DNA from: Paenisporosarcina cavernae
Lineage (GTDB): Bacteria > Bacillota > Bacilli > Bacillales_A > Planococcaceae
DNA: 64,000 nucleotides
Assembly (NCBI RefSeq): GCF_003595195.1
Contig: NZ_CP032418.1
Location: 880,501-944,500, forward strand
Direction: 5' to 3'
Shown here: piece by piece, positions 1-64,000 of the stretch
Layout of the letters: each line of letters starts with the position of its first letter
Position numbering within the stretch: the first letter of the stretch is position 1
Program-made: the position numbers and the translations under genes
The notes under the pieces: model-generated
The model's input: the letters and a program-made list of their open reading frames with translations, nothing else
Told to the model about the DNA's origin: nothing
Database searches by the model: none

Positions 1-323
1 CTGTTCAGCCAACTCCAACTGTCCAGCCTTCTAGAAAAGTTCGCCGTAAAACATACACAAAAGGAGAAGCTATTCTTTTTACAGCTTTTATCACAATTGC
101 TGCGATTATGGCCGTTATTTCATTATCCATGCAAGCGCAGATACATTCTGCCACTCAAGAAATACAAGCTATTGAACAAAGCGTAGCCGAAACACAAAAA
201 CAAAATACAGATTTGTCCATTCAAGTGAGTGAGCTTTCCACCTACGAACGTATTTGGGAGAAGGCACAAGCACTAGGTCTTACGTTAAATGAGAAAAATG
301 TGAAAGTAGTACCTGGACAATGA
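1..323 (+). CDS. ftsL: Cell division protein FtsL, 5' end cut off by the window
   Basis: Partial gene: the frame is open from base 3 and the start lies before the window, leaving about 106 C-terminal residues. They show a basic cytoplasmic stretch (PSRKVRRKTYTKGE), one membrane segment (about ILFTAFITIAAIMAVISL) and then an extracytoplasmic coiled-coil region ending in ALGLTLNEKNVKVV, a typical FtsL tail. FtsL is a bitopic divisome protein that pairs with DivIC and DivIB to recruit and activate the septal synthase. The stop overlaps the pbpB start (ATGA), the usual ftsL-pbpB arrangement. An in-frame ATG at 108 falls inside the membrane helix and cannot be the true start. Identity rests on topology and position more than on sequence, since FtsL diverges quickly. 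Confidence 0.9.
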   Translation, partial: VQPTPTVQPSRKVRRKTYTKGEAILFTAFITIAAIMAVISLSMQAQIHSATQEIQAIEQSVAETQKQNTDLSIQVSELSTYERIWEKAQALGLTLNEKNVKVVPGQ

Positions 324-2533
324 AAAAGAAATTTCGATTTCAATGGGGAGCCTTTCTGATGTTTGTTTTTTATGGAGGGCTCTTTTTTCTATTATTGTCA
401 CGGATGATTTTTATCCAAGCCACAGGAGAAGCGGACGGACAGGCACTTGCTGCAACGGCAGAGTCCAAGTATGAACGCGAACAAGTGTTAACTGCAAGTC
501 GAGGAATGATTTTAGATCGAAATGGGGAAGTCATTGCAAAGGACACCTTAAGTTACAAGCTCATTGCTGTTCTAAGCCCGAAAGCAACAACTAATCCGGA
601 GCATCCTCGTCATGTGAATGATAGTGAGAAGACTGCAGAAGTGTTGGCGAATTATCTTGATTTACCGCAGGAAAAAATTCTCTCTATTTTATCAAAAGAA
701 AAAGCATATCAAGTGGAATTTGGAAAAGCAGGTAGAGATATTAATCATGAATTAATGTCAAAGATCAAAGCAGAAAATCTTCCTGGTATTGTTTTTGAAC
801 GAGATTTGAAGCGTTTTTATCCGAACGGAGCCTTTGCTTCTCACTTAATTGGGTTTGCTCAAAAGCAAGAGATGGAAGATGGTTCTGTCAAAACAATCGG
901 AAAAATGGGGCTTGAATATACGTATGACAAACAGTTAACAGGTATTAACGGAAAAATTCGATATAGTAGCGATATTTGGGGATATTTATTACCAAATTCA
1001 AAAGAGCAAATAGAGCCAGCGCAGGATGGGTTTAATATCGAGCTAACGATTGATAAAACAATTCAAAGCTTTTTAGATGATGCGATGACTCGCGTGGAAA
1101 AAGAATATACACCAGAAAAAATGATGGCAGTCATTGCTGATCCGAAGACTGGTAAAATTCTTGCCATGTCTCAGCGACCAACATTCGATCCAGAAACTCG
1201 GGAAGGGCTAAGCGACAACTGGTTAAATGAGAATGTGGAACAAACGATTGAACCCGGATCCACGATGAAGACGTTTACAGTTGCATCCGCAATGGAAGAA
1301 GGCAAATGGGCACCGAACGATTGGTATAAATCAGGTTCTTACAAACTCTTAGTCAATACAGTACGTGATCATAACCAAGTAGGTTGGGGGAATATCACGT
1401 TTTTAGAAGGGTTTCAACGATCTTCAAATGTTGCGATGGCCTATTTGTTAGAACGACTTGGTGACAAAACATTTTTGGAGTACTTAGAGAAATTTGGTTT
1501 TGGACACAAAACAGGAATCGACTTACCGGGTGAGGCGACAGGGAAAATTATTAGCAAATACCCGTTTGATCGTCTCGTATCTACTTTTGGACAAGGGTCT
1601 ACTGTGACGGTGATGCAGTTAATTCAAGCGGAAACCGCAATTGCAACAGATGGTACGATGAAACGTCCGTATGTCATCGAACAAATAGTCAATCCGAACA
1701 CAAAAGAAATCGTCAAAGATTCCAAGCCCAAAGAAGTAGGATCACCCATTTCAGCCGAGACTGCAAAAAAGATGCGCGAGTTGTTAGCATCAACTGTAAC
1801 GGCGGAACATGGAACAGCTAAGTCTTATGCACTTTCAGACTATACTGTTGCCGGAAAGACCGGAACCGCACAGATTCCAAATGAGTATGGGAGATATGAA
1901 TATGGTCCTGAAAATTATCTTTATTCCTTTTTAGGGATGGCTCCAGCAGAGGATCCTCAATTAATTGTGTATGTAGCTGTTCAAAAACCAAAGCTTCCTG
2001 CAACAGAACTTGGTTCAGCACCAGTTTCCAAAGTATTTAAATCCGTTGTAGATAATAGTTTGAAATACTTGAATATCAAGCCTGAAAAGGTAGTCGCAAC
2101 GCCTTCTATTGAAATGGAAAATTACAAAGGGAAAGAAGTAGGGGCTGTTCAAAGTTCTTTATTAGCGAACAAAATGCAAGTTGTAGTGATTGGGAATGGT
2201 AAATCCATTTCAGCTCAATATCCAGAATCAGGCTCTTCTCTATTAAATGGAAATCTTGTGCTACTTCAAACAGATGGAGATGTGACGATTCCTGACTTTA
2301 CAGGTTGGTCTAAAAAAGAATTGATGGCGTATGCTAGTTTATCGAAACTTTCTATTGAATTTAATGGAAGTGGATTTGCGACATCCCAAAGTGTATCAAA
2401 AGGTACCATTATGAAGACAGAGACACCTCTTGTAGTGACATTGAGAAGTCCAGAAGAGCGACTTTCCGAACAACCAATTACAGAAAAAGAATCATCGGAA
2501 GAACAAGTCGTAGATACAGAAACAAGTGATTAA
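320..2533 (+). CDS. pbpB: Septal penicillin-binding protein 2B (class B transpeptidase)
   Basis: A 737-residue class B PBP that cross-links septal peptidoglycan outside the membrane. It has a short cytoplasmic N-terminus, one membrane anchor (about residues 11-29), a dimerisation domain and a transpeptidase domain. The transpeptidase motifs are the STMK nucleophile box in EPGSTMKTF (Ser about 314), SSN in RSSNVAM (about 368-370) and KTG in VAGKTGTAQ (about 512). Two PASTA domains fill the C-terminus (from about residue 595), followed by a Glu/Ser-rich tail. It is translationally coupled to ftsL by an ATGA overlap. The partner SEDS glycosyltransferase would be FtsW, which is not in this window; the SEDS gene at 6897 is the SpoVE type. 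Its length and order match the Bacillus PBP2B locus. Confidence 0.95.
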   Translation: MKKKFRFQWGAFLMFVFYGGLFFLLLSRMIFIQATGEADGQALAATAESKYEREQVLTASRGMILDRNGEVIAKDTLSYKLIAVLSPKATTNPEHPRHVNDSEKTAEVLANYLDLPQEKILSILSKEKAYQVEFGKAGRDINHELMSKIKAENLPGIVFERDLKRFYPNGAFASHLIGFAQKQEMEDGSVKTIGKMGLEYTYDKQLTGINGKIRYSSDIWGYLLPNSKEQIEPAQDGFNIELTIDKTIQSFLDDAMTRVEKEYTPEKMMAVIADPKTGKILAMSQRPTFDPETREGLSDNWLNENVEQTIEPGSTMKTFTVASAMEEGKWAPNDWYKSGSYKLLVNTVRDHNQVGWGNITFLEGFQRSSNVAMAYLLERLGDKTFLEYLEKFGFGHKTGIDLPGEATGKIISKYPFDRLVSTFGQGSTVTVMQLIQAETAIATDGTMKRPYVIEQIVNPNTKEIVKDSKPKEVGSPISAETAKKMRELLASTVTAEHGTAKSYALSDYTVAGKTGTAQIPNEYGRYEYGPENYLYSFLGMAPAEDPQLIVYVAVQKPKLPATELGSAPVSKVFKSVVDNSLKYLNIKPEKVVATPSIEMENYKGKEVGAVQSSLLANKMQVVVIGNGKSISAQYPESGSSLLNGNLVLLQTDGDVTIPDFTGWSKKELMAYASLSKLSIEFNGSGFATSQSVSKGTIMKTETPLVVTLRSPEERLSEQPITEKESSEEQVVDTETSD

Positions 2534-2538
2534 GTGGA

Positions 2539-2565
2539 ATAGGCATACAGACCAACTCATAAATT
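2539..2565 (+). promoter_or_regulatory. Candidate sigma-E promoter for spoVD
   Basis: The 54-bp gap between pbpB and spoVD holds GAATA (2537-2541) and CATAAATT (2558-2565), about 14 bp apart allowing for the full -35 element. CATAAATT differs from the sigma-E -10 consensus CATACANT at one position. In B. subtilis spoVD is expressed from a mother-cell promoter in the same place. Transcription would begin just before the AAGGTG ribosome binding site. The match is modest and the -35 is weak. Confidence 0.3.
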
Positions 2566-2587
2566 GTTAAAAACAAGGTGTGAGAAT

Positions 2588-4504
2588 TTGAGGTCCCGTA
2601 TGCCTATTATTGCGAGAAAACGATTACGATTTATTGTCGTACTTTTTCTTTTGTTATTTATGTCTGTAACGATCCGTCAAGGCTATGTCCAGATAACGAA
2701 ACATCAGGAATTAAAAGAAAAAGCGTTAGAAAACTGGGACAGAACACTACCGTTTAAAGAAGCGAGAGGCAAAATTGTTGATCGGAATGGGAGACTAATC
2801 GTCGGAAATACATTAGCCCCTTCTCTTTATTTTATGCCTGCTCAAAACAGTGATATTGAAAATGTAGCGGAGAAGCTGTCGCCTATTTTACAAGTAGACA
2901 AAAAGAAATTACACGATCAATTATCGAAAAGAACATTTCTTATCACGATCGCACCAGAGGGAAAGCATTTAACACTTCAACAAGTAAAAGAAGTGCATCA
3001 ACTTCAATTGCCCGGTGTTTACGCAGGTGTGGATATGATTCGTTATTATCCATACGAACAAATGCTAGCACGTCTACTCGGATTTACAGGGTATGATGGA
3101 GAAGGTTTAGCGGGATTAGAATATCAATACAATGACTATCTCTCTTCCACTTCAAGTAGTCTTCGTTTAGTGACGGATGCAAAAGGTCAGTCACTGCCAC
3201 ACGAAAATGATCGTTGGAAAACAGGAACAGAAGGCGCTAACTTACAGCTTACCATCGATTTAGCGATACAAAAGGTAGTAGAACGAGAACTGTCTCAGGC
3301 GATGGAATATTATGATGCCGAGCAAGCATTAGCACTCGTTGCGGATCCAAACAACGGAGAGATATTAGCCTTATCATCTTTTCCAAGTTTTGATCCACTT
3401 TCCTATCAAAGTGTCTCTCCCTCCATTTATAATCAAAATTTGCCTGCGACGATGACATTTGAACCGGGCTCTACCTTTAAAATCATTACGCTTGCCGCAG
3501 CGTTAGAAGAAAAAAAGGTAAATTTGCAAAAAGAACATTTCTATGACCCTGGTTACGCAATAGTTGAAGGCGCTCGATTAAAGTGTTGGAAAAGAGAAGG
3601 CCATAAAGATCAGACATTCTTGGAAGTAGTCGAGAATTCTTGTAACCCTGGCTTTATCGAATTAGGTCGTCGAGTGGGACCAACTAAATTACAACAATAC
3701 ATTCGCGCTTTCGGGTTTGGAGAAAAAACAAATGCTGGAATTGCTGGTGAATCGAAAGGAATACTTTTTTCAGGAGACCGGTATGGTCCAGTGGAGCATG
3801 CTACTACTTCTTTTGGCCAAGGAATCTCTGTCACAGCACTTCAACAAGTGCAAGCTGTTTCAGCGGCGATTAATGGGGGTAAACTGTATCGTCCTTCGAT
3901 CGTAAAACAAGTTCTCGACAACAATAGTGGCGATAACTTGTTACAAAAAAAATCACCTTTTATTCGCCAAGTCATCTCGGAGGAAACGTCAAAGGAGGTA
4001 AGAGAAGCGTTAGAAAGCGTGGTGGCCGTTGGCTCAGGTAGAAATGCCTTTCGTGAGAATTTACGTATTGGTGGTAAAACTGGAACGGCTCAAAAAGTCA
4101 TTAACGGAAAATATGCAGAGGATGCATTTATCGTATCGTTCATGGGCTTTGCACCAATTACAAAACCGCAAGTGGTGGTGTACGTTGCCATTGACCATCC
4201 AAAGGTTGGCATGCAGTTTGGAGGCGTTGTAGCTGCACCAATTGTTGGAAGAATCATGGAAGACATCGCGCCGATTCTTCCAATTGATCCTCAGAAAGGA
4301 CAATTGGAGAAAGAATACAGATGGGGCGACGAATTGGTGAAAGAAGTGCCTTCATTAGAAGGTCAATTGAAAGAATCGGTCTTAGAATTACAGGAACCAT
4401 TTAAAATTGAATGGCATGGTACTGGATCCACCATTATTTCTCAATTACCAAAAGCAGGAGTAAAACTTCCCCTCGGAGGTACGATTCACTTATACTTACA
4501 ATAA
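2588..4504 (+). CDS. spoVD: Sporulation-specific penicillin-binding protein SpoVD
   Basis: Class B PBP that makes spore cortex peptidoglycan in the space between the two forespore membranes. It has one N-terminal membrane anchor, the nucleophile box in EPGSTFKI (Ser 295 from this start), SCN in ENSCNPGF, KTG in IGGKTGTAQ and a single C-terminal PASTA-like domain. Two cysteines at 333 and 352 keep the 19-residue spacing of the B. subtilis pair Cys332/Cys351, whose disulfide is reduced by StoA during sporulation. I chose TTG at 2588 because AAGGTG at 2575-2580 lies 7 nt upstream. A TTG at 2564 has no Shine-Dalgarno sequence, and ATG at 2600 is too far from it. At 638 residues it is close to the family's length (about 645). 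murE, which follows spoVD in B. subtilis, is missing. Confidence 0.92.
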   Translation: MRSRMPIIARKRLRFIVVLFLLLFMSVTIRQGYVQITKHQELKEKALENWDRTLPFKEARGKIVDRNGRLIVGNTLAPSLYFMPAQNSDIENVAEKLSPILQVDKKKLHDQLSKRTFLITIAPEGKHLTLQQVKEVHQLQLPGVYAGVDMIRYYPYEQMLARLLGFTGYDGEGLAGLEYQYNDYLSSTSSSLRLVTDAKGQSLPHENDRWKTGTEGANLQLTIDLAIQKVVERELSQAMEYYDAEQALALVADPNNGEILALSSFPSFDPLSYQSVSPSIYNQNLPATMTFEPGSTFKIITLAAALEEKKVNLQKEHFYDPGYAIVEGARLKCWKREGHKDQTFLEVVENSCNPGFIELGRRVGPTKLQQYIRAFGFGEKTNAGIAGESKGILFSGDRYGPVEHATTSFGQGISVTALQQVQAVSAAINGGKLYRPSIVKQVLDNNSGDNLLQKKSPFIRQVISEETSKEVREALESVVAVGSGRNAFRENLRIGGKTGTAQKVINGKYAEDAFIVSFMGFAPITKPQVVVYVAIDHPKVGMQFGGVVAAPIVGRIMEDIAPILPIDPQKGQLEKEYRWGDELVKEVPSLEGQLKESVLELQEPFKIEWHGTGSTIISQLPKAGVKLPLGGTIHLYLQ

Positions 4505-4545
4505 CCACAGTAATTTACTAGTCTATACATAAAAGGAGTTTCACT

Positions 4546-5517
4546 ATGTCACTTTTAACAACGATTACAATCATTGGAGTAGCATTCTTACTAACGGTTG
4601 CGCTTACACCGATTTTAATCCCTTTATTAAAACGCATGAACTTTGGTCAAAGTATACGAGAAGAAGGTCTAAAATCTCATTATAAAAAAGCTGGAACACC
4701 TACGATGGGTGCGATTGGATTTATCATTGCCATTGTTTTATCGACGATTGTCCTTTCTAGTTACCTGAACTTATTAACCACTCCAATCATAGTCTTACTG
4801 ATTGTTTTCGTCGGATTTGGATTAATCGGATTTTTAGACGACTTTATTAAAGTCGTTTTAAAGAGGAATCTCGGGTTAACATCCAAACAAAAATTGGTAG
4901 GACAAATTTTCATCTCCATTATTGCTTATTTCTTGATTCAAAAAGGACCTATCGACACTACCCTTGTCATCCCGTTTACTGAATGGGAATTGCCACTTGG
5001 ACTGTTGTATGTTGTCTTTCTTGTCTTTTGGTTAGTTGGTTTTTCCAACGCAACAAATTTAACAGATGGTGTTGATGGATTGCTTTCTGGTACGGCATCT
5101 ATTGCATTCTCTGCTTTTGGTGTACTAGCACTTGTCAACAGTCAAGAAGATTTAGCGATTTTTGCATTTTCCGTCACGGGCGCACTATTGGGTTTCTTAC
5201 TATTTAACATTAATCCTGCAAAAGTGTTCATGGGGGATACAGGATCTCTTGCAATAGGTGGAGCACTTGCGATGCTATCTATTTTAGTAAAACAAGAACT
5301 ATTATTATTACTCATCGGAATAGTATTTGTCGTAGAAACACTTTCTGTTATTTTGCAGGTAATTAGTTTCAAAACAACAGGTAAACGAATCTTTAAAATC
5401 AGTCCTATTCATCATCATTTCGAATATTCTGGTTGGTCAGAGTGGAAAATTGTTGTGGTCTTTTGGCTGACGGCATTAGTAGCTGCGATTATCGCGATTT
5501 TGCCGGAGGTGATTTGA
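4546..5517 (+). CDS. mraY: Phospho-MurNAc-pentapeptide translocase MraY
   Basis: Integral membrane enzyme that transfers phospho-MurNAc-pentapeptide from UDP to undecaprenyl phosphate, giving lipid I. At 323 residues with about ten membrane helices it fits the family. Signature loops are visible: FLDDFIKV near residue 96, [12 protein letters not shown] near 168-179, FMGDTGSLA near 229 and the triple-His loop SPIHHHFE near 288. AAAGGAG precedes the ATG. Its TGA shares one base with the murD start, so the pair is translationally coupled. It follows spoVD directly because murE is absent here. Confidence 0.97.
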
Positions 5518-6893
5518 TGAAACACGTAGCAGAGTTAGAAGGAAAAAAAGTATTAGTATTGGGTCTTGCTAAAAGTGGAGTGGCAGCCGCCGAAATTCTT
5601 CATGAACTTGGAGCTTATGTAACTGTGAATGATGCAAAGCCTTTTGAAGAGAATATTGAAGCTCGTAAATTATTGGAAAAAGGAATTACAGTGATTTGCG
5701 GTCATCACCCAGCAGATTTACTCGATAATGGCTTTCAATTAGTGGTGAAAAACCCTGGTATTCCCTATCAAAACACGATTATACAACAGGCAATTTCTCG
5801 AGAAATCCCGATTTGGACAGAAATTGAACTTGCTTTCCGTATTAGTGAAGCTAATTTTATTGGTATTACAGGTTCGAATGGTAAAACAACGACCACGACT
5901 TTGTTATTCCATATCTTAAATCAAGCAAATAAGCATCCTTTAATTGCGGGGAATATTGGGACTGTTGCATCTTCTGTCGCAAAAGATGCGTCTAAAGAGA
6001 ATGTCATCGTGACGGAGCTTTCTTCTTTTCAGTTAATGGGAATTGAAACGTTTGCGCCAAAAATTGCTATTTGGACGAATATTTATGAAGCACATCTCGA
6101 TTATCATCAATCAATGGAAGAATATGTGGAAGCGAAATTTGCTGTCACTAGAAACCAAATAGAGACGGATTATGTTATTTATAATGCGGACCAAGAAACA
6201 ATCGTGACAAAAATAAATCAGTCGAAGGCGATACCAGTTCCTTTTTCTTTAAAGAATGAGCAGCCAAATGGCATTTGGGCAGATGAAGAAAATGTGTATT
6301 GGAAAAATGAGTTCTTTATGGAACGCTCAAAAATCGCTCTTCCTGGTGATCATAATATGGAAAACGTCCTATCTGCTATCGCAGCAGCTATGTTGCTAGA
6401 ATGCGAAGAAGAGAAGATTAAACATGTACTTGGTTCATTTACAGGAGTGAAACATCGAACTCAATTTGTTCGGGAATGGCGAAAACGTCGAATTTATAAT
6501 GATTCAAAAGCAACAAATACATTGGCGACTCGAAGTGCACTTCGCGCATTCCATCGTCCCACGATTTTAATTGCGGGTGGTTTGGATCGGCAGCATTCGT
6601 TTGATGAACTTACCGATTCTCTCCAACATGTAAAAGCACTTTTATGTTTTGGTGAAACAAAAGAAAGATTAGCTGATTTTGGGAAGTTGCATCAAATTCC
6701 CACAGTTAAAATGGTGGAAAATGTGCAAGAAGCCGTCAAAGAAGCGGCTGCAATGTCAACAGAAGAAGATGTTATTTTACTATCACCAGCTTGTGCTAGC
6801 TGGGATCAGTATCCGAACTTTGAATTGCGTGGAGATGACTTTATTGATGCGGTAATGAAACTTTCGGATGAGGAAGCTATCGAAGGGATGTAA
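5517..6893 (+). CDS. murD: UDP-MurNAc-L-alanine--D-glutamate ligase MurD
   Basis: Cytosolic ATP-dependent ligase adding D-glutamate to UDP-MurNAc-L-Ala. The 458 residues show the N-terminal nucleotide-recognition fold (VLGLAKSGVAAAE), the P-loop GITGSNGKTTTTTL at about residues 115-128, LSSFQL, the NIYEAHLDYH region, and the C-terminal domain with YNDSKATN and LLSPACASWDQY. The frame is open further upstream into mraY, but GGAGG at 5505-5509 sits 7 nt before ATG 5517, and [21 protein letters not shown] is the family's usual N-terminus. The ATG overlaps the mraY stop by one base. Confidence 0.97.
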   Translation: MKHVAELEGKKVLVLGLAKSGVAAAEILHELGAYVTVNDAKPFEENIEARKLLEKGITVICGHHPADLLDNGFQLVVKNPGIPYQNTIIQQAISREIPIWTEIELAFRISEANFIGITGSNGKTTTTTLLFHILNQANKHPLIAGNIGTVASSVAKDASKENVIVTELSSFQLMGIETFAPKIAIWTNIYEAHLDYHQSMEEYVEAKFAVTRNQIETDYVIYNADQETIVTKINQSKAIPVPFSLKNEQPNGIWADEENVYWKNEFFMERSKIALPGDHNMENVLSAIAAAMLLECEEEKIKHVLGSFTGVKHRTQFVREWRKRRIYNDSKATNTLATRSALRAFHRPTILIAGGLDRQHSFDELTDSLQHVKALLCFGETKERLADFGKLHQIPTVKMVENVQEAVKEAAAMSTEEDVILLSPACASWDQYPNFELRGDDFIDAVMKLSDEEAIEGM

Positions 6894-6896
6894 CTA

Positions 6897-7985
6897 CTGG
6901 AACGATCACTGAAGATACGATTATGGATAGTAGCAGGACTTTTAACAGCGGTTGGTCTTGCGTTTGTGTATTCTGCTGGGCTCTACTGGGGCTCTATTCA
7001 TTATGAAGGTTCTATGCCATTTGTGTGGAAACAGATGATATATGTTGGAATTGGAGTCACAAGTTGCTATGCAATTTCTTCTATCAAAACCCCTTTTTCT
7101 CTTACATTTTGGTTTTGGCTGTATCTTTTTTCATTAGTTGGTCTACTAGGGGTTTTCATTCCAGGAATCGGCACAACTAGAAATGGGTCTAGTAGTTGGA
7201 TTAGTTTAGCTGGATTTACGATACAACCGTCAGAATTTGTTAAAATAGCACTTCTTGGTTTCATGTCTTCCGTACTTGCTCAAACGAAAAAGTTGGAAAA
7301 ACATCATATTTGGCTGCTAGGAGTAATAGCACTTCTACCTCTCGCGCTAATTATACTGCAACCAGATTTTGGATCTGCCATGATCATTGTTTGCGGTATA
7401 GTATTTTTACTATTTATCGTGGGGTTACCTTGGAAATTTTTTCTATTAACGGGTAGCCTTTGTCTTGTTGGGATAGTAGGATTAATACTAGCAGCACCTT
7501 ATCGGTTAAAACGCCTTACTGCTTATTTAGATCCGTGGCAAGATCCATTAGGCACTGGATTCCAATCGATTCAGTCATTACTAGCTTTTGGTCCCTCTGG
7601 ACTTTTTGGTTACGGCTATGGAGATAGTCGACAAAAGTACTTGTATTTACCTGAGCCACAAAATGATTTTATCTTTGCCATTTTTTCAGAAGAAATGGGA
7701 TTGATAGGTAGTGTCGTTTTAATCGGCTTATTTTTTGCTTTCCTAGTGCAATGCTTTGTAATTGCCAATGAACAACAATCTGTTGCGAATAGTTATTTCA
7801 TTATTTCGCTGACAGCAATGATGGGTATTCAAATTTTTTTAAATCTAGCTGTTGTGGTTGGATTAGTTCCAGTGACGGGCGTTACTCTGCCATTTATCAG
7901 TTACGGTGGTAGCTCGATGATTGCGACGTGGGTCACAATCGGATTTATTCTGCAGACAATGAATCATACAACGAAAGGAGCGTAA
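6897..7985 (+). CDS. spoVE: SEDS-family cell-wall polymerase, SpoVE type, apparent CTG start
   Basis: Polytopic SEDS glycosyltransferase, the presumed partner of SpoVD in cortex synthesis. The region from SAPYRLKR-like LAAPYRLKRLTAYLDPWQ through SRQKYLYLPEPQNDFIFAI to VTGVTLPFISYGGSS matches SpoVE/FtsW closely, and the 362-residue length suits SpoVE (about 366) better than FtsW (about 400). murD stops in the same frame at 6891-6893, and no ATG, GTG or TTG occurs in frame until GTG 6966, which would cut off most of the first membrane helix. The codons from 6897 encode LERSLKIRLWIVAG and LLTAVGLAFVYSAG, a normal first helix, and AAGGG at 6883-6887 lies 9 nt before CTG 6897. The start is therefore probably CTG. 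murG and murB, which normally follow, are absent. Confidence 0.85.
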   Translation: MERSLKIRLWIVAGLLTAVGLAFVYSAGLYWGSIHYEGSMPFVWKQMIYVGIGVTSCYAISSIKTPFSLTFWFWLYLFSLVGLLGVFIPGIGTTRNGSSSWISLAGFTIQPSEFVKIALLGFMSSVLAQTKKLEKHHIWLLGVIALLPLALIILQPDFGSAMIIVCGIVFLLFIVGLPWKFFLLTGSLCLVGIVGLILAAPYRLKRLTAYLDPWQDPLGTGFQSIQSLLAFGPSGLFGYGYGDSRQKYLYLPEPQNDFIFAIFSEEMGLIGSVVLIGLFFAFLVQCFVIANEQQSVANSYFIISLTAMMGIQIFLNLAVVVGLVPVTGVTLPFISYGGSSMIATWVTIGFILQTMNHTTKGA

Positions 7986-7987
7986 AA

Positions 7988-8791
7988 ATGGAGAAAATTA
8001 TCGATATTGAAGATCGAATTCCCACCTTGAGAGAACGTAGAAAAAAAAGAACGAATCGAAAATTCACCATTTTACTGTTCCTTTTTTTGATGATTATTGT
8101 TAGCATCCTCTACTTTCAATCCTCTTACAGTAAAATTCAATCGTTCGTCGTCCAAGGAGAAGCGATTGAATCAGAAGCGTTCTATGAGCAACTATCAACC
8201 TTGAAAAAAGGACAATCCATGTGGGACTTTCGTGCATCGAAGATTGAACAATTAATTGCTAACGAAACGATCGTGCAAAAAGCTGACGTAAAACGAACAG
8301 GTTTGACGGAAGTCACCATTTCCATTACGGAATGGAAAACAAAAGGATTTGTTTTTGAAAACGACACGTATTATGCGATTTTTGAAAATGGCGAGCAAAT
8401 GGACAAGCCTTGGAATGAACCAACCTTAGAAGGTCCGATTTTAATAGGCTTTGAAAATAAGAAAACACGAAAAAAAATGGTACATGAACTAAGTGATTTG
8501 CACACGGAAGTTTATAGTTTATTGTCCGAAATCTATTGCATTCCTTCAAAAGCAGATCCTTATAAAATTAAGGTGTTTTTAAATGATGGAAATGAAGTAA
8601 GGGCTGTAATCCCTAGTTTTGCAGATAAGTTCAACTATTATCCTTCCATTCTTGCTCAAATCACACCCGATGTGAAAGGGGTCATTGATTTGGAAGTCGG
8701 CTCTTATTTCCAAACGTACGAAGAAATGTATCAACAACAAGAGGAAGGAGATCCGAAAGTTGATGAAAGTGATCAAGCGACCAGCGAATAG
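7988..8791 (+). CDS. divIB: Cell division protein DivIB/FtsQ
   Basis: Bitopic divisome protein of 267 residues. It has a basic cytoplasmic segment (RERRKKRTNRK), one membrane helix (about 28-46), then a POTRA-type domain (QSFVVQGEAIESEAFYEQL onward) and a beta domain, with an acidic tail (QQQEEGDPKVDESDQ). It acts with FtsL and DivIC outside the membrane to time septal synthesis. AAGGAG precedes ATG 7988 with normal spacing, and it starts just after the spoVE stop. In B. subtilis murG and murB lie between spoVE and divIB; here they do not. The 3' end overlaps the next gene by 29 nt. Confidence 0.92.
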   Translation: MEKIIDIEDRIPTLRERRKKRTNRKFTILLFLFLMIIVSILYFQSSYSKIQSFVVQGEAIESEAFYEQLSTLKKGQSMWDFRASKIEQLIANETIVQKADVKRTGLTEVTISITEWKTKGFVFENDTYYAIFENGEQMDKPWNEPTLEGPILIGFENKKTRKKMVHELSDLHTEVYSLLSEIYCIPSKADPYKIKVFLNDGNEVRAVIPSFADKFNYYPSILAQITPDVKGVIDLEVGSYFQTYEEMYQQQEEGDPKVDESDQATSE

Positions 8792-9464
8792 GTATGTTCT
8801 GTGGGCATTAGTATGTGTCGTATTTGGATTTATCCTGTCGTATTCCTATAGTATTTCGAATGATAAAAATACATCTTCGAATACCGTGAGTTCTACATAT
8901 TACGAGCAACAAGAGCGATACCGAGAACTCTTAATTGAACAAAAAGAACGAAATAAAGAATTGACGGATGAACTGGAAAAAAAGCAAACACAAGTACGCG
9001 AAATTGAACAACAGTTATCCGGTTCAGAAGAATCATATGATGCTTTAGTAAAAGAAGCGGAAGATCTTCGACTCCTTTTAGGGACTATTCCAGTAGAAGG
9101 AGAAGGAGTATCCGTTTTACTAGAGGATGAAGAGTATTCTCCTGAGACACAAAACCCTAACGACTACATTGTGCACGAAAGTCACATTTTTATGGTCGTC
9201 AATGAATTGAAAATTTCTGGTGCTGAAGCAATTTCCATTAACGGGAAAAGGATTGCGGCAAGTTCGTATATTAAATGTACTGGACCCGTCATCACGGTGG
9301 ATGGACAACAATTTCCAGCTCCATTTGAAATTAAAGCAATAGGTGATCCGAATGTTTTACTTCCAGCATTAAAACTGAGCGGAGGTATTTTAGATCAACT
9401 AGTAAATGACAATATTGTTGTCACAGTAGAAGAAAAAGAAGAGATTAAGATGTCTTCTTTATAA
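8763..9464 (+). CDS. ylxW: DUF881 family protein (YlxW-like)
   Basis: A 233-residue membrane-anchored protein of the DUF881 family. It has a basic N-terminus, one membrane helix (about 10-28), a coiled coil (RYRELLIEQKERNKELTDEL and onward, about 45-105) and a C-terminal DUF881 domain (about 110-230) with the family segments HESHIFMVVNELKISGAEA and ISINGKRIAASSYI. The topology resembles division proteins, but the biochemical role is unknown. The frame is open back to 8685. I chose ATG 8763 because GGAG at 8747-8750 precedes it, although TTG 8760 fits the spacing equally well. It sits as a tandem pair with the next DUF881 gene, as in B. subtilis ylxW-ylxX. Confidence 0.82.
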   Translation: MKVIKRPANRYVLWALVCVVFGFILSYSYSISNDKNTSSNTVSSTYYEQQERYRELLIEQKERNKELTDELEKKQTQVREIEQQLSGSEESYDALVKEAEDLRLLLGTIPVEGEGVSVLLEDEEYSPETQNPNDYIVHESHIFMVVNELKISGAEAISINGKRIAASSYIKCTGPVITVDGQQFPAPFEIKAIGDPNVLLPALKLSGGILDQLVNDNIVVTVEEKEEIKMSSL

Positions 9465-9482
9465 AGAAGGAGCGTTAGCACG

Positions 9483-10202
9483 ATGAAAACACGTGTATAT
9501 GGGAAATTCACGATTATCTTGCTAATCGTTGGTTTTATGATTGCCATTCAATATAACTCTGTGAAAAAGCCAGATAATCGAGATACACGCGATATTTGGA
9601 CGATTAGACAAGAATTGTCAACAGAAAGGGAATTACATTCGCAATTGTTGACGCGCATTCGAGCGCAAGATCAAACATTGCTTAGTTATCAAAACGCGCA
9701 AGATGAAAGCCCATCCGTTGCGTTAAATGAAACGATCCACTCTCTGAAAAAACGGTTAGGATTGACCGAATTAACAGGGCCAGGAATTGAGTTAACAATA
9801 GAACCATCTTTAGAAGGCGAAATACTTGGAGAAGAAGTGACCGCTATTTCTCCTGACTTGCTGACCCAATTATTAAATGAGATTAATCGATTTTCTGGAA
9901 ATCATGTAGAGATAGACGGAAAACGTGTGATTTACTCTTCTGCAATTCGAGATATTAACGGAAAAACGACGGTAAATGCATTGCCGATTCAACTTCCTCC
10001 TTTCACCATTAAAGTAGTTACTGCATCATTTGAAGAAGCGGAGCGTCTACATAGTCACTTGGAATCGTCCTTAATAGCAGATGATTTCTTTGTGGATAAT
10101 TTAACGCTAACGATTGGGGATCCGAAGCAAGTTCTGACGATTGCCCCTTACACTCAGAGAATTAATACACACTATTTAAAAGAATTAACAGAGGAGGACT
10201 AA
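9483..10202 (+). CDS. ylxX: DUF881 family protein (YlxX-like)
   Basis: Second, diverged copy of the DUF881 architecture, 239 residues. It has an N-terminal membrane helix (about 8-23), a coiled coil (TIRQELSTERELHSQLLTRI, about 38-90) and a DUF881 domain with SPDLLTQLLNEINRFSGNH, VEIDGKRVIYSSAIRDING and the C-terminal ERLHSHLESSLIADDFF segment. AAGGAG at 9466-9471 precedes the ATG. The family recurs between divIB and sbp-ftsA in Bacillales, suggesting a role at the division site, but no activity is established. It is followed 2 nt later by sbp, so the three genes are probably one transcript. Confidence 0.82.
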   Translation: MKTRVYGKFTIILLIVGFMIAIQYNSVKKPDNRDTRDIWTIRQELSTERELHSQLLTRIRAQDQTLLSYQNAQDESPSVALNETIHSLKKRLGLTELTGPGIELTIEPSLEGEILGEEVTAISPDLLTQLLNEINRFSGNHVEIDGKRVIYSSAIRDINGKTTVNALPIQLPPFTIKVVTASFEEAERLHSHLESSLIADDFFVDNLTLTIGDPKQVLTIAPYTQRINTHYLKELTEED

Positions 10203-10204
10203 GT

Positions 10205-10561
10205 ATGTGGTTGCCACTACTAGGGTTATTATTTGGGATATTTCTCGGATTGTTAACAGATTTACAAATACCTTCTGAGTATGAAAATTACTTGTCTATC
10301 GCCGTCTTAGCTTCTCTTGATACGTTATTTGGGGGAATTCGTGCCCAATTACAACAAGTCTACGATGACCGTGTATTTGTATCAGGATTTTTCTTTAATA
10401 TTGCACTTGCGGCGGGACTTGCGTTTTTAGGTGTACATTTAGGTGTTGATTTATACTTAGCAGCTATTTTTGCATTTGGCGTTCGTTTATTCCAAAACAT
10501 TGCCGTGATACGCCGTATTTTATTAACCAAATGGCAAGACAGAAAAGGGACTATTGACTAA
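10205..10561 (+). CDS. sbp: Small basic protein Sbp (DUF1290)
   Basis: A 118-residue hydrophobic protein with three predicted membrane segments (about 2-20, 28-42 and 62-92) and a basic C-terminus (RRILLTKWQDRKG). The segment SLDTLFGGIRAQLQQVYDDR is characteristic of the DUF1290/Sbp family found immediately before ftsA in Bacillus. Function is unknown. GGAGG ends 8 nt before the ATG. It is the last gene before the ftsA promoter region. Confidence 0.88.
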   Translation: MWLPLLGLLFGIFLGLLTDLQIPSEYENYLSIAVLASLDTLFGGIRAQLQQVYDDRVFVSGFFFNIALAAGLAFLGVHLGVDLYLAAIFAFGVRLFQNIAVIRRILLTKWQDRKGTID

Positions 10562-10608
10562 AAAACAGTCTAATAGAAGGAAAAATTGCAATTTTTCACT
10601 ATTTTACT

Positions 10609-10637
10609 TAGACAAGCTTACAAGAATACAATAGAAT
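10609..10637 (+). promoter_or_regulatory. Sigma-A promoter for ftsA-ftsZ
   Basis: TAGACA (10609-10614) and TAGAAT (10632-10637) are separated by exactly 17 bp in the 111-bp gap before ftsA. A perfect 16-bp palindrome, AAAAATTGCAATTTTT, lies just upstream at 10581-10596. B. subtilis also has promoters in this position to raise FtsA and FtsZ expression above the upstream cluster. Confidence 0.65.
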
Positions 10638-10672
10638 GAGGAATATAGAGTCATTGAAGGAGGTGCCACGGA

Positions 10673-11974
10673 TTGAACCAAAACGAATTATACGTTTCCC
10701 TTGATATAGGTTCTTCGTCTATCAAAGTTCTTATTGGAGAAATGACAAACGAAACCTTACATGTTATCGGAGTCGGAAATGTCAAATCGAATGGAATCCG
10801 AAAAGGCGCAATAGTAGATATTGATGCTACTGTTCAGTCGATCAAGAAAGCAATTGACCAGGCAGAGAGAATGATCGGCATGTCAATTAATGAAGTAGTT
10901 CTTGGAATTCCAGCAGGACAAGCACTTTTGCAACCAGTGAAAGGTGTTGTCGCAGTTAATAGTGAAACGAGAGAAATTACCGATGAAGACCTTGATCGCG
11001 TGATGGATTCAGCACAAGTAATGTCCATTCCACCTGAACGAGAGCTTATCAGTATTATACCGAAGCAATTTGTTGTGGACCATTTAGAAGAAATTAAAGA
11101 TCCACGTGGCATGATTGGCGTTCGTTTAGAGATGGACGGCACCATGATGACCACTTCCAAAACAATCCTACATAACGTATTACGATGCGTAGAAAAAGCA
11201 GGGTTGAAAGTACGTGAAATTTACCTGCAACCACTTGCATCAGGGTATTTTGCATTGTCGGAAGATGAAAAAGATCATGGCACAGCGTTTATCGATATTG
11301 GTGGCGGTTCTACTTCCATTGGTATTTTCCGTGAAGGACAATTAGTGCATACATCCGTTTTACCAGTTGGTGGAGATCATATCACCAAAGACTTGTCCAT
11401 CGTCTTAAAAACTCCGACGGAACATGCAGAAAAGATCAAACATCAATTTGGACATGCATTTTTTGATGATGCTTCTGACGATGAACTTTTCGAAGTTCCA
11501 GTTATTGGAGCAGACACGAAAGAACAATACAGCCAGCGATATATTTCTGAAATCATTGGCGTTCGTTTAGAAGAATTGTTCGAGTTAATCTTAGAAGAAT
11601 TTTATCGTATGGGCATTCAAGATTTACCTGGTGGCATTGTCTTATCAGGTGGAACAGCAAAACTAGATGGCATTTTACAATTAGCTCGTCACATTTTACA
11701 AACGAGAGTTCGATTGTATACACCAGAATATATTGGTGTGCGTGAGCCTCAATATGCTACTGCAGTCGGACTTATTCGATACGCACAGCTAGAGGATGCG
11801 TTTTACGGTCGAGTTAGCGGAAACGCAGCTCTAGTAGCTTATAAGAAGACGGATAATGTAACGCCGGTCCAAACAGCTAAACCGAAGAAACAAAAAGTTG
11901 CAGTTGCAGCTTCTGAAGACAAAGAAGGCATGGTAGATCGAGCGAAAAAGTTTTTTGACAAATTTTTCGAATAA
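10673..11974 (+). CDS. ftsA: Cell division protein FtsA
   Basis: Actin-like ATPase that tethers FtsZ filaments to the membrane. The 433 residues contain phosphate-1 (VSLDIGSSSIKVLIGE, residues 8-23), the 1C domain, phosphate-2 (AFIDIGGGSTSIGIF) and the adenosine motif (GIVLSGGTAKLDGI). A C-terminal amphipathic helix (VDRAKKFFDKFFE) is the membrane-targeting sequence. The start is TTG at 10673, with AAGGAGG at 10657-10663, 9 nt upstream; no ATG is better placed. It has its own promoter and precedes ftsZ by 36 nt. Confidence 0.97.
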   Translation: MNQNELYVSLDIGSSSIKVLIGEMTNETLHVIGVGNVKSNGIRKGAIVDIDATVQSIKKAIDQAERMIGMSINEVVLGIPAGQALLQPVKGVVAVNSETREITDEDLDRVMDSAQVMSIPPERELISIIPKQFVVDHLEEIKDPRGMIGVRLEMDGTMMTTSKTILHNVLRCVEKAGLKVREIYLQPLASGYFALSEDEKDHGTAFIDIGGGSTSIGIFREGQLVHTSVLPVGGDHITKDLSIVLKTPTEHAEKIKHQFGHAFFDDASDDELFEVPVIGADTKEQYSQRYISEIIGVRLEELFELILEEFYRMGIQDLPGGIVLSGGTAKLDGILQLARHILQTRVRLYTPEYIGVREPQYATAVGLIRYAQLEDAFYGRVSGNAALVAYKKTDNVTPVQTAKPKKQKVAVAASEDKEGMVDRAKKFFDKFFE

Positions 11975-12010
11975 ATCGATCATTAGATACTAATTAGAGG
12001 AGGAATTGCG

Positions 12011-13171
12011 ATGTTGGAATTCGATACAAATGTAGACCAACTTGCTGTCATCAAAGTAATTGGCGTTGGCGGCGGTGGTAATAACGCAGTAAATCGTATG
12101 ATTGAACATGGTGTGAAAGGCGTAGAATTTATCGCTGTAAACACAGATGCGCAAGCACTTAATTTATCCAAAGCAGAAGTTCGCTTACAAATCGGAGCAA
12201 AATTGACACGTGGTCTTGGGGCTGGAGCAAATCCTGAGGTAGGGAAAAAAGCTGCAGAGGAAAGTCGCGAGCAAATTGAAGAAGCTCTACGTGGAGCAGA
12301 TATGGTATTCGTCACTGCTGGTATGGGTGGCGGAACAGGAACTGGAGCAGCGCCTGTCATCGCTGGAATTGCAAAAGATTTAGGCGCACTAACAGTGGGC
12401 GTTGTCACTCGTCCATTTACATTTGAAGGACGCAAACGTTCCACACAAGCAGTAGGCGGAATCACAGCAATGAAAGAAGCGGTAGATACACTAATCGTTA
12501 TTCCAAACGATCGCTTACTTGAAATTGTCGACAAAAACACGCCAATGTTAGAAGCGTTCCGTGAAGCCGATAACGTTCTTCGTCAAGGTGTTCAAGGTAT
12601 TTCTGACTTAATCGCTGTACCTGGTTTAATTAACTTAGACTTTGCTGACGTAAAAACAATCATGTCGAACAAAGGCTCAGCATTAATGGGAATCGGTGTT
12701 TCTTCCGGTGAGAATCGTGCAGCTGAAGCAGCGAAGAAAGCAATCTCAAGTCCATTACTTGAAACATCCATCGATGGAGCAAAAGGTGTTCTTATGAACA
12801 TCACGGGTGGTTCTAATTTAAGTCTATTCGAAGTACAAGAAGCGGCTGATATCGTGGCTTCTGCTTCAGACGAAGATGTTAACATGATTTTCGGTTCCGT
12901 CATTAATGATAATTTAAAAGATGAAATTATCGTTACTGTCATTGCAACTGGATTTAACGAAGAGCAACTAACTTCACGACCAACTCGTTCAGGAGGCTTC
13001 GGTGCTGGACGCCAAACAGCAGCACCAGCACAGCCGCAACAACCAGTTCGTGAGCAACGCCGTGAAGAAGCTCCAACATATAATGAACAACCTCGTCAAA
13101 CATCACAACAACACGGTGCAGAAGACACATTGGATATTCCAACATTCCTACGCAACCGTCAAAAACGATAA
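12011..13171 (+). CDS. ftsZ: Cell division protein FtsZ
   Basis: Tubulin-like GTPase forming the cytokinetic Z-ring. The 386 residues show the GTP-binding domain with [11 protein letters not shown] near 20-30 and the tubulin signature [10 protein letters not shown] near 105-114, the T7-loop region ([11 protein letters not shown]), a Gln-rich disordered linker (about 320-370) and the conserved C-terminal peptide DIPTFLRNR that binds FtsA and SepF. AGAGGAGG precedes the ATG. A strong terminator follows, closing the dcw cluster. SepF is encoded nearby at 17069. Confidence 0.98.
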
Positions 13172-13184
13172 TTCAACTAATCAT

Positions 13185-13217
13185 GCAGAGTGAGCCATTC
13201 GGTTCCTCTGCTTTTTT
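13185..13217 (+). terminator. Rho-independent terminator after ftsZ
   Basis: GCAGAG (13185-13190) pairs with CTCTGC (13206-13211). The inner GAGCC/GGTTC segments extend the stem with one G-U pair around an ATTC loop, and a run of T follows at 13212-13217. Confidence 0.85.
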
Positions 13218-13426
13218 ATTTGCATGGAAAATGGGGAGGATCGTTATCGCCAGCGAAAACGTACTTCTTTGAATGGGAGGGCATGTAAGTTACAAGGGTC
13301 CTTGAAAGGAAATGGCTACTTACATGTTTTTTCTGTTCGTGGACAGGATATTCTTTATAATTGCACATTTCCCGACGAAAGTTGCATGTTTTTCATTCCA
13401 CTCCGGTTTTTACTTACGTGAAATTT
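13218..13426. other. Non-coding gap upstream of the spoIIG promoter
   Basis: Together with the spoIIG promoter this makes about 290 bp without a supportable gene. Short open frames exist but none has a ribosome binding site with a start codon or a recognisable product. The only clear structure is the terminator-like hairpin at 13282-13332. Confidence 0.6.
13282..13332 (+). terminator. Terminator-like hairpin between ftsZ and spoIIGA
   Basis: CATGTAAGT (13282-13290) and ACTTACATG (13318-13326) form a perfect 9-bp stem followed by six T. The 27-nt loop contains the palindrome CAAGGGTCCTTG (13293-13304). It lies downstream of the ftsZ terminator and upstream of the spoIIG promoter, so it may insulate spoIIG from read-through or end a short unknown transcript. 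Confidence 0.55.
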
Positions 13427-13492
13427 TGTCGAGAAATTCTTGAGATGTTGCTCCACGCTTTGACAATATTTGAATTTTCTTCATGCTACGCT
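13427..13492 (+). promoter_or_regulatory. spoIIG-type promoter with long spacer and candidate Spo0A boxes
   Basis: TTGACA (13460-13465) and TACGCT (13487-13492) are 21 bp apart. B. subtilis spoIIG is the known case of a sigma-A promoter with an over-long spacer (about 22 bp) that needs phosphorylated Spo0A. TGTCGAG (13427-13433) resembles the Spo0A box TGTCGAA. TTTGACA (13459-13465), read on the other strand as TGTCAAA, is a second near-match overlapping the -35, as Spo0A sites do in spoIIG. Confidence 0.55.
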
Positions 13493-13509
13493 ATGAGTGA
13501 GGTGAGGAT

Positions 13510-14391
13510 ATGTACGCAGAATGGATCATCGCAGCGAATACATGGATGAGTATCATGCTCTTTCAGTTTATTAATCGAATGGGGAAATTTTCATGTCGGT
13601 TTTCTAAAATTGTTCTGTTGTCTTTTTTAGGTGGAATCGTCGTAGTGTTTTTACCTTTTACGATTTGGAGCAGTTTAGGCATTCTTTTTTTTCAAATGAT
13701 TATATTATTTGGAAAGAAAATCGCTCTTTTGAAGAAGTCGTTTTTTTATGCGTTTCTTGGTGCAGTTATTGCAGCTGGTTTTTTAACATTCCTCCACCAA
13801 TTAAATTCTTCTATTTTTAAATTTGTTTCCATCGACTTTTTATTTGTTGGAATCGTGCTCTTATTTATATCGTATTATTTCGTGAAACAATGGCTTGATC
13901 TACAATCTAAGTCGTTTATTCATCTTATGAGCTTTCAACACAATGGCACGCAATCGACATGTCGAGCTTTTATTGATAGTGGGAATCATGCACGAGAACC
14001 TATTTCAGGTGCACCCATTCATTTTATGACAAAGAAAATTGCTACGTCCTTTCTATCAAATGAGTTGCTTTCCTATTTGGAAACACTGGACGGAAAGGAG
14101 TTTCCGACATACGACACACTTCTTCCGGCATATCGCAAACTAGTCAAAGCAGTTCCTTTGCAGACGGTTTCTTCTCAAACGTTTTGGGCGACTGCAATTA
14201 AAATTCCCGCTATGACGTTTACTGAGAACGGTACTCCCCTCTCCACTAGTTACGTGGTTGTGGTAGAGGATGGAACTCACTTTCCACATCAAGTAGATTT
14301 GCTCCTTCATGCAAGTGCAATTCTAGATGCACCTAGTCAGCAAGGTAACACCCATACATCACTACAATCACTTCAAGGAGGAATAGGATGA
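13510..14391 (+). CDS. spoIIGA: Sporulation sigma-E processing peptidase SpoIIGA
   Basis: Membrane-embedded aspartic protease that removes the SigE pro-sequence in the mother cell after a SpoIIR signal from the forespore. The 293 residues have about five N-terminal membrane helices (through about residue 130) and a C-terminal aspartic-protease-like domain. Its catalytic region [14 protein letters not shown] is near 156-169, with Asp 158 as the likely catalytic residue in a D-S-G form of the D(S/T)G motif. GAGGTGAGG precedes ATG 13510. It overlaps sigE by 4 nt (ATGA), so enzyme and substrate are co-translated. Overall similarity among SpoIIGA proteins is low; order and motif make the call secure. 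Confidence 0.93.
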
Positions 14392-15092
14392 GAACATGGT
14401 GGCGTAAAATTTATCAGTGGATACTTCATTTCCGCAAAAAAGGAACGTTTTATATCGGTGGTCACGATGCACTTCCAACACCGATGAATCGTGAAGAGGA
14501 AGCAGCAACGATCCTTGCTTTTCAAGATGGCAGTGATGCTGCGAGGGATACGTTAATCGAGCGAAATCTGCGATTAGTTGTGTATATTGCTCGACGTTTT
14601 GAGAACACTGCAACACCTATGGAAGATTTAATCAGTATCGGATCTATCGGTCTAATTAAAGCGATTGAAACATTTAATTTAGACAAAAATATTAAGTTAG
14701 CAACTTATGCCTCTAGATGTATTGAGAATGAAATACTCATGCATTTACGAAAAACGAGCAAGTTAAAAGGAGAAGTGTCATTTGATGAACCGTTAAACTC
14801 CGATGCAGATGGTAATGAATTATTACTTTCAGACATTCTTGGAACGGATGAACATATTATTACCGAAAATGTGGAAAAAAAACTCGAAAAACAATCGATG
14901 GTAGAAGCTATTTCCACGCTGGATGAACGTGAAAAATATATTATGGAATGTCGGTTCGGATTAAACGGTAAAGAGGAAATGACACAAAAAGAAGTGGCTG
15001 ATTTACTTGGTATTTCTCAATCGTATATTTCACGAATTGAAAAAAAAATAATTGTCGATTTGCGAGCAGAATTAAATCATTCTGCTATGTAA
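14388..15092 (+). CDS. sigE: RNA polymerase sigma-E (pro-sigma-E), early mother-cell sigma factor
   Basis: Sigma-70 family factor of 234 residues. The N-terminal segment (about 1-28, [21 protein letters not shown]) is amphipathic and basic and corresponds to the inhibitory membrane-associated pro-sequence cleaved by SpoIIGA. Region 2 follows ([47 protein letters not shown]), and region 4 holds the helix-turn-helix ([21 protein letters not shown]). It is co-transcribed with spoIIGA from the spoIIG promoter. SigE would drive spoVD, spoVM and other mother-cell genes in this window. Confidence 0.97.
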
Positions 15093-15118
15093 TGGAGAAA
15101 ATTGGAGAAGATTGTTGT

Positions 15119-15146
15119 GCATATTTTTGTCTTGAACGACCACACT
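15119..15146 (+). promoter_or_regulatory. Candidate forespore (sigma-F) promoter for sigG
   Basis: GCATA (15119-15123) is followed 14 bp later by GACCACACT (15138-15146), one mismatch from the sigma-F -10 pattern GGNNANNHT. The spacer is slightly shorter than the usual 15-16 bp. sigG is under sigma-F control in B. subtilis, so position supports it, but the match alone is weak. Confidence 0.3.
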
Positions 15147-15184
15147 GTTACTAATTACAGGGCATAAGGGCGGGAGAGACAAAC

Positions 15185-15970
15185 ATGGTACGCACAAAAG
15201 TTGATATATGCGGGTTAGACACTGCGACCTTGCCAATTTTCACGAACGAACAAATGAGATCTACATTTCGAGAGTTTCAATCTGGCAGCGAAGAAGCGAA
15301 AGAAGCGCTCATCATGGGAAATTTACGTTTAGTGTTAAGCCTTGTTCAACGGTTTGCTTTTCGTGGTGAACAAGTAGATGATTTATTTCAAGTTGGTTGT
15401 ATTGGCCTAATTAAGTCAATTGATAATTTCGATTTGTCGCATAATGTACGTTTTTCCACCTATGCAGTTCCGATGATTATTGGGGAAATTAAGCGACACT
15501 TACGCGATCACCATCCAGTTCGTGTATCACGTTCTCTTCGAGATATCGCGTATAAAGCGATGAAAGCGAAAGAACAATTTGTGCTTGAAAATCTTCGAGA
15601 ACCTACCATTTCAGATATCGCTAAGATGATTGAACTGGAAGAAGAGGATATTTTATTAGCATTAGATGCGATTCAAGACCCCATTTCGTTAGAAGAACCC
15701 ATTTTTCATGAAAACGGGGATCCAGTCTATATGTTAGATCAACTGAAAGATTCGGAAGTTAGCGAAGAATCGTGGTCGAATTATGTGTTAATGAAAGAAA
15801 TGATGGGAAGATTAGGAGCAAGAGAACAAAAGATATTAGCTAAACGGTATTACTACGGAGAAACACAAACCGAAATTGCGAAAGAGTTAGGGTTGTCCCA
15901 AGCTCAAATATCAAGGTTAGAGAAAAATGCGCTGGGCATAATGCAAGAGGAATTTTCGTCCTATAACTAA
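15185..15970 (+). CDS. sigG: RNA polymerase sigma-G, late forespore sigma factor
   Basis: Sigma-70 family factor of 261 residues. The N-terminus MVRTKVDICGLDTATLP is the SigG-specific leader, and region 2 reads GNLRLVLSLVQRF, VDDLFQVGCIGLIKSIDNFD and VRFSTYAVPMIIGEIKRHLR. Region 3 includes VRVSRSLRDIAYKA, and region 4 ends in the helix-turn-helix TQTEIAKELGLSQAQISRLE. It directs late forespore transcription after engulfment. It lies 92 bp after sigE and is followed by a strong terminator, so the three-gene cassette is self-contained, as in B. subtilis. Confidence 0.97.
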   Translation: MVRTKVDICGLDTATLPIFTNEQMRSTFREFQSGSEEAKEALIMGNLRLVLSLVQRFAFRGEQVDDLFQVGCIGLIKSIDNFDLSHNVRFSTYAVPMIIGEIKRHLRDHHPVRVSRSLRDIAYKAMKAKEQFVLENLREPTISDIAKMIELEEEDILLALDAIQDPISLEEPIFHENGDPVYMLDQLKDSEVSEESWSNYVLMKEMMGRLGAREQKILAKRYYYGETQTEIAKELGLSQAQISRLEKNALGIMQEEFSSYN

Positions 15971-15983
15971 GTAGAATATCTAG

Positions 15984-16019
15984 ACAGCAAGTGGTTACCT
16001 AAACGCTTGCTGTTTTTTT
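15984..16019 (+). terminator. Rho-independent terminator after sigG
   Basis: ACAGCAAG (15984-15991) pairs with CTTGCTGT (16005-16012) around a 13-nt loop and is followed by a run of T at 16012-16019. Confidence 0.88.
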
Positions 16020-16034
16020 GCGTCTTCTTATAAT
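16007..16034 (+). promoter_or_regulatory. Candidate promoter for ylmC
   Basis: A perfect TATAAT at 16029-16034 has TTGCTG (16007-16012) 16 bp upstream, inside the 3' arm of the sigG terminator. The -35 match is only partial. Confidence 0.4.
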
Positions 16035-16067
16035 TGACCTGTCATATACTAAATCGAGGTGAATCGA

Positions 16068-16322
16068 ATGAAATTTAGTGATATTCAATTAAAAGAATTT
16101 ATCAATTTAGAAACTGGCAAGATGATTGGGTATGTTCAAGATGCCTCCGTAGATATTGAAAGTGGAATCATTACCGCCTTCTTTTTAGAATCGACAAAGT
16201 CTTCACTTTTTCCATTTGGAAAACAACCCGAGTTACAAAAAATTGAGATTGAAACGATCCAAGTAATTGGGAAAGATGTCGTGTTAGTGAAACAGCAAGG
16301 GACAGATCTTGATAAACATTGA
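16068..16322 (+). CDS. ylmC: YlmC/YmxH-family PRC-barrel protein
   Basis: An 84-residue protein with a single PRC-barrel-like domain: MKFSDIQLKEFINLETGKMI begins the strand pattern, followed by YVQDASVDIESGIITAFFL and IGKDVVLVK. The YlmC/YmxH family occurs next to sigG in Bacillales; its role is unknown, although sporulation links have been proposed. ATG 16068 is chosen because GAGGTG (16056-16061) lies 6 nt upstream; a GTG at 16059 would sit inside that ribosome binding site. A promoter for the next gene overlaps its stop codon. Confidence 0.82.
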   Translation: MKFSDIQLKEFINLETGKMIGYVQDASVDIESGIITAFFLESTKSSLFPFGKQPELQKIEIETIQVIGKDVVLVKQQGTDLDKH

Positions 16323-16347
16323 ACTAACTGTCTCTAATTGGTACAAT
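16319..16347 (+). promoter_or_regulatory. Promoter for ylmE-sepF-ylmG
   Basis: TTGAAC (16319-16324) and TACAAT (16342-16347) are 17 bp apart, and the -10 is preceded by TG in the extended position (TGGTACAAT). The -35 spans the ylmC stop codon. This lets the division-related genes ylmE, sepF and ylmG be expressed separately from ylmC. Confidence 0.6.
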
Positions 16348-16373
16348 ATTAGCAATCATACTAGAAAGTTTGG

Positions 16374-17057
16374 ATGCAAATGACGTCTTCTGTAAAACAT
16401 AATCTAGAATCTATACAAACTAAAATAGAACAAGCGTGTCTAAAATCTAATCGCGACGCTCAATCTGTTCAGTTAATTGCTGTGACGAAAGCCGTGTCTG
16501 TGGAACGAACGCAGGAATCAGTTGATGCAGGTATTCTGCATCTTGGAGAAAATCGTCCAGAAGGATTTTTAGAAAAAGTGTCGAACGTAAAGGGAGAGAT
16601 TACGTGGCATTACATTGGCTCGTTGCAAACGAGAAAAGTAAAGGACGTACTTCCATCTATCGATGTTCTTCATTCCTTAGATCGACTTTCACTTGCGAAT
16701 GAAATTCAGAAACGAGCAACGACAACCATAGATTGTTTTGTCCAAGTGAATGTTTCAGGTGAGGCATCGAAACATGGAGTTGCTCCTGATGCATTACATT
16801 CCTTTATAAAAGAAATAGGAAACTATCCCTCGATTCGTATCATTGGCTTAATGACAATGGCTCCTTTAACAGAGGATACAGCTATCGTTCGAGATGTTTT
16901 CCAAAAGTTAAAGCAATTGCAGGTCGAAATTCATGATCTGGCAATTTCATATGCACCATGCACGGAAACGTCGATGGGAATGTCAGGCGATTTTGAAATC
17001 GCGATAGAAGAAGGCGCAACATACATACGAATCGGTACATCACTCGTTGGTGAATAG
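16374..17057 (+). CDS. ylmE: YggS/PROSC-family pyridoxal-phosphate homeostasis protein
   Basis: Cytosolic TIM-barrel PLP-binding protein of 227 residues. The PLP lysine lies in LIAVTKAVS (about residue 38), followed by [24 protein letters not shown], the GLMTMAP motif and the phosphate-binding [22 protein letters not shown]. Family members buffer free PLP and affect amino-acid and cofactor balance; no catalytic activity is established. The ribosome binding site is poor; ATG 16374 and ATG 16380 are both possible. ylmD, which lies between ylmC and ylmE in B. subtilis, is absent. It is followed by sepF 11 nt later. Confidence 0.92.
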
Positions 17058-17068
17058 GAGGTATTACT

Positions 17069-17530
17069 ATGAGTATCAAAAATAAAATTAAAAACTTTTT
17101 CTATTTAGATGAAGAAGAAGATGGGTATGATCCAGAGCCTGTCAGAGAAACACCAGTCGCTGCATCGACCTATCAATCACCTGTCAAAAAGTCAGTGAAA
17201 GAACGGAGAGTGTCATCCGTGGATCAAGCAGTACCGAATTTAGTTAGTTTGCAAAACGCACAGAAGTCTTCTAAAGTGATTTTGGTTGAGCCTAGAGTAT
17301 ATGCAGAAGCACAAGATATTTCCGAGCACTTGAAGAATAAACGTTCCGTTGTTGTAAATCTACAACGAATAGATAAAGATCAAGGAATCCGAATTGTCGA
17401 CTTTTTGAGTGGAACTGTTTATGCTTTAGGAGGAGACATACAGCGAATTGGTACAGATATTTTCTTATGTGCACCAGATACGGTAGAAGTAGCTGGCGCA
17501 ATTTCAGATTATTACTACGAAGACTTATAA
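17069..17530 (+). CDS. sepF: Cell division protein SepF
   Basis: A 153-residue Z-ring-associated protein. The N-terminal amphipathic segment ([15 protein letters not shown], about 2-16) is the membrane anchor. A variable charged linker (about 17-65) precedes the SepF core (about 68-150): [60 protein letters not shown]. SepF polymerises into arcs and binds the FtsZ C-terminal peptide, partly redundantly with FtsA. AGGAGG precedes the ATG. Confidence 0.95.
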
Positions 17531-17549
17531 TTAGAGGTGGCTTAACAAG

Positions 17550-17810
17550 TTGGATACGGTATTGATACTCATTAGTTACGCAATTCAAATTTACACATGG
17601 TTACTCATTATTTATATTTTCATGTCGTGGGTTCCAAATGTTCGGGATTCGTCCTTTGGGAGAATGCTTGGAGCAATTGCAGAACCATTTTTAGAACCAT
17701 TTCGAAAAATCATTCCTCCAATCGGAATGATCGATATTTCTCCAATCGTTGCTATTTTAGTATTAAACTTAGCGCGAACAGGAATTTCAGTACTGATTCT
17801 TAATTTTTAA
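17550..17810 (+). CDS. ylmG: YggT-family membrane protein YlmG
   Basis: An 86-residue integral membrane protein with two helices (about 3-24 and 62-84) and the family loop [20 protein letters not shown] followed by [20 protein letters not shown]. YggT/YlmG proteins sit next to sepF in Firmicutes and are thought to influence membrane or division organisation. The start is TTG 17550, with GAGGTGG (17534-17540) 9 nt upstream. A strong terminator follows at once, so ylmH has to be transcribed separately or by read-through. Confidence 0.9.
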
Positions 17811-17812
17811 TG

Positions 17813-17836
17813 CCTCACACTATGTGAGGTTTTTTT
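17813..17836 (+). terminator. Rho-independent terminator after ylmG
   Basis: CCTCACA (17813-17819) and TGTGAGG (17823-17829) form a 7-bp stem around CTA, followed by seven T. Confidence 0.88.
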
Positions 17837-17916
17837 ATCGTTACTCATTAAAAAGTGGCAATGAATCCTAAGTAGAAGAAATCTTGAACACACCTTTATT
17901 TAAATGAAAAAACGTT

Positions 17917-17932
17917 ACTTAATAAATTAAGT
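17917..17932. other. Perfect 16-bp palindrome upstream of ylmH
   Basis: ACTTAATAAATTAAGT is a perfect dyad in the 157-bp gap before ylmH. The central spacing of 2 nt is too short for an RNA hairpin loop, so it would act, if at all, as a DNA-level protein site. No confident promoter is visible in this gap. Confidence 0.4.
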
Positions 17933-17993
17933 CACTCGTTTTATACAACATGAAAAGATTTTTCACACAGAATGCTAATAGGAGTCAAACGTT

Positions 17994-18782
17994 ATGGAAC
18001 ATTTAATCCAACATTTTCGGAAAGAAGAGCAACCCTTTATCGAACAAGTAGTGGGTTGGGTGCGCGAAACAGAAGATCGCTATGCACCAAAACGAACAGA
18101 TTTTTTAGACCCGAGAGAACGCTTTATAGTGGAGTCTATTGTCCGTCAGAATGAAGAGCTTGTGACCTTTTCAGAAGGTGTATTTCAAGAAGCTGAACGT
18201 GCGCGTATGTTTATCGCCCCGTCGTATTTTGAACCTACGATGGAAGATTTCGACATTGTCGTTTTTGAATTACATTACGCATCGAAATTTCTATCGTTAC
18301 ACCATCAAGATGTTCTTGGGTCGCTTATGTCACTTGGTTTAGAACGTTCAAAATATGGTGATATTCGCGTACTAGATGAAAAAATTCAATTCGCTGTAGC
18401 GAAAGAGGTTGCCGACTTCGTTCGCTTAAATGTTACCTCTGTAGGGAAAGCAAAAGTGCAGTTACAGGAAATAGATTCTCATGAACCGCTAATTTTTCAA
18501 GCAGAAGAATGGACAGAAGAGATGCACCTAGTGTCTTCCATGAGACTCGATACAATTGTTGCTTCCATTCTCTCTATTTCAAGACAAAAAGCTGCAACGT
18601 TTATTCACGGGGGAAAGATTAAAGTCAATTGGACCGTTCGAGACAATCCTTCTTTTGAAGTCCATGAATCCGATATGTTATCAATTCGAGGTGCCGGCCG
18701 AATACGAGTTGGTCTGATTGAAGGCCGAACAAAGAAAGACAAAATACGACTTCAAATCGAACGAATCGACCAATCTAGCTAA
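17994..18782 (+). CDS. ylmH: S4-domain RNA-binding protein YlmH
   Basis: A 262-residue protein with a C-terminal S4 RNA-binding domain (about 180-240: MRLDTIVASILSISRQKAAT, IHGGKIKVNWTVRDN, LSIRGAGRIRVG). Family members bind the large ribosomal subunit and have been linked to rescue of stalled ribosomes, alongside RqcH. That partner is encoded at 36294-37985 here. AGGAG precedes ATG 17994. It is the conserved neighbour of divIVA. Confidence 0.92.
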   Translation: MEHLIQHFRKEEQPFIEQVVGWVRETEDRYAPKRTDFLDPRERFIVESIVRQNEELVTFSEGVFQEAERARMFIAPSYFEPTMEDFDIVVFELHYASKFLSLHHQDVLGSLMSLGLERSKYGDIRVLDEKIQFAVAKEVADFVRLNVTSVGKAKVQLQEIDSHEPLIFQAEEWTEEMHLVSSMRLDTIVASILSISRQKAATFIHGGKIKVNWTVRDNPSFEVHESDMLSIRGAGRIRVGLIEGRTKKDKIRLQIERIDQSS

Positions 18783-18818
18783 GATCTTTTTGAAAAATTC
18801 AAATTTCTACTGTAATCG

Positions 18819-18838
18819 ACCGATACTATCGGTATAAT
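18819..18838 (+). promoter_or_regulatory. divIVA promoter -10 with overlapping palindrome
   Basis: A perfect TATAAT (18833-18838) lies 36 bp before divIVA. The inverted repeat ACCGATA-C-TATCGGT (18819-18833) runs straight into it, ending on the first base of the -10. No good -35 is visible at 17 bp, so the site may depend on a regulator bound at the palindrome or be repressed by one. Confidence 0.5.
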
Positions 18839-18874
18839 AAGAAAAAGAACACTTTCAAAAGGGGAGTAGAATTC

Positions 18875-19384
18875 ATGCCATTATCGCCGTTAGATATACA
18901 TAACAAGGAATTTAGTAAAAGTTTTCGAGGGTACAGCGAAGACGAAGTAAATGATTTTTTAGAACAAATCATTAAAGACTTTGAACAAATGCTACGTGAA
19001 AAGAAAGAATTGGAAGAGAAATTGAAGTCTTCTAGCGAACGCGTCGGTCATTTCACTACCATTGAATCGACTCTTCAAAAATCGATTGTAGTGGCGCAGG
19101 AAGCTGCAGAAGAAGTACGTCGCAATTCTCAAAAAGAAGCAAAACTAATTGTAAAAGAAGCAGAGAAAAACGCCGATCGTATTGTGAATGAAGCACTTTC
19201 TAAAGCTCGTAAAATTGCATTAGAAATTGAAGAGTTGAAAAAGCAATCGAAAGTATTCCGTAATCGTTTCAAAATGCTCGTAGAAGCGCAACTTGATTTA
19301 ATCAATACAGATGACTGGGATCATTTAATGGAATATGAAGTGGATACAACCGAGTTGGAACGAATCGAAACGAAAGAAGATTAG
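18875..19384 (+). CDS. divIVA: Septum-site/pole protein DivIVA
   Basis: A 169-residue coiled-coil protein that senses negatively curved membrane at septa and poles, positioning MinCD via MinJ and anchoring chromosomes during sporulation. The N-terminal lipid-binding module MPLSPLDIHNKEFSKSFRGY and EDEVNDFLEQIIKDFEQML is typical, with a hydrophobic Phe and basic residues for membrane insertion. Coiled coils follow at about 25-60 and 75-150. AAAGGGGAG precedes the ATG. It is followed by the T-box-controlled ileS, as in B. subtilis. Confidence 0.96.
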   Translation: MPLSPLDIHNKEFSKSFRGYSEDEVNDFLEQIIKDFEQMLREKKELEEKLKSSSERVGHFTTIESTLQKSIVVAQEAAEEVRRNSQKEAKLIVKEAEKNADRIVNEALSKARKIALEIEELKKQSKVFRNRFKMLVEAQLDLINTDDWDHLMEYEVDTTELERIETKED

Positions 19385-19390
19385 AGTTTC

Positions 19391-19419
19391 TTGACGCCTA
19401 TAGGCGACTAGCCTATAAT
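19391..19419 (+). promoter_or_regulatory. Sigma-A promoter of the ileS T-box transcript
   Basis: TTGACG (19391-19396) and TATAAT (19414-19419) with a 17-bp spacer. The 12-bp palindrome CGCCTATAGGCG (19395-19406) begins in the -35 and fills the first half of the spacer. Confidence 0.85.
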
Positions 19420-19425
19420 AAAGCA

Positions 19426-19677
19426 AGATTCGATAAGTTATGTACAATGACGGAGACAGTAAGTTCGTAGCGTTAGAGTAGCGATTTAGGGATAGTGAGA
19501 GCCTAAACAAAACATGCGAAACGAAAATCACTCCACGAGTAGAATTGCTGAACAGAAAGAAGTAAGCATTTCCGGTCACACACCGTTACATGTGTCTGAG
19601 TGGTAACAAATTGTTACAACTAGGGTGGTACCGCGAGTATAGTCAATCTCGTCCCTTTTTAGGGATGGGATTTTTTT
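19426..19677 (+). promoter_or_regulatory. Isoleucine T-box riboswitch
   Basis: A leader of about 250 nt before ileS. The invariant T-box AGGGTGGTACCGCG is at 19622-19635, which pairs with the acceptor end of uncharged tRNA through its bulge. The specifier region is at 19523-19538: GAAAATC-ACTCC-ACGAG. By comparison with other T-boxes, where the specifier codon is followed by ACC and GAG elements, it gives ATC (Ile) at 19527-19529. A terminator at 19647-19677 is replaced by the antiterminator when uncharged tRNA-Ile binds. The 5' boundary is estimated from the promoter. Confidence 0.95.
19647..19677 (+). terminator. T-box-controlled terminator before ileS
   Basis: TCTCGTCCC (19647-19655) pairs with GGGATGGGA (19662-19670), with two G-U pairs, followed by seven T. 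It is the off-state structure of the T-box. Confidence 0.9.
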
Positions 19678-19718
19678 ATTTTCAAAAAAAGTATGAATAG
19701 ATGATGGGAGAGAAAAAA

Positions 19719-22472
19719 ATGGAGTATAAAGATACGTTATTGATGCCGAAAACGGATTTTCCTATGCGAGGAAACTTGCCAGCAAAAGAACCGGAAATGC
19801 AAGAAAAATGGGAAGCGATGGACATTTATCGCAAAGTACAAGAAAAAACGAAAGATTTCCCCACGTATATTTTGCATGACGGACCACCATATGCAAATGG
19901 TGATATCCATATCGGGCATGCGTTAAACAAAGTGTTAAAAGATTTTATCGTTCGATACAAATCAATGTCAGGTTTTAATGCGCCGTATGTGCCAGGCTGG
20001 GATACGCACGGTCTTCCAATCGAACAAGCACTTGCGAATAAAGGTGTAAAACGGAAAGAAATGACTGTGGCAGAATTCCGTGACCTTTGTGAAAAATATG
20101 CGTATGAACAAATCGATGAGCAACGGGTGCAATTTAAACGTATTGGCGTTCGCGGTGATTGGGAAAATCCATATATCACCCTAAAACCTGCATTTGAAGC
20201 TCGTCAAATTGAAGTATTCGGAAAAATGGCGAAAAAAGGCTATATCTATAAAGGATTAAAACCAGTGTACTGGTCGCCTTCGAGTGAATCAGCACTTGCA
20301 GAAGCAGAAATCGAGTACAAAGACAAAAAGTCACCTTCTATTTATGTAAGTTTTGATGTGAAAGAATCTAAAGGTGTTGTACCGAAAGATGCAAAATTCC
20401 TAATCTGGACGACGACTCCTTGGACAATTCCAGCAAACCTCGGAATTTCGGTCCATCCTGAATTTGATTATGTAGTTGTCCAAGTAAATGAAAAAAAATA
20501 TATTGTGGCAAAAGAATTGGTATCTTCCGTTGCCGAAACACTTGAATGGTCGGAATATGAGATTTTACAAACGGTTAAAGGAGAACAATTAGATCGGTTA
20601 GTTGCAAGTCATCCTTTATATGAACGTGATTCGTTGATCATGCTTGGTGAGCATGTAACAACAGAAACTGGGACGGGATGTGTTCATACAGCACCAGGAC
20701 ACGGGGAAGATGATTTCTTAGTGGGGAAACAGTATGGCTTAGACGTTTTATCACCAGTCGATGATCGAGGAGTGATGACGAAGGAAGCTCCTGGATTTGA
20801 AGGGTTATTCTATGATAAAGCAAATAAAGTTATTACCGAAGCGTTAGAAGAGAAGGGCGCACTTGAAAAGCTGACGTTCTTCACACATTCTTACCCACAT
20901 GATTGGCGTACAAAGCAACCGGTTATTTTCCGAGCGACAGCTCAATGGTTTGCATCGATTGATGCATTCCGTGACGAATTGTTACAAGCAGTTCGCGATA
21001 CAGCATTTACACCAGCGTGGGGGGAAACGCGTTTATTTAATATGATTCGTGATCGTGGAGATTGGTGTATTTCTCGTCAACGTGTATGGGGAGTTCCTAT
21101 CCCTGTGTTTTATGCGGAAGATGGAGAGCCAATTTTAACAGACGAAACAATTAACCATGTTTCGAATCTCTTCCGTGAACACGGTTCTACCGTTTGGTTT
21201 GAACGAGAGGCAAAAGATTTATTGCCAGAAGGATTTACACACCCTGGTAGCCCAAATAATCGTTTCGTAAAAGAAACCGATATTATGGATGTATGGTTTG
21301 ACTCTGGATCTTCTCATCAAGCAGTTCTGGAAGAGCGAGAAGACCTCGTCTATCCAGCAGATTTATATTTAGAAGGTTCCGATCAATATCGTGGATGGTT
21401 TAACTCCTCGTTAATTACATCCACAGCTATAAACGGTCATGCACCATATAAAGCGTTATTATCGCATGGCTTTGTGTTAGACGGGGAAGGTCGTAAAATG
21501 AGTAAATCGCTTGGGAACATTATCGCTCCTCAAAAAGTGATGAGCCAAATGGGCGCAGATATTTTACGTTTATGGGTAGCGTCTGTTGATTATACGGCGG
21601 ATGTTCGTGTATCTGATGCTATTTTCAAACAAGTTTCGGAGAGCTACCGTAAGATCCGTAATACGTTCCGTTTCTTACACGGAAATGTAACCGACTTTTC
21701 GCCAACTACTGATCGTGTACCATTTGAGCAGTTACGTGAAGTAGATCAATACGTTTACGTGAAATTGCAGCGTGTGATTCAATCTGCAACAGAAGCATAC
21801 GACCGCTATGACTTCGCAAATGTATATAATACGATTAATTCATTCGTGACCATCGATTTAAGCTCCCTTTACTTAGACATTGCGAAAGATGTTGTCTACA
21901 TTGAAGGAGAAAATCATCCACATCGTCGAGCGATGCAAACGGTCATGTATGATTCGTTAGTTAGCCTATTAAAGTTAATGGCTCCAATCTTACCGCATAC
22001 GACAGATGAAATGTGGGGCTATTTAACGCAAGAAACAGAAGAAAGCATTCAGTTAGCAGATATGCCAAAAGCGGACTTGTCGCATGATACGAAAGATTTA
22101 GTAGAGAAATTCGACCGTTTAATGGATTTACGAGATGACGTGTTAAAAGCACTTGAAGTCGCTCGTAACGAAAAAGTGATTGGAAAGTCGCTTGAAGCTG
22201 CAGTGACGTTGTATGTAAATGAAAAAGATCATTCATTATTTACACATGAAGTCGTTAATTTTGCACAATTCTTCATTGTATCTAAATTCACGGTTGGTCT
22301 CGAACAGGAGAAACCGGAACAAGCACTTACATTAGAACATGCTGCAGTAGTGGTAGAGAAAGCTACCGGAGAGAAGTGCGAACGCTGCTGGACAATTTCA
22401 GATAGTGTTGGAAGTAACACGGACCATCCGACACTTTGCGCAAGATGTGCGGAGGTTGTGGAGAGTCTATGA
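19719..22472 (+). CDS. ileS: Isoleucyl-tRNA synthetase
   Basis: Class I synthetase of 917 residues that charges tRNA-Ile. HIGH is in [10 protein letters not shown] near residue 66, the CP1 editing domain spans roughly 190-390, and KMSKS appears as [10 protein letters not shown] near 594. A C-terminal zinc site carries two CxxC pairs (CERC and CARC). The bacterial-type length and the N-terminus [20 protein letters not shown] match Bacillus IleS. ATG 19719 is preferred over the upstream ATG codons at 19701/19704 because GGGAG (19706-19710) lies 8 nt before it. Control is by the T-box. The stop overlaps lspA (ATGA). Confidence 0.98.
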
Positions 22473-22963
22473 AGCGATATTTCTTGTTAGCAGCGGTTGT
22501 TATTTTTCTCGACCAGTGGACAAAATATTTAGTCGTTCAGAAAATGGAGCTAGGGGAACGGATTGCTATTTGGGATCCAACCCTTGCGCTACTTTCGCAT
22601 CGTAATAAAGGTGCTGCGTGGGGGATGCTGCAAGGGCAGTTTGCCATATTTGCCGTCATTACGGTCATTGTTATTGCAGGTATTTTGTATTTTTATTTCA
22701 CAGAAGCGAAAAACAAACCGATGCTACAGATTAGTTTAATGGTTGTGTTAGGAGGAGCAATTGGGAATTTCATAGACCGAATTGTTCGAGGAGAAGTGGT
22801 CGATTTTGTCGATGTATTAGTACCAATTATTCACTATGATTTTCCTATTTTTAATGTAGCGGACGCTGCCCTTACAATAGGTGTTATACTGTTAATCATT
22901 GGACTATGGTTAGAAGAAAAGAAAACGAAAGTCCAACAGAAAGTAAGTGATGAGAATGCCTAA
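22469..22963 (+). CDS. lspA: Lipoprotein signal peptidase (signal peptidase II)
   Basis: Integral membrane aspartyl protease of 164 residues that cleaves prolipoprotein signal peptides ahead of the lipid-modified cysteine. Four membrane helices are apparent. Conserved blocks are [19 protein letters not shown], the first catalytic Asp region [18 protein letters not shown] (about 104-121) and the second, [14 protein letters not shown] (about 130-143). ATG 22469 overlaps the ileS stop by 4 nt; an upstream ATG at 22436 lies inside ileS without a ribosome binding site. The C-terminus is basic ([10 protein letters not shown]). Confidence 0.97.
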
Positions 22964-23863
22964 TAAGGAATTTACCGTAACAGAAGAAACAAAAGGAAAT
23001 CGAATTGATAAATTTTTAAGCGAACAAGAACCGGAATGGTCGCGTTCACAAGTCCAAACATGGTTGAAAGATGGCCATATTTTAGTAAATGACGAACAAG
23101 TCAAAACGAACTACAAAGTGAAAGAGGCGGATGAAGTCGTCGTAACGATTCCGGACGTTCAAGAGTTAGAAATTGTTGCAGAAGACTTGGATTTAGAAAT
23201 CGTCTACGAAGACGCAGATGTGCTTGTTGTCAATAAGCCAAGAGGAATGGTCGTTCATCCTGCTCCTGGACACACTTCAGGTACATTAGTGAATGGGCTA
23301 ATGCATCATTGTACTGATTTATCTGGTATTAATGGGGTTGCACGACCTGGTATTGTGCATCGAATTGATAAAGACACTTCTGGTTTATTAATGGTTGCAA
23401 AAAACGATATGGCGCATGAATCCCTTGTGGATCAATTGGTGAAAAAAACAGTAACGAGAAAATACATCGCACTTGTGCACGGCCATATCGCACATGATAA
23501 AGGGACAATAGATGCTCCAATTACTCGCGACACGCGCGATCGTCAAAGCATGGCGGTTGGAGACAAAGGCAAACACGCAGTGACACATTTCCGTGTGCTT
23601 GAACGTTTCCAAGATTACACACTTGTCGAGTGCAGACTCGAAACAGGGCGAACGCATCAAATTCGCGTTCATATGAAATACATTGGTTTCCCACTTGTAG
23701 GAGATCCAAAGTATGGTCCTAAAAAAACGCTAGACATTGGCGGTCAAGCACTCCATGCAGCGGTGATTGGTTTTGATCATCCACGTACAGGAGAGTACAT
23801 GGAATTCGAACGGCCAATTCCTGAAACGTTTCAAGAAGTGCTCGAAACAATTAAAAAGGATAA

Positions 23864-23867
<4 letters not shown>
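22950..23867 (+). CDS. rluD: RluD-type 23S rRNA pseudouridine synthase
   Basis: About 305 residues. An N-terminal S4 RNA-binding domain (about 10-75: NRIDKFLSEQEPEWSRSQVQ, LKDGHILVNDEQVK) is followed by the RluA-family catalytic domain, with the catalytic Asp in GIVHRIDKDTSGLLMVAKN (about 135-153) and the late motifs ETGRTHQIRVH and HAAVIGFDHP. It corresponds to B. subtilis YlyB by position. Several starts are possible (GTG 22947, ATG 22950, ATG 22956); AGAAAG at 22938-22943 best suits 22950. It overlaps lspA by 14 nt. The pyrR promoter -35 lies in its last codons. Confidence 0.93.
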
Positions 23868-24615
<748 letters not shown>

Positions 24616-24629
24616 TCAGGAGATGTTTT

Positions 24630-25919
24630 ATGAGTCAGTCAGCAGTCATTGATATTCAAGATAAACCTTCAACAGGAAAGATGATCACCTTAAGTTTGCA
24701 ACACATGTTTGCCATGTTTGGAGCAACCATTCTTGTTCCACAACTTGTTGGATTAAGTCCCGCTATTGCGCTATTAACTAGTGGTATCGCGACAATTATC
24801 TTCTTATTTGTCACAAAATTTCAAGTCCCAGCATATTTAGGATCATCTTTTGCTTTTATTGCGCCAATTACATATGCCACAGCGGAAGCAGGTCTTGGCG
24901 GCGCCATGATTGGGAGCTTGTTTGTAGCACTTATTTATTTCGTCGTAGCTCTCGTTATCCGCCTTACCGGCTATCAATGGATTATGAGATTGCTTCCTCC
25001 AATCGTTGTTGCACCCATTATTATCGTAATAGGTCTTGCTTTATCACCAGTTGCGATTGACATGGCTATGAATATTCAAGTAGATAATCAATCTGTCTAT
25101 AGTATGAAACACTTTTCCGCTGCACTTGTCACGTTAGCTGCAGCAGTCATTACGATGATGTTTGTTCGCGGAACTATTAGTTTGATGCCTGTATTAGTAG
25201 GAATCATTATCGGATACGTGTATTCGCTCCTTATTGGTATTGTCGATTTCACAACGGTAAAAGAAGCTTCCTTTTTTGCGATACCAGATTTTTATTTACC
25301 CATCCTAGATTATGATGTAGTAGTAACTGCGAATTTGTTACTGATCATGATGCCTATCGCGATTGTGACGATTTCTGAGCATATAGGACATCAGCTAGTG
25401 TTAGGAAAAGTAGTGGATCGTGATTTTATCAAGGAACCAGGATTGCATCGCTCTTTACTAGGTGACGGACTTGGAACGTTTGTCAGTGGGTTACTAGGCG
25501 GACCTCCTAAAACAACATACGGGGAGAACATTGGCGTGCTTGCCGTTACTCGCGTCTACAGTATATACGTTATTTTCGGCGCAGCAATTGCGGCAATCGG
25601 TACTTCCTTTTTAGGGAAATTGATGGCGTTAATTGCAACAATACCCGCGAATGTACTTGGCGGAATTTCGATCTTGTTATTTGGAATCATCGCATCATCC
25701 GGTCTTAGAATGTTAGTAGATGGAAATATTGACTTTGGTGACAAACGAAATTTAGTCATCTCATCGATTATTTTGGTCATTGGAATTGGTGGTGCGAAAA
25801 TACACTTCACTGATTATTTTGAACTGAGTGGAATGGCTCTAGCGGCTATCATTGGGGTCCTGCTCAATGCCGTTCTACCATATGAAAAAAAGAATACCTC
25901 TTCTGAACATTCCGTTTAA
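24630..25919 (+). CDS. pyrP: Uracil permease PyrP (NCS2 family)
   Basis: Proton-coupled uracil importer of 429 residues with about 12-14 membrane segments. Family features are LQHMFAMFGATILVPQLVGL near the N-terminus, the half-helix substrate region SSFAFIAPITYA (about 73-84), the ISEHIGHQLVLG motif (about 248) and GGPPKTTYGENIGVLAVT (about 289-306). It supplies uracil for PyrR and salvage enzymes. AGGAGATG precedes the start. No attenuator separates it from pyrR, unlike B. subtilis. The next PyrR hairpin overlaps its 3' end. Confidence 0.97.
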   Translation: MSQSAVIDIQDKPSTGKMITLSLQHMFAMFGATILVPQLVGLSPAIALLTSGIATIIFLFVTKFQVPAYLGSSFAFIAPITYATAEAGLGGAMIGSLFVALIYFVVALVIRLTGYQWIMRLLPPIVVAPIIIVIGLALSPVAIDMAMNIQVDNQSVYSMKHFSAALVTLAAAVITMMFVRGTISLMPVLVGIIIGYVYSLLIGIVDFTTVKEASFFAIPDFYLPILDYDVVVTANLLLIMMPIAIVTISEHIGHQLVLGKVVDRDFIKEPGLHRSLLGDGLGTFVSGLLGGPPKTTYGENIGVLAVTRVYSIYVIFGAAIAAIGTSFLGKLMALIATIPANVLGGISILLFGIIASSGLRMLVDGNIDFGDKRNLVISSIILVIGIGGAKIHFTDYFELSGMALAAIIGVLLNAVLPYEKKNTSSEHSV

Positions 25920-26029
25920 CATGTAGTCCCGTGAGGCTAATAAGGGAATGGGGATTAAATCTATGCACGTATAGGTTTATTTTCTGTTATCTTGTGATGC
26001 CTCTCCTAGTTACTGGAGAGGCATTTTTT
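25908..26029 (+). promoter_or_regulatory. PyrR-dependent attenuator between pyrP and pyrB
   Basis: The PyrR loop AGTCCCGTGAGGCT (25925-25938) lies in a hairpin closed by CATTCC (25908-25913, inside pyrP) and GGAATG (25945-25950). The terminator is ATGCCTCTCC (25997-26006) with GGAGAGGCAT (26015-26024) and a T run to 26029. It uncouples biosynthesis genes from pyrR-pyrP when UMP is high. Confidence 0.92.
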
Positions 26030-26044
26030 ATAGGAGGAGAAACG

Positions 26045-26926
26045 ATGAACCACCTCGTGACGATGAAAGATCTATCAAATGAGAATATTATGCAGTTGAT
26101 TAAACAAGCAGCATCATTCAAACATACCGAGCAACATCAGAAAGAGTATCCACACTTTGTCAGTAATTTGTTTTTTGAAGACAGTACACGTACAAAGGTA
26201 AGTTTTGAAGTGGCAGAACGGAAACTCGGGATGCACGTAATTCCGTTTGACGCATCCACTTCTTCTGTGAATAAAGGCGAGACATTGTTAGACACAGTGA
26301 AAACGCTTGAAGCAATTGGCGTGGAAGTGGTAGTGATTCGTTCAAGTGAAGAAAACTATTACGAAGAACTTCTTGCGAATACAAAGATGAAGATAATCAA
26401 CGCAGGAGATGGTTCTGGGCAACATCCATCGCAAAGTTTACTCGATTTGTTCACCATATATGAAGAATTTGGGACATTTAAGGAACTTTCTGTTGTGATA
26501 GCAGGTGACATCGCACATAGCCGAGTTGCAAGATCCAACGCACAAGCACTAAGCAAATTAGGTGCGAACGTCCAATATGTTGCACCCCCAGAATGGTCAG
26601 GTGAATTTGACTGTTTACCGAATTGGGATTCCGTCCTTTCGACAGCGGACGTCGTCATGTTACTCCGTGTTCAACACGAACGACATCAACCCGACCAGTC
26701 TTTTGGAACAGATACGTATCATGACTTGTATGGTTTAACGGTAGAACGGTACAACGAATTAAAAGATACGGCTATTATTATGCACCCTGCTCCTGTTAAT
26801 AGAGGAGTGGAAATAGCGTCTGAACTAGTCGAAAGTGATAAATCGAGAATTTTTAAGCAAATGGAAAACGGTGTTTATATGAGAATGGCAATGCTCGAAT
26901 TTATTTTAGGAGGAGATCAAGAATGA
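26045..26926 (+). CDS. pyrB: Aspartate carbamoyltransferase catalytic subunit
   Basis: Joins carbamoyl phosphate and aspartate to give N-carbamoylaspartate, the second step of UMP synthesis. The 293 residues show the carbamoyl-phosphate loop [13 protein letters not shown] (about 41-53), the [14 protein letters not shown] segment and the C-terminal [14 protein letters not shown]. The frame is open through the attenuator, but AGGAGG 6-11 nt before ATG 26045 fixes the start. No regulatory subunit gene is present, as usual in Bacillus. It overlaps pyrC by 4 nt. Confidence 0.97.
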
Positions 26927-28203
26927 AAACGTACATTCATAATATTCAACTACTAGTAAACGGAAAATTGGAGCATGATTGTTCTTTATTGATAGAAAAT
27001 GGTGTCATTCAAGCAGTGAATCCAGCAAGTGTTGAAGAAAATGCGCCGAAACTAGATGGAAAAGGAATGTTTGTAAGTCCAGGATTTGTAGATGTCCATG
27101 TGCACCTTCGCGAACCAGGAGGAGAGAGAAAAGAAACGATTGAAACAGGCACGCTTGCAGCTGCAAAAGGCGGATTCACAACGATTTGTGCGATGCCTAA
27201 TACGAAACCTGTGCCTGATTCGGAAGAACATTTATACGATCTCCAACTGAAAATTCGTGAAAATGCCTATGTACGTGTACTACCATATGCTTCCATTACA
27301 GTTCGCCAAGCGGGAAAAGAGCTGGTTGATTTTGAGGCGCTTAAAAAGTTAGGAGCATTTGCTTTTACAGACGATGGTGTAGGCGTTCAACAAGCAGATA
27401 GGATGCTTCAAGCAATGACAGAAGCGGCACGAGTAGAAATGCCAATTGTCGCACATTGTGAAGAAAACACGCTTGTTTTTCAAGGCGTTATGCACGAGGG
27501 CAAACGAAATAAGGAACTCGATCTTTCAGGCATTCCTTCTATATCCGAGTGCGTCCAAATTGCACGAGATGTTTTATTAGCTGAAGCTACTGGCGTTCAC
27601 TACCATGTTTGCCATGTCAGCTCAAAAGAATCAGTAAGAGTGATACGAGATGCAAAAGCAGCCGGTATTCGAGTGACTGCGGAAGTCAGCCCACATCACC
27701 TGTTGTTAACTGAAGAAGACATCCCGTCAAATGATGCTAATTGGAAGATGAATCCTCCTCTTCGAGGAAAAGAAGACCAATTAGCGCTCATACAAGGGTT
27801 AGAAGAAGGTACGCTCGATTTTATCGCCACTGACCACGCACCGCACATGGCAGAGGAAAAGTCACATGGGATGGAAAAAGCACCATTTGGGATCGTTGGT
27901 CTCGAAACAGCTTTCCCTTTGTTACATGATGCTTTCGTCAAGACAGGGAAATGGACATTGCAACAATTAATAAACTATTTGGCCATTAAACCAGCTGAAG
28001 TATTTGGAATGCCTTACGGAAAAGTAGAACAAGGTGCAGTTGCAGACCTCGTATTTTTAGATTTAACGAAAGAACGAGCAATTGACGCAGAAACGTTTCT
28101 TTCGAAAGGGAGAAACACACCATTTCAAGGCAGAACATGTACAGGGTGGCCAGTAAAGACAATGGTAGCAGGAGAAATTGTTTGGCAGGAGGAGAACGCA
28201 TGA
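26923..28203 (+). CDS. pyrC: Dihydroorotase
   Basis: Zinc amidohydrolase of 426 residues that cyclises carbamoylaspartate to dihydroorotate. The first metal motif is in [12 protein letters not shown] (about 57-68). Other metal and active-site elements are CAMPNTKP, the His in [16 protein letters not shown] and the catalytic Asp in [10 protein letters not shown] (about 301-310). The class is the Bacillus-type (class I) dihydroorotase. AGGAGG precedes ATG, which overlaps the pyrB stop; the gene ends by overlapping carA (ATGA). Confidence 0.97.
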
Positions 28204-29297
28204 AACGATATTTAGTACTAGAAACTGGCGATGTATTTGAAGGCATTGGGTTTGGTCACGAAGAAGAATCTTTCGGGGAAGTCGTTTTTACGACAGGAAT
28301 GACAGGCTATCAAGAAACGTTATCGGATCCATCTTATTTTGGACAAATCATTACAATGACATATCCGTTAATTGGAAATTACGGCGTGAATCGGGATGAT
28401 TTTGAATCCATTCAACCTGCTCTCAGTGGCATGGTGGTAAAAGAACTCGCAGACTATCCATCCAATTTTAGATCGGACTACTCGCTAGAAGAACTGTTTA
28501 GTCAAAAGAATATTCCAGGGATACAAGACATCGATACGAGAAGATTAACAAGAATTTTAAGGATACACGGATCCTTAAAAGGTGTCTTTACAAAAACAGG
28601 AGAGGCCCTTCAATTAGACATAATGTTGGAGAAATTAGCACGTTTTGAGCTTCCAAAAAACCAAGTGGAAAGCGTTTCGACGAAAAAAGCGTATCCAAGT
28701 CCAGGGAGAGGACAACGTGTTGTATTAATGGATTTTGGCATGAAACACGGAATTTTACGAGAATTAAACAAGAGAGATTGCGATGTTTTAGTGGTGCCAT
28801 ACAATACAACTGCCAAGGATATTTTAGCCATGTCTCCAGATGGTGTCATGTTATCAAATGGCCCAGGAGATCCAAAAGACGTACCAGAAGCAATTGAAAC
28901 TGTCAGACAGTTAATCGGACAAATTCCTGTCTTTGGCATTTGTTTAGGACATCAGTTGTTTGCGCTTGCGAGTGGAGCTGATACCGAAAAACTAACATTC
29001 GGACATCGCGGAGCAAACCATCCTGTGAAAGAGTTGAAAACCGGAAAAACGGAATTAACTTCCCAAAATCATGGCTATACTGTTATCCCAACTTCATTGG
29101 AACAAACAGAAATTGAAGTTACTCATATCGCGTTAAACGACGGGTCCATTGAGGGATTAAAGCATGCGACGCATCCAGTGTTTACCGTTCAGTATCATCC
29201 AGAAGCGTCACCTGGACCAGAAGATTCGAATCATTTATTTGATGAATTTATCGACTTAATGGTGAAAAGTGAAAAGGGGGAACGTCAACGTGCCTAA
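28200..29297 (+). CDS. carA: Carbamoyl-phosphate synthase small subunit (pyrimidine-specific)
   Basis: Glutaminase subunit of 365 residues, also called PyrAA. The N-terminal CPS small-chain domain ([20 protein letters not shown]) precedes a class I glutamine amidotransferase domain with the nucleophile Cys in [16 protein letters not shown] (about residue 247) and the His/Glu pair in [10 protein letters not shown]. It releases ammonia from glutamine for the large subunit. ATG 28200 overlaps the pyrC stop and is preceded by AGGAGGAG. Location in the pyr operon marks this as the pyrimidine-repressed form rather than the arginine one. Confidence 0.97.
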
Positions 29298-32200
29298 ACG
29301 TCAAGATATTCAAAGTATATTAGTAATTGGATCGGGACCGATTGTGATTGGACAAGCGGCAGAATTTGACTATGCAGGAACACAAGCTTGTCTTGCATTA
29401 AAAGAAGAAGGTTACCGCGTCATTTTAATTAATTCCAATCCGGCAACGATTATGACCGATACGGAAATTGCAGATAAAGTGTATATAGAACCGATTACGC
29501 TGGATTTTGTTAGTCGAATTTTACGAAAAGAAATGCCGGATGCGATTCTTCCTACATTAGGTGGGCAAACAGGCTTAAATATGGCAATTGAACTAGATGA
29601 GAGTGGCATCCTAAAAGAATTAGGAATTGAAATTTTAGGAACAAAATTACACGCTATTCACCAAGCAGAAGACCGGGATTTGTTTCGCCGATTAATGAGT
29701 GAACTAAATGAGCCTGTTCCTGAAAGTGAAATTGTGCATACAATTGCAGAAGCGCTCGAATTCACGGACCAAATTGGTTACCCTGTCATTGTTCGCCCAG
29801 CTTTTACACTCGGAGGAACAGGTGGAGGAATTTGCAACAATGAAGAAGAACTTCGGGAAACGGTGGCTAGTGGGTTAAAATATAGTCCCGTCACACAATG
29901 TTTACTCGAAAAGTCGATCGCAGGATTTAAAGAAATTGAATATGAAGTAATGAGAGATGCAAATGATCAAGCGATTGTTGTATGTAACATGGAGAATATT
30001 GACCCAGTAGGCATTCACACGGGAGATTCCATTGTAGTTGCACCTAGTCAAACGCTGTCTGACAGAGAGTACCAAATGTTACGTAACGTATCGTTGAAAA
30101 TTATTCGTGCCCTCAAAATCGAAGGTGGATGTAATGTTCAATTAGCTTTAGACCCTCATAGTTTTCAATATTACATTATTGAAGTAAATCCGCGAGTTAG
30201 TCGTTCTTCGGCGCTCGCTTCAAAAGCAACCGGGTATCCTATTGCAAAACTTGCTGCAAAAATTGCGGTTGGTTTAACGTTAGACGAAATGAAAAATCCT
30301 GTCACGAATACGAGCTACGCTTGTTTTGAACCGGCTCTTGATTATGTTGTCGCGAAAATACCAAGATGGCCATTTGATAAGTTTGAATCAGCAAAACGAA
30401 ACTTAGGAACGCAAATGAAAGCGACAGGCGAAGTTATGTCGATTGGAAGAAATTTTGAAGAAGCCATCTTAAAAGCAGTCCGTTCACTAGAGACTGGTCA
30501 AACACATCTCCAGTTAAAAAAAGGTCATGAACATAGCATGGAATGGATTGAAAAGAGAATCCGTCGAGCAGGAGATGAACGATTGTTCTTTATCGGAGAA
30601 GCACTTCGTCGAGGGATTTCTATTGATGAAATTCACGACTGGAGCCAAATCGATCGATTCTTTTTACACAAGTTTCATAAAATCGTCGCTCTGGAAAAAG
30701 CATTAGAAGATGCGCCTTTTGATGTGGACTTGACAACAAAAGCAAAAAAGATAGGTTACTCGGATGATACGTTAGCAACCTTATGGAATACGACAGCAAA
30801 AGAAGTCTATGATTTCCGTAAAAATCATCAGCTACAGCCTGTCTACAAAATGGTGGATACGTGTGCTGCAGAATTTGAGAGCACAACCCCATACTTTTAC
30901 GGTACTTACGAAGAAGAAAACGAATCAATTCGAACAGATAAAAAAAGTGTCATCGTTCTTGGTTCAGGACCAATTCGTATAGGACAAGGTGTAGAGTTCG
31001 ACTATGCGACGGTTCACTCCGTTTGGGCAATTAAAGAAGCGGGATACGAAGCAATTATTATTAACAATAACCCAGAAACAGTTTCTACTGATTTCTCCAT
31101 TTCAGATAAATTATATTTCGAGCCGCTTACCATTGAAGATGTTATGCACATCGTGGATTTAGAACAACCAGAAGGCGTCATCGTCCAATTTGGTGGACAG
31201 ACGGCGATCAATTTAGCAGCAGGTTTACAAGAACGAGGCGTAAAGATTTTAGGTACATCGCTAGAAGATTTAGATCGTGCAGAAAACAGGAATAAGTTTG
31301 AGCAAACGCTTCGGGATATTGACATTCCACAGCCACTTGGAAAAACAGCAATTTCTGCTGAAGAAGCTATCACAATCGGAAATTCCATTGGCTATCCAGT
31401 ACTCGTCCGTCCGTCGTATGTTCTTGGAGGAAGAGCAATGGAGATTGTCTACAATGAGACGGAACTTGCTCATTATATGACTAATGCGGTCGAAGCAAGT
31501 CCGGAACACCCCGTACTCATTGACAAGTATTTAACGGGAGTTGAAATCGAAGTAGACGCTATTTCTGATGGAGAACAGGTATGTATTCCAGGAATTATGG
31601 AACATATTGAACGCGCAGGAGTTCACTCGGGTGATTCGATTGCAGTCTATCCACCTCAATCACTTAGTACTTCCCAAGTCGAGACTTTAGTGGATTATAC
31701 GACAAGGCTAGCAAAAGGATTAAAGATTAAAGGGCTATTAAATATCCAGTATGTTATTTCCGAAGGACAAGTATATGTCATTGAAGTAAACCCTCGTTCG
31801 AGTAGAACGGTTCCGTTTTTAAGCAAAATTACGCATATTCCGATGGCAAACGTTGCAACGAAAGTCATTTTAGGAAAAAAACTTTCGGAACAAAACGTGC
31901 CTACTGGTCTTGCTCCAATTCAGCCGGGAGTGTTTGTAAAAGTACCGGTCTTTAGTTTTGCAAAACTTCGTCGTGTGGACATTACGCTTGGACCGGAAAT
32001 GAAATCGACGGGGGAAGTAATGGGGAAAGATATCACGCTAGAAAAAGCATTGTACAAAGGATTAGTCGCTGCTGGAATGGAAATTAAAGATCACGGATCG
32101 GTGCTGCTTACCATTTCCGACAAAGATAAAAAAGAAGCACTAGAAATCGCGAGACGTTTTGCGGACATTGGTTTTTCCCTTCTTGCGACAGAAGGTACTG

Positions 32201-32483
32201 CGAATAATCTCCGTCAAGCAGGAATTACGGTGAAAACCGTTCAAAAAATCGGAGAAGAAGGACATACACTTCTAGATGTGATCCAACAAGGAGAAGCAAG
32301 TTTAGTCATTAATACGTTGACGAAAGGAAAACAACCAGAGCGGGATGGTTTCCGAATTCGTCGAGAAGCAGTTGAAAATGGGATTGCTTGCTTAACTTCA
32401 CTCGACACAGCTTCTGCACTATTAAAAGTCATTGAGTCCATGACATTCCAAACGATGGAAATGACTTCCAAGGGGGCAACGCA

Positions 32484-32487
<4 letters not shown>
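29290..32487 (+). CDS. carB: Carbamoyl-phosphate synthase large subunit (pyrimidine-specific)
   Basis: Synthetase subunit of 1065 residues, also called PyrAB, with the duplicated ATP-grasp architecture: carboxyphosphate half (about 1-400), oligomerisation region (about 400-550), carbamoyl-phosphate half (about 550-930) and an MGS-type allosteric domain (about 930-1060). Paired motifs are [19 protein letters not shown] and [19 protein letters not shown], and [16 protein letters not shown] and [19 protein letters not shown] 29290 is chosen because GGGGG at 29276-29280 lies 9 nt upstream and [17 protein letters not shown] is the family N-terminus. It overlaps carA by 8 nt and pyrK by 4 nt. Confidence 0.97.
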
Positions 32488-34872
<2,385 letters not shown>

Positions 34873-34873
34873 A

Positions 34874-35503
34874 ATGACGAAAGAAACAATTGCACGAGCA
34901 TTACTGGACGTACAAGCGGTAGAATTGCGTCCACAAGATCCGTTTACATGGGCATCAGGAATTAAATCACCTATTTACTGTGATAACCGATTAACCATGT
35001 CGTATCCTGCTACACGGAAAGAAATTGCTTCCGCTATGGCAGAAGTCATCTCTTCCTACTTTTCTGAAGTGGAAGTGCTTGCTGGAACAGCAACAGCGGG
35101 AATACCACATGCCGCTTGGGTAAGCGATAAAATGGAACTACCGATGGTATATGTGCGTTCGAGTGCAAAAAAACACGGACGTGGAAATCAAATTGAAGGC
35201 AGATTAGTCCCGGGGCAAAAAGCAGTGGTGATCGAAGATTTAATCTCCACAGGTGGATCTAGTATTGAGGCTGTACGAGCTTTACAAGAAGCGGGTTGTG
35301 AAGTACTAGGTGTGGTATCGATCTTTTCGTATGGACTTGATCGAGCAGAAGAAGCATTTCAAGAATTAGGGATTCCGTCCATCTCCTTAACGGATTTTGA
35401 GACACTCTCCAAAGAGGCGATTGTATCTGGGGCTATTTCTTCGGAAGATGCAGAACCATTAAAAGAGTGGCATACAAAACTCCGAAAAGGGGAGTTAGTA
35501 TAA
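34874..35503 (+). CDS. pyrE: Orotate phosphoribosyltransferase
   Basis: Transfers phosphoribose from PRPP to orotate, giving OMP. The 209 residues carry the type I PRTase PRPP loop [17 protein letters not shown] (about 116-132), the flexible loop region [15 protein letters not shown] and the hood segment [21 protein letters not shown] about 10 nt before ATG 34874 sets the start; it is 1 nt beyond the pyrF stop. It is the last gene of the operon, followed by a 378-bp non-coding gap. Confidence 0.97.
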
Positions 35504-35654
35504 TCGAGTGTGAGCGATCAATTCATTCCTGGGGGCTTCATTCACGAAGAATAGTTGATAGTAAACACATCTACTAGAATGATCTATCTCAGTGGAATAA
35601 AATATTAGTACGTACATCAAATGATTGTAAAAGTTAGATCGCTATAAGCGGTTA

Positions 35655-35699
35655 CGTCCGTTCTATCAGCGCGGGAGTTCAGACGGACGATTTTCCCGC
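35655..35699. other. Interleaved inverted repeats (pseudoknot-like topology)
   Basis: CGTCCGT (35655-35661) pairs with ACGGACG (35683-35689), and GCGGGA (35671-35676) pairs with TCCCGC (35694-35699). The order is A-B-A'-B', so as RNA the stems either form an H-type pseudoknot or exclude each other. A third segment, CCGTCT (35726-35731), could also pair with AGACGG (35681-35686). The transcribed strand is unknown. Confidence 0.45.
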
Positions 35700-35739
35700 T
35701 AATAAAAAAGAAGGCGTGACTCAAACCGTCTCAAAAATA

Positions 35740-35792
35740 AAAATCCGAACGAATTCGAGCTTCTTAAGCACTGTCGAATTTGTTCGGATTTT
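35740..35792. terminator. Bidirectional terminator between pyrE and the minus-strand genes
   Basis: AAAATCCGAAC-G-AATTCGA (35740-35758) and TCGAATT-T-GTTCGGATTTT (35774-35792) form a 19-bp stem with a single G-U position around a 15-nt loop. A/T runs flank both sides. The T-tract is longer in the minus-strand direction, so it mainly serves the VOC-rqcH transcript while also stopping pyr read-through. Confidence 0.85.
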
Positions 35793-35881
35793 ATGTTTTC
35801 AAAAGATCTATCTTCAATAATCGGAGGAATAATGTTGGTCTACATACTACGTGAACCTTTAGACTTCACAGATGTAGCTAC

Positions 35882-36265
35882 CTAATTAGTACAGATCATC
35901 AGAACATTTCCGTCGGGATCTTGGAAATTAAAATAGGCAAAATCTCCGAATCGTTCGATTTCTCGAACAATCTCGACACCTTTTGATGTTAAAAAGTCAT
36001 ATGCTTCATCGATATTTTCTGTATATAAGTTAAATAAAACGTGGTTTGCTGCTTGGAACCGAAACCCTGGATCAAACGTATGATCATCTAACGTCAACCC
36101 CGTAGTGCTTGTCACTGGAATGTTGTAGACCGGTGACTCCACTTTTCCCTCTGGCATCGGCAATCCGAGTAGTTCACTATACCATTTTACTGAATCATGT
36201 AAATTCGATACATGGATAAATACATTGTTTACCTTTGCTGCAATTGGAGAAGTGGTGAGTGCCAT
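35882..36265 (-). CDS. VOC (glyoxalase/dioxygenase) superfamily protein
   Basis: A 127-residue single-domain protein of the vicinal-oxygen-chelate fold. The first beta-alpha-beta module reads NNVFIHVSNLHDSVKWYSELLGL (in two pieces, about 13-35), and the second ends in FAYFNFQDPDGNVLMICT, with the usual D-P-D/E-G-N turn. Candidate metal ligands are the His near residue 18, the His in NHVLFNLY and a C-terminal Asp/Glu, but substrate and activity cannot be assigned. It lies 28 nt downstream of rqcH on the same strand, with AAAGGGG before its ATG, so the two are probably co-transcribed. Confidence 0.85.
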   Translation of the reverse strand: MALTTSPIAAKVNNVFIHVSNLHDSVKWYSELLGLPMPEGKVESPVYNIPVTSTTGLTLDDHTFDPGFRFQAANHVLFNLYTENIDEAYDFLTSKGVEIVREIERFGDFAYFNFQDPDGNVLMICTN

Positions 36266-36293
36266 TTGAAAAACCCCTTTACGATTGGTAGTA

Positions 36294-38704
<2,411 letters not shown>

Positions 38705-38706
38705 AT

Positions 38707-38931
38707 ATGTTATATCCATCAGTGGATTCATTAAAAAGCAAAATTGATTCAAAGTATTCTTTAGTAAGTCTTGCGTCAAAGCGTGCACGTCAAATGCAAG
38801 AACAAGGTGGAGAAAAGCTAGATGATTACGTATCTGAAAAGTACGTAGGAAAAGCTTTAGAAGAAGTAGCGCAAGGAGCTCTTAAGAAAGTGAAACAAGA
38901 TGCCGACGCTATTTATGAAGACGAAGTATAA
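38707..38931 (+). CDS. rpoZ: RNA polymerase omega subunit
   Basis: A 74-residue protein that aids folding and assembly of the beta' subunit. The hallmark segment YSLVSLASKRARQMQE (about 15-30) contains the conserved ALA/SLA-x-RAR motif. ATG 38707 is preceded by GGAGGG (38693-38698) 8 nt upstream; earlier in-frame codons overlap gmk. It sits between gmk and coaBC as in B. subtilis. Confidence 0.95.
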   Translation: MLYPSVDSLKSKIDSKYSLVSLASKRARQMQEQGGEKLDDYVSEKYVGKALEEVAQGALKKVKQDADAIYEDEV

Positions 38932-38948
38932 ACACTAACATGAATCTC

Positions 38949-38983
38949 AAACTCCCTTTGTCATTTCGATGCATAGGGAGTTT
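38949..38983 (+). terminator. Weak hairpin between rpoZ and coaBC
   Basis: AAACTCCCT (38949-38957) and AGGGAGTTT (38975-38983) form a perfect 9-bp stem with a 17-nt loop. Only a broken T-tract (TTTGTTGTT) follows, so termination is probably partial. Confidence 0.5.
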
Positions 38984-39006
38984 GTTGTTCGAAAAGGAGA
39001 ATTATT

Positions 39007-40230
39007 TTGTTGATGAATAAAAATATCCTTCTATGTGTAACCGGCGGTATTGCTGTCTATAAATCGGTTGCATTAGTTAGTAAACTCGTTCAAGCGGGAG
39101 CCTCAGTAAAGGTGATCATGACAGATTCAGCGAAGCAATTTGTTCAACCACTATCCTTCCAAGTAATGTCTCGAAACGATGTGTATGATGATACATTCGA
39201 TGAGAAAGATTCTCGAGTCATTGCCCACATCGATTTGGCAGATTGGGCAGATCTTGTATTGGTGGCTCCTGCAACTGCCAATGTCATAGCGAAGATGGCA
39301 AATGGATTGGCAGACGATATGGTCACAACGACTTTATTAGCAACTACAGCACCAATATGGGTTGCGCCAGCCATGAATGTTCATATGTATGATCATCCTG
39401 CTGTAAAGCGCAATATTGAACAGCTCGCATTAGATGGGGTTTCATTTATCGAACCGTCTGAAGGCTTTTTAGCATGTGGATATGTTGGAAAAGGACGATT
39501 AGAAGAGCCTGAAAAAATAGTGGAACTAGTGTCAGCATTTTTTAATGAGAAAACCGGTTTAACACAAGAGGCTAGACCGTTAGCAGGAAAAAAAGTTGTT
39601 GTCACTGCTGGTCCAACTCGTGAACGAATAGATCCAGTACGATATTTATCGAACTTTTCATCAGGAAAAATGGGCTTCGCGATGGCCGAAGCTGTGGCTA
39701 AATTAGGAGCAGATACGATATTAATTAGTGGACCAGTATCAGAAAAAGTGCCAGAAAATGTTCACTACATACCAGTCGAAAGTGCGCAAGATATGTTGCG
39801 TGCAGTGGAAAACGAGTTTCCAACGGCGGACTGGGTCATTAAATCAGCGGCGGTTGCAGACTATCGTCCAGCAGTTGTTCATTCCAAAAAAATGAAAAAA
39901 CAGCCTGGAAATGCCGTTTTAGAATTAGAGAGAACGACCGATATTTTAGCGACTTTAGGGGAACGAAAAACACATCAACTACTGATTGGGTTTGCAGCAG
40001 AAACGAATGATGTGGAGACGTATGCGAAAGAGAAATTGGCGCGGAAAAATGCCGATTACATTTTAGCGAATGATGTGTCTGAGGAAGGAAGTGGATTCGG
40101 TACGGATACTAATCGAATTCATCTTTTTGGAAAAAATAATCACTATCATGAATTCCCTCAAATGACAAAATCCGCATTGGCAATGGATATTGTGCGGAAA
40201 ATCGTGGAACTAGAGCGTGAAAGACAATGA
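39007..40230 (+). CDS. coaBC: Bifunctional phosphopantothenoylcysteine decarboxylase/synthetase
   Basis: Two-domain coenzyme A enzyme of 407 residues. The N-terminal CoaC flavoprotein domain (about 1-180: KNILLCVTGGIAVYKSVAL, VAPATANVIAKMANG, APAMNVHMYDHPA, catalytic Cys in GFLACGYVGKGRL) decarboxylates PPC. The C-terminal CoaB domain (about 190-405: VVTAGPTRERIDPVRYLSN, FAAETNDVETYA, ANDVS) couples cysteine to phosphopantothenate. TTG 39007 is 6 nt after AAAAGGAGA, and MLMNKNILLCVTGG aligns with MLNGKNILLCVSGG of B. subtilis; ATG 39013 is the alternative. It overlaps priA by 4 nt. Confidence 0.95.
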   Translation: MLMNKNILLCVTGGIAVYKSVALVSKLVQAGASVKVIMTDSAKQFVQPLSFQVMSRNDVYDDTFDEKDSRVIAHIDLADWADLVLVAPATANVIAKMANGLADDMVTTTLLATTAPIWVAPAMNVHMYDHPAVKRNIEQLALDGVSFIEPSEGFLACGYVGKGRLEEPEKIVELVSAFFNEKTGLTQEARPLAGKKVVVTAGPTRERIDPVRYLSNFSSGKMGFAMAEAVAKLGADTILISGPVSEKVPENVHYIPVESAQDMLRAVENEFPTADWVIKSAAVADYRPAVVHSKKMKKQPGNAVLELERTTDILATLGERKTHQLLIGFAAETNDVETYAKEKLARKNADYILANDVSEEGSGFGTDTNRIHLFGKNNHYHEFPQMTKSALAMDIVRKIVELERERQ

Positions 40231-42641
40231 TTGCAGAAGTCATAGTTGACATCGCTACTTCTGCGATCGATCGAAAATTTGATTACCTTGTTCCAGAACG
40301 GTATACGTCCGTCGTGCAAGTCGGGTCAAGAGTGAAAGTACCATTTGGACCGAGAGAAATTATGGGGTTCATTGTTGGTTTAAAGGAAGAAACCGATGTT
40401 GATATCCAAAAACAAAAAGAGTTAATGGATGTTGTAGATTTACACCCGTTACTTACCACGGAAATGATGGAGCTTGCGAAATGGGTAAAACAAGACACAC
40501 TTTGTTTGGAAATTGATGTTCTGCAGATGATGCTTCCAGCTGCACTCCGTTCGACGTATGAAAAAGTGGTAGTTTTGGAAAAGCCAGATTTAATCAAGGA
40601 TGAAGAATTGATTGCGCTTTTCGGATCAAAGAATTTTTTTGTTCTACCTAAAGATATCGATTCTACAACTGTGAAAAAGTTAAAACGTTTAGCAGACGAA
40701 GGCATCCTTTCATTTGAAACCGTGATGAAACAAAAAACAGCAGTGAAAAAAATCGCGTACTTAGAGCTGTCGCAGGATACCACGATTTTTCAACAAGTGA
40801 AAGAAGCTTTAACAGCAAACGCGAAAAAACAACTTGCATTGTTAGATAAATTAGCTTCAGAAAATCGCACGTCGATTGCGATGAAAGAAATAACGAATGA
40901 ATGGGGATTTACGAAAGCGGTAGTAGACCAATTAGTGCAAAAAGGAATCGGCACTATTACCGAAAAAGAAGTGTACCGGGAGCCAGTGGATTTCCAATCC
41001 GTTGAAAAGAAATCTCCTCTTCAAATGACCGAGGAACAACAGATTGCCTATGAAAAAGTGCTGCATTCGTTTGAGCAGCATAGAGCAGAAACGTTTCTAT
41101 TACACGGAATTACTGGTAGTGGAAAAACGGAAATATACCTTCAAATGATTGCACACGCTTTGTCAGTAGGAAAGCAAGCGATTATGTTAGTACCCGAAAT
41201 TGCCTTAACACCTCAAATGACAGAGCGTTTTGTTGAACGATTTGGCTCTCAAGTTGCCGTCTTGCATAGCGGACTTTCTGCTGGGGAAAAATACGATCAG
41301 TGGCGGAAAATTCATCGGTCGGAAGTGAAAGTGGTCGTAGGTGCTAGATCTGCAATTTTCGCACCCTTTGAGAATGTCGGCGTCATAATTATGGATGAAG
41401 AACATGAATCTACCTATAAGCAAGAAGATTCTCCAAGATACCATGCAAGAGATATCGCTATATGGCGTAGTGAATACCATAACTGTCCAGTAATACTAGG
41501 TAGTGCTACTCCTTCGTTGGAGTCATTTGCCAGGGCTCAAAAAGGCGTTTACACATTATTAACGTTAGTGAATCGGCCTAAATCGCAACCTTTACCCCCA
41601 GTTCAAATCGTCGATATGCGAGAGGAAATGAAAAAAGGTAATCGCTCCGTGTTTTCTATCGACTTAGTCGAAGCGATGAGAAACAGGTTTTCTCGAAATG
41701 AGCAAGTAGTGCTGTTATTAAATAAGCGTGGATACTCTTCGTTTGTATTATGTCGGGATTGTGGTACTGTTATGAATTGTCCTTCGTGTGATATTTCACT
41801 CACATACCACAGGGCGAATGAACGGATGAAATGCCACTATTGTGCATATGAAAATCCAGTACCTACATCGTGTCCAAGTTGTCAGAGTGATCATATTCGT
41901 TTCTTTGGAAGTGGTACGCAAAAAATCGAAGAAGAAATAGCGAAACTATTTCCAGCGGAAAAAATGCTGCGAATGGATGTCGACACGACAAGAAAAAAAG
42001 GGGCACATGCCTCCATTTTGCAGGCATTCGGAAATCAAGAAGCTTCTATATTATTAGGAACACAAATGATCGCAAAAGGACTCGATTTTCCTAATGTCAC
42101 GTTAGTCGGTGTCCTTTCAGCGGACACAGCATTATTTGTTCCTGATTTCCGGGCAGCGGAGAAAACGTTTCAATTATTAGCGCAAGTGAGTGGTCGGGCA
42201 GGAAGACATGATAAGGAAGGAAACGTTATTTTACAAACGTATTCTCCAGAACATTATGCAATCCAGTTCTCTAAAGCTCATGATTATCAAGGTTTTTACA
42301 GACAAGAAATGTTTTATCGGCACGAAGGAAAATACCCACCGTATACGTTTATCGGTTCGATTATTTTCTCACATGAAGATTTACTTTCTGTAAGTGACTA
42401 CGCGATGAAATCCGTTCAATGGTTAAGAGAAAATCTTCCTGATTCTGTGGAGGTAATTGGTCCTTCGATTGCCTCGATCAGTCGGTTGCAAAATAGATAT
42501 CGGTATCAATGTTTGTTAAAATACAGAAAAGATGAGGATGTTGGTCACCTTTTACACCAACTCCAAAACGTGTACAAAACACACTACATGAAAAATGGAT
42601 ACCATTTGTCCATTACAAAAAACCCTTCAGTGCTAATGTAA
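40227..42641 (+). CDS. priA: Primosomal replication-restart helicase PriA
   Basis: A 3'-5' helicase of 804 residues that reloads the replisome at stalled forks. It has an N-terminal DNA-binding domain (AEVIVDIATSAIDRKFDYLV), helicase lobe 1 with Walker A LLHGITGSGKTEIYLQ (about 291-306) and the DEEH box (about 390), a zinc module of paired CxxC motifs (CRDCG, CPSC, CHYC, CPSC, about 509-550), then helicase lobe 2 with LLGTQMIAKGLDFPNV and QVSGRAGR. ATGA overlap with coaBC. def (peptide deformylase), which follows priA in B. subtilis, is absent. Confidence 0.97.
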   Translation: MIAEVIVDIATSAIDRKFDYLVPERYTSVVQVGSRVKVPFGPREIMGFIVGLKEETDVDIQKQKELMDVVDLHPLLTTEMMELAKWVKQDTLCLEIDVLQMMLPAALRSTYEKVVVLEKPDLIKDEELIALFGSKNFFVLPKDIDSTTVKKLKRLADEGILSFETVMKQKTAVKKIAYLELSQDTTIFQQVKEALTANAKKQLALLDKLASENRTSIAMKEITNEWGFTKAVVDQLVQKGIGTITEKEVYREPVDFQSVEKKSPLQMTEEQQIAYEKVLHSFEQHRAETFLLHGITGSGKTEIYLQMIAHALSVGKQAIMLVPEIALTPQMTERFVERFGSQVAVLHSGLSAGEKYDQWRKIHRSEVKVVVGARSAIFAPFENVGVIIMDEEHESTYKQEDSPRYHARDIAIWRSEYHNCPVILGSATPSLESFARAQKGVYTLLTLVNRPKSQPLPPVQIVDMREEMKKGNRSVFSIDLVEAMRNRFSRNEQVVLLLNKRGYSSFVLCRDCGTVMNCPSCDISLTYHRANERMKCHYCAYENPVPTSCPSCQSDHIRFFGSGTQKIEEEIAKLFPAEKMLRMDVDTTRKKGAHASILQAFGNQEASILLGTQMIAKGLDFPNVTLVGVLSADTALFVPDFRAAEKTFQLLAQVSGRAGRHDKEGNVILQTYSPEHYAIQFSKAHDYQGFYRQEMFYRHEGKYPPYTFIGSIIFSHEDLLSVSDYAMKSVQWLRENLPDSVEVIGPSIASISRLQNRYRYQCLLKYRKDEDVGHLLHQLQNVYKTHYMKNGYHLSITKNPSVLM

Positions 42642-42692
42642 GGACAGATTATTAAAACCTCAAGTAATAAGAAGAATCAATAGGAGGAAAAT

Positions 42693-43634
42693 ATGACATC
42701 AATTATCTTTATGGGTACACCGTCGTTTTCCGTTCCAATTCTTAATCGTCTCGTAGAAGAAGGCTATCAAATTACACATGTTGTCACACAACCTGACAGA
42801 CCATTTGGTCGCAAAAAAGTGTTAACAGCCCCTCCTGTAAAAGAGGCGGCTTTGCTACATGGAATTCCGGTCCTTCAACCTGAAAAGTTAAGAGGATCGA
42901 AAGAGGAACGGCAAATCATTGACGCAAAACCTGATTTAATTATCACAGCAGCATTTGGTCAGTTACTTCCAAAGGACATTTTAGATACTCCTTCTTTGGG
43001 ATGTATTAATGTGCATGCTTCTTTATTGCCATTATATCGTGGTGGTGCTCCTATTCATCAAGCTGTCATGGATGGACAAGAAAAAACAGGTGTAACGATT
43101 ATGTATATGGCAGAAAAATTAGATGCAGGAGATATCATCTCACAAGATTCACTTCCGATTTTAGAAGAAGATACGACGGGATCTATGTTTGAAAAGTTAA
43201 GCACATTAGGTGCTGACCTATTACTTCAAACATTGCCATCTATTTTAACGAAAACAAATGCACGGACGAAACAAAACGAGTTAGAAGTGACGTATGCTCG
43301 CAACATTTCAAGAGACCAAGAACGAATCAATTGGTCGTCATCTTCGAGAGATATTTTCAATCAAATTAGAGGATTGAATCCTTGGCCAGGGGCATATACA
43401 ACTAAAGAGGAAGTTCCTGTGAAAATTTGGGCAAGTGAACTGTCTTCGAAATCATCTACTTTACAAGTAGGTTGCATTGTAGAAGTTGAGAAGGACCGAA
43501 TCATTGTGCAGACTGGAAACAGTGAAACAATTGCCATTACAGAATTGCAGCCGTCAGGAAAGAAAAAAATGAGTGCTGAAGCATATCTTGCAGGAGTTGG
43601 CGCTAAGTTATCGATTGGAGACAAATTTGAATGA
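42693..43634 (+). CDS. fmt: Methionyl-tRNA formyltransferase
   Basis: A 313-residue enzyme that formylates initiator Met-tRNA. The catalytic domain shows IIFMGTPSFSVPIL at the N-terminus, the catalytic Asn/His motif CINVHASLLPLYRGGAPIHQ (about 108-127) and the Asp loop AEKLDAGDIIS. The C-terminal OB-like domain (about 205-310) includes INWSSSSRDIFNQIRGLNPW. AGGAGG precedes ATG 42693. A 51-bp gap separates it from priA. It overlaps rsmB by 4 nt. Confidence 0.97.
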   Translation: MTSIIFMGTPSFSVPILNRLVEEGYQITHVVTQPDRPFGRKKVLTAPPVKEAALLHGIPVLQPEKLRGSKEERQIIDAKPDLIITAAFGQLLPKDILDTPSLGCINVHASLLPLYRGGAPIHQAVMDGQEKTGVTIMYMAEKLDAGDIISQDSLPILEEDTTGSMFEKLSTLGADLLLQTLPSILTKTNARTKQNELEVTYARNISRDQERINWSSSSRDIFNQIRGLNPWPGAYTTKEEVPVKIWASELSSKSSTLQVGCIVEVEKDRIIVQTGNSETIAITELQPSGKKKMSAEAYLAGVGAKLSIGDKFE

Positions 43635-44992
43635 GTAAAAAAACCACGAAAATTTGGAGAGGGAACGTACGAGATGCGGCATTATCGATTTTACTCTCAG
43701 TGGAGAAAAATCAGTCGTATAGCAATCTCCTGCTTCATCAAACAATCGAAACGTACGACATCTCTGACCAAGATCGTGCTTTATTAACAGAACTGACGTA
43801 TGGTTGTATTCAGCGGAAATTAACACTTGATTACTTTCTTGAACCATTTGTAAAAGGGAAATTAGAATCGTGGGTTCGCTTGCTTCTCCACCTTTCGATT
43901 TATCAGCTAGTATATTTAGATCGAATCCCCAATCATGCGATTGTGCATGAGTCTGTGGAAATCGCAAAAAAACGTGGACATAAAGGAGTAGCTGCTGTCG
44001 TAAATGGTATTTTGCGAAGCATATTAAGAGAAGGTGTCAGAAGTATTGAAGAGATTGACGATGAAAACTTGCAGTTATCGATCGCTTCTAGCCATCCACT
44101 TTGGCTTGTGGAACGATGGGTGAAGCAGTTTGGCTACGAGAAAACAGCAGAAATGGTGCACACTAATAATGTCCCACCCGTTCAAACTGTTAGAGTAAAC
44201 TTGATGAAAACCACACCAGATGTAGTGATTCAAGCATTTCAAGAAGAAGGCATTGAAGTGGAACAAAGTAGATTTGTTCCCGAGTGTCTATATGTGATGA
44301 AAGGATCGATTGCAAAGACCGATTTGTTTAAACATGGTTTTGTGACGATTCAAGACGAAAGTTCCATGATTCCTAGTTTGCTTTTAGATGTTGAGAAGGA
44401 TAATCGTATCCTAGACATGTGCGCAGCACCAGGAGGGAAAACAACGCATATAGCAGAAAGATTGAATGCCACTGGTTCTCTCACTTCTGTTGACTTGCAT
44501 GCACATAAAGTAAAACTAATTGACGAACAAGTGCAACGATTGGAACTTGATAATGTTCATACAATTGTAGCAAATAGTAAAGAATTATCGGATATACTAG
44601 AAGAGGAATCGTTTGATCGAATTTTAGTCGATGCTCCTTGTAGCGGTTTAGGAGTTATTCGAAGAAAACCAGATATAAAGTACACCAAACAAGCATCTGA
44701 TTTTGACTCTCTTCATGTCACACAATTACAGTTGTTAGACGAAGCATCTCGACTTTTACGACCTGAGGGTCGATTAGTATATAGTACATGCACCATTGAA
44801 GCCACGGAAAATAACGAAACGGTCCAGGCATTTTTAGCAAAACATCCTGAGATGGAATTACTCAAGGATGTTGCATTACCAGAAAGTTTGACAAGGTTTT
44901 ACTCTGACGGAATGATGCAATTATTTCCGCAGGACCTCAACAGTGACGGATTCTTTATCGCTGTGTTTCGAAAAAAAGGAGTTTCTCAATAA
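43631..44992 (+). CDS. rsmB: 16S rRNA (cytosine-967-C5)-methyltransferase RsmB
   Basis: A 453-residue rRNA methyltransferase. An N-terminal NusB-like RNA-binding domain (about 8-135: [20 protein letters not shown]) precedes the SAM-dependent Rossmann domain. That domain has SAM motif [16 protein letters not shown] (about 259-274), the proline-cysteine motif [15 protein letters not shown] (about 334-346) and catalytic Cys in [14 protein letters not shown]. It overlaps fmt (ATGA) and shares one base with the rlmN start. Confidence 0.95.
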
Positions 44993-46113
44993 TGGAAGAA
45001 ACAAAAGTAGAACAAACAAACGTAGAAGAAACGAAAGTAGTACGTAAGAAAAAAGAAAAGCCGAATTTAAAAGAATCGATTTACTCTTTATTGCCAGAAG
45101 AATTAGAGCAATGGCTTACAGAAAGAGGACATAAAGCATTTCGTGCGAACCAATTATACGATTGGTTATACGTAAAGCGTGTCGACAGTTTCGACGAAAT
45201 GTCTAATCTTCCCGCAACGCTTCGGGAGGAATTAAAAGCATCATTTTTAGTGAAAACATTAGAAACAATTATCCAACAAACTTCTGCAGACGGAACGATT
45301 AAATTCCTTTTCCAATTGCAAGATGGCTATTCGATCGAAACAGTATTAATGCGTCATGAATATGGGAATTCAGTTTGTGTCACGACACAAGTAGGTTGCC
45401 GTATCGGCTGTTCCTTCTGTGCTTCTACTTTAGGTGGGTTAAAACGAAACTTACTTGGAGGAGAAATTGTAGAGCAGGTAGTGCGAGTTCAAAAAGCGTT
45501 AGATGAAACGTCTGAAAGAGCAAGTCACGTTGTCATTATGGGAATTGGGGAACCATTAGACAATTATGACGCAATGATGAGTTTCTTAAAAGTGATTAAT
45601 CATAAAAAAGGATTAAATATTGGTGCTCGTCATATTACGGTCAGTACTAGTGGGATTATTCCAAAGATTTATCAGTTTGCAGACGAACAGCTACAAATTA
45701 ATTTTGCGTTATCTTTACACGCACCGAATTCTGAGTTACGTTCTCGTTTGATGCCGATTAATAAAGCATACAAATTACCTGACTTGATGGAAGCAATTCG
45801 TTACTATACTGACAAAACTGGTAGACGTGTGAGTTTTGAGTATGGTTTGTTTGGTGGCGTGAATGACCAAGTAGAACATGCAGAAGAATTAGCAAAATTG
45901 ATTAAAGATGTAAAATGTCATGTAAATCTTATTCCAGTAAACTATGTACCAGAGCGTGATTATGTCCGTACACCGAGAAATCAAATTTTTGCATTTGAAA
46001 AAACGTTAAAAAAACATGGGGTAAATGCAACGATTCGTCGTGAACATGGTTCCGACATCGATGCAGCGTGTGGTCAACTTCGAGCGAAAGAGAGAAAGCA
46101 AGAAACGGAGTGA
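44992..46113 (+). CDS. rlmN: Dual-specificity 23S rRNA/tRNA adenine-C2 methyltransferase RlmN
   Basis: Radical-SAM methyltransferase of 373 residues modifying A2503 of 23S rRNA and A37 of some tRNAs. The CxxxCxxC cluster is in [16 protein letters not shown] (about 133-148), followed by [11 protein letters not shown] and the C-terminal catalytic cysteine near DAACGQLRA. The first 16 residues are an imperfect tandem repeat ([15 protein letters not shown]) ahead of a Lys-rich linker, an unusual extension before the normal family start near [13 protein letters not shown]. Start ATG 44992 shares a base with the rsmB stop. Confidence 0.96.
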
Positions 46114-46118
46114 TGGGG

Positions 46119-46877
46119 ATGAACTTCACAGTTTTGTCAGACATAGGGAAGAAAAGAAAGATTAATGAGGATCGTGCGAATGTTTTCGTACGATCTGATT
46201 TTGTACATATGGCAATTGTCGCAGATGGCATGGGGGGGCATGCTGCTGGAGAAGTTGCAAGCGAAATGGCGATTAGTTATTTAGAACAGGCATTTCATTC
46301 AGCAGAAGCCACCTCTTTTTCATCAGAAGAACAAGTCTTAGAATGGTTAACAACAAAAGTGGAGGAGATTAACTCGACCATTTATACCCATTCTTTGACA
46401 CACGAAGAATGTAATGGGATGGGTACGACTTTATTAGTACTTATTTTGTCAAAAGACATGAAGATTCTTTGTCACGTAGGAGATAGCCGTGCATATGGCT
46501 TAGTAGATCATTCGTTAACGCAATTAACGAAAGATCATTCGTACGTCAATATATTATTAGAACATGGTGAAATAAGCGAAGAAGAAGCAGAAAATCATCC
46601 TCAGAAGAACTTTATTGTTCGCTCACTTGGAACAGAGAAAAAGATTCAAAGTGATATCATTCCGTTAACTAATCAACCTTTTACGCGATTGCTTTTGTGT
46701 TCTGATGGACTAAGTAACAAGCTTTCGGATAGCGAATTACTTTACTATCTAAACTCTTCTGAAACGTTGGAAACGATTGCACAAGCTCTTGTAAATCGTG
46801 CGAATGAATTAGGTGGAGAAGACAATATTACACTCGTCATATTAGATATAGAGACGGAGGTGAGTGCAACATGTTAA
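46119..46877 (+). CDS. prpC: PP2C-type protein phosphatase PrpC
   Basis: Metal-dependent Ser/Thr phosphatase of 252 residues that opposes PrkC. PP2C motifs are SDIGKKRKINEDR (about 7-19), the metal-binding VADGMGGHAAGE (about 35-46), CHVGDSRAYGL, TKDHS, LLCSDGLSNKLSD and GGEDNITLVI. ATG 46119 is chosen because ACGGAG lies 8 nt upstream; ATG 46113 is only 2 nt from it. The 3' end overlaps prkC by 7 nt, so phosphatase and kinase are co-expressed. Confidence 0.96.
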   Translation: MNFTVLSDIGKKRKINEDRANVFVRSDFVHMAIVADGMGGHAAGEVASEMAISYLEQAFHSAEATSFSSEEQVLEWLTTKVEEINSTIYTHSLTHEECNGMGTTLLVLILSKDMKILCHVGDSRAYGLVDHSLTQLTKDHSYVNILLEHGEISEEEAENHPQKNFIVRSLGTEKKIQSDIIPLTNQPFTRLLLCSDGLSNKLSDSELLYYLNSSETLETIAQALVNRANELGGEDNITLVILDIETEVSATC

Positions 46878-48814
46878 TTGGTAAGCGTATTAGTGATCGT
46901 TACAAAATTATGGAGATGATTGGCGGAGGTGGCATGTCGAATGTTTACCTTGCTCATGACATGATTTTGGATCGAGATGTTGCGATTAAAATCCTTCGAT
47001 ATGACTTTTCGAATGAGGAAGACTTACATCGGCGGTTTCAACGAGAAGCGTTATCTGCAACAAGTTTGCATCATCCAAACATCGTCAATATATATGATGT
47101 CGGAGAAGATGGAGATCTCCACTACTTAGTCATGGAATACGTCAAAGGTGCGACGTTAAAACAGTTTATCCATGAAAACGCACCGATTAGTGCTTATGAA
47201 TCAGTGGAAATTATGCTTCAACTCACATCCGCTATAGAACATGCGCATCAAAACCAAATTATTCATCGAGATATAAAACCGCAAAACATTTTAATGGACG
47301 ATCATCATCATGTGAAAATAACCGATTTTGGTATAGCAATGGCACTTAGTGCAACGTCTTTCACACAAACAAATTCCGTTCTAGGAACCGTTCATTACCT
47401 TTCGCCGGAACAGGCCAGAGGTGGAATGGCAACGAAGAAGTCGGATGTTTATGCACTAGGTATTGTAATGTATGAATTACTGACAGGTCAATTGCCGTTT
47501 TCAGGCGAATCTGCTGTTTCAATTGCCCTGAAACATCTTCAGAATGAGACGCCATCTGTCCGTGCTGTTCGCCCAGAAATTCCACAAAGTCTTGAAAATA
47601 TTATTATGAAAGCAACAGCAAAAGACCCCCTACATCGGTATAAAACAGTGCTTGAAATGGAAGCCGATTTAAAAACAGCGCTTTCAGCAGATCGGATGAA
47701 TGAAAAGCCATTTGTCTTACCTTTTGATGATGGCGCGACAAAAGCGATGCCTATCATTAAAGAACCTAAAAAAGCTGAAAGCCTGACAGATACCAAAAAA
47801 GTGCCGACTTATAACGAGCCAGAAATAGTTCCGGCTACACCTAAAAAGAAAAAGATATGGCCATGGATTTTAGGGATTCTCGGCTTTCTAGTGGTTGCGT
47901 TCTTACTAGTTTTACTTGCTTTTCCTGACTTATTTGGACCAACGAAATTAGAAGTACCTGATGTCAAAAATATGACCTATGAAGAAGCGGTAGCAGAGTT
48001 AGAAGACCTAGGCTTCACTATTGGGCCGAAATCAGAAGAGCCTTCAGCCGAATTAGAAGAAGGTAGGGTAATACGTAGTATTCCAGAAGCTGGTAAAATT
48101 CGAACCGAAGGCACGAAAGTGTCCTTGTTTGTGTCAACTGGAAAAGAGACCATGGCCTTTCCTAGCTATATCGGAGAAAATATTGATCAAGTTATGTCGT
48201 TACTCTCTAATCAGAACTTCGAGTCAATAGACACAGAAAGCGTCTTTTCAGATGAACCAGAAGGAACTATTTTACAACAAGAACCCAGTGCAGATGAAGA
48301 GATTATTCCGGAAGAAACGGATGTCTTGTTTCAAGTAAGTAAAGGACCTGATTTGCGGACTGTGATCGATTTAACGGAATACAACGAAAAAGCGTTAAAG
48401 GATTACGCGAAATCGAGTGGATTTAGGATTAATATTGTGGAAGAAAATTATTCCGATTCTATTCCTGCAGGCTCGGTCATTTCCCAAAAACCAGAAGCTG
48501 GCACGACAGTTGCGCCTGGTAGCACGATAGAAGTAGTGGTCTCAAAAGGACCACAAGAGAAAGCGACAAAGACGTATATACAAACAATTACGATTCCATA
48601 TGAACCAGAAACTGATGGTGACGAACAAGAAGTGAAAATATATATACAAGATCAGACACGCTCTCTTGCCGAACCTGCAGAGGAATTTACCATGACAGAG
48701 GACACTCAAAAGCGCCTTCAATTGGTCATAGTAGAAGGGCAAGATGCAGTGTACCGAATCGTTCGAGATAATACGATAATTGACGAACAAACGATAGCCT
48801 ACGAGGATTTGTAG
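46871..48814 (+). CDS. prkC: PASTA-domain serine/threonine protein kinase PrkC
   Basis: Membrane kinase of 647 residues. The cytosolic kinase domain (about 10-270) has the glycine loop IGGGGMSNVYLA, catalytic Lys40 in VAIKIL, HRDIKPQN (Asp about 134) and DFG in KITDFGIAMA. A juxtamembrane stretch leads to one membrane helix (about 331-352), then three extracellular PASTA repeats beginning near VPDVKNMTYEEA, FPSYIGENIDQV and VIDLTEYNEKAL, and a C-terminal domain. PASTA domains sense muropeptides, linking this kinase to growth and germination control. RBS GGAGGTG precedes ATG 46871. Confidence 0.96.
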   Translation: MLIGKRISDRYKIMEMIGGGGMSNVYLAHDMILDRDVAIKILRYDFSNEEDLHRRFQREALSATSLHHPNIVNIYDVGEDGDLHYLVMEYVKGATLKQFIHENAPISAYESVEIMLQLTSAIEHAHQNQIIHRDIKPQNILMDDHHHVKITDFGIAMALSATSFTQTNSVLGTVHYLSPEQARGGMATKKSDVYALGIVMYELLTGQLPFSGESAVSIALKHLQNETPSVRAVRPEIPQSLENIIMKATAKDPLHRYKTVLEMEADLKTALSADRMNEKPFVLPFDDGATKAMPIIKEPKKAESLTDTKKVPTYNEPEIVPATPKKKKIWPWILGILGFLVVAFLLVLLAFPDLFGPTKLEVPDVKNMTYEEAVAELEDLGFTIGPKSEEPSAELEEGRVIRSIPEAGKIRTEGTKVSLFVSTGKETMAFPSYIGENIDQVMSLLSNQNFESIDTESVFSDEPEGTILQQEPSADEEIIPEETDVLFQVSKGPDLRTVIDLTEYNEKALKDYAKSSGFRINIVEENYSDSIPAGSVISQKPEAGTTVAPGSTIEVVVSKGPQEKATKTYIQTITIPYEPETDGDEQEVKIYIQDQTRSLAEPAEEFTMTEDTQKRLQLVIVEGQDAVYRIVRDNTIIDEQTIAYEDL

Positions 48815-48830
48815 GATAGGAGGAATGCGA

Positions 48831-49712
48831 GTGCCAACAGGTCAAATTAGAAAAGCGATAAGTGGTTTTTACTATGTTCATGATGGAGATACTTTACAAG
48901 AATGTCGTGGACGAGGTGTTTTTCGTAATCGAGGAATTACACCATTAGTAGGCGATTTCGTGGAATTTGAGAAAGATACTGATTCTCACGGAACAATCAC
49001 ACATGTATTAGAACGAACAAATGCGTTGGTACGACCACCTGTCGCAAACATTGATCAAGCGCTCTTAGTTTTTTCATTAACAGAACCCGATTTTCATCCG
49101 CTATTACTTGATCGATTTTTAGTCGCAGTCGAATCTTTTCACGTTAACCCAATCATTTGTTTAACAAAAACAGATATTGCATCAGAAAGTGCGCGTGAAA
49201 ATGTTCAATCCTATTTAGAAGACTATAGACGAATCGGCTATCAAATAGTAGAAACTTATAAAGATGATGCTTCGTTAGTAGCGAATTTAGCACCGATCTT
49301 GAAAGATAAAATATCGGTGTTAGCCGGCCAATCAGGTGTCGGTAAATCTACGATGTTAAATACACTGCTTCCGAGTTTGGAGTTGAAAACTGCTGAGATC
49401 TCAGAAGCATTAGGACGTGGAAAACATACAACTAGACACGTTGAATTGCTGGAGATTGGTGGAGGTCTTCTCGCAGACACTCCTGGTTTTAGTTCGTTTG
49501 ATTTCGACGAGATGGAAAAAGAAGAACTATCCTCTTGTTTTCCTGAAATGCGAGAGCGAGCAGAACATTGTAAATTTAGAGGATGTCTTCATTTAAAAGA
49601 ACCAAAATGTGCCATTAAAGCAGCAGTCGATTCTGGAGAAATTCCATCTTATCGTTACGATCATTACTTGCAATTTTTAGAAGAAATAATGGATAGAAAG
49701 CCGAGGTATTAA
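48831..49712 (+). CDS. rsgA: Ribosome small-subunit-dependent GTPase RsgA
   Basis: Circularly permuted GTPase of 293 residues assisting late 30S maturation. An N-terminal OB domain (GRGVFRNRGITPLVGDFVEF) is followed by permuted GTPase motifs: G4 CLTKTD (about 110), G1 AGQSGVGKSTMLN (about 165-177) and G3 DTPGFSSFD (about 219). A C-terminal zinc knuckle follows, with Cys/His in CFPEMRERAEHCKFRGCLHL. GTG 48831 is preferred because AGGAGG (48818-48823) is 7 nt away; ATG 48825 is only 1 nt from it. MPTGQIRKAISGFYYV matches the Bacillus N-terminus. Confidence 0.95.
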   Translation: MPTGQIRKAISGFYYVHDGDTLQECRGRGVFRNRGITPLVGDFVEFEKDTDSHGTITHVLERTNALVRPPVANIDQALLVFSLTEPDFHPLLLDRFLVAVESFHVNPIICLTKTDIASESARENVQSYLEDYRRIGYQIVETYKDDASLVANLAPILKDKISVLAGQSGVGKSTMLNTLLPSLELKTAEISEALGRGKHTTRHVELLEIGGGLLADTPGFSSFDFDEMEKEELSSCFPEMRERAEHCKFRGCLHLKEPKCAIKAAVDSGEIPSYRYDHYLQFLEEIMDRKPRY

Positions 49713-49713
49713 C

Positions 49714-50382
49714 ATGATTAAATTAGCACCTTCTATACTTGCAGCTGACTTTTCAAAGTTGGGACAAGAAGTAAAAGAAGTGGAACAAGCAGGAGCAGAT
49801 TGGATTCATATCGACGTAATGGACGGACATTTTGTTCCGAATATTTCTTTTGGAGCTGTCGTTATGGATGCAATTCGACCGCTTTCAAAGCTTCCTTTTG
49901 ACGTTCACTTAATGATTGAAAATCCAGATCAATATATTGAACAGTTTGCAAAAGCAGGAGCAGATTATATTACGGTTCATGTGGAGGCATGCCCTCATTT
50001 ACATCGAACGATTCAGTTAATTCGCTCCTACGGTGTAAAGCCTGGAGTCGTGGTAAATCCTCATACACCAATTGAATCTATTTTTCCCATTTTGGAGGAT
50101 ATTGATCTAGTTTTATTAATGACAGTAAATCCAGGTTTCGGGGGCCAATCGTTCATTCCGAGTGTCGTGAAAAAGATTAAACAATTAAGCGACGAGATAA
50201 ACGATAAAGGCTATGCGGTTGAAATTGAAATTGATGGTGGAATTAATGAAGAAACTATTGTTCCATGCGTAGAAGCAGGAGCAACTGTTTTTGTCGCTGG
50301 TTCTGCTGTATTTAATCAAAAAAACCGTGCGCAAGCGCTGAGTAAAATTCGAGAAGCGGGAGAAAAGGCAGAAAAATCATGA
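49714..50382 (+). CDS. rpe: Ribulose-phosphate 3-epimerase
   Basis: TIM-barrel epimerase of 222 residues interconverting ribulose-5-phosphate and xylulose-5-phosphate. Motifs are LAPSILAADFSKLG, the metal site HIDVMDGHFVPNISFG (about 32-47), DVHLMIENP, MTVNPGFGGQSFIP and EIDGGINEET. It starts 1 nt after the rsgA stop and overlaps thiN by 4 nt, the conserved rsgA-rpe-thiN order. Confidence 0.97.
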   Translation: MIKLAPSILAADFSKLGQEVKEVEQAGADWIHIDVMDGHFVPNISFGAVVMDAIRPLSKLPFDVHLMIENPDQYIEQFAKAGADYITVHVEACPHLHRTIQLIRSYGVKPGVVVNPHTPIESIFPILEDIDLVLLMTVNPGFGGQSFIPSVVKKIKQLSDEINDKGYAVEIEIDGGINEETIVPCVEAGATVFVAGSAVFNQKNRAQALSKIREAGEKAEKS

Positions 50383-51029
50383 AAACCGTTGTGATTTGTG
50401 GAGGAGGACCTGAAGCTGAGCTGATTGATTTCTCTTCGTTACAATCTGAGCAGGCTGCATTTATCGGCGCAGATTATGGGGCGATTCATTTGGTTAATAA
50501 AGGTATCGTTCCTGTATTAGCAATCGGAGATTTTGATTCCGTCTCTGATGTGAATTGGGAAAAGCTGCAGGAACTTTCCATAGAGCTTAAGAAAGTATCT
50601 GCTGAAAAGGATGAAACGGACTTAGAACTTGCGCTTGAAGCTTCTTTGAAATGGCATCCTACCAATATTATTGTCACTGGAGTGACAGGTGGACGTCTCG
50701 ATCATTTTTACTCTGCCATACAAGCCGTACTCGCTTGGAAAGAAGTCAATCAACAAGTGGATGTTTCCATTCAAAACAAGCTCAACTCTATGGAGATTCT
50801 ATTGCCAGGAGATCATAACATTTCTGTTGATAAGCACTATCCATATATTTCGTTTTTCCCATTAAGACAAACGATTCATGGTTTCACATTGAAAGGGTTT
50901 AAATACAATGTGGAAAATAACAGCATCCATTTTGGAGAAACCAAATACACAAGTAACGAATTGATCGATAAAAATGCTACTATTTCCATTTCTTCTGGCA
51001 TATGTTTAATGATAAGAAGTCACGATTAA
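50379..51029 (+). CDS. thiN: Thiamine pyrophosphokinase
   Basis: A 216-residue enzyme converting thiamine and ATP to thiamine diphosphate. Substrate-binding motifs are FIGADYGAIHLVNKGIVP (about 28-45), AIGDFDSV (about 48-55), KDETDLELAL (about 77-86) and TGVTGGRLDHF (about 99-109). The C-terminal beta domain contains YPYISFFPL. It is coupled to rpe (ATGA). The tiny spoVM gene begins 15 nt downstream. Confidence 0.95.
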   Translation: MKTVVICGGGPEAELIDFSSLQSEQAAFIGADYGAIHLVNKGIVPVLAIGDFDSVSDVNWEKLQELSIELKKVSAEKDETDLELALEASLKWHPTNIIVTGVTGGRLDHFYSAIQAVLAWKEVNQQVDVSIQNKLNSMEILLPGDHNISVDKHYPYISFFPLRQTIHGFTLKGFKYNVENNSIHFGETKYTSNELIDKNATISISSGICLMIRSHD

Positions 51030-51044
51030 ACGGGAGGAATGTGC

Positions 51045-51140
51045 GTGAAGGTCTATACAGTCCGTTTGCCAAGAATGATGAGTAGCTTTTTCCGATTTTG
51101 TGTAAAAGTCACATCAAAAGGTTCACCAAAGAAAAAATAG
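51045..51140 (+). CDS. spoVM: Stage V sporulation protein SpoVM (small amphipathic peptide)
   Basis: A 31-residue peptide starting at GTG 51045, with GGGAGG (51032-51037) 7 nt upstream. It reads MKVYTVRLPRMMSS then FFRFCVKVTSKGSPKKK. The N-terminal MK-x-Y-T-x-x-LP pattern and amphipathic helix match SpoVM of B. subtilis (26 residues, MKFYTIKLPK...), and its position between thiN and rpmB is the same. SpoVM binds the convex outer forespore membrane and directs SpoIVA coat assembly. This version has a longer, Lys-rich C-terminal tail. Expression is expected in the mother cell under SigE, although I did not find a convincing promoter. Confidence 0.88.
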   Translation: MKVYTVRLPRMMSSFFRFCVKVTSKGSPKKK

Positions 51141-51141
51141 T

Positions 51142-51180
51142 AAAAATCGAGATGCAGAATTTCTGTGTCTCGATTTTTTT
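51142..51180 (+). terminator. Rho-independent terminator after spoVM
   Basis: TCGAGA (51147-51152) and TCTCGA (51168-51173), with inner AGAA/TTCT pairing and a flanking A tract, are followed by eight T. Confidence 0.88.
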
Positions 51181-51213
51181 TGTAACAAACGGCAATTTGT
51201 CATTTTTCGAACA

Positions 51214-51251
51214 AAAAACACCGTTAGCAGTAATCTACTAACGGTGTTTTT
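51214..51251 (-). terminator. Terminator of rpmB
   Basis: CACCGTTAG and CTAACGGTG form a perfect 9-bp stem with a 10-nt loop, flanked by A on the left and T on the right. Read on the minus strand it ends in a T tract after rpmB, and it may also stop plus-strand transcripts. Confidence 0.88.
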
Positions 51252-51268
51252 AGGTGGTAAAGTCGCGA

Positions 51269-51457
51269 TTAAACGCGTTCAACTTTACCTGATTTTAATG
51301 CTCTTGCAGAAACCCATACACGTTTTGGTTTACCATTTACTAAAATACGGACTTTTTGAAGGTTTGCACCCCAAGTACGTTTGTTGGCATTCATAGCGTG
51401 GGAACGAGCGTTACCTGAACGAGCTTTACGTCCTGTAATTACGCATTGTTTTGGCAT
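51269..51457 (-). CDS. rpmB: Ribosomal protein bL28
   Basis: A 62-residue basic 50S protein on the minus strand: [20 protein letters not shown] followed by [19 protein letters not shown] and a Lys/Arg-rich end. The Cys-poor form lacks the paired CxxC zinc motif: only one Cys, near the N-terminus, is present. GGAGG precedes the ATG. It is transcribed towards spoVM and is monocistronic, as in B. subtilis. Confidence 0.97.
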
Positions 51458-51524
51458 CGTATTTCCTCCTCACAAAAGAAGCTGAAAGTATTTTGTTTCA
51501 GTTCGATATTTCACATACTTTAAT

Positions 51525-51553
51525 AATTTATCACAGACTTTTCTCGAATGCAA
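51525..51553 (-). promoter_or_regulatory. Candidate rpmB promoter
   Basis: On the minus strand TTGCAT (51553-51548) and TAAATT (51530-51525) are 17 bp apart in the divergent rpmB/yloU gap. Both hexamers are partial matches. Confidence 0.4.
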
Positions 51554-51684
51554 GAACATTTCACTCGCCTTTCAAGAAAAAAACCTTTACAGTGTTTTAT
51601 TGATGAGAGAAGGTTATCTTTTCTATTAAACAGTTGTATAGTACAATGGTGTATAGTCCATTAGACGTTAAGGGGGCATTTAAT

Positions 51685-52047
51685 ATGTCAATTGAAATGA
51701 CAAATGAATTTGGTCACATCGATATTACAAACGATGTCGTGGCACAAGTAGCTGGTGGAGCTGCAATTGAGTGTTATGGAATTGTTGGTATGGCTTCTAA
51801 ACACCAAATCCGAGATGGTTTAACTGATATACTTCGCAAAGAAAATTTCGCAAAAGGCGTCATCGTTCGCCAAATCGGCGAGGATATGCATGTTGATATG
51901 TATATCGTGATCAGCTACGGAACGAAAATTTCAGAGGTGGCTTATCAAGTTCAATCAAAAGTAAAATACACACTAAAACAATCACTAGGACTAAACGTAA
52001 CATCTGTAAATATTTATGTTCAAGGAGTTCGTGTAACGAACCCATAA
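51685..52047 (+). CDS. yloU: Asp23/Gls24 family envelope stress protein (YloU-like)
   Basis: A 120-residue Asp23-family protein: EFGHIDITNDVVAQVAGGAA, the CYGIVGM segment, and DMHVDMYIVISYGTKISEVA with a C-terminal VNIYVQGVRVT. Family members associate with the envelope and respond to alkaline or cell-wall stress, but no activity is known. ATG 51685 has AGGGGG (51671-51676) 8 nt upstream; an upstream ATG at 51634 lies in the promoter region. It is always paired with the DAK-domain gene that follows. Confidence 0.9.
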   Translation: MSIEMTNEFGHIDITNDVVAQVAGGAAIECYGIVGMASKHQIRDGLTDILRKENFAKGVIVRQIGEDMHVDMYIVISYGTKISEVAYQVQSKVKYTLKQSLGLNVTSVNIYVQGVRVTNP

Positions 52048-52064
52048 GAGGAGGAATTTTGGAA

Positions 52065-53732
52065 ATGAAATCTTTAGATGGTATTCAGTTTGCAGAAATG
52101 GTGGAAATGGGGGCTCACCATCTTTCCCAGAATGCAGATTATGTGGATGCTCTAAATGTATTTCCGGTTCCCGATGGGGATACAGGAACCAACATGAATC
52201 TTTCGATGACTTCTGGTGCGAAAGAAACTGCAGCTAACAAACAAGAACATATTGGAAAAACGACTCAAGGACTTTCAAAAGGTCTATTGATGGGAGCAAG
52301 AGGAAATTCTGGTGTTATTTTATCGCAATTATTCCGAGGCTTCTCTAAATATATTGAAAATGACGCTTCAATCGATGCGAAAACGTATGCTGAGGCGCTT
52401 CAACACGGAGTAGATACAGCGTATAAAGCTGTCATGAAACCGGTTGAAGGTACCATTCTTACGGTTGCAAAGGATTCAGCCAAAAAAGCAGTAGAAATTG
52501 CGGAGACAGAAAACGATATCATTGTGCTTTTAGAAAAAACATTAGAAGAAGCGAAAGCGTCTCTTAAACGTACACCGGATTTATTGCCAGTGTTAAAAGA
52601 AGTTGGTGTAGTAGACAGTGGTGGTCAAGGGCTCGTTTTTGTGTATGAAGGCTTTTTAGCGAGTTTAAAAGGGGAACAGCTTCCAGAAAAATTTGTGTCA
52701 AATTCGATGGATGAGCTAGTCAATGCTGAACACCACAAAGGTGTTCAAGGTTTCATGGACACTTCTGAAATTGTGTTTGGGTATTGTACTGAATTTATGG
52801 TGAAATTTACCGAAGATAAATTGGCGAATAACCCTTTCGACGAAGGGAAATTCCGAGAAGGTCTTTCTGCATTTGGTGATTCGTTACTTGTTATCTCTGA
52901 CGACGAAATTGCAAAAGTCCATATTCACTCAGAACAACCTGGGGAATGTATGAATTATGGTCAACAATTTGGCGATTTAATCAAAATAAAAGTGGAAAAT
53001 ATGCGTGAACAACACTTAGAAATCGTCGGAGAAGGACATTCAAAATCTGCCTCAGTCGCATCTAAAAAAACATCGGTTCCGTACGCAGTCGTAACTGTTG
53101 CAATGGGAGAAGGAATTGCAGAGTTACTTCGTAGCGTGGGAGCAAGTGCTGTGATTGAAGGCGGACAAACGATGAATCCTTCGACAGAAGATATTGTGAA
53201 AGCAATAGAAGCTGTTGGGGCTGAAAAAGTGTTAATTCTGCCAAATAATAAAAACATTATTATGGCTGCCGAACAAGCAGCAGAATTAGTTGGAATTGAC
53301 GCTGCGGTTGTACCAACGAAATCAGTTCCACAAGGAATGGCTGCTATTCTAGCATTTAATCCAGAAGCATCTGTAGATGAAAACAAAGAAATCATGACTG
53401 ACGCGTTTGCGCATGTAAAAACTGGTCAAGTAACGTTTGCTGTACGTGACACATCGATCGACGGTGTGGAAATTGCGAAGGACGATTATATGGCAATTGC
53501 AGAAGGCAAAATTGTGTTATCAACTCCTACATTAGAAGATGCTGCTACAAAAGTGATTCATTCATTAGTGAATGATGAATCTGAAATCGTAACCATTCTC
53601 TTTGGTGAAGAAGTCACGGAAGAAGCGGCGAATGAGTTCGCGGAGTTAGTGGAAGACGCTTATCCTGATGTTGAAGTAGAAGTGTATAACGGGAAACAAC
53701 CGCTATACCCTTATATCATCTCAGTAGAATAA
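52065..53732 (+). CDS. fakA: Fatty acid kinase subunit FakA (YloV, DAK-domain protein)
   Basis: About 555 residues. The N-terminal DhaL-type ATP-binding domain (about 1-200) shows NVFPVPDGDTGTNMNLSMTS (about 27-46) and LLMGARGNSGVILSQLFRGF. A central linker and a C-terminal FakA domain with LPNNKNIIMAAEQA and VPTKSVPQGMAAI follow. FakA phosphorylates exogenous fatty acids presented by FakB, feeding PlsX/PlsY; plsX is encoded downstream at 58144. ATG 52065 is used (AGGAGG 10 nt upstream); TTG 52059 is the alternative, adding two residues. Confidence 0.93.
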   Translation: MKSLDGIQFAEMVEMGAHHLSQNADYVDALNVFPVPDGDTGTNMNLSMTSGAKETAANKQEHIGKTTQGLSKGLLMGARGNSGVILSQLFRGFSKYIENDASIDAKTYAEALQHGVDTAYKAVMKPVEGTILTVAKDSAKKAVEIAETENDIIVLLEKTLEEAKASLKRTPDLLPVLKEVGVVDSGGQGLVFVYEGFLASLKGEQLPEKFVSNSMDELVNAEHHKGVQGFMDTSEIVFGYCTEFMVKFTEDKLANNPFDEGKFREGLSAFGDSLLVISDDEIAKVHIHSEQPGECMNYGQQFGDLIKIKVENMREQHLEIVGEGHSKSASVASKKTSVPYAVVTVAMGEGIAELLRSVGASAVIEGGQTMNPSTEDIVKAIEAVGAEKVLILPNNKNIIMAAEQAAELVGIDAAVVPTKSVPQGMAAILAFNPEASVDENKEIMTDAFAHVKTGQVTFAVRDTSIDGVEIAKDDYMAIAEGKIVLSTPTLEDAATKVIHSLVNDESEIVTILFGEEVTEEAANEFAELVEDAYPDVEVEVYNGKQPLYPYIISVE

Positions 53733-53744
53733 AGAAACAGACTA

Positions 53745-53783
53745 AATCGCAGAATTCACCAATAGGTGTTTCTGCGATTTTTC
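53745..53783 (+). terminator. Rho-independent terminator after fakA
   Basis: ATCGCAGAA..CACC and GGTG..TCTGCGAT form an interrupted stem around AATA, followed by ATTTTTC. Confidence 0.85.
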
Positions 53784-53809
53784 GTTCCTTAAACTCGAAA
53801 CGAATACTT

Positions 53810-53838
53810 TTGTAATGCGTGCGTGAATACGTTAAGAT
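53810..53838 (+). promoter_or_regulatory. Candidate promoter for sdaAB-sdaAA
   Basis: TTGTAA (53810-53815) and TAAGAT (53833-53838), four of six matches each, are 17 bp apart and sit between the fakA terminator and sdaAB. Confidence 0.45.
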
Positions 53839-53874
53839 AACAGTAAGAATATGGACATTAAAGGGGTAACCGTG

Positions 53875-54537
53875 ATGAAGTATAAATCGGTTTTTGATAT
53901 TATCGGTCCAGTAATGATTGGGCCATCTTCTTCTCATACTGCAGGGGCGGCGAGAATTGGATTAGTAACACGAGAATTATTTGGAAGACAGCCGGAGTGG
54001 GCACGAATTCATTTGTATGGTTCGTTTGCGGAAACATATAAAGGCCATGGTACGGATGTCGCAATTGTTGGTGGTTTATTAGGCTTTGATACGTTTGATG
54101 ATCGAATCCGAACCGCGTTTGAATTGGCGGATGCAGCTGGTTTACGTTATGAATTTATTCCCGAAAGCGGTAATACCGAACACCCTAACACTGCGCGAGT
54201 CGTCATTGGTGATGGACAAAGTGAGATGGAGCTAATTGGAATTTCCATCGGTGGTGGTAAAATTGAAATTTCGGAGTTAAATGGATTCCCATTACGTTTA
54301 TCCGGAAATCATTCCGCTATTTTAGTGGTGCATGAAGATCAGCCGGGTAGTATTGCCAAAGTAGCGACATGTCTAGCAGATCAAAATATAAACATAGGAC
54401 ACATGGAAGTTTCCCGTAAAGAGCAAGGTAAAATGGCGCTTATGGTAATAGAAGTGGATGATCCCATCGAGGAATCTATCTTGGAGCAAATCGCGATGCT
54501 GCCTCATATTCAGCAGGTAACGCGTATTGCAGAATAG
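53875..54537 (+). CDS. sdaAB: L-serine dehydratase beta subunit
   Basis: A 220-residue subunit of the iron-sulfur L-serine dehydratase, which deaminates serine to pyruvate. The N-terminal domain holds the conserved GPVMIGPSSSHTAGAARIG (about 13-31) and YGSFAETYKGHGTD. A C-terminal ACT domain (about 148-220: AILVVHEDQPGSIAKVATCL, NIGHMEVSRKEQGKMALMV) suggests amino-acid sensing. ATG 53875 has AAGGGG (53861-53866) 8 nt upstream; ATG 53851 has no such site. Confidence 0.96.
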   Translation: MKYKSVFDIIGPVMIGPSSSHTAGAARIGLVTRELFGRQPEWARIHLYGSFAETYKGHGTDVAIVGGLLGFDTFDDRIRTAFELADAAGLRYEFIPESGNTEHPNTARVVIGDGQSEMELIGISIGGGKIEISELNGFPLRLSGNHSAILVVHEDQPGSIAKVATCLADQNINIGHMEVSRKEQGKMALMVIEVDDPIEESILEQIAMLPHIQQVTRIAE

Positions 54538-54549
54538 GAGCGTGACATC

Positions 54550-55446
54550 ATGAATGTGTTATTTCGTAATGTAAAAGAATTAGTAGAACTAGCGAATAAG
54601 GAAAACAAATTAATATCAGAAATTATGATTGAGCAAGAAGTGATGATTACTCGTAGAACACGAGAAGAAGTCTTTGCTCAAATGGAAAATAATTTAAAAG
54701 TGATGGAAGAGTCTGTGGAGCGAGGCTTAGCCGGTGTGAAATCGACTTCGGGATTAACTGGAATGGACGCGGTATTACTACAGGAATACATGAAGTCTGG
54801 TAAATCTTTATCTGGTGAATTGATGTTAGATGCGGTGAGTAAAGCTGTAGCTACAAATGAAGTAAATGCTGCTATGGGCAAAATTTGTGCAACACCAACT
54901 GCTGGTTCTGCGGGAGTCGTGCCTGGAACATTATTCGCTGTTAAAAACAAATTAAATCCAACACATGAACAAATGGTACGTTACTTGTTTACATCTGGTG
55001 CATTTGGATTTGTCGTAGCAAACAATGCATCTATTTCTGGAGCAGCAGGTGGTTGCCAAGCAGAAGTTGGTTCAGCTGCTGGAATGGCTGCTGCAGCAAT
55101 TGTTGAAATGGCTGGAGGCTCTCCACAACAATGTTCAGAGGCATTTGCTATTACGTTAAAAAATATGCTTGGTTTAGTTTGTGATCCGGTAGCGGGACTT
55201 GTGGAAGTTCCTTGTGTGAAACGGAATGCGATGGGAGCTTCAAATGCAGTTGTAGCGGCTGATATGGCCCTTGCAGGAGTGACAAGTCGAATTCCTTGTG
55301 ATGAGGTAATTGACGCGATGTATAAAATTGGAAAACAAATGCCTAGTAGCCTTCGTGAAACAGCGAAAGGTGGTTTAGCTGCGACGCCAACTGGCAAAGC
55401 GTTAGAAGCAAAAATATTTGGAGGAGAAAAAGTGAAAGGTGACTAA
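54550..55446 (+). CDS. sdaAA: L-serine dehydratase alpha subunit
   Basis: A 298-residue subunit carrying the [4Fe-4S] cluster. Conserved cysteines occur in KICATPTAGSAGVVPG (about 116-131), GGCQAEVGSAAGMAAA (about 173-188) and LVCDPVAGLVEVPCVKRNAM (about 211-230). Together with SdaAB it forms the two-subunit enzyme; cluster loss inactivates it. GGAG precedes the ATG 12 nt after sdaAB. It overlaps recG by 8 nt, though recG is functionally unrelated. Confidence 0.96.
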   Translation: MNVLFRNVKELVELANKENKLISEIMIEQEVMITRRTREEVFAQMENNLKVMEESVERGLAGVKSTSGLTGMDAVLLQEYMKSGKSLSGELMLDAVSKAVATNEVNAAMGKICATPTAGSAGVVPGTLFAVKNKLNPTHEQMVRYLFTSGAFGFVVANNASISGAAGGCQAEVGSAAGMAAAAIVEMAGGSPQQCSEAFAITLKNMLGLVCDPVAGLVEVPCVKRNAMGASNAVVAADMALAGVTSRIPCDEVIDAMYKIGKQMPSSLRETAKGGLAATPTGKALEAKIFGGEKVKGD

Positions 55447-57487
55447 TTTACTCGATCAACCCATTTCCACCCTAAAAGGTGTTGGGCAATCTACAACCGA
55501 TAAATTGCATGAAATTGGGATCGATACAATTCGTGATGTAATTTTTACTTTTCCTTATCGACATGAAGATTTTCGTTTGAAAAATATTGTGGAAACACCA
55601 CATAACGAAAGAATAACGGTAGAGGGAAGGATCGAAAGTGAGCCTTCCCTTCTTTTTATGGGAAATAAAAAGTCGCGTCTGCAAATTCACTTGCTTATTG
55701 GTGCCCATTTAATCAAAGTCGTTTTTTTTAATCAAGCATATTTAAAATCAAAGTTAGTTGTTGGGGATACACTAACGGTGACAGGTAAATGGGACAGAGG
55801 AAGACAAATAATTAATGCATCTACATACACATTAGGTGTTCGACAAGATGCTAATGACTATGAACCCGTTTATTCGATCAAAGGAGTTATTCCGCAAAAG
55901 AATTATCGAAAACTGATTCGGCAAGCTCTTGAGGTGGCTAGTAGCAGTATTTCAGAGATATTGCCACAAAATATCCTGCAAGATTATCAATTGATGCACA
56001 TTCAAGAGGCACTTGAAGAAATACATTTTCCAACGTCGACAGCGGCACTAGAGCAAGCGAGAAGACGCTTTATTTATGAAGAACTATTTTTATTCCAATT
56101 AAAAATTCATGCACTTAAAAAAATACGTCAACAAATGGAACCTGGGGTTTCGATTTCGTATGATCTCGAAAAAGTGAAAGCATTTATTGCTAGTCTTCCT
56201 TACGAACTTACGACAGCGCAAAAAAGAGTGGTAAATGAGATTAGCAAAGATTTAAAAACCCCGCATCGTATGAATCGATTGTTGCAAGGGGATGTAGGTT
56301 CAGGAAAGACGGTCGTGGCTGCAATTACCATGTATGCTGCAATCACTGCGGGATATCAGACGGCGCTTATGGCACCGACAGAAATATTAGCTGAACAGCA
56401 TGCAGAAACACTTCATGAATGGTTTAAAAACACGGATATTACAATGGCTTTATTAACAGGATCAACGAAACAAAAAGTTCGTAGAGTTTTGCTAGAACAA
56501 TTGAAAAACGGTGAAATTGACCTTCTTATTGGAACACATGCACTTATTCAGCAAGGCGTTGATTTCAAACGGCTTGGTTTTGTCATTACGGACGAACAAC
56601 ACCGATTTGGTGTAGAGCAACGTCGCGTTTTAAAAGACAAGGGAGAAAATCCAGATGTCCTTTTTATGACGGCTACACCAATCCCAAGAACACTAGCGAT
56701 TACAGCATTTGGTGAAATGGACGTGTCAACGATTGATGAATTACCAACGGGGAGAAAACAAATAGAAACTCATTGGTTAAAAAAAGAGACATTTACGAAA
56801 ACGATGGTTCGAGTTGGCAAAGAACTTGAAAAAGGAAGACAGGCCTATGTGATTTGTCCGTTGATTGAAGAATCCGAGAAACTCGATTTGCAAAATGCAG
56901 TCGATGTGTATAATCAACTCACTCAGCTTTACCATGGTAAGTTCACCGTCGGATTGATGCATGGAAGACTCTCGTCCGATGAAAAAGAACAAGTTATGCG
57001 AGACTTTAGTGAAGGGAAAATTGCTGTTTTAGTTTCCACAACAGTGGTGGAAGTTGGTGTTAACGTTCCAAATGCGACGAGTATGGTGATCTATGATGCG
57101 GAAAGATTTGGGTTGTCTCAACTACACCAGTTAAGAGGACGAGTAGGTCGTGGATCGGAACAATCCTATTGTATTCTGCTAGCAGATCCTAAAACAGAAG
57201 AAGGAAAAGAACGAATGATGGTGATGTGCGAAACAAATGATGGTTTTAAATTAGCAGAAAAGGATTTAGAGCTTCGTGGTCCAGGGGATTTCTTTGGGAA
57301 AAAACAAAGTGGATTACCAGAGTTCCAAGTAGCGGATCTTATCCATGATTATCGAGCACTTCAAAATGCCATGAAAGATGCGGAACAAATTGTTCAATCC
57401 GACGCTTTATGGGAATCAGAGGAGTATCAAGCCTTGCGAGATTTCCTACATCAAAGTGGCGCTTTAGAAGGAGATCGACTCGATTAA
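55439..57487 (+). CDS. recG: ATP-dependent DNA helicase RecG
   Basis: A 682-residue branch-migration helicase that remodels stalled forks and Holliday junctions. The N-terminal wedge/OB domain (about 1-150: LLDQPISTLKGVGQSTTDKL, EGRIESEPSL) precedes the motor: Walker A RLLQGDVGSGKTVVAAI (about 281-297), TEILAEQH, DEQHRFGVEQR (about 383-393), MTATPIPRTLA and the lobe 2 motifs TTVVEVGVNVPNA and LHQLRGRVGRG. GTG 55439 is the start, with GGAGGAG (55420-55426) 12 nt upstream, overlapping sdaAA. The fapR promoter begins just downstream. Confidence 0.96.
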   Translation: MTNLLDQPISTLKGVGQSTTDKLHEIGIDTIRDVIFTFPYRHEDFRLKNIVETPHNERITVEGRIESEPSLLFMGNKKSRLQIHLLIGAHLIKVVFFNQAYLKSKLVVGDTLTVTGKWDRGRQIINASTYTLGVRQDANDYEPVYSIKGVIPQKNYRKLIRQALEVASSSISEILPQNILQDYQLMHIQEALEEIHFPTSTAALEQARRRFIYEELFLFQLKIHALKKIRQQMEPGVSISYDLEKVKAFIASLPYELTTAQKRVVNEISKDLKTPHRMNRLLQGDVGSGKTVVAAITMYAAITAGYQTALMAPTEILAEQHAETLHEWFKNTDITMALLTGSTKQKVRRVLLEQLKNGEIDLLIGTHALIQQGVDFKRLGFVITDEQHRFGVEQRRVLKDKGENPDVLFMTATPIPRTLAITAFGEMDVSTIDELPTGRKQIETHWLKKETFTKTMVRVGKELEKGRQAYVICPLIEESEKLDLQNAVDVYNQLTQLYHGKFTVGLMHGRLSSDEKEQVMRDFSEGKIAVLVSTTVVEVGVNVPNATSMVIYDAERFGLSQLHQLRGRVGRGSEQSYCILLADPKTEEGKERMMVMCETNDGFKLAEKDLELRGPGDFFGKKQSGLPEFQVADLIHDYRALQNAMKDAEQIVQSDALWESEEYQALRDFLHQSGALEGDRLD

Positions 57488-57499
57488 TCAATATTCAAC

Positions 57500-57550
57500 T
57501 TGCATTGAGAAGAGTGACTTTATATACTGATATTAGTACCAAGTGCTAAT
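57500..57550 (+). promoter_or_regulatory. fapR promoter with FapR operator
   Basis: TTGCAT (57500-57505) and TATACT (57523-57528) are 17 bp apart. The near-perfect dyad ATTAGTACC-AAGTGCTAAT (57532-57550) covers the expected transcription start and matches the FapR site, whose core is TTAGTACC with an inverted TAAT arm. FapR bound here would repress its own operon until malonyl-CoA or malonyl-ACP releases it. Confidence 0.9.
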
Positions 57551-57564
57551 TTGGACGGTGACTT

Positions 57565-58131
57565 ATGAAAAAAACGAAAAAACAACGACAACAAATGCTG
57601 ATTGATTCCCTCGATACTAATCCTTTTTTAACAGATGAAGAGTTAGCTAAAACATTCGAAGTGAGTGTTCAAACCATTCGTTTAGATCGATTAGAATGTG
57701 CAATTCCAGAACTGCGAGAACGGATAAAAGATGTTGCCTCACGTTCGTTTGAGGATGAGGTGAAATCACTCCCTATTTCAGAAGTAATCGGGGAAGTAAT
57801 TGATATTGAGTTAGATAATAGGGCAATTTCCATATTTGATGTGAGAGAAGAGCATGTTTTTGCGAGAAATCAGATTGCTCGGGGACATCACTTATTTGCA
57901 CAAGCAAATTCTCTTGCGGTAGCCGTGATGAATGACGAGTTAGCCCTGACAGCAAAATCGAACTTGTCTTTTTTAAAGCCTGTTAAACTCGGGGACCGAG
58001 TCGTGTGCAAGGCAACTGTGACGGAAAGCGGAAATGAAAAAAATCGAAGTAAAGTGCAAGTAACCTCGACGGTAGAAAATGAAATTGTCTTTACTGGTGA
58101 TTTTGATATGTACCGTGCGACGGAGAATTAA
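57565..58131 (+). CDS. fapR: Transcription factor FapR, lipid synthesis repressor
   Basis: A 188-residue repressor of fatty-acid and phospholipid genes that senses malonyl-CoA. An N-terminal helix-turn-helix (about 18-42: [20 protein letters not shown]) is followed by a linker helix and a C-terminal hot-dog domain (about 75-188) related to thioesterases, with [19 protein letters not shown] and [16 protein letters not shown] lining the ligand site. The length equals that of the B. subtilis protein. The operator lies 15 nt upstream, so it is autoregulated. It heads the plsX-fabD-fabG operon. Confidence 0.96.
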
Positions 58132-58143
58132 AGGAGAGACATA

Positions 58144-59139
58144 ATGATTATAGCTGTAGATGCAATGGGTGGAGATCACGCTCCTTCTTCGATTATCGAA
58201 GGAGTATACACTGCACTCCAGACGTTTCCTGATTTAACTGTACATCTTTATGGTACGGAAGCAGAAGTTAGACCATTATTACACGATCTTGAACGTTTAC
58301 AGTTCCTCGCTACGACCGAAAAGATTGAAGCAGATGATGAACCTGTTCGAGCTATTCGCCGTAAGAAAGATGCCTCCATGGTGAAAATGGCGGAAGCAGT
58401 AAAAACAGCGCAAGCAGATGCGTGTGTTTCAGCTGGAAACACAGGTGCACTGATGGCTGCTGGATTATTTATAGTCGGAAGAATTGATGGCATTGATCGA
58501 CCAGCTCTTGCACCAACACTACCTACAATTGACGGAAAAGGATTTGTCATGATGGATTTAGGTGCCAATTCCGATGCTAAACCAGAACATTTAGAACAAT
58601 TTGCGATGATGGGTTCTATTTATGCGAGTAAAGTTCGCGGAATTGAATCACCGCAAGTGGGACTTTTAAATATCGGAACGGAAGATACAAAAGGCAATGA
58701 ACTGACGAAAAATGCGTTTCAATTATTAACTAATTCTCCTGCTATTCATTTCGTTGGAAATGTCGAGTCACGTGATTTGTTAACCGGTGTTGCAGATGTG
58801 GTTGTGACAGATGGTTTTACTGGCAATATGGTGTTGAAGACAATTGAAGGAACAGCAGGTGCGTTTTTCCACATGTTAAAAGGTGCGTTCACTTCCTCTG
58901 CAAAAGCGAAGATTGGTGCACTACTAGTCAAAGATCAATTAAGAGGAATTAAAAACACCATGGATTACACAGAATATGGCGGTGCAGCACTATTTGGTCT
59001 GAAAGCACCTGTTATTAAAGCACACGGTTCTTCCAACGCAAATGCAATTTTTAATGCCATTCGTCAGGCTAGAACAATGGTGGAATTTGATGTGTGTGGA
59101 ACAATTGAACGTGTTGCGAAAGGAGAGACATTATCTTGA
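58144..59139 (+). CDS. plsX: Phosphate acyltransferase PlsX
   Basis: A 331-residue peripheral enzyme making acyl-phosphate from acyl-ACP for PlsY. The N-terminus [19 protein letters not shown] is characteristic, followed by [32 protein letters not shown] and GMGANSD-like [18 protein letters not shown], and [24 protein letters not shown] precedes the ATG. It overlaps fabD by 4 nt. Under FapR control it links the fatty-acid cycle to phospholipid synthesis and to FakA-derived acyl-phosphate. Confidence 0.97.
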
Positions 59140-60083
59140 CGAAAATTGCTTTTTTATTCCCAGGACAAGGATCACAATCTGTCGGAATGGGGAAAGAACT
59201 TGTTGAGTTTTCGGAAGGGAATCGATCATTTTACGAGAAAGCGGACGAACGTGTCGGATTCTCTCTGTCTCAATTGATGTTAGAAGGACCTGCCGATGAG
59301 CTTACAGCTACGTATAATGCACAACCTGCGTTAGTCACAACAAGCACATTAGTATCAGAATTACTTCAGTCAAATGGAATTGAGCCAGATTATACGATTG
59401 GTCATAGTTTAGGAGAGTATTCCGCTTTAGTAGCATCTGGCGTAATGTCCTTTGAAGATGCGGTACATGTAGTACGTAAGCGGGGACTTTTTATGAATGA
59501 AGCAGTACCAGTCGGACAAGGAGCAATGGCTGCCGTGTTAGGATTAGATGCTGCTAAATTACAAGAAGTAACAGAGCAAATTTCCTCTTCTGGGGAAACC
59601 GTCCAAGTGGCAAACTTTAATTGTCCTGGCCAAATTGTCATTTCTGGTACTGCAGAAGGAGTTCGCTTAGCAAGTGTAGCTGCGAAAGAAGCAGGGGCGA
59701 AACGTGCCATTCCGCTAGTTGTAAGCGGTCCATTTCACTCTTCCTTAATGTCCCCTGCTGCTGAACAATTACGTGCGGTATTGGATGAAATTCAGCTTGA
59801 AGAAGCGACTGTTCCAGTGATCAATAATGTTACGGCGAGTCCAGTTCAAAATCCTTCAGATATAAAAGAATTGTTAGTGAAGCAAGTTGTGTCACCAGTC
59901 CAATTCGAACAATCAATTGAACAATTAAAATCACTAGGTGTAACAGTGTATATTGAGTGCGGTCCAGGGAAAGTATTGTCAGGACTTGTGAAGAAGATTG
60001 ATAAAGAAGCACAGATTTATTCTGTGTATGATCTTGAAACACTAGAAAAAGTAGTGGAAGCTTCGAAGGAGTGGGAAGTATGA
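59136..60083 (+). CDS. fabD: Malonyl-CoA:ACP transacylase
   Basis: A 315-residue enzyme that loads malonate onto ACP. The GQGSQ motif ([17 protein letters not shown], about 6-22), catalytic Ser in [12 protein letters not shown] (about residue 90) and the active-site His in [10 protein letters not shown] (about 198) are present. The start is TTG 59136, overlapping the plsX stop, with AAGGAGAG about 9 nt upstream. It overlaps fabG by 4 nt. Confidence 0.97.
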
Positions 60084-60823
60084 ATGTGAAAAACAAAGTA
60101 GCATTAATCACGGGAGCTTCACGAGGTATTGGAGCAGAAGTGGCAAAATATTTAGCCGCTAACGGGGCGAAAATTGTCGTCAATTACTCAGGTAGTCAAT
60201 CGAAAGCAGAAGAAGTGGTGAAATCCATTCAAGATAATGGCGGAGAAGCAACCGCTTTTCAAGCGAATGTTCATGACGCAGATGCAGTAGCTGAAATGGT
60301 AAAACACACGATTGATACATTTGGCAGTCTCGATATCCTTGTAAATAATGCCGGGATTACTCGTGATAATTTGCTCATTCGAATGAAAGAAGATGAGTGG
60401 GATGATGTCATTTCTGTTAACTTAAAAGGCGTCTTTATTTGCACCAAAGCAGTTTCTCGTCAAATGATGAAACAACGCGCTGGGAAAATTGTGAACATTT
60501 CTTCGATCGTCGGTGTATCTGGTAATGCCGGACAAGCGAATTATGTCGCAGCAAAAGCTGGTGTAATAGGGTTGACGAAAACAACAGCGAAAGAACTTGC
60601 TTCTCGAAACATTCAAGTGAATGCGATCGCTCCGGGCTTTATTACCACGGATATGACCGATGAACTTTCAGCAGAAGTGAAAGAACAAATGCTTGAACAA
60701 ATACCATTAGGGAAACTAGGAAGTCCAATCGATGTGGCAAAAGCTGTTGCATTTTTAGCTTCCGACGATTCCGATTATATTACTGGTCAAACTATTCATG
60801 TCGACGGTGGCATGGTCATGTAA
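60080..60823 (+). CDS. fabG: 3-oxoacyl-ACP reductase FabG
   Basis: A 247-residue NADPH-dependent short-chain dehydrogenase. The cofactor motif is [19 protein letters not shown] (about 8-26), with NNAGITRDN (about 87-95), the catalytic Ser in [10 protein letters not shown] and the Tyr-Lys pair in [10 protein letters not shown] (about 152-161). ATG 60080 overlaps the fabD stop, with AAGGAG (60066-60071) 8 nt upstream; GTG 60071 lies at the end of that site. acpP follows after 55 nt. Confidence 0.97.
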
Positions 60824-60878
60824 AAAGACTGTTTGCTTGTACCGTTTTTCGGTATACTTGTTGAGGGGAGGTGACGAA

Positions 60879-61112
60879 ATGGCAACAATCGCAGAACGCG
60901 TAACGAAAGTAATCGTTGATCGTCTAGGTGTAGACGAAAGCGAAGTGAAATTAGAAGCATCATTCCGTGACGATTTAGGAGCGGATTCACTAGATGTAGT
61001 TGAATTAGTAATGGAATTAGAAGATGAATTTGACATGGAAATTTCTGACGAAGATGCAGAAAAAATTGCAACAGTTGGAGATGCTGTAACTTACATCGAA
61101 AGCAAGCAATAA
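60879..61112 (+). CDS. acpP: Acyl carrier protein
   Basis: A 77-residue acidic carrier protein. The phosphopantetheine Ser is in [20 protein letters not shown] (about residue 37). GGGGAGGTG immediately upstream of ATG 60879 is a strong ribosome binding site; upstream in-frame codons overlap fabG. A TATACT at 60853-60858 may belong to a separate promoter, but no good -35 is spaced correctly. A terminator follows. Confidence 0.97.
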
Positions 61113-61128
61113 TTGTTTTCCATCGAAA

Positions 61129-61169
61129 GGGAGTGAACGCTTATTTATCAGGCGTTGGCTCTCTTTTTT
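61129..61169 (+). terminator. Terminator after acpP
   Basis: GGGAG..AACGC (61129-61140) and GCGTT..CTCTC (61152-61163) pair with a small internal loop, followed by six T. Confidence 0.75.
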
Positions 61170-61173
61170 CCTT

Positions 61174-61202
61174 TTGCACAAAGCGCTATTAAAGGGTAAA
61201 CT
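61174..61202 (+). promoter_or_regulatory. Promoter for rnc-smc
   Basis: TTGCAC (61174-61179) and TAAACT (61197-61202) are 17 bp apart, right after the acpP terminator and 33 bp before rnc. Confidence 0.55.
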
Positions 61203-61234
61203 ATACACTAGTACTTATAGGAAGGCAGATCAGA

Positions 61235-62005
61235 ATGAGTGGAAGAAAGCGAACAACCGAAATAAAGTCAAAATCATACCCAGATAGTGTGAAATCTGCG
61301 TTTGTGAAATTACAAGAACAATTAAATTTTACATTTGAGAAACCAGAATTGCTATACCAAGCATTCACACATTCATCCTATGTGAATGAGCATCGTCGAA
61401 AAATGTACACAGATAATGAGCGTCTAGAGTTTTTAGGAGACGCAGTATTAGAGTTATCTGTGTCACAGTACTTATTTGAAAAATTTCGCTTAATGAGTGA
61501 AGGAGAACTAACGAAACTTCGAGCAGCAATTGTCTGCGAACCTTCTTTAGTTATTTTTGCGAATGAATGTCACTTCGGAGATTTTGTTTTGTTAGGAAAA
61601 GGGGAAGAAAACACCGGTGGTAGACGTAGACCTGCTCTATTAGCAGATGTATTTGAAGCATTTATCGGTGCGTTATATTTAGACCAAGGGCTGGAACCTG
61701 TAATTTCCTTTTTACATCAAGTAATGTTTCCGAAAGTAGACAACGGTGCTTTTTCTCATGTGATGGATTACAAAAGCTTATTACAAGAACTTATTCAACA
61801 ATCGGCAGGTATGGGAGCAATCACCTATTCCATTGTAGATGAAAATGGACCTGCACATAGTCGTACCTTTGTATCGGCTGTCTTGCTAGATGGGAAGACG
61901 CTTGGTCAAGGTGATGGCCGATCCAAAAAAGAAGCAGAACAAAAAGCCGCTCGGTTAGCAATTGAAAATTTACAGAAACAATCGCGAGAAGGACTGGAGG
62001 GATAA
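61235..62005 (+). CDS. rnc: Ribonuclease III
   Basis: A 256-residue double-strand-specific endoribonuclease that processes rRNA precursors and structured mRNAs. The catalytic signature [13 protein letters not shown] is at about residues 69-81, with the second acidic site in [16 protein letters not shown] (about 140-155). The C-terminal dsRNA-binding domain (about 180-250) runs from [15 protein letters not shown] to [16 protein letters not shown]. The N-terminus is slightly long and basic. AGGAAGG precedes the ATG. smc begins 3 nt after its stop. Confidence 0.97.
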
Positions 62006-62008
62006 ACG

Positions 62009-64000
62009 TTGTTTTTAAAACGTTTAGAAGTAATCGGTTTTAAATCCTTTGCAGATCGAATTGGTATTGATTTCGTTCCTGGAGTAACCGCGGTTGTTGG
62101 TCCGAATGGCAGTGGAAAGAGTAATGTCACGGATGCGATACGATGGGTACTTGGAGAGCAATCCGCCAAGTCTCTTCGAGGTGCCAAAATGGAAGACGTT
62201 ATTTTTGCTGGGAGTGATTCAAGAAAACCTTTGAACTTCGCAGAGGTAACCTTAGTATTAGATAATTCCGATCAACGAATTCCATTGGATTTTCATGAAA
62301 TTAGTGTAACGCGACGAGTATTTCGTTCTGGGGATAGTGAATACCAAATTAATAAACAGTCCTGCAGATTAAAAGATATTACAGACCTTTTTATGGATTC
62401 TGGCTTGGGTAAAGAAGCGTTTTCCATTATCTCACAAGGTCGCGTGGATGAAATATTAAATAGTAAAGCAGAAGATCGACGTTCTATCTTTGAGGAAGCT
62501 GCTGGCGTGCTGAAATACAAGCTTCGTAAGAAAAAAGCAGAATCAAAATTATTTGAAACGGATGATAATTTAAATCGTGTGTTGGATATCTTGCATGAGC
62601 TCGAAGGTCGAATGGAGCCATTAAGGGAGCAGGCATCAAAGGCAAAAGACTATGTGGAAATGACAACGTCGTTAAAGGATATCGAACTAAACGTTCTTGC
62701 CTATGACTGGAAAGCGATGGAAGAAAAGAGTCAAGAGCTAGCAACCACTATGTCTCAGTTGACGAAAGAAAAAGAAAATTTGCAACAATCGATTGCATCA
62801 TTAGAAGAATCATTAACGAAACAGCGTCTCGAGCTTGGTCAACAAGATACACGTCTTGACGAAGCACAAGAAGTATTAGTGGAAGCAAGTAGTGAGTTAG
62901 AGCGGTGGGAAGGACGGAAGCTTTTATTCCAAGAAAAAAATACCAACGCAGCAACTCAAATTGCCAAACTAGAAGAAGAAAAACGGGCTTTGGAAAAAGA
63001 AATGGACAGTATCCAGTCGGAAATTTCCTCACTTGGTCAACGGAAAACCGAAAAAGAAACGCAATTAAAAGAAGCGAAAATTTCATCTAAACAACTGGAA
63101 CACCAAATGGTTAAATCATCAGCAGAAATTGAAGAAGAGCTAGAAGAATGGAAATCGAAATACATTGACCGTTTAAATGAAGAAGCAACGTTGAAAAATG
63201 AAGTAAAGAACATTTTACAGTTGTTGAGTTCAGAAGAAGCGCATCAATCTAAAGTATCTGGTGAATCATCTCAAGTACAACATGATTTAAGTGAATTGCA
63301 CCAAAATCGTCAGCAAGTAGAGCGTTCACTCAAGAGCATTCGTGAGGAGTTATCCGGTAAACGTGGCGCTTACTCCAAATCTTCCACAGAGTTAGAGGAA
63401 TGGAAACAAACACTTGAAAGTAAACAATCAATTCTATATAAGGCGTATCAGCATGCGCAACAATTAAAAGCGAGAAAAGAATCATTAGAAAACCTAGAAG
63501 CGGAATTCTCTGGGTTCTTTCAAGGTGTAAAGGAAGTTTTACAAGCTCGCGAAAAAGGACAGTTAAATGGAATTATTGGTGCTGTAGCAGAATTAATATC
63601 GGTGGATGCTGCCTATTCAAAGGCGATTGAAACCTCTCTTGGCGGTGCCTTGCAACATGTCGTGACAAAAACAGATCAAGATGCGAGACAAGCAATCCAA
63701 TTGTTAAAACAAAAGCGAATGGGAAGAGCAACCTTTCTGCCACTATCCGTCATGAAAGCCCGAAAGCTTTCTGGAGATGTGATTTCCTCTATCAAAGGTC
63801 ATCCCGCTTTCGTTGATACAGCAGATCGATTAGTGGAAAGTCAAGCAGAAAATCGCGTCATTATCGAAAATCTGTTAGGGAATGTCATCGTTGCAAAAGA
63901 CTTAGAAGGTGCTTCGAAGCTAGCAAAAGTACTTCAACACCGCTATCGAATCGTTTCTTTAGACGGCGATATTGTAAATGCTGGTGGTTCCTTAACGGGT
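62009..64000 (+). CDS. smc: Chromosome condensation protein SMC, 3' end beyond the window
   Basis: Partial: the first 664 codons are present and the frame is open to the last base. The start is TTG 62009, with GGAGGG (61996-62001) 7 nt upstream; MFLKRLEVIGFKSFADRIGI is the canonical N-terminus. The ATPase head holds Walker A VVGPNGSGKSNVTDAIRW (P-loop 31-38), the Q-loop region and EEAAGVLKYK. A long coiled coil (about 170-510) follows, then the hinge domain begins near GQLNGIIGAVAELISVD (about 517) and runs off the window. SMC with ScpAB organises and segregates the chromosome. Confidence 0.97.
   Translation, partial: MFLKRLEVIGFKSFADRIGIDFVPGVTAVVGPNGSGKSNVTDAIRWVLGEQSAKSLRGAKMEDVIFAGSDSRKPLNFAEVTLVLDNSDQRIPLDFHEISVTRRVFRSGDSEYQINKQSCRLKDITDLFMDSGLGKEAFSIISQGRVDEILNSKAEDRRSIFEEAAGVLKYKLRKKKAESKLFETDDNLNRVLDILHELEGRMEPLREQASKAKDYVEMTTSLKDIELNVLAYDWKAMEEKSQELATTMSQLTKEKENLQQSIASLEESLTKQRLELGQQDTRLDEAQEVLVEASSELERWEGRKLLFQEKNTNAATQIAKLEEEKRALEKEMDSIQSEISSLGQRKTEKETQLKEAKISSKQLEHQMVKSSAEIEEELEEWKSKYIDRLNEEATLKNEVKNILQLLSSEEAHQSKVSGESSQVQHDLSELHQNRQQVERSLKSIREELSGKRGAYSKSSTELEEWKQTLESKQSILYKAYQHAQQLKARKESLENLEAEFSGFFQGVKEVLQAREKGQLNGIIGAVAELISVDAAYSKAIETSLGGALQHVVTKTDQDARQAIQLLKQKRMGRATFLPLSVMKARKLSGDVISSIKGHPAFVDTADRLVESQAENRVIIENLLGNVIVAKDLEGASKLAKVLQHRYRIVSLDGDIVNAGGSLTG

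What the first reader, a model, noticed from the sequence alone, without database searches (positions are those of the whole stretch)
35655..35731. Interleaved inverted repeats in the non-coding gap after pyrE
The arms are ordered A-B-A'-B' (7-bp and 6-bp perfect stems), which as RNA gives a pseudoknot or two mutually exclusive hairpins. A third segment (35726-35731) can pair with part of A'. This switch-like layout sits between pyrE and the terminator and is explained by no annotated feature. It could be a structured 3' UTR, a small RNA, or a decayed element.
Basis: seen in the sequence. Interest (0 to 1): 0.5.

Follow-up and report, generated by a model that had tools for sequence, protein, structure and literature searches.

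The report
Gene-end 21-base repeat, not RNA switch
The odd inverted repeats after the pyrE gene overlap a short copy of a 21-base-pair repeat that this bacterium and several related genera carry mostly near the ends of genes, and nothing found here supports an RNA switch.

Summary
By stem strength this is the best A-B-A'-B' pair in the window, but look-elsewhere controls leave it compatible with chance. No RNA family, conserved relative or excess folding supports a pseudoknot or switch.

What is there is something else. The minus strand of 35671-35630 is two units of a dispersed repeat: an 11-base core CGCYNATAGAA plus about 10 variable bases, period 21 (sometimes 20). Unit 1 is the window's best match to a profile built without it (18.1 bits; next 9.8); a weaker unit 2 follows at exactly 21. 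The genome holds 52 two-unit matches against 2 for the reversed pattern. Of 261 family genomes, 22 (this one included) have five or more matches, up to 514.

Of 19 own arrays examined, 16 lie past a co-oriented gene and 10 between convergent genes, as here. Arm A lies almost wholly in unit 1's variable part; arm B abuts the unit.

Best reading: a short copy of a gene-end repeat. If it works at all, it probably does so as helically phased DNA, like REP/BIME elements. That is inferred, not shown. Seven literature searches found no description of it.

The parts
34874..35503 (+). pyrE (orotate phosphoribosyltransferase), last gene before the gap; the ORF as listed starts at 34844
   Evidence: ORF; Pfam Pribosyltran 1.6e-13; PyrE relatives in 8 of 9 genus genomes, this one included
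35651..35671 (-). repeat unit 1: core CGCTGATAGAA + spacer CGGACGTAAC. Arm A (35655-35661) is the last core base plus six spacer bases; arm B (35671-35676) shares only the unit's first base
   Evidence: top PWM score of the window, 18.1 bits against 9.8 for the next, profile built without it; 0-mismatch member of the 52 own-genome matches
35630..35650 (-). repeat unit 2: CGCTTATAG-type unit, like the last unit of several other arrays; weak on its own
   Evidence: PWM 7.8 bits at exactly 21 bases from unit 1; other arrays ending in CGCTTATAG
35697..35717 (+). possible degenerate unit in opposite orientation (CGCTAATAAAA...), overlapping arm B' by three bases; suggestive only
   Evidence: PWM 9.5 bits, listed fourth of about 128,000 positions in the window
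35733..35799 (.). terminator-like hairpin, T-rich on both sides, between the convergent genes
   Evidence: 26-nt arms 85% complementary; fold z -8.2; hairpin with T run also picked up; not listed by the simple scan
35882..36265 (-). glyoxalase/VOC-family gene, convergent with pyrE; the co-oriented upstream neighbour of the array
   Evidence: ORF; Pfam Glyoxalase 1.5e-14

Best explanation
The segment is a short (two-unit) copy of a dispersed, non-coding, non-palindromic repeat: an 11-base core CGCYNATAGAA followed by about 10 variable bases, repeated every 21 (sometimes 20) bases. In this genome most examined arrays lie just past the 3' ends of genes, and the repeat occurs in several genera of the family. 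Here it lies on the minus strand beyond the terminator of the VOC gene, between two convergent genes. SHOWN: membership in the repeat family, the 20-21-base period, the bias to gene ends. Arm A is mostly unit 1's spacer and arm B abuts unit 1; A' and B' may come from a degenerate inverted unit. INFERRED, weakly: if the element has a function it works as double-stranded DNA. Cores recur on the same face of the helix every two turns, which would suit cooperative binding of a protein at gene ends, for example to buffer supercoils between convergent transcripts or block read-through. I put identity as a copy of this repeat at about 0.9 and a selected DNA-level function for the family at about 0.35. 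The confidence below is for the identity and by-product reading, not for the function.
For: Own genome: 52 two-unit matches (39 +, 13 -) at up to 2 mismatches against 2 and 0 for the reversed-pattern control; 78 against 9 at up to 3. Family: 50 of 261 genomes match at up to 1 mismatch; counting from the table, 22 (own included) have five or more (6 of 19 genera) against 2 genomes with five or more control matches. In the window only 35671(-) reaches 18.1 bits; the next is 9.8. Distances between cores in own arrays are 20, 21, 41, 42, 61-63, 82-84, 103-104, with one outlier at 91; in the family loci 21, 42, 63, 84 and 105 dominate, 151 of 167 pairs. Placement: 16 of 19 own rows have a co-oriented gene on the left (binomial p 0.004) and 17 of 23 in the family sample (p 0.035); 10 of 19 own rows are in convergent gaps against 17 of 87 comparable gaps (Fisher p 0.007). 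Arrays do not fold better than shuffles as RNA (mean z +0.47 sense, -0.42 antisense, 13 arrays). The 20-base steps speak against a 7-codon reading.
Against: The search pattern was drawn up partly from the window itself, so its 0-mismatch status there is not independent; the profile leaves the window out, but its 29 units came from arrays found with that pattern. This copy has only two recognisable units, the second weak (7.8 bits; higher scores occur elsewhere in the window). The inverted-unit origin of A' and B' rests on one 9.5-bit match, with 3 extra bases between A' and the core. Units were picked by their cores, so core conservation is partly built in. Placement counts use mechanical ORF calls, treat rows in one gap as separate (two own rows share a gap; several family rows do), and cover 18 of the 23 own clusters. 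In the family sample 6 of 23 arrays do not follow a co-oriented gene and 1 row without a left neighbour was dropped; some arrays touch called ORFs. One array folds well antisense (z -2.96). 7 of 9 genus genomes have no match, so the repeat is patchy, as a neutral or selfish repeat would be. No protein partner, transcription or binding data exist.
Confidence: 0.8

Rival explanations
1. Pyrimidine-responsive or other RNA switch, pseudoknot or sRNA in the pyrE 3' UTR, formed by the A-B-A'-B' arms.
For: Strongest interleaved pair in the window, rarely matched in local shuffles; lies in the presumed pyrE transcript before the terminator; both stems G+C rich.
Against: Not exceptional after look-elsewhere correction; no Rfam match; nested folding not better than shuffles; stem A probability about 0.05; no similar 3' region in 7 genus relatives; exact letters in 1 of 261 family genomes; no downstream gene on that strand to control; the 4-base loop over a 7-bp stem is tight for a classic H-type pseudoknot (recalled).
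Confidence: 0.06
2. On function: neutral or selfish repeat. The arrays spread and decay by copying and recombination and do nothing; they collect between convergent gene ends because insertions there harm least. (Same identity as the best explanation, without a selected role.)
For: Patchy distribution among species; the 20-base units of nine arrays share a spacer (identity 0.58 against 0.33 for random sets of long units, 0 of 5000 as high), so these arrays look like copies of one ancestral element; G045 has near-uniform 42-base copies typical of tandem slippage.
Against: Spacers differ even within an array and between genera while the core recurs, which plain tandem duplication does not give, though units were picked by their cores; near-perfect 21-base phasing.
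Confidence: 0.45
3. Remnant of the G+C-rich dispersed element found right after pyrE in genus relative G004.
For: Local match CAGACGGACGATTTTCCCG to CAGGCGGACGCTTTCCACG; a copy sits after pyrE in G004.
Against: 108 of 1000 shuffles score as well; the own genome has one partial match to that element, elsewhere.
Confidence: 0.03
4. Remnant of a protein-coding gene.
For: Terminator later after pyrE than in the 7 genus relatives; period 21 is divisible by 3.
Against: Five of the 14 stop-to-stop frames of the gap were scanned: four without a Pfam match, one with a match far below its cut-off (E 0.12); 20-base steps break any frame.
Confidence: 0.02

Closest known systems
REP / BIME elements (repetitive extragenic palindromes, bacterial interspersed mosaic elements)
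   Same: Short, dispersed, extragenic, in arrays with regular spacing; known to bind several proteins, with suggested roles in chromosome organisation and transcription termination (abstract of PMC2817692); frequent near gene 3' ends (recalled).
   Different: REPs are palindromes and BIMEs alternate in orientation; here the unit is not a palindrome and the clear units of an array are head to tail with a 20-21-base period; no RAYT link tested.
CRISPR arrays
   Same: Conserved short repeat alternating with variable segments of regular length.
   Different: CRISPR repeats are 24-48 bp (passage of PMC3733652); here an 11-base core and about 10-base spacers, in 23 clusters over the genome.
MITEs and bcr1-type repeats of Bacillus
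   Same: Dispersed non-coding elements; bcr1 is named among bacterial MITEs in a passage of PMC3733652.
   Different: No terminal inverted repeats recognised; the element is defined by its internal period.
Iterons of plasmid origins
   Same: Direct repeats phased at about two helical turns with a conserved core (recalled, not from a call).
   Different: Chromosomal, dispersed, at gene ends; no initiator gene was looked for.
H-type pseudoknot riboswitches (preQ1, SAM-II and the like)
   Same: A-B-A'-B' arm order (recalled).
   Different: No Rfam match, no conservation found, 3' of the operon rather than 5' of a gene.

Membership tests
21-base gene-end repeat defined here | core CGCYNATAGAA-like, repeated at 20-21 bases | tested here: met
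   units at 35671 and 35650 minus, 18.1 and 7.8 bits, spacing 21
21-base gene-end repeat defined here | intergenic, downstream of a co-oriented gene | tested here: met
   VOC gene, then terminator-like hairpin, then array, 211 bases past the VOC gene, convergent with pyrE (L223)
REP/BIME | palindromic unit | tested here: not met
   core CGCTGATAGAA is not self-complementary (read directly); 13 arrays fold on average no better than shuffles
REP/BIME | associated RAYT (Y1 transposase) gene | not tested
CRISPR | repeats of 24-48 bp in one or a few loci | tested here: not met
   11-base core, 23 separate clusters in the genome
Known structured RNA (Rfam) | score at or above a family's gathering cut-off | tested here: not met
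   no match at the site or in the loci of four other arrays and the window's own
Conserved pseudoknot or switch | compensatory changes in the paired arms across relatives | not testable with these tools
   no homologous 3' region found in the genus or the family sample
MITE | terminal inverted repeats | tested here: inconclusive
   none noticed by eye in the arrays; ends were not mapped against empty sites

The most novel reading that the evidence does not exclude
The arrays are binding sites, phased at two helical turns, for an undescribed DNA-binding protein of this bacterial family. The protein would mark or insulate gene ends and shape the chromosome. In this genome the arrays are missing from about half of the chromosome, including the presumed replication terminus: none of 23 clusters lies inside 0.916-2.143 Mb of 2.537 Mb, two of them marking its edges.
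Probability: 0.2. Interest if true: 0.7.

Novelty: new variant of a known kind. Interest (0 to 1): 0.4.

Why it matters
It replaces a doubtful RNA switch with a concrete, testable repeat family that turns up in several genera, favours gene ends and keeps step with the DNA helix. If the cores bind a protein, this would be a Gram-positive counterpart of REP/BIME gene-end elements. If not, it is an example of how a tandem repeat next to a possible degenerate inverted unit can imitate a pseudoknot and mislead a reader of raw sequence.

Tried and rejected
RNA routes: Rfam at gathering and permissive thresholds (eleven hits up to E 10, none near its cut-off, the best being microRNA-type matches to the terminator hairpin), Rfam on array loci (nothing), single-strand folding. 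Covariation could not be done for lack of homologues.

Homology routes: DNA search in 9 genus and 121 family genomes (outside the own genome the best was E 0.0013, in two genomes; six first-look candidates per genome were scored). Downstream regions of 37 PyrE loci compared with the gap (best E 0.089); three of the seven genus loci were in the wrong orientation there, which I noticed afterwards, turned round and compared again, all seven, (best E 0.33). Phages and plasmids with the gap and plasmids with the G045 array: no match. PyrE in viral contigs: none. Exact arm pattern in 261 family genomes: own only. A pattern fitted to the G045 array found 4 tandem copies of that array only. None of the 80 named PyrE loci holds an array pair, so no named organism can be given for the repeat. 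No tRNA gene in the window.

Decayed G+C-rich element: not significant. Coding remnant: 5 of 14 frames scanned, nothing above a cut-off.

Literature: seven searches aimed at the repeat gave no description of it (44 and 47 searched the letters of two core variants and listed four papers whose titles are on other subjects; one listed ten papers whose titles are on other subjects). One search on pyrE 3' regions found nothing. Of the papers I saw the listing, of PMC2817692 the abstract and outline, of PMC3733652 ten passages. The library holds open-licence papers only.

The first script for the genome-wide null failed on masked bases after printing the window counts and was rerun with those positions treated as unpaired. 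The stem energies came from a makeshift evaluation; searches use nearest-neighbour stacks.

Full report
1. The observation. Between the pyrE stop (35503) and the convergent VOC gene (stop side 35882) lie 378 bases. Of the 14 stop-to-stop frames that overlap them, 5 were scanned and gave nothing above a Pfam cut-off. A strong hairpin at 35733-35799, T-rich on both sides, looks like a shared terminator. The simple scan did not list it, probably because of its long stem and loop.

2. Chance. The bare layout is common: 41 in the window, 39 of 300 shuffled gaps. By stem energy this pair is the best of 1630 in the window, and local shuffles reach it in 0, 0 and 1 of 500. Yet 11 of 40 shuffled windows hold one as good, and 397.5 kb of the same genome hold 6. 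Asking that both stems be strong, a test made up after seeing the finding, leaves 4 of 150 shuffled windows and 1 other place. So the pair is unusual locally but not beyond what a 64-kb reading can turn up.

3. RNA. No Rfam family fits. The nested ensemble favours stem B (about 0.6) and hardly uses A (0.05) or the third arm (0.003). Fold energies are ordinary. In the genus, pyrE was found in 8 of 9 genomes, this one included. In the 7 others the 1497 bases after pyrE show no significant similarity to 35504-35735 (best E 0.33), and each has a terminator-like hairpin within 250 bases of the stop, six of them within 92. The exact arm letters are found in this genome only, among 261.

4. The repeat. 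Weak hits to 35642-35672 inside the own genome and a tandem array in G045 led to the sequences. They share CGCYNATAGAA-like cores every 21 bases. A two-unit pattern has 52 matches in the own genome at up to 2 mismatches (control 2) and 78 at up to 3 (control 9). In 261 family genomes 50 match at up to 1 mismatch. Since the reversed pattern also hits a number of genomes once or twice, the safer count is the 22 genomes, own included, with five or more matches (control: 2 genomes), in 6 of 19 genera, with 514 in G045 and 413 in G215 (counted from its table). G007, of the same genus, has similar units after its own pyrE (read by eye; one unit), but in the other orientation relative to pyrE, so it is not the same array.

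5. The copy in the window. A profile was made from 29 hand-picked 21-base units of seven other arrays. Position 35671 on the minus strand scores 18.1 bits, far above the next of about 128,000 positions (9.8). A second unit follows at exactly 21 bases (7.8 bits, a score others in the window exceed), and a possible inverted unit starts at 35697 on the plus strand (9.5 bits, listed fourth). Arm A is the last core base and six spacer bases of unit 1. Arm B shares only the first base of unit 1 and otherwise lies in its flank. If the inverted unit is real, A' and B' are a matching spacer and core boundary on the other strand, and the A-B-A'-B' order follows from two opposed pieces of one tandem repeat. 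This last step is inference; the distance from A' to that core is 3 bases longer than in unit 1.

6. Anatomy of the family. The unrestricted distance table shows 20-21, 41-42, 61-63, 82-84, 103-104 and one 91; in the family loci 21, 42, 63, 84 and 105 make up 151 of 167 pairs. Of 13 arrays with four or more units, 11 have exactly one 20-base step, one has none and one has two. The short units share a spacer (identity 0.58; random sets of long units mean 0.33, maximum 0.50; 0 of 5000 as high). That test used nine arrays with one short unit each; four short units of three other arrays were left out. So these arrays look like copies of one composite element, not independent expansions. As RNA, 13 arrays fold on average no better than shuffles (mean z +0.47 sense, -0.42 antisense; one at -2.96 antisense).

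7. Placement. Loci were at hand for 18 of the 23 own clusters, giving 19 rows (two in one gap, one the window's own). In 16 rows the left neighbour is co-oriented; 10 rows are convergent, 6 co-directional in the repeat's own direction, 3 otherwise. Comparable gaps (180-700 bases) in 461.5 kb of this genome are convergent in 17 of 87; Fisher p 0.007. A crude detector found a hairpin with T run between the left gene and the array in 14 of 19 rows, 12 of them among the 16 co-oriented, the window's included. In the family sample of 24 rows, one without a left neighbour, 17 of 23 have a co-oriented left neighbour (p 0.035; several rows share a gap). ORF calls are mechanical, so these counts are approximate.

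8. Chromosome distribution. The 23 clusters at up to 2 mismatches leave 0.916-2.143 Mb empty (about 1e-6 if uniform, with the 21 clusters that do not form its edges; the interval was chosen after seeing it). GC skew changes sign between 1.14 and 1.24 Mb, so the terminus is presumably there. Gap supply differs (48 gaps of 180-700 bases in ten 20-kb samples outside, 29 in ten inside; convergent 11 and 4), which does not by itself explain an empty half. At 3 mismatches three weak matches appear inside, within the noise of the control.

9. Reading. The finding is a short copy of a gene-end repeat. If the repeat has a function, the mechanism most consistent with recurring cores, free spacers and a two-turn phase is protein binding to one face of the DNA at gene ends, as suggested for REP/BIME elements. 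A neutral or selfish repeat that survives best between convergent genes explains nearly as much, and I hold it slightly more likely than a selected function. The RNA switch is much less likely than either.

10. Membership. It is not a REP/BIME by the palindrome test, not a CRISPR by unit size and dispersal, and not a known RNA by Rfam. It works, at most, like a REP/BIME. The kind (dispersed intergenic repeat) is known; this sequence family was not found described in the seven searches named under Tried and rejected, which cover only the open-licence library.

Noticed in passing
G000:C1 0.916-2.143 Mb (own genome): None of the 23 clusters of the 21-base repeat at up to 2 mismatches lies inside this 1.23-Mb stretch, which includes the GC-skew switch near 1.2 Mb; the window's own copy is at its edge.
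   Followed up: partly
window 35733-35799; L009, L023, L026, L027: The terminator-like hairpin after pyrE resembles hairpins elsewhere in the genome (shared ATCCGAACGAATTCGA-like stem, 75-92% identity), as if terminator stems were themselves a repeat family.
   Followed up: no
L116 (G004) just after pyrE; other genus genomes: A different, G+C-rich dispersed element of the genus (GCGCTCCAGGCGGACGCTTTCC...), whose two ends sometimes lie about 500 bases apart: 4 to 49 matches in each of the 8 other genus genomes (up to 40 candidates scored each), one partial match in the window's genome.
   Followed up: partly
L154, G000:C1 near 2.029 Mb: Another repeat, GAGAATCGATCGCCTACCGCT, also with period 21, soon after a terminator-like hairpin (read by eye); possibly a diverged subfamily in the half of the chromosome that lacks the main repeat.
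   Followed up: no
L261, L262 (IMGVR_UViG_3300025087_000211): One viral contig carries a match to a three-unit pattern of the 21-base repeat; both loci come from this contig.
   Followed up: no
window 19438-19659; 23910-24046; 25909-26031: A T-box leader and two PyrR binding sites in the same window, the usual 5' control devices of such operons.
   Followed up: no
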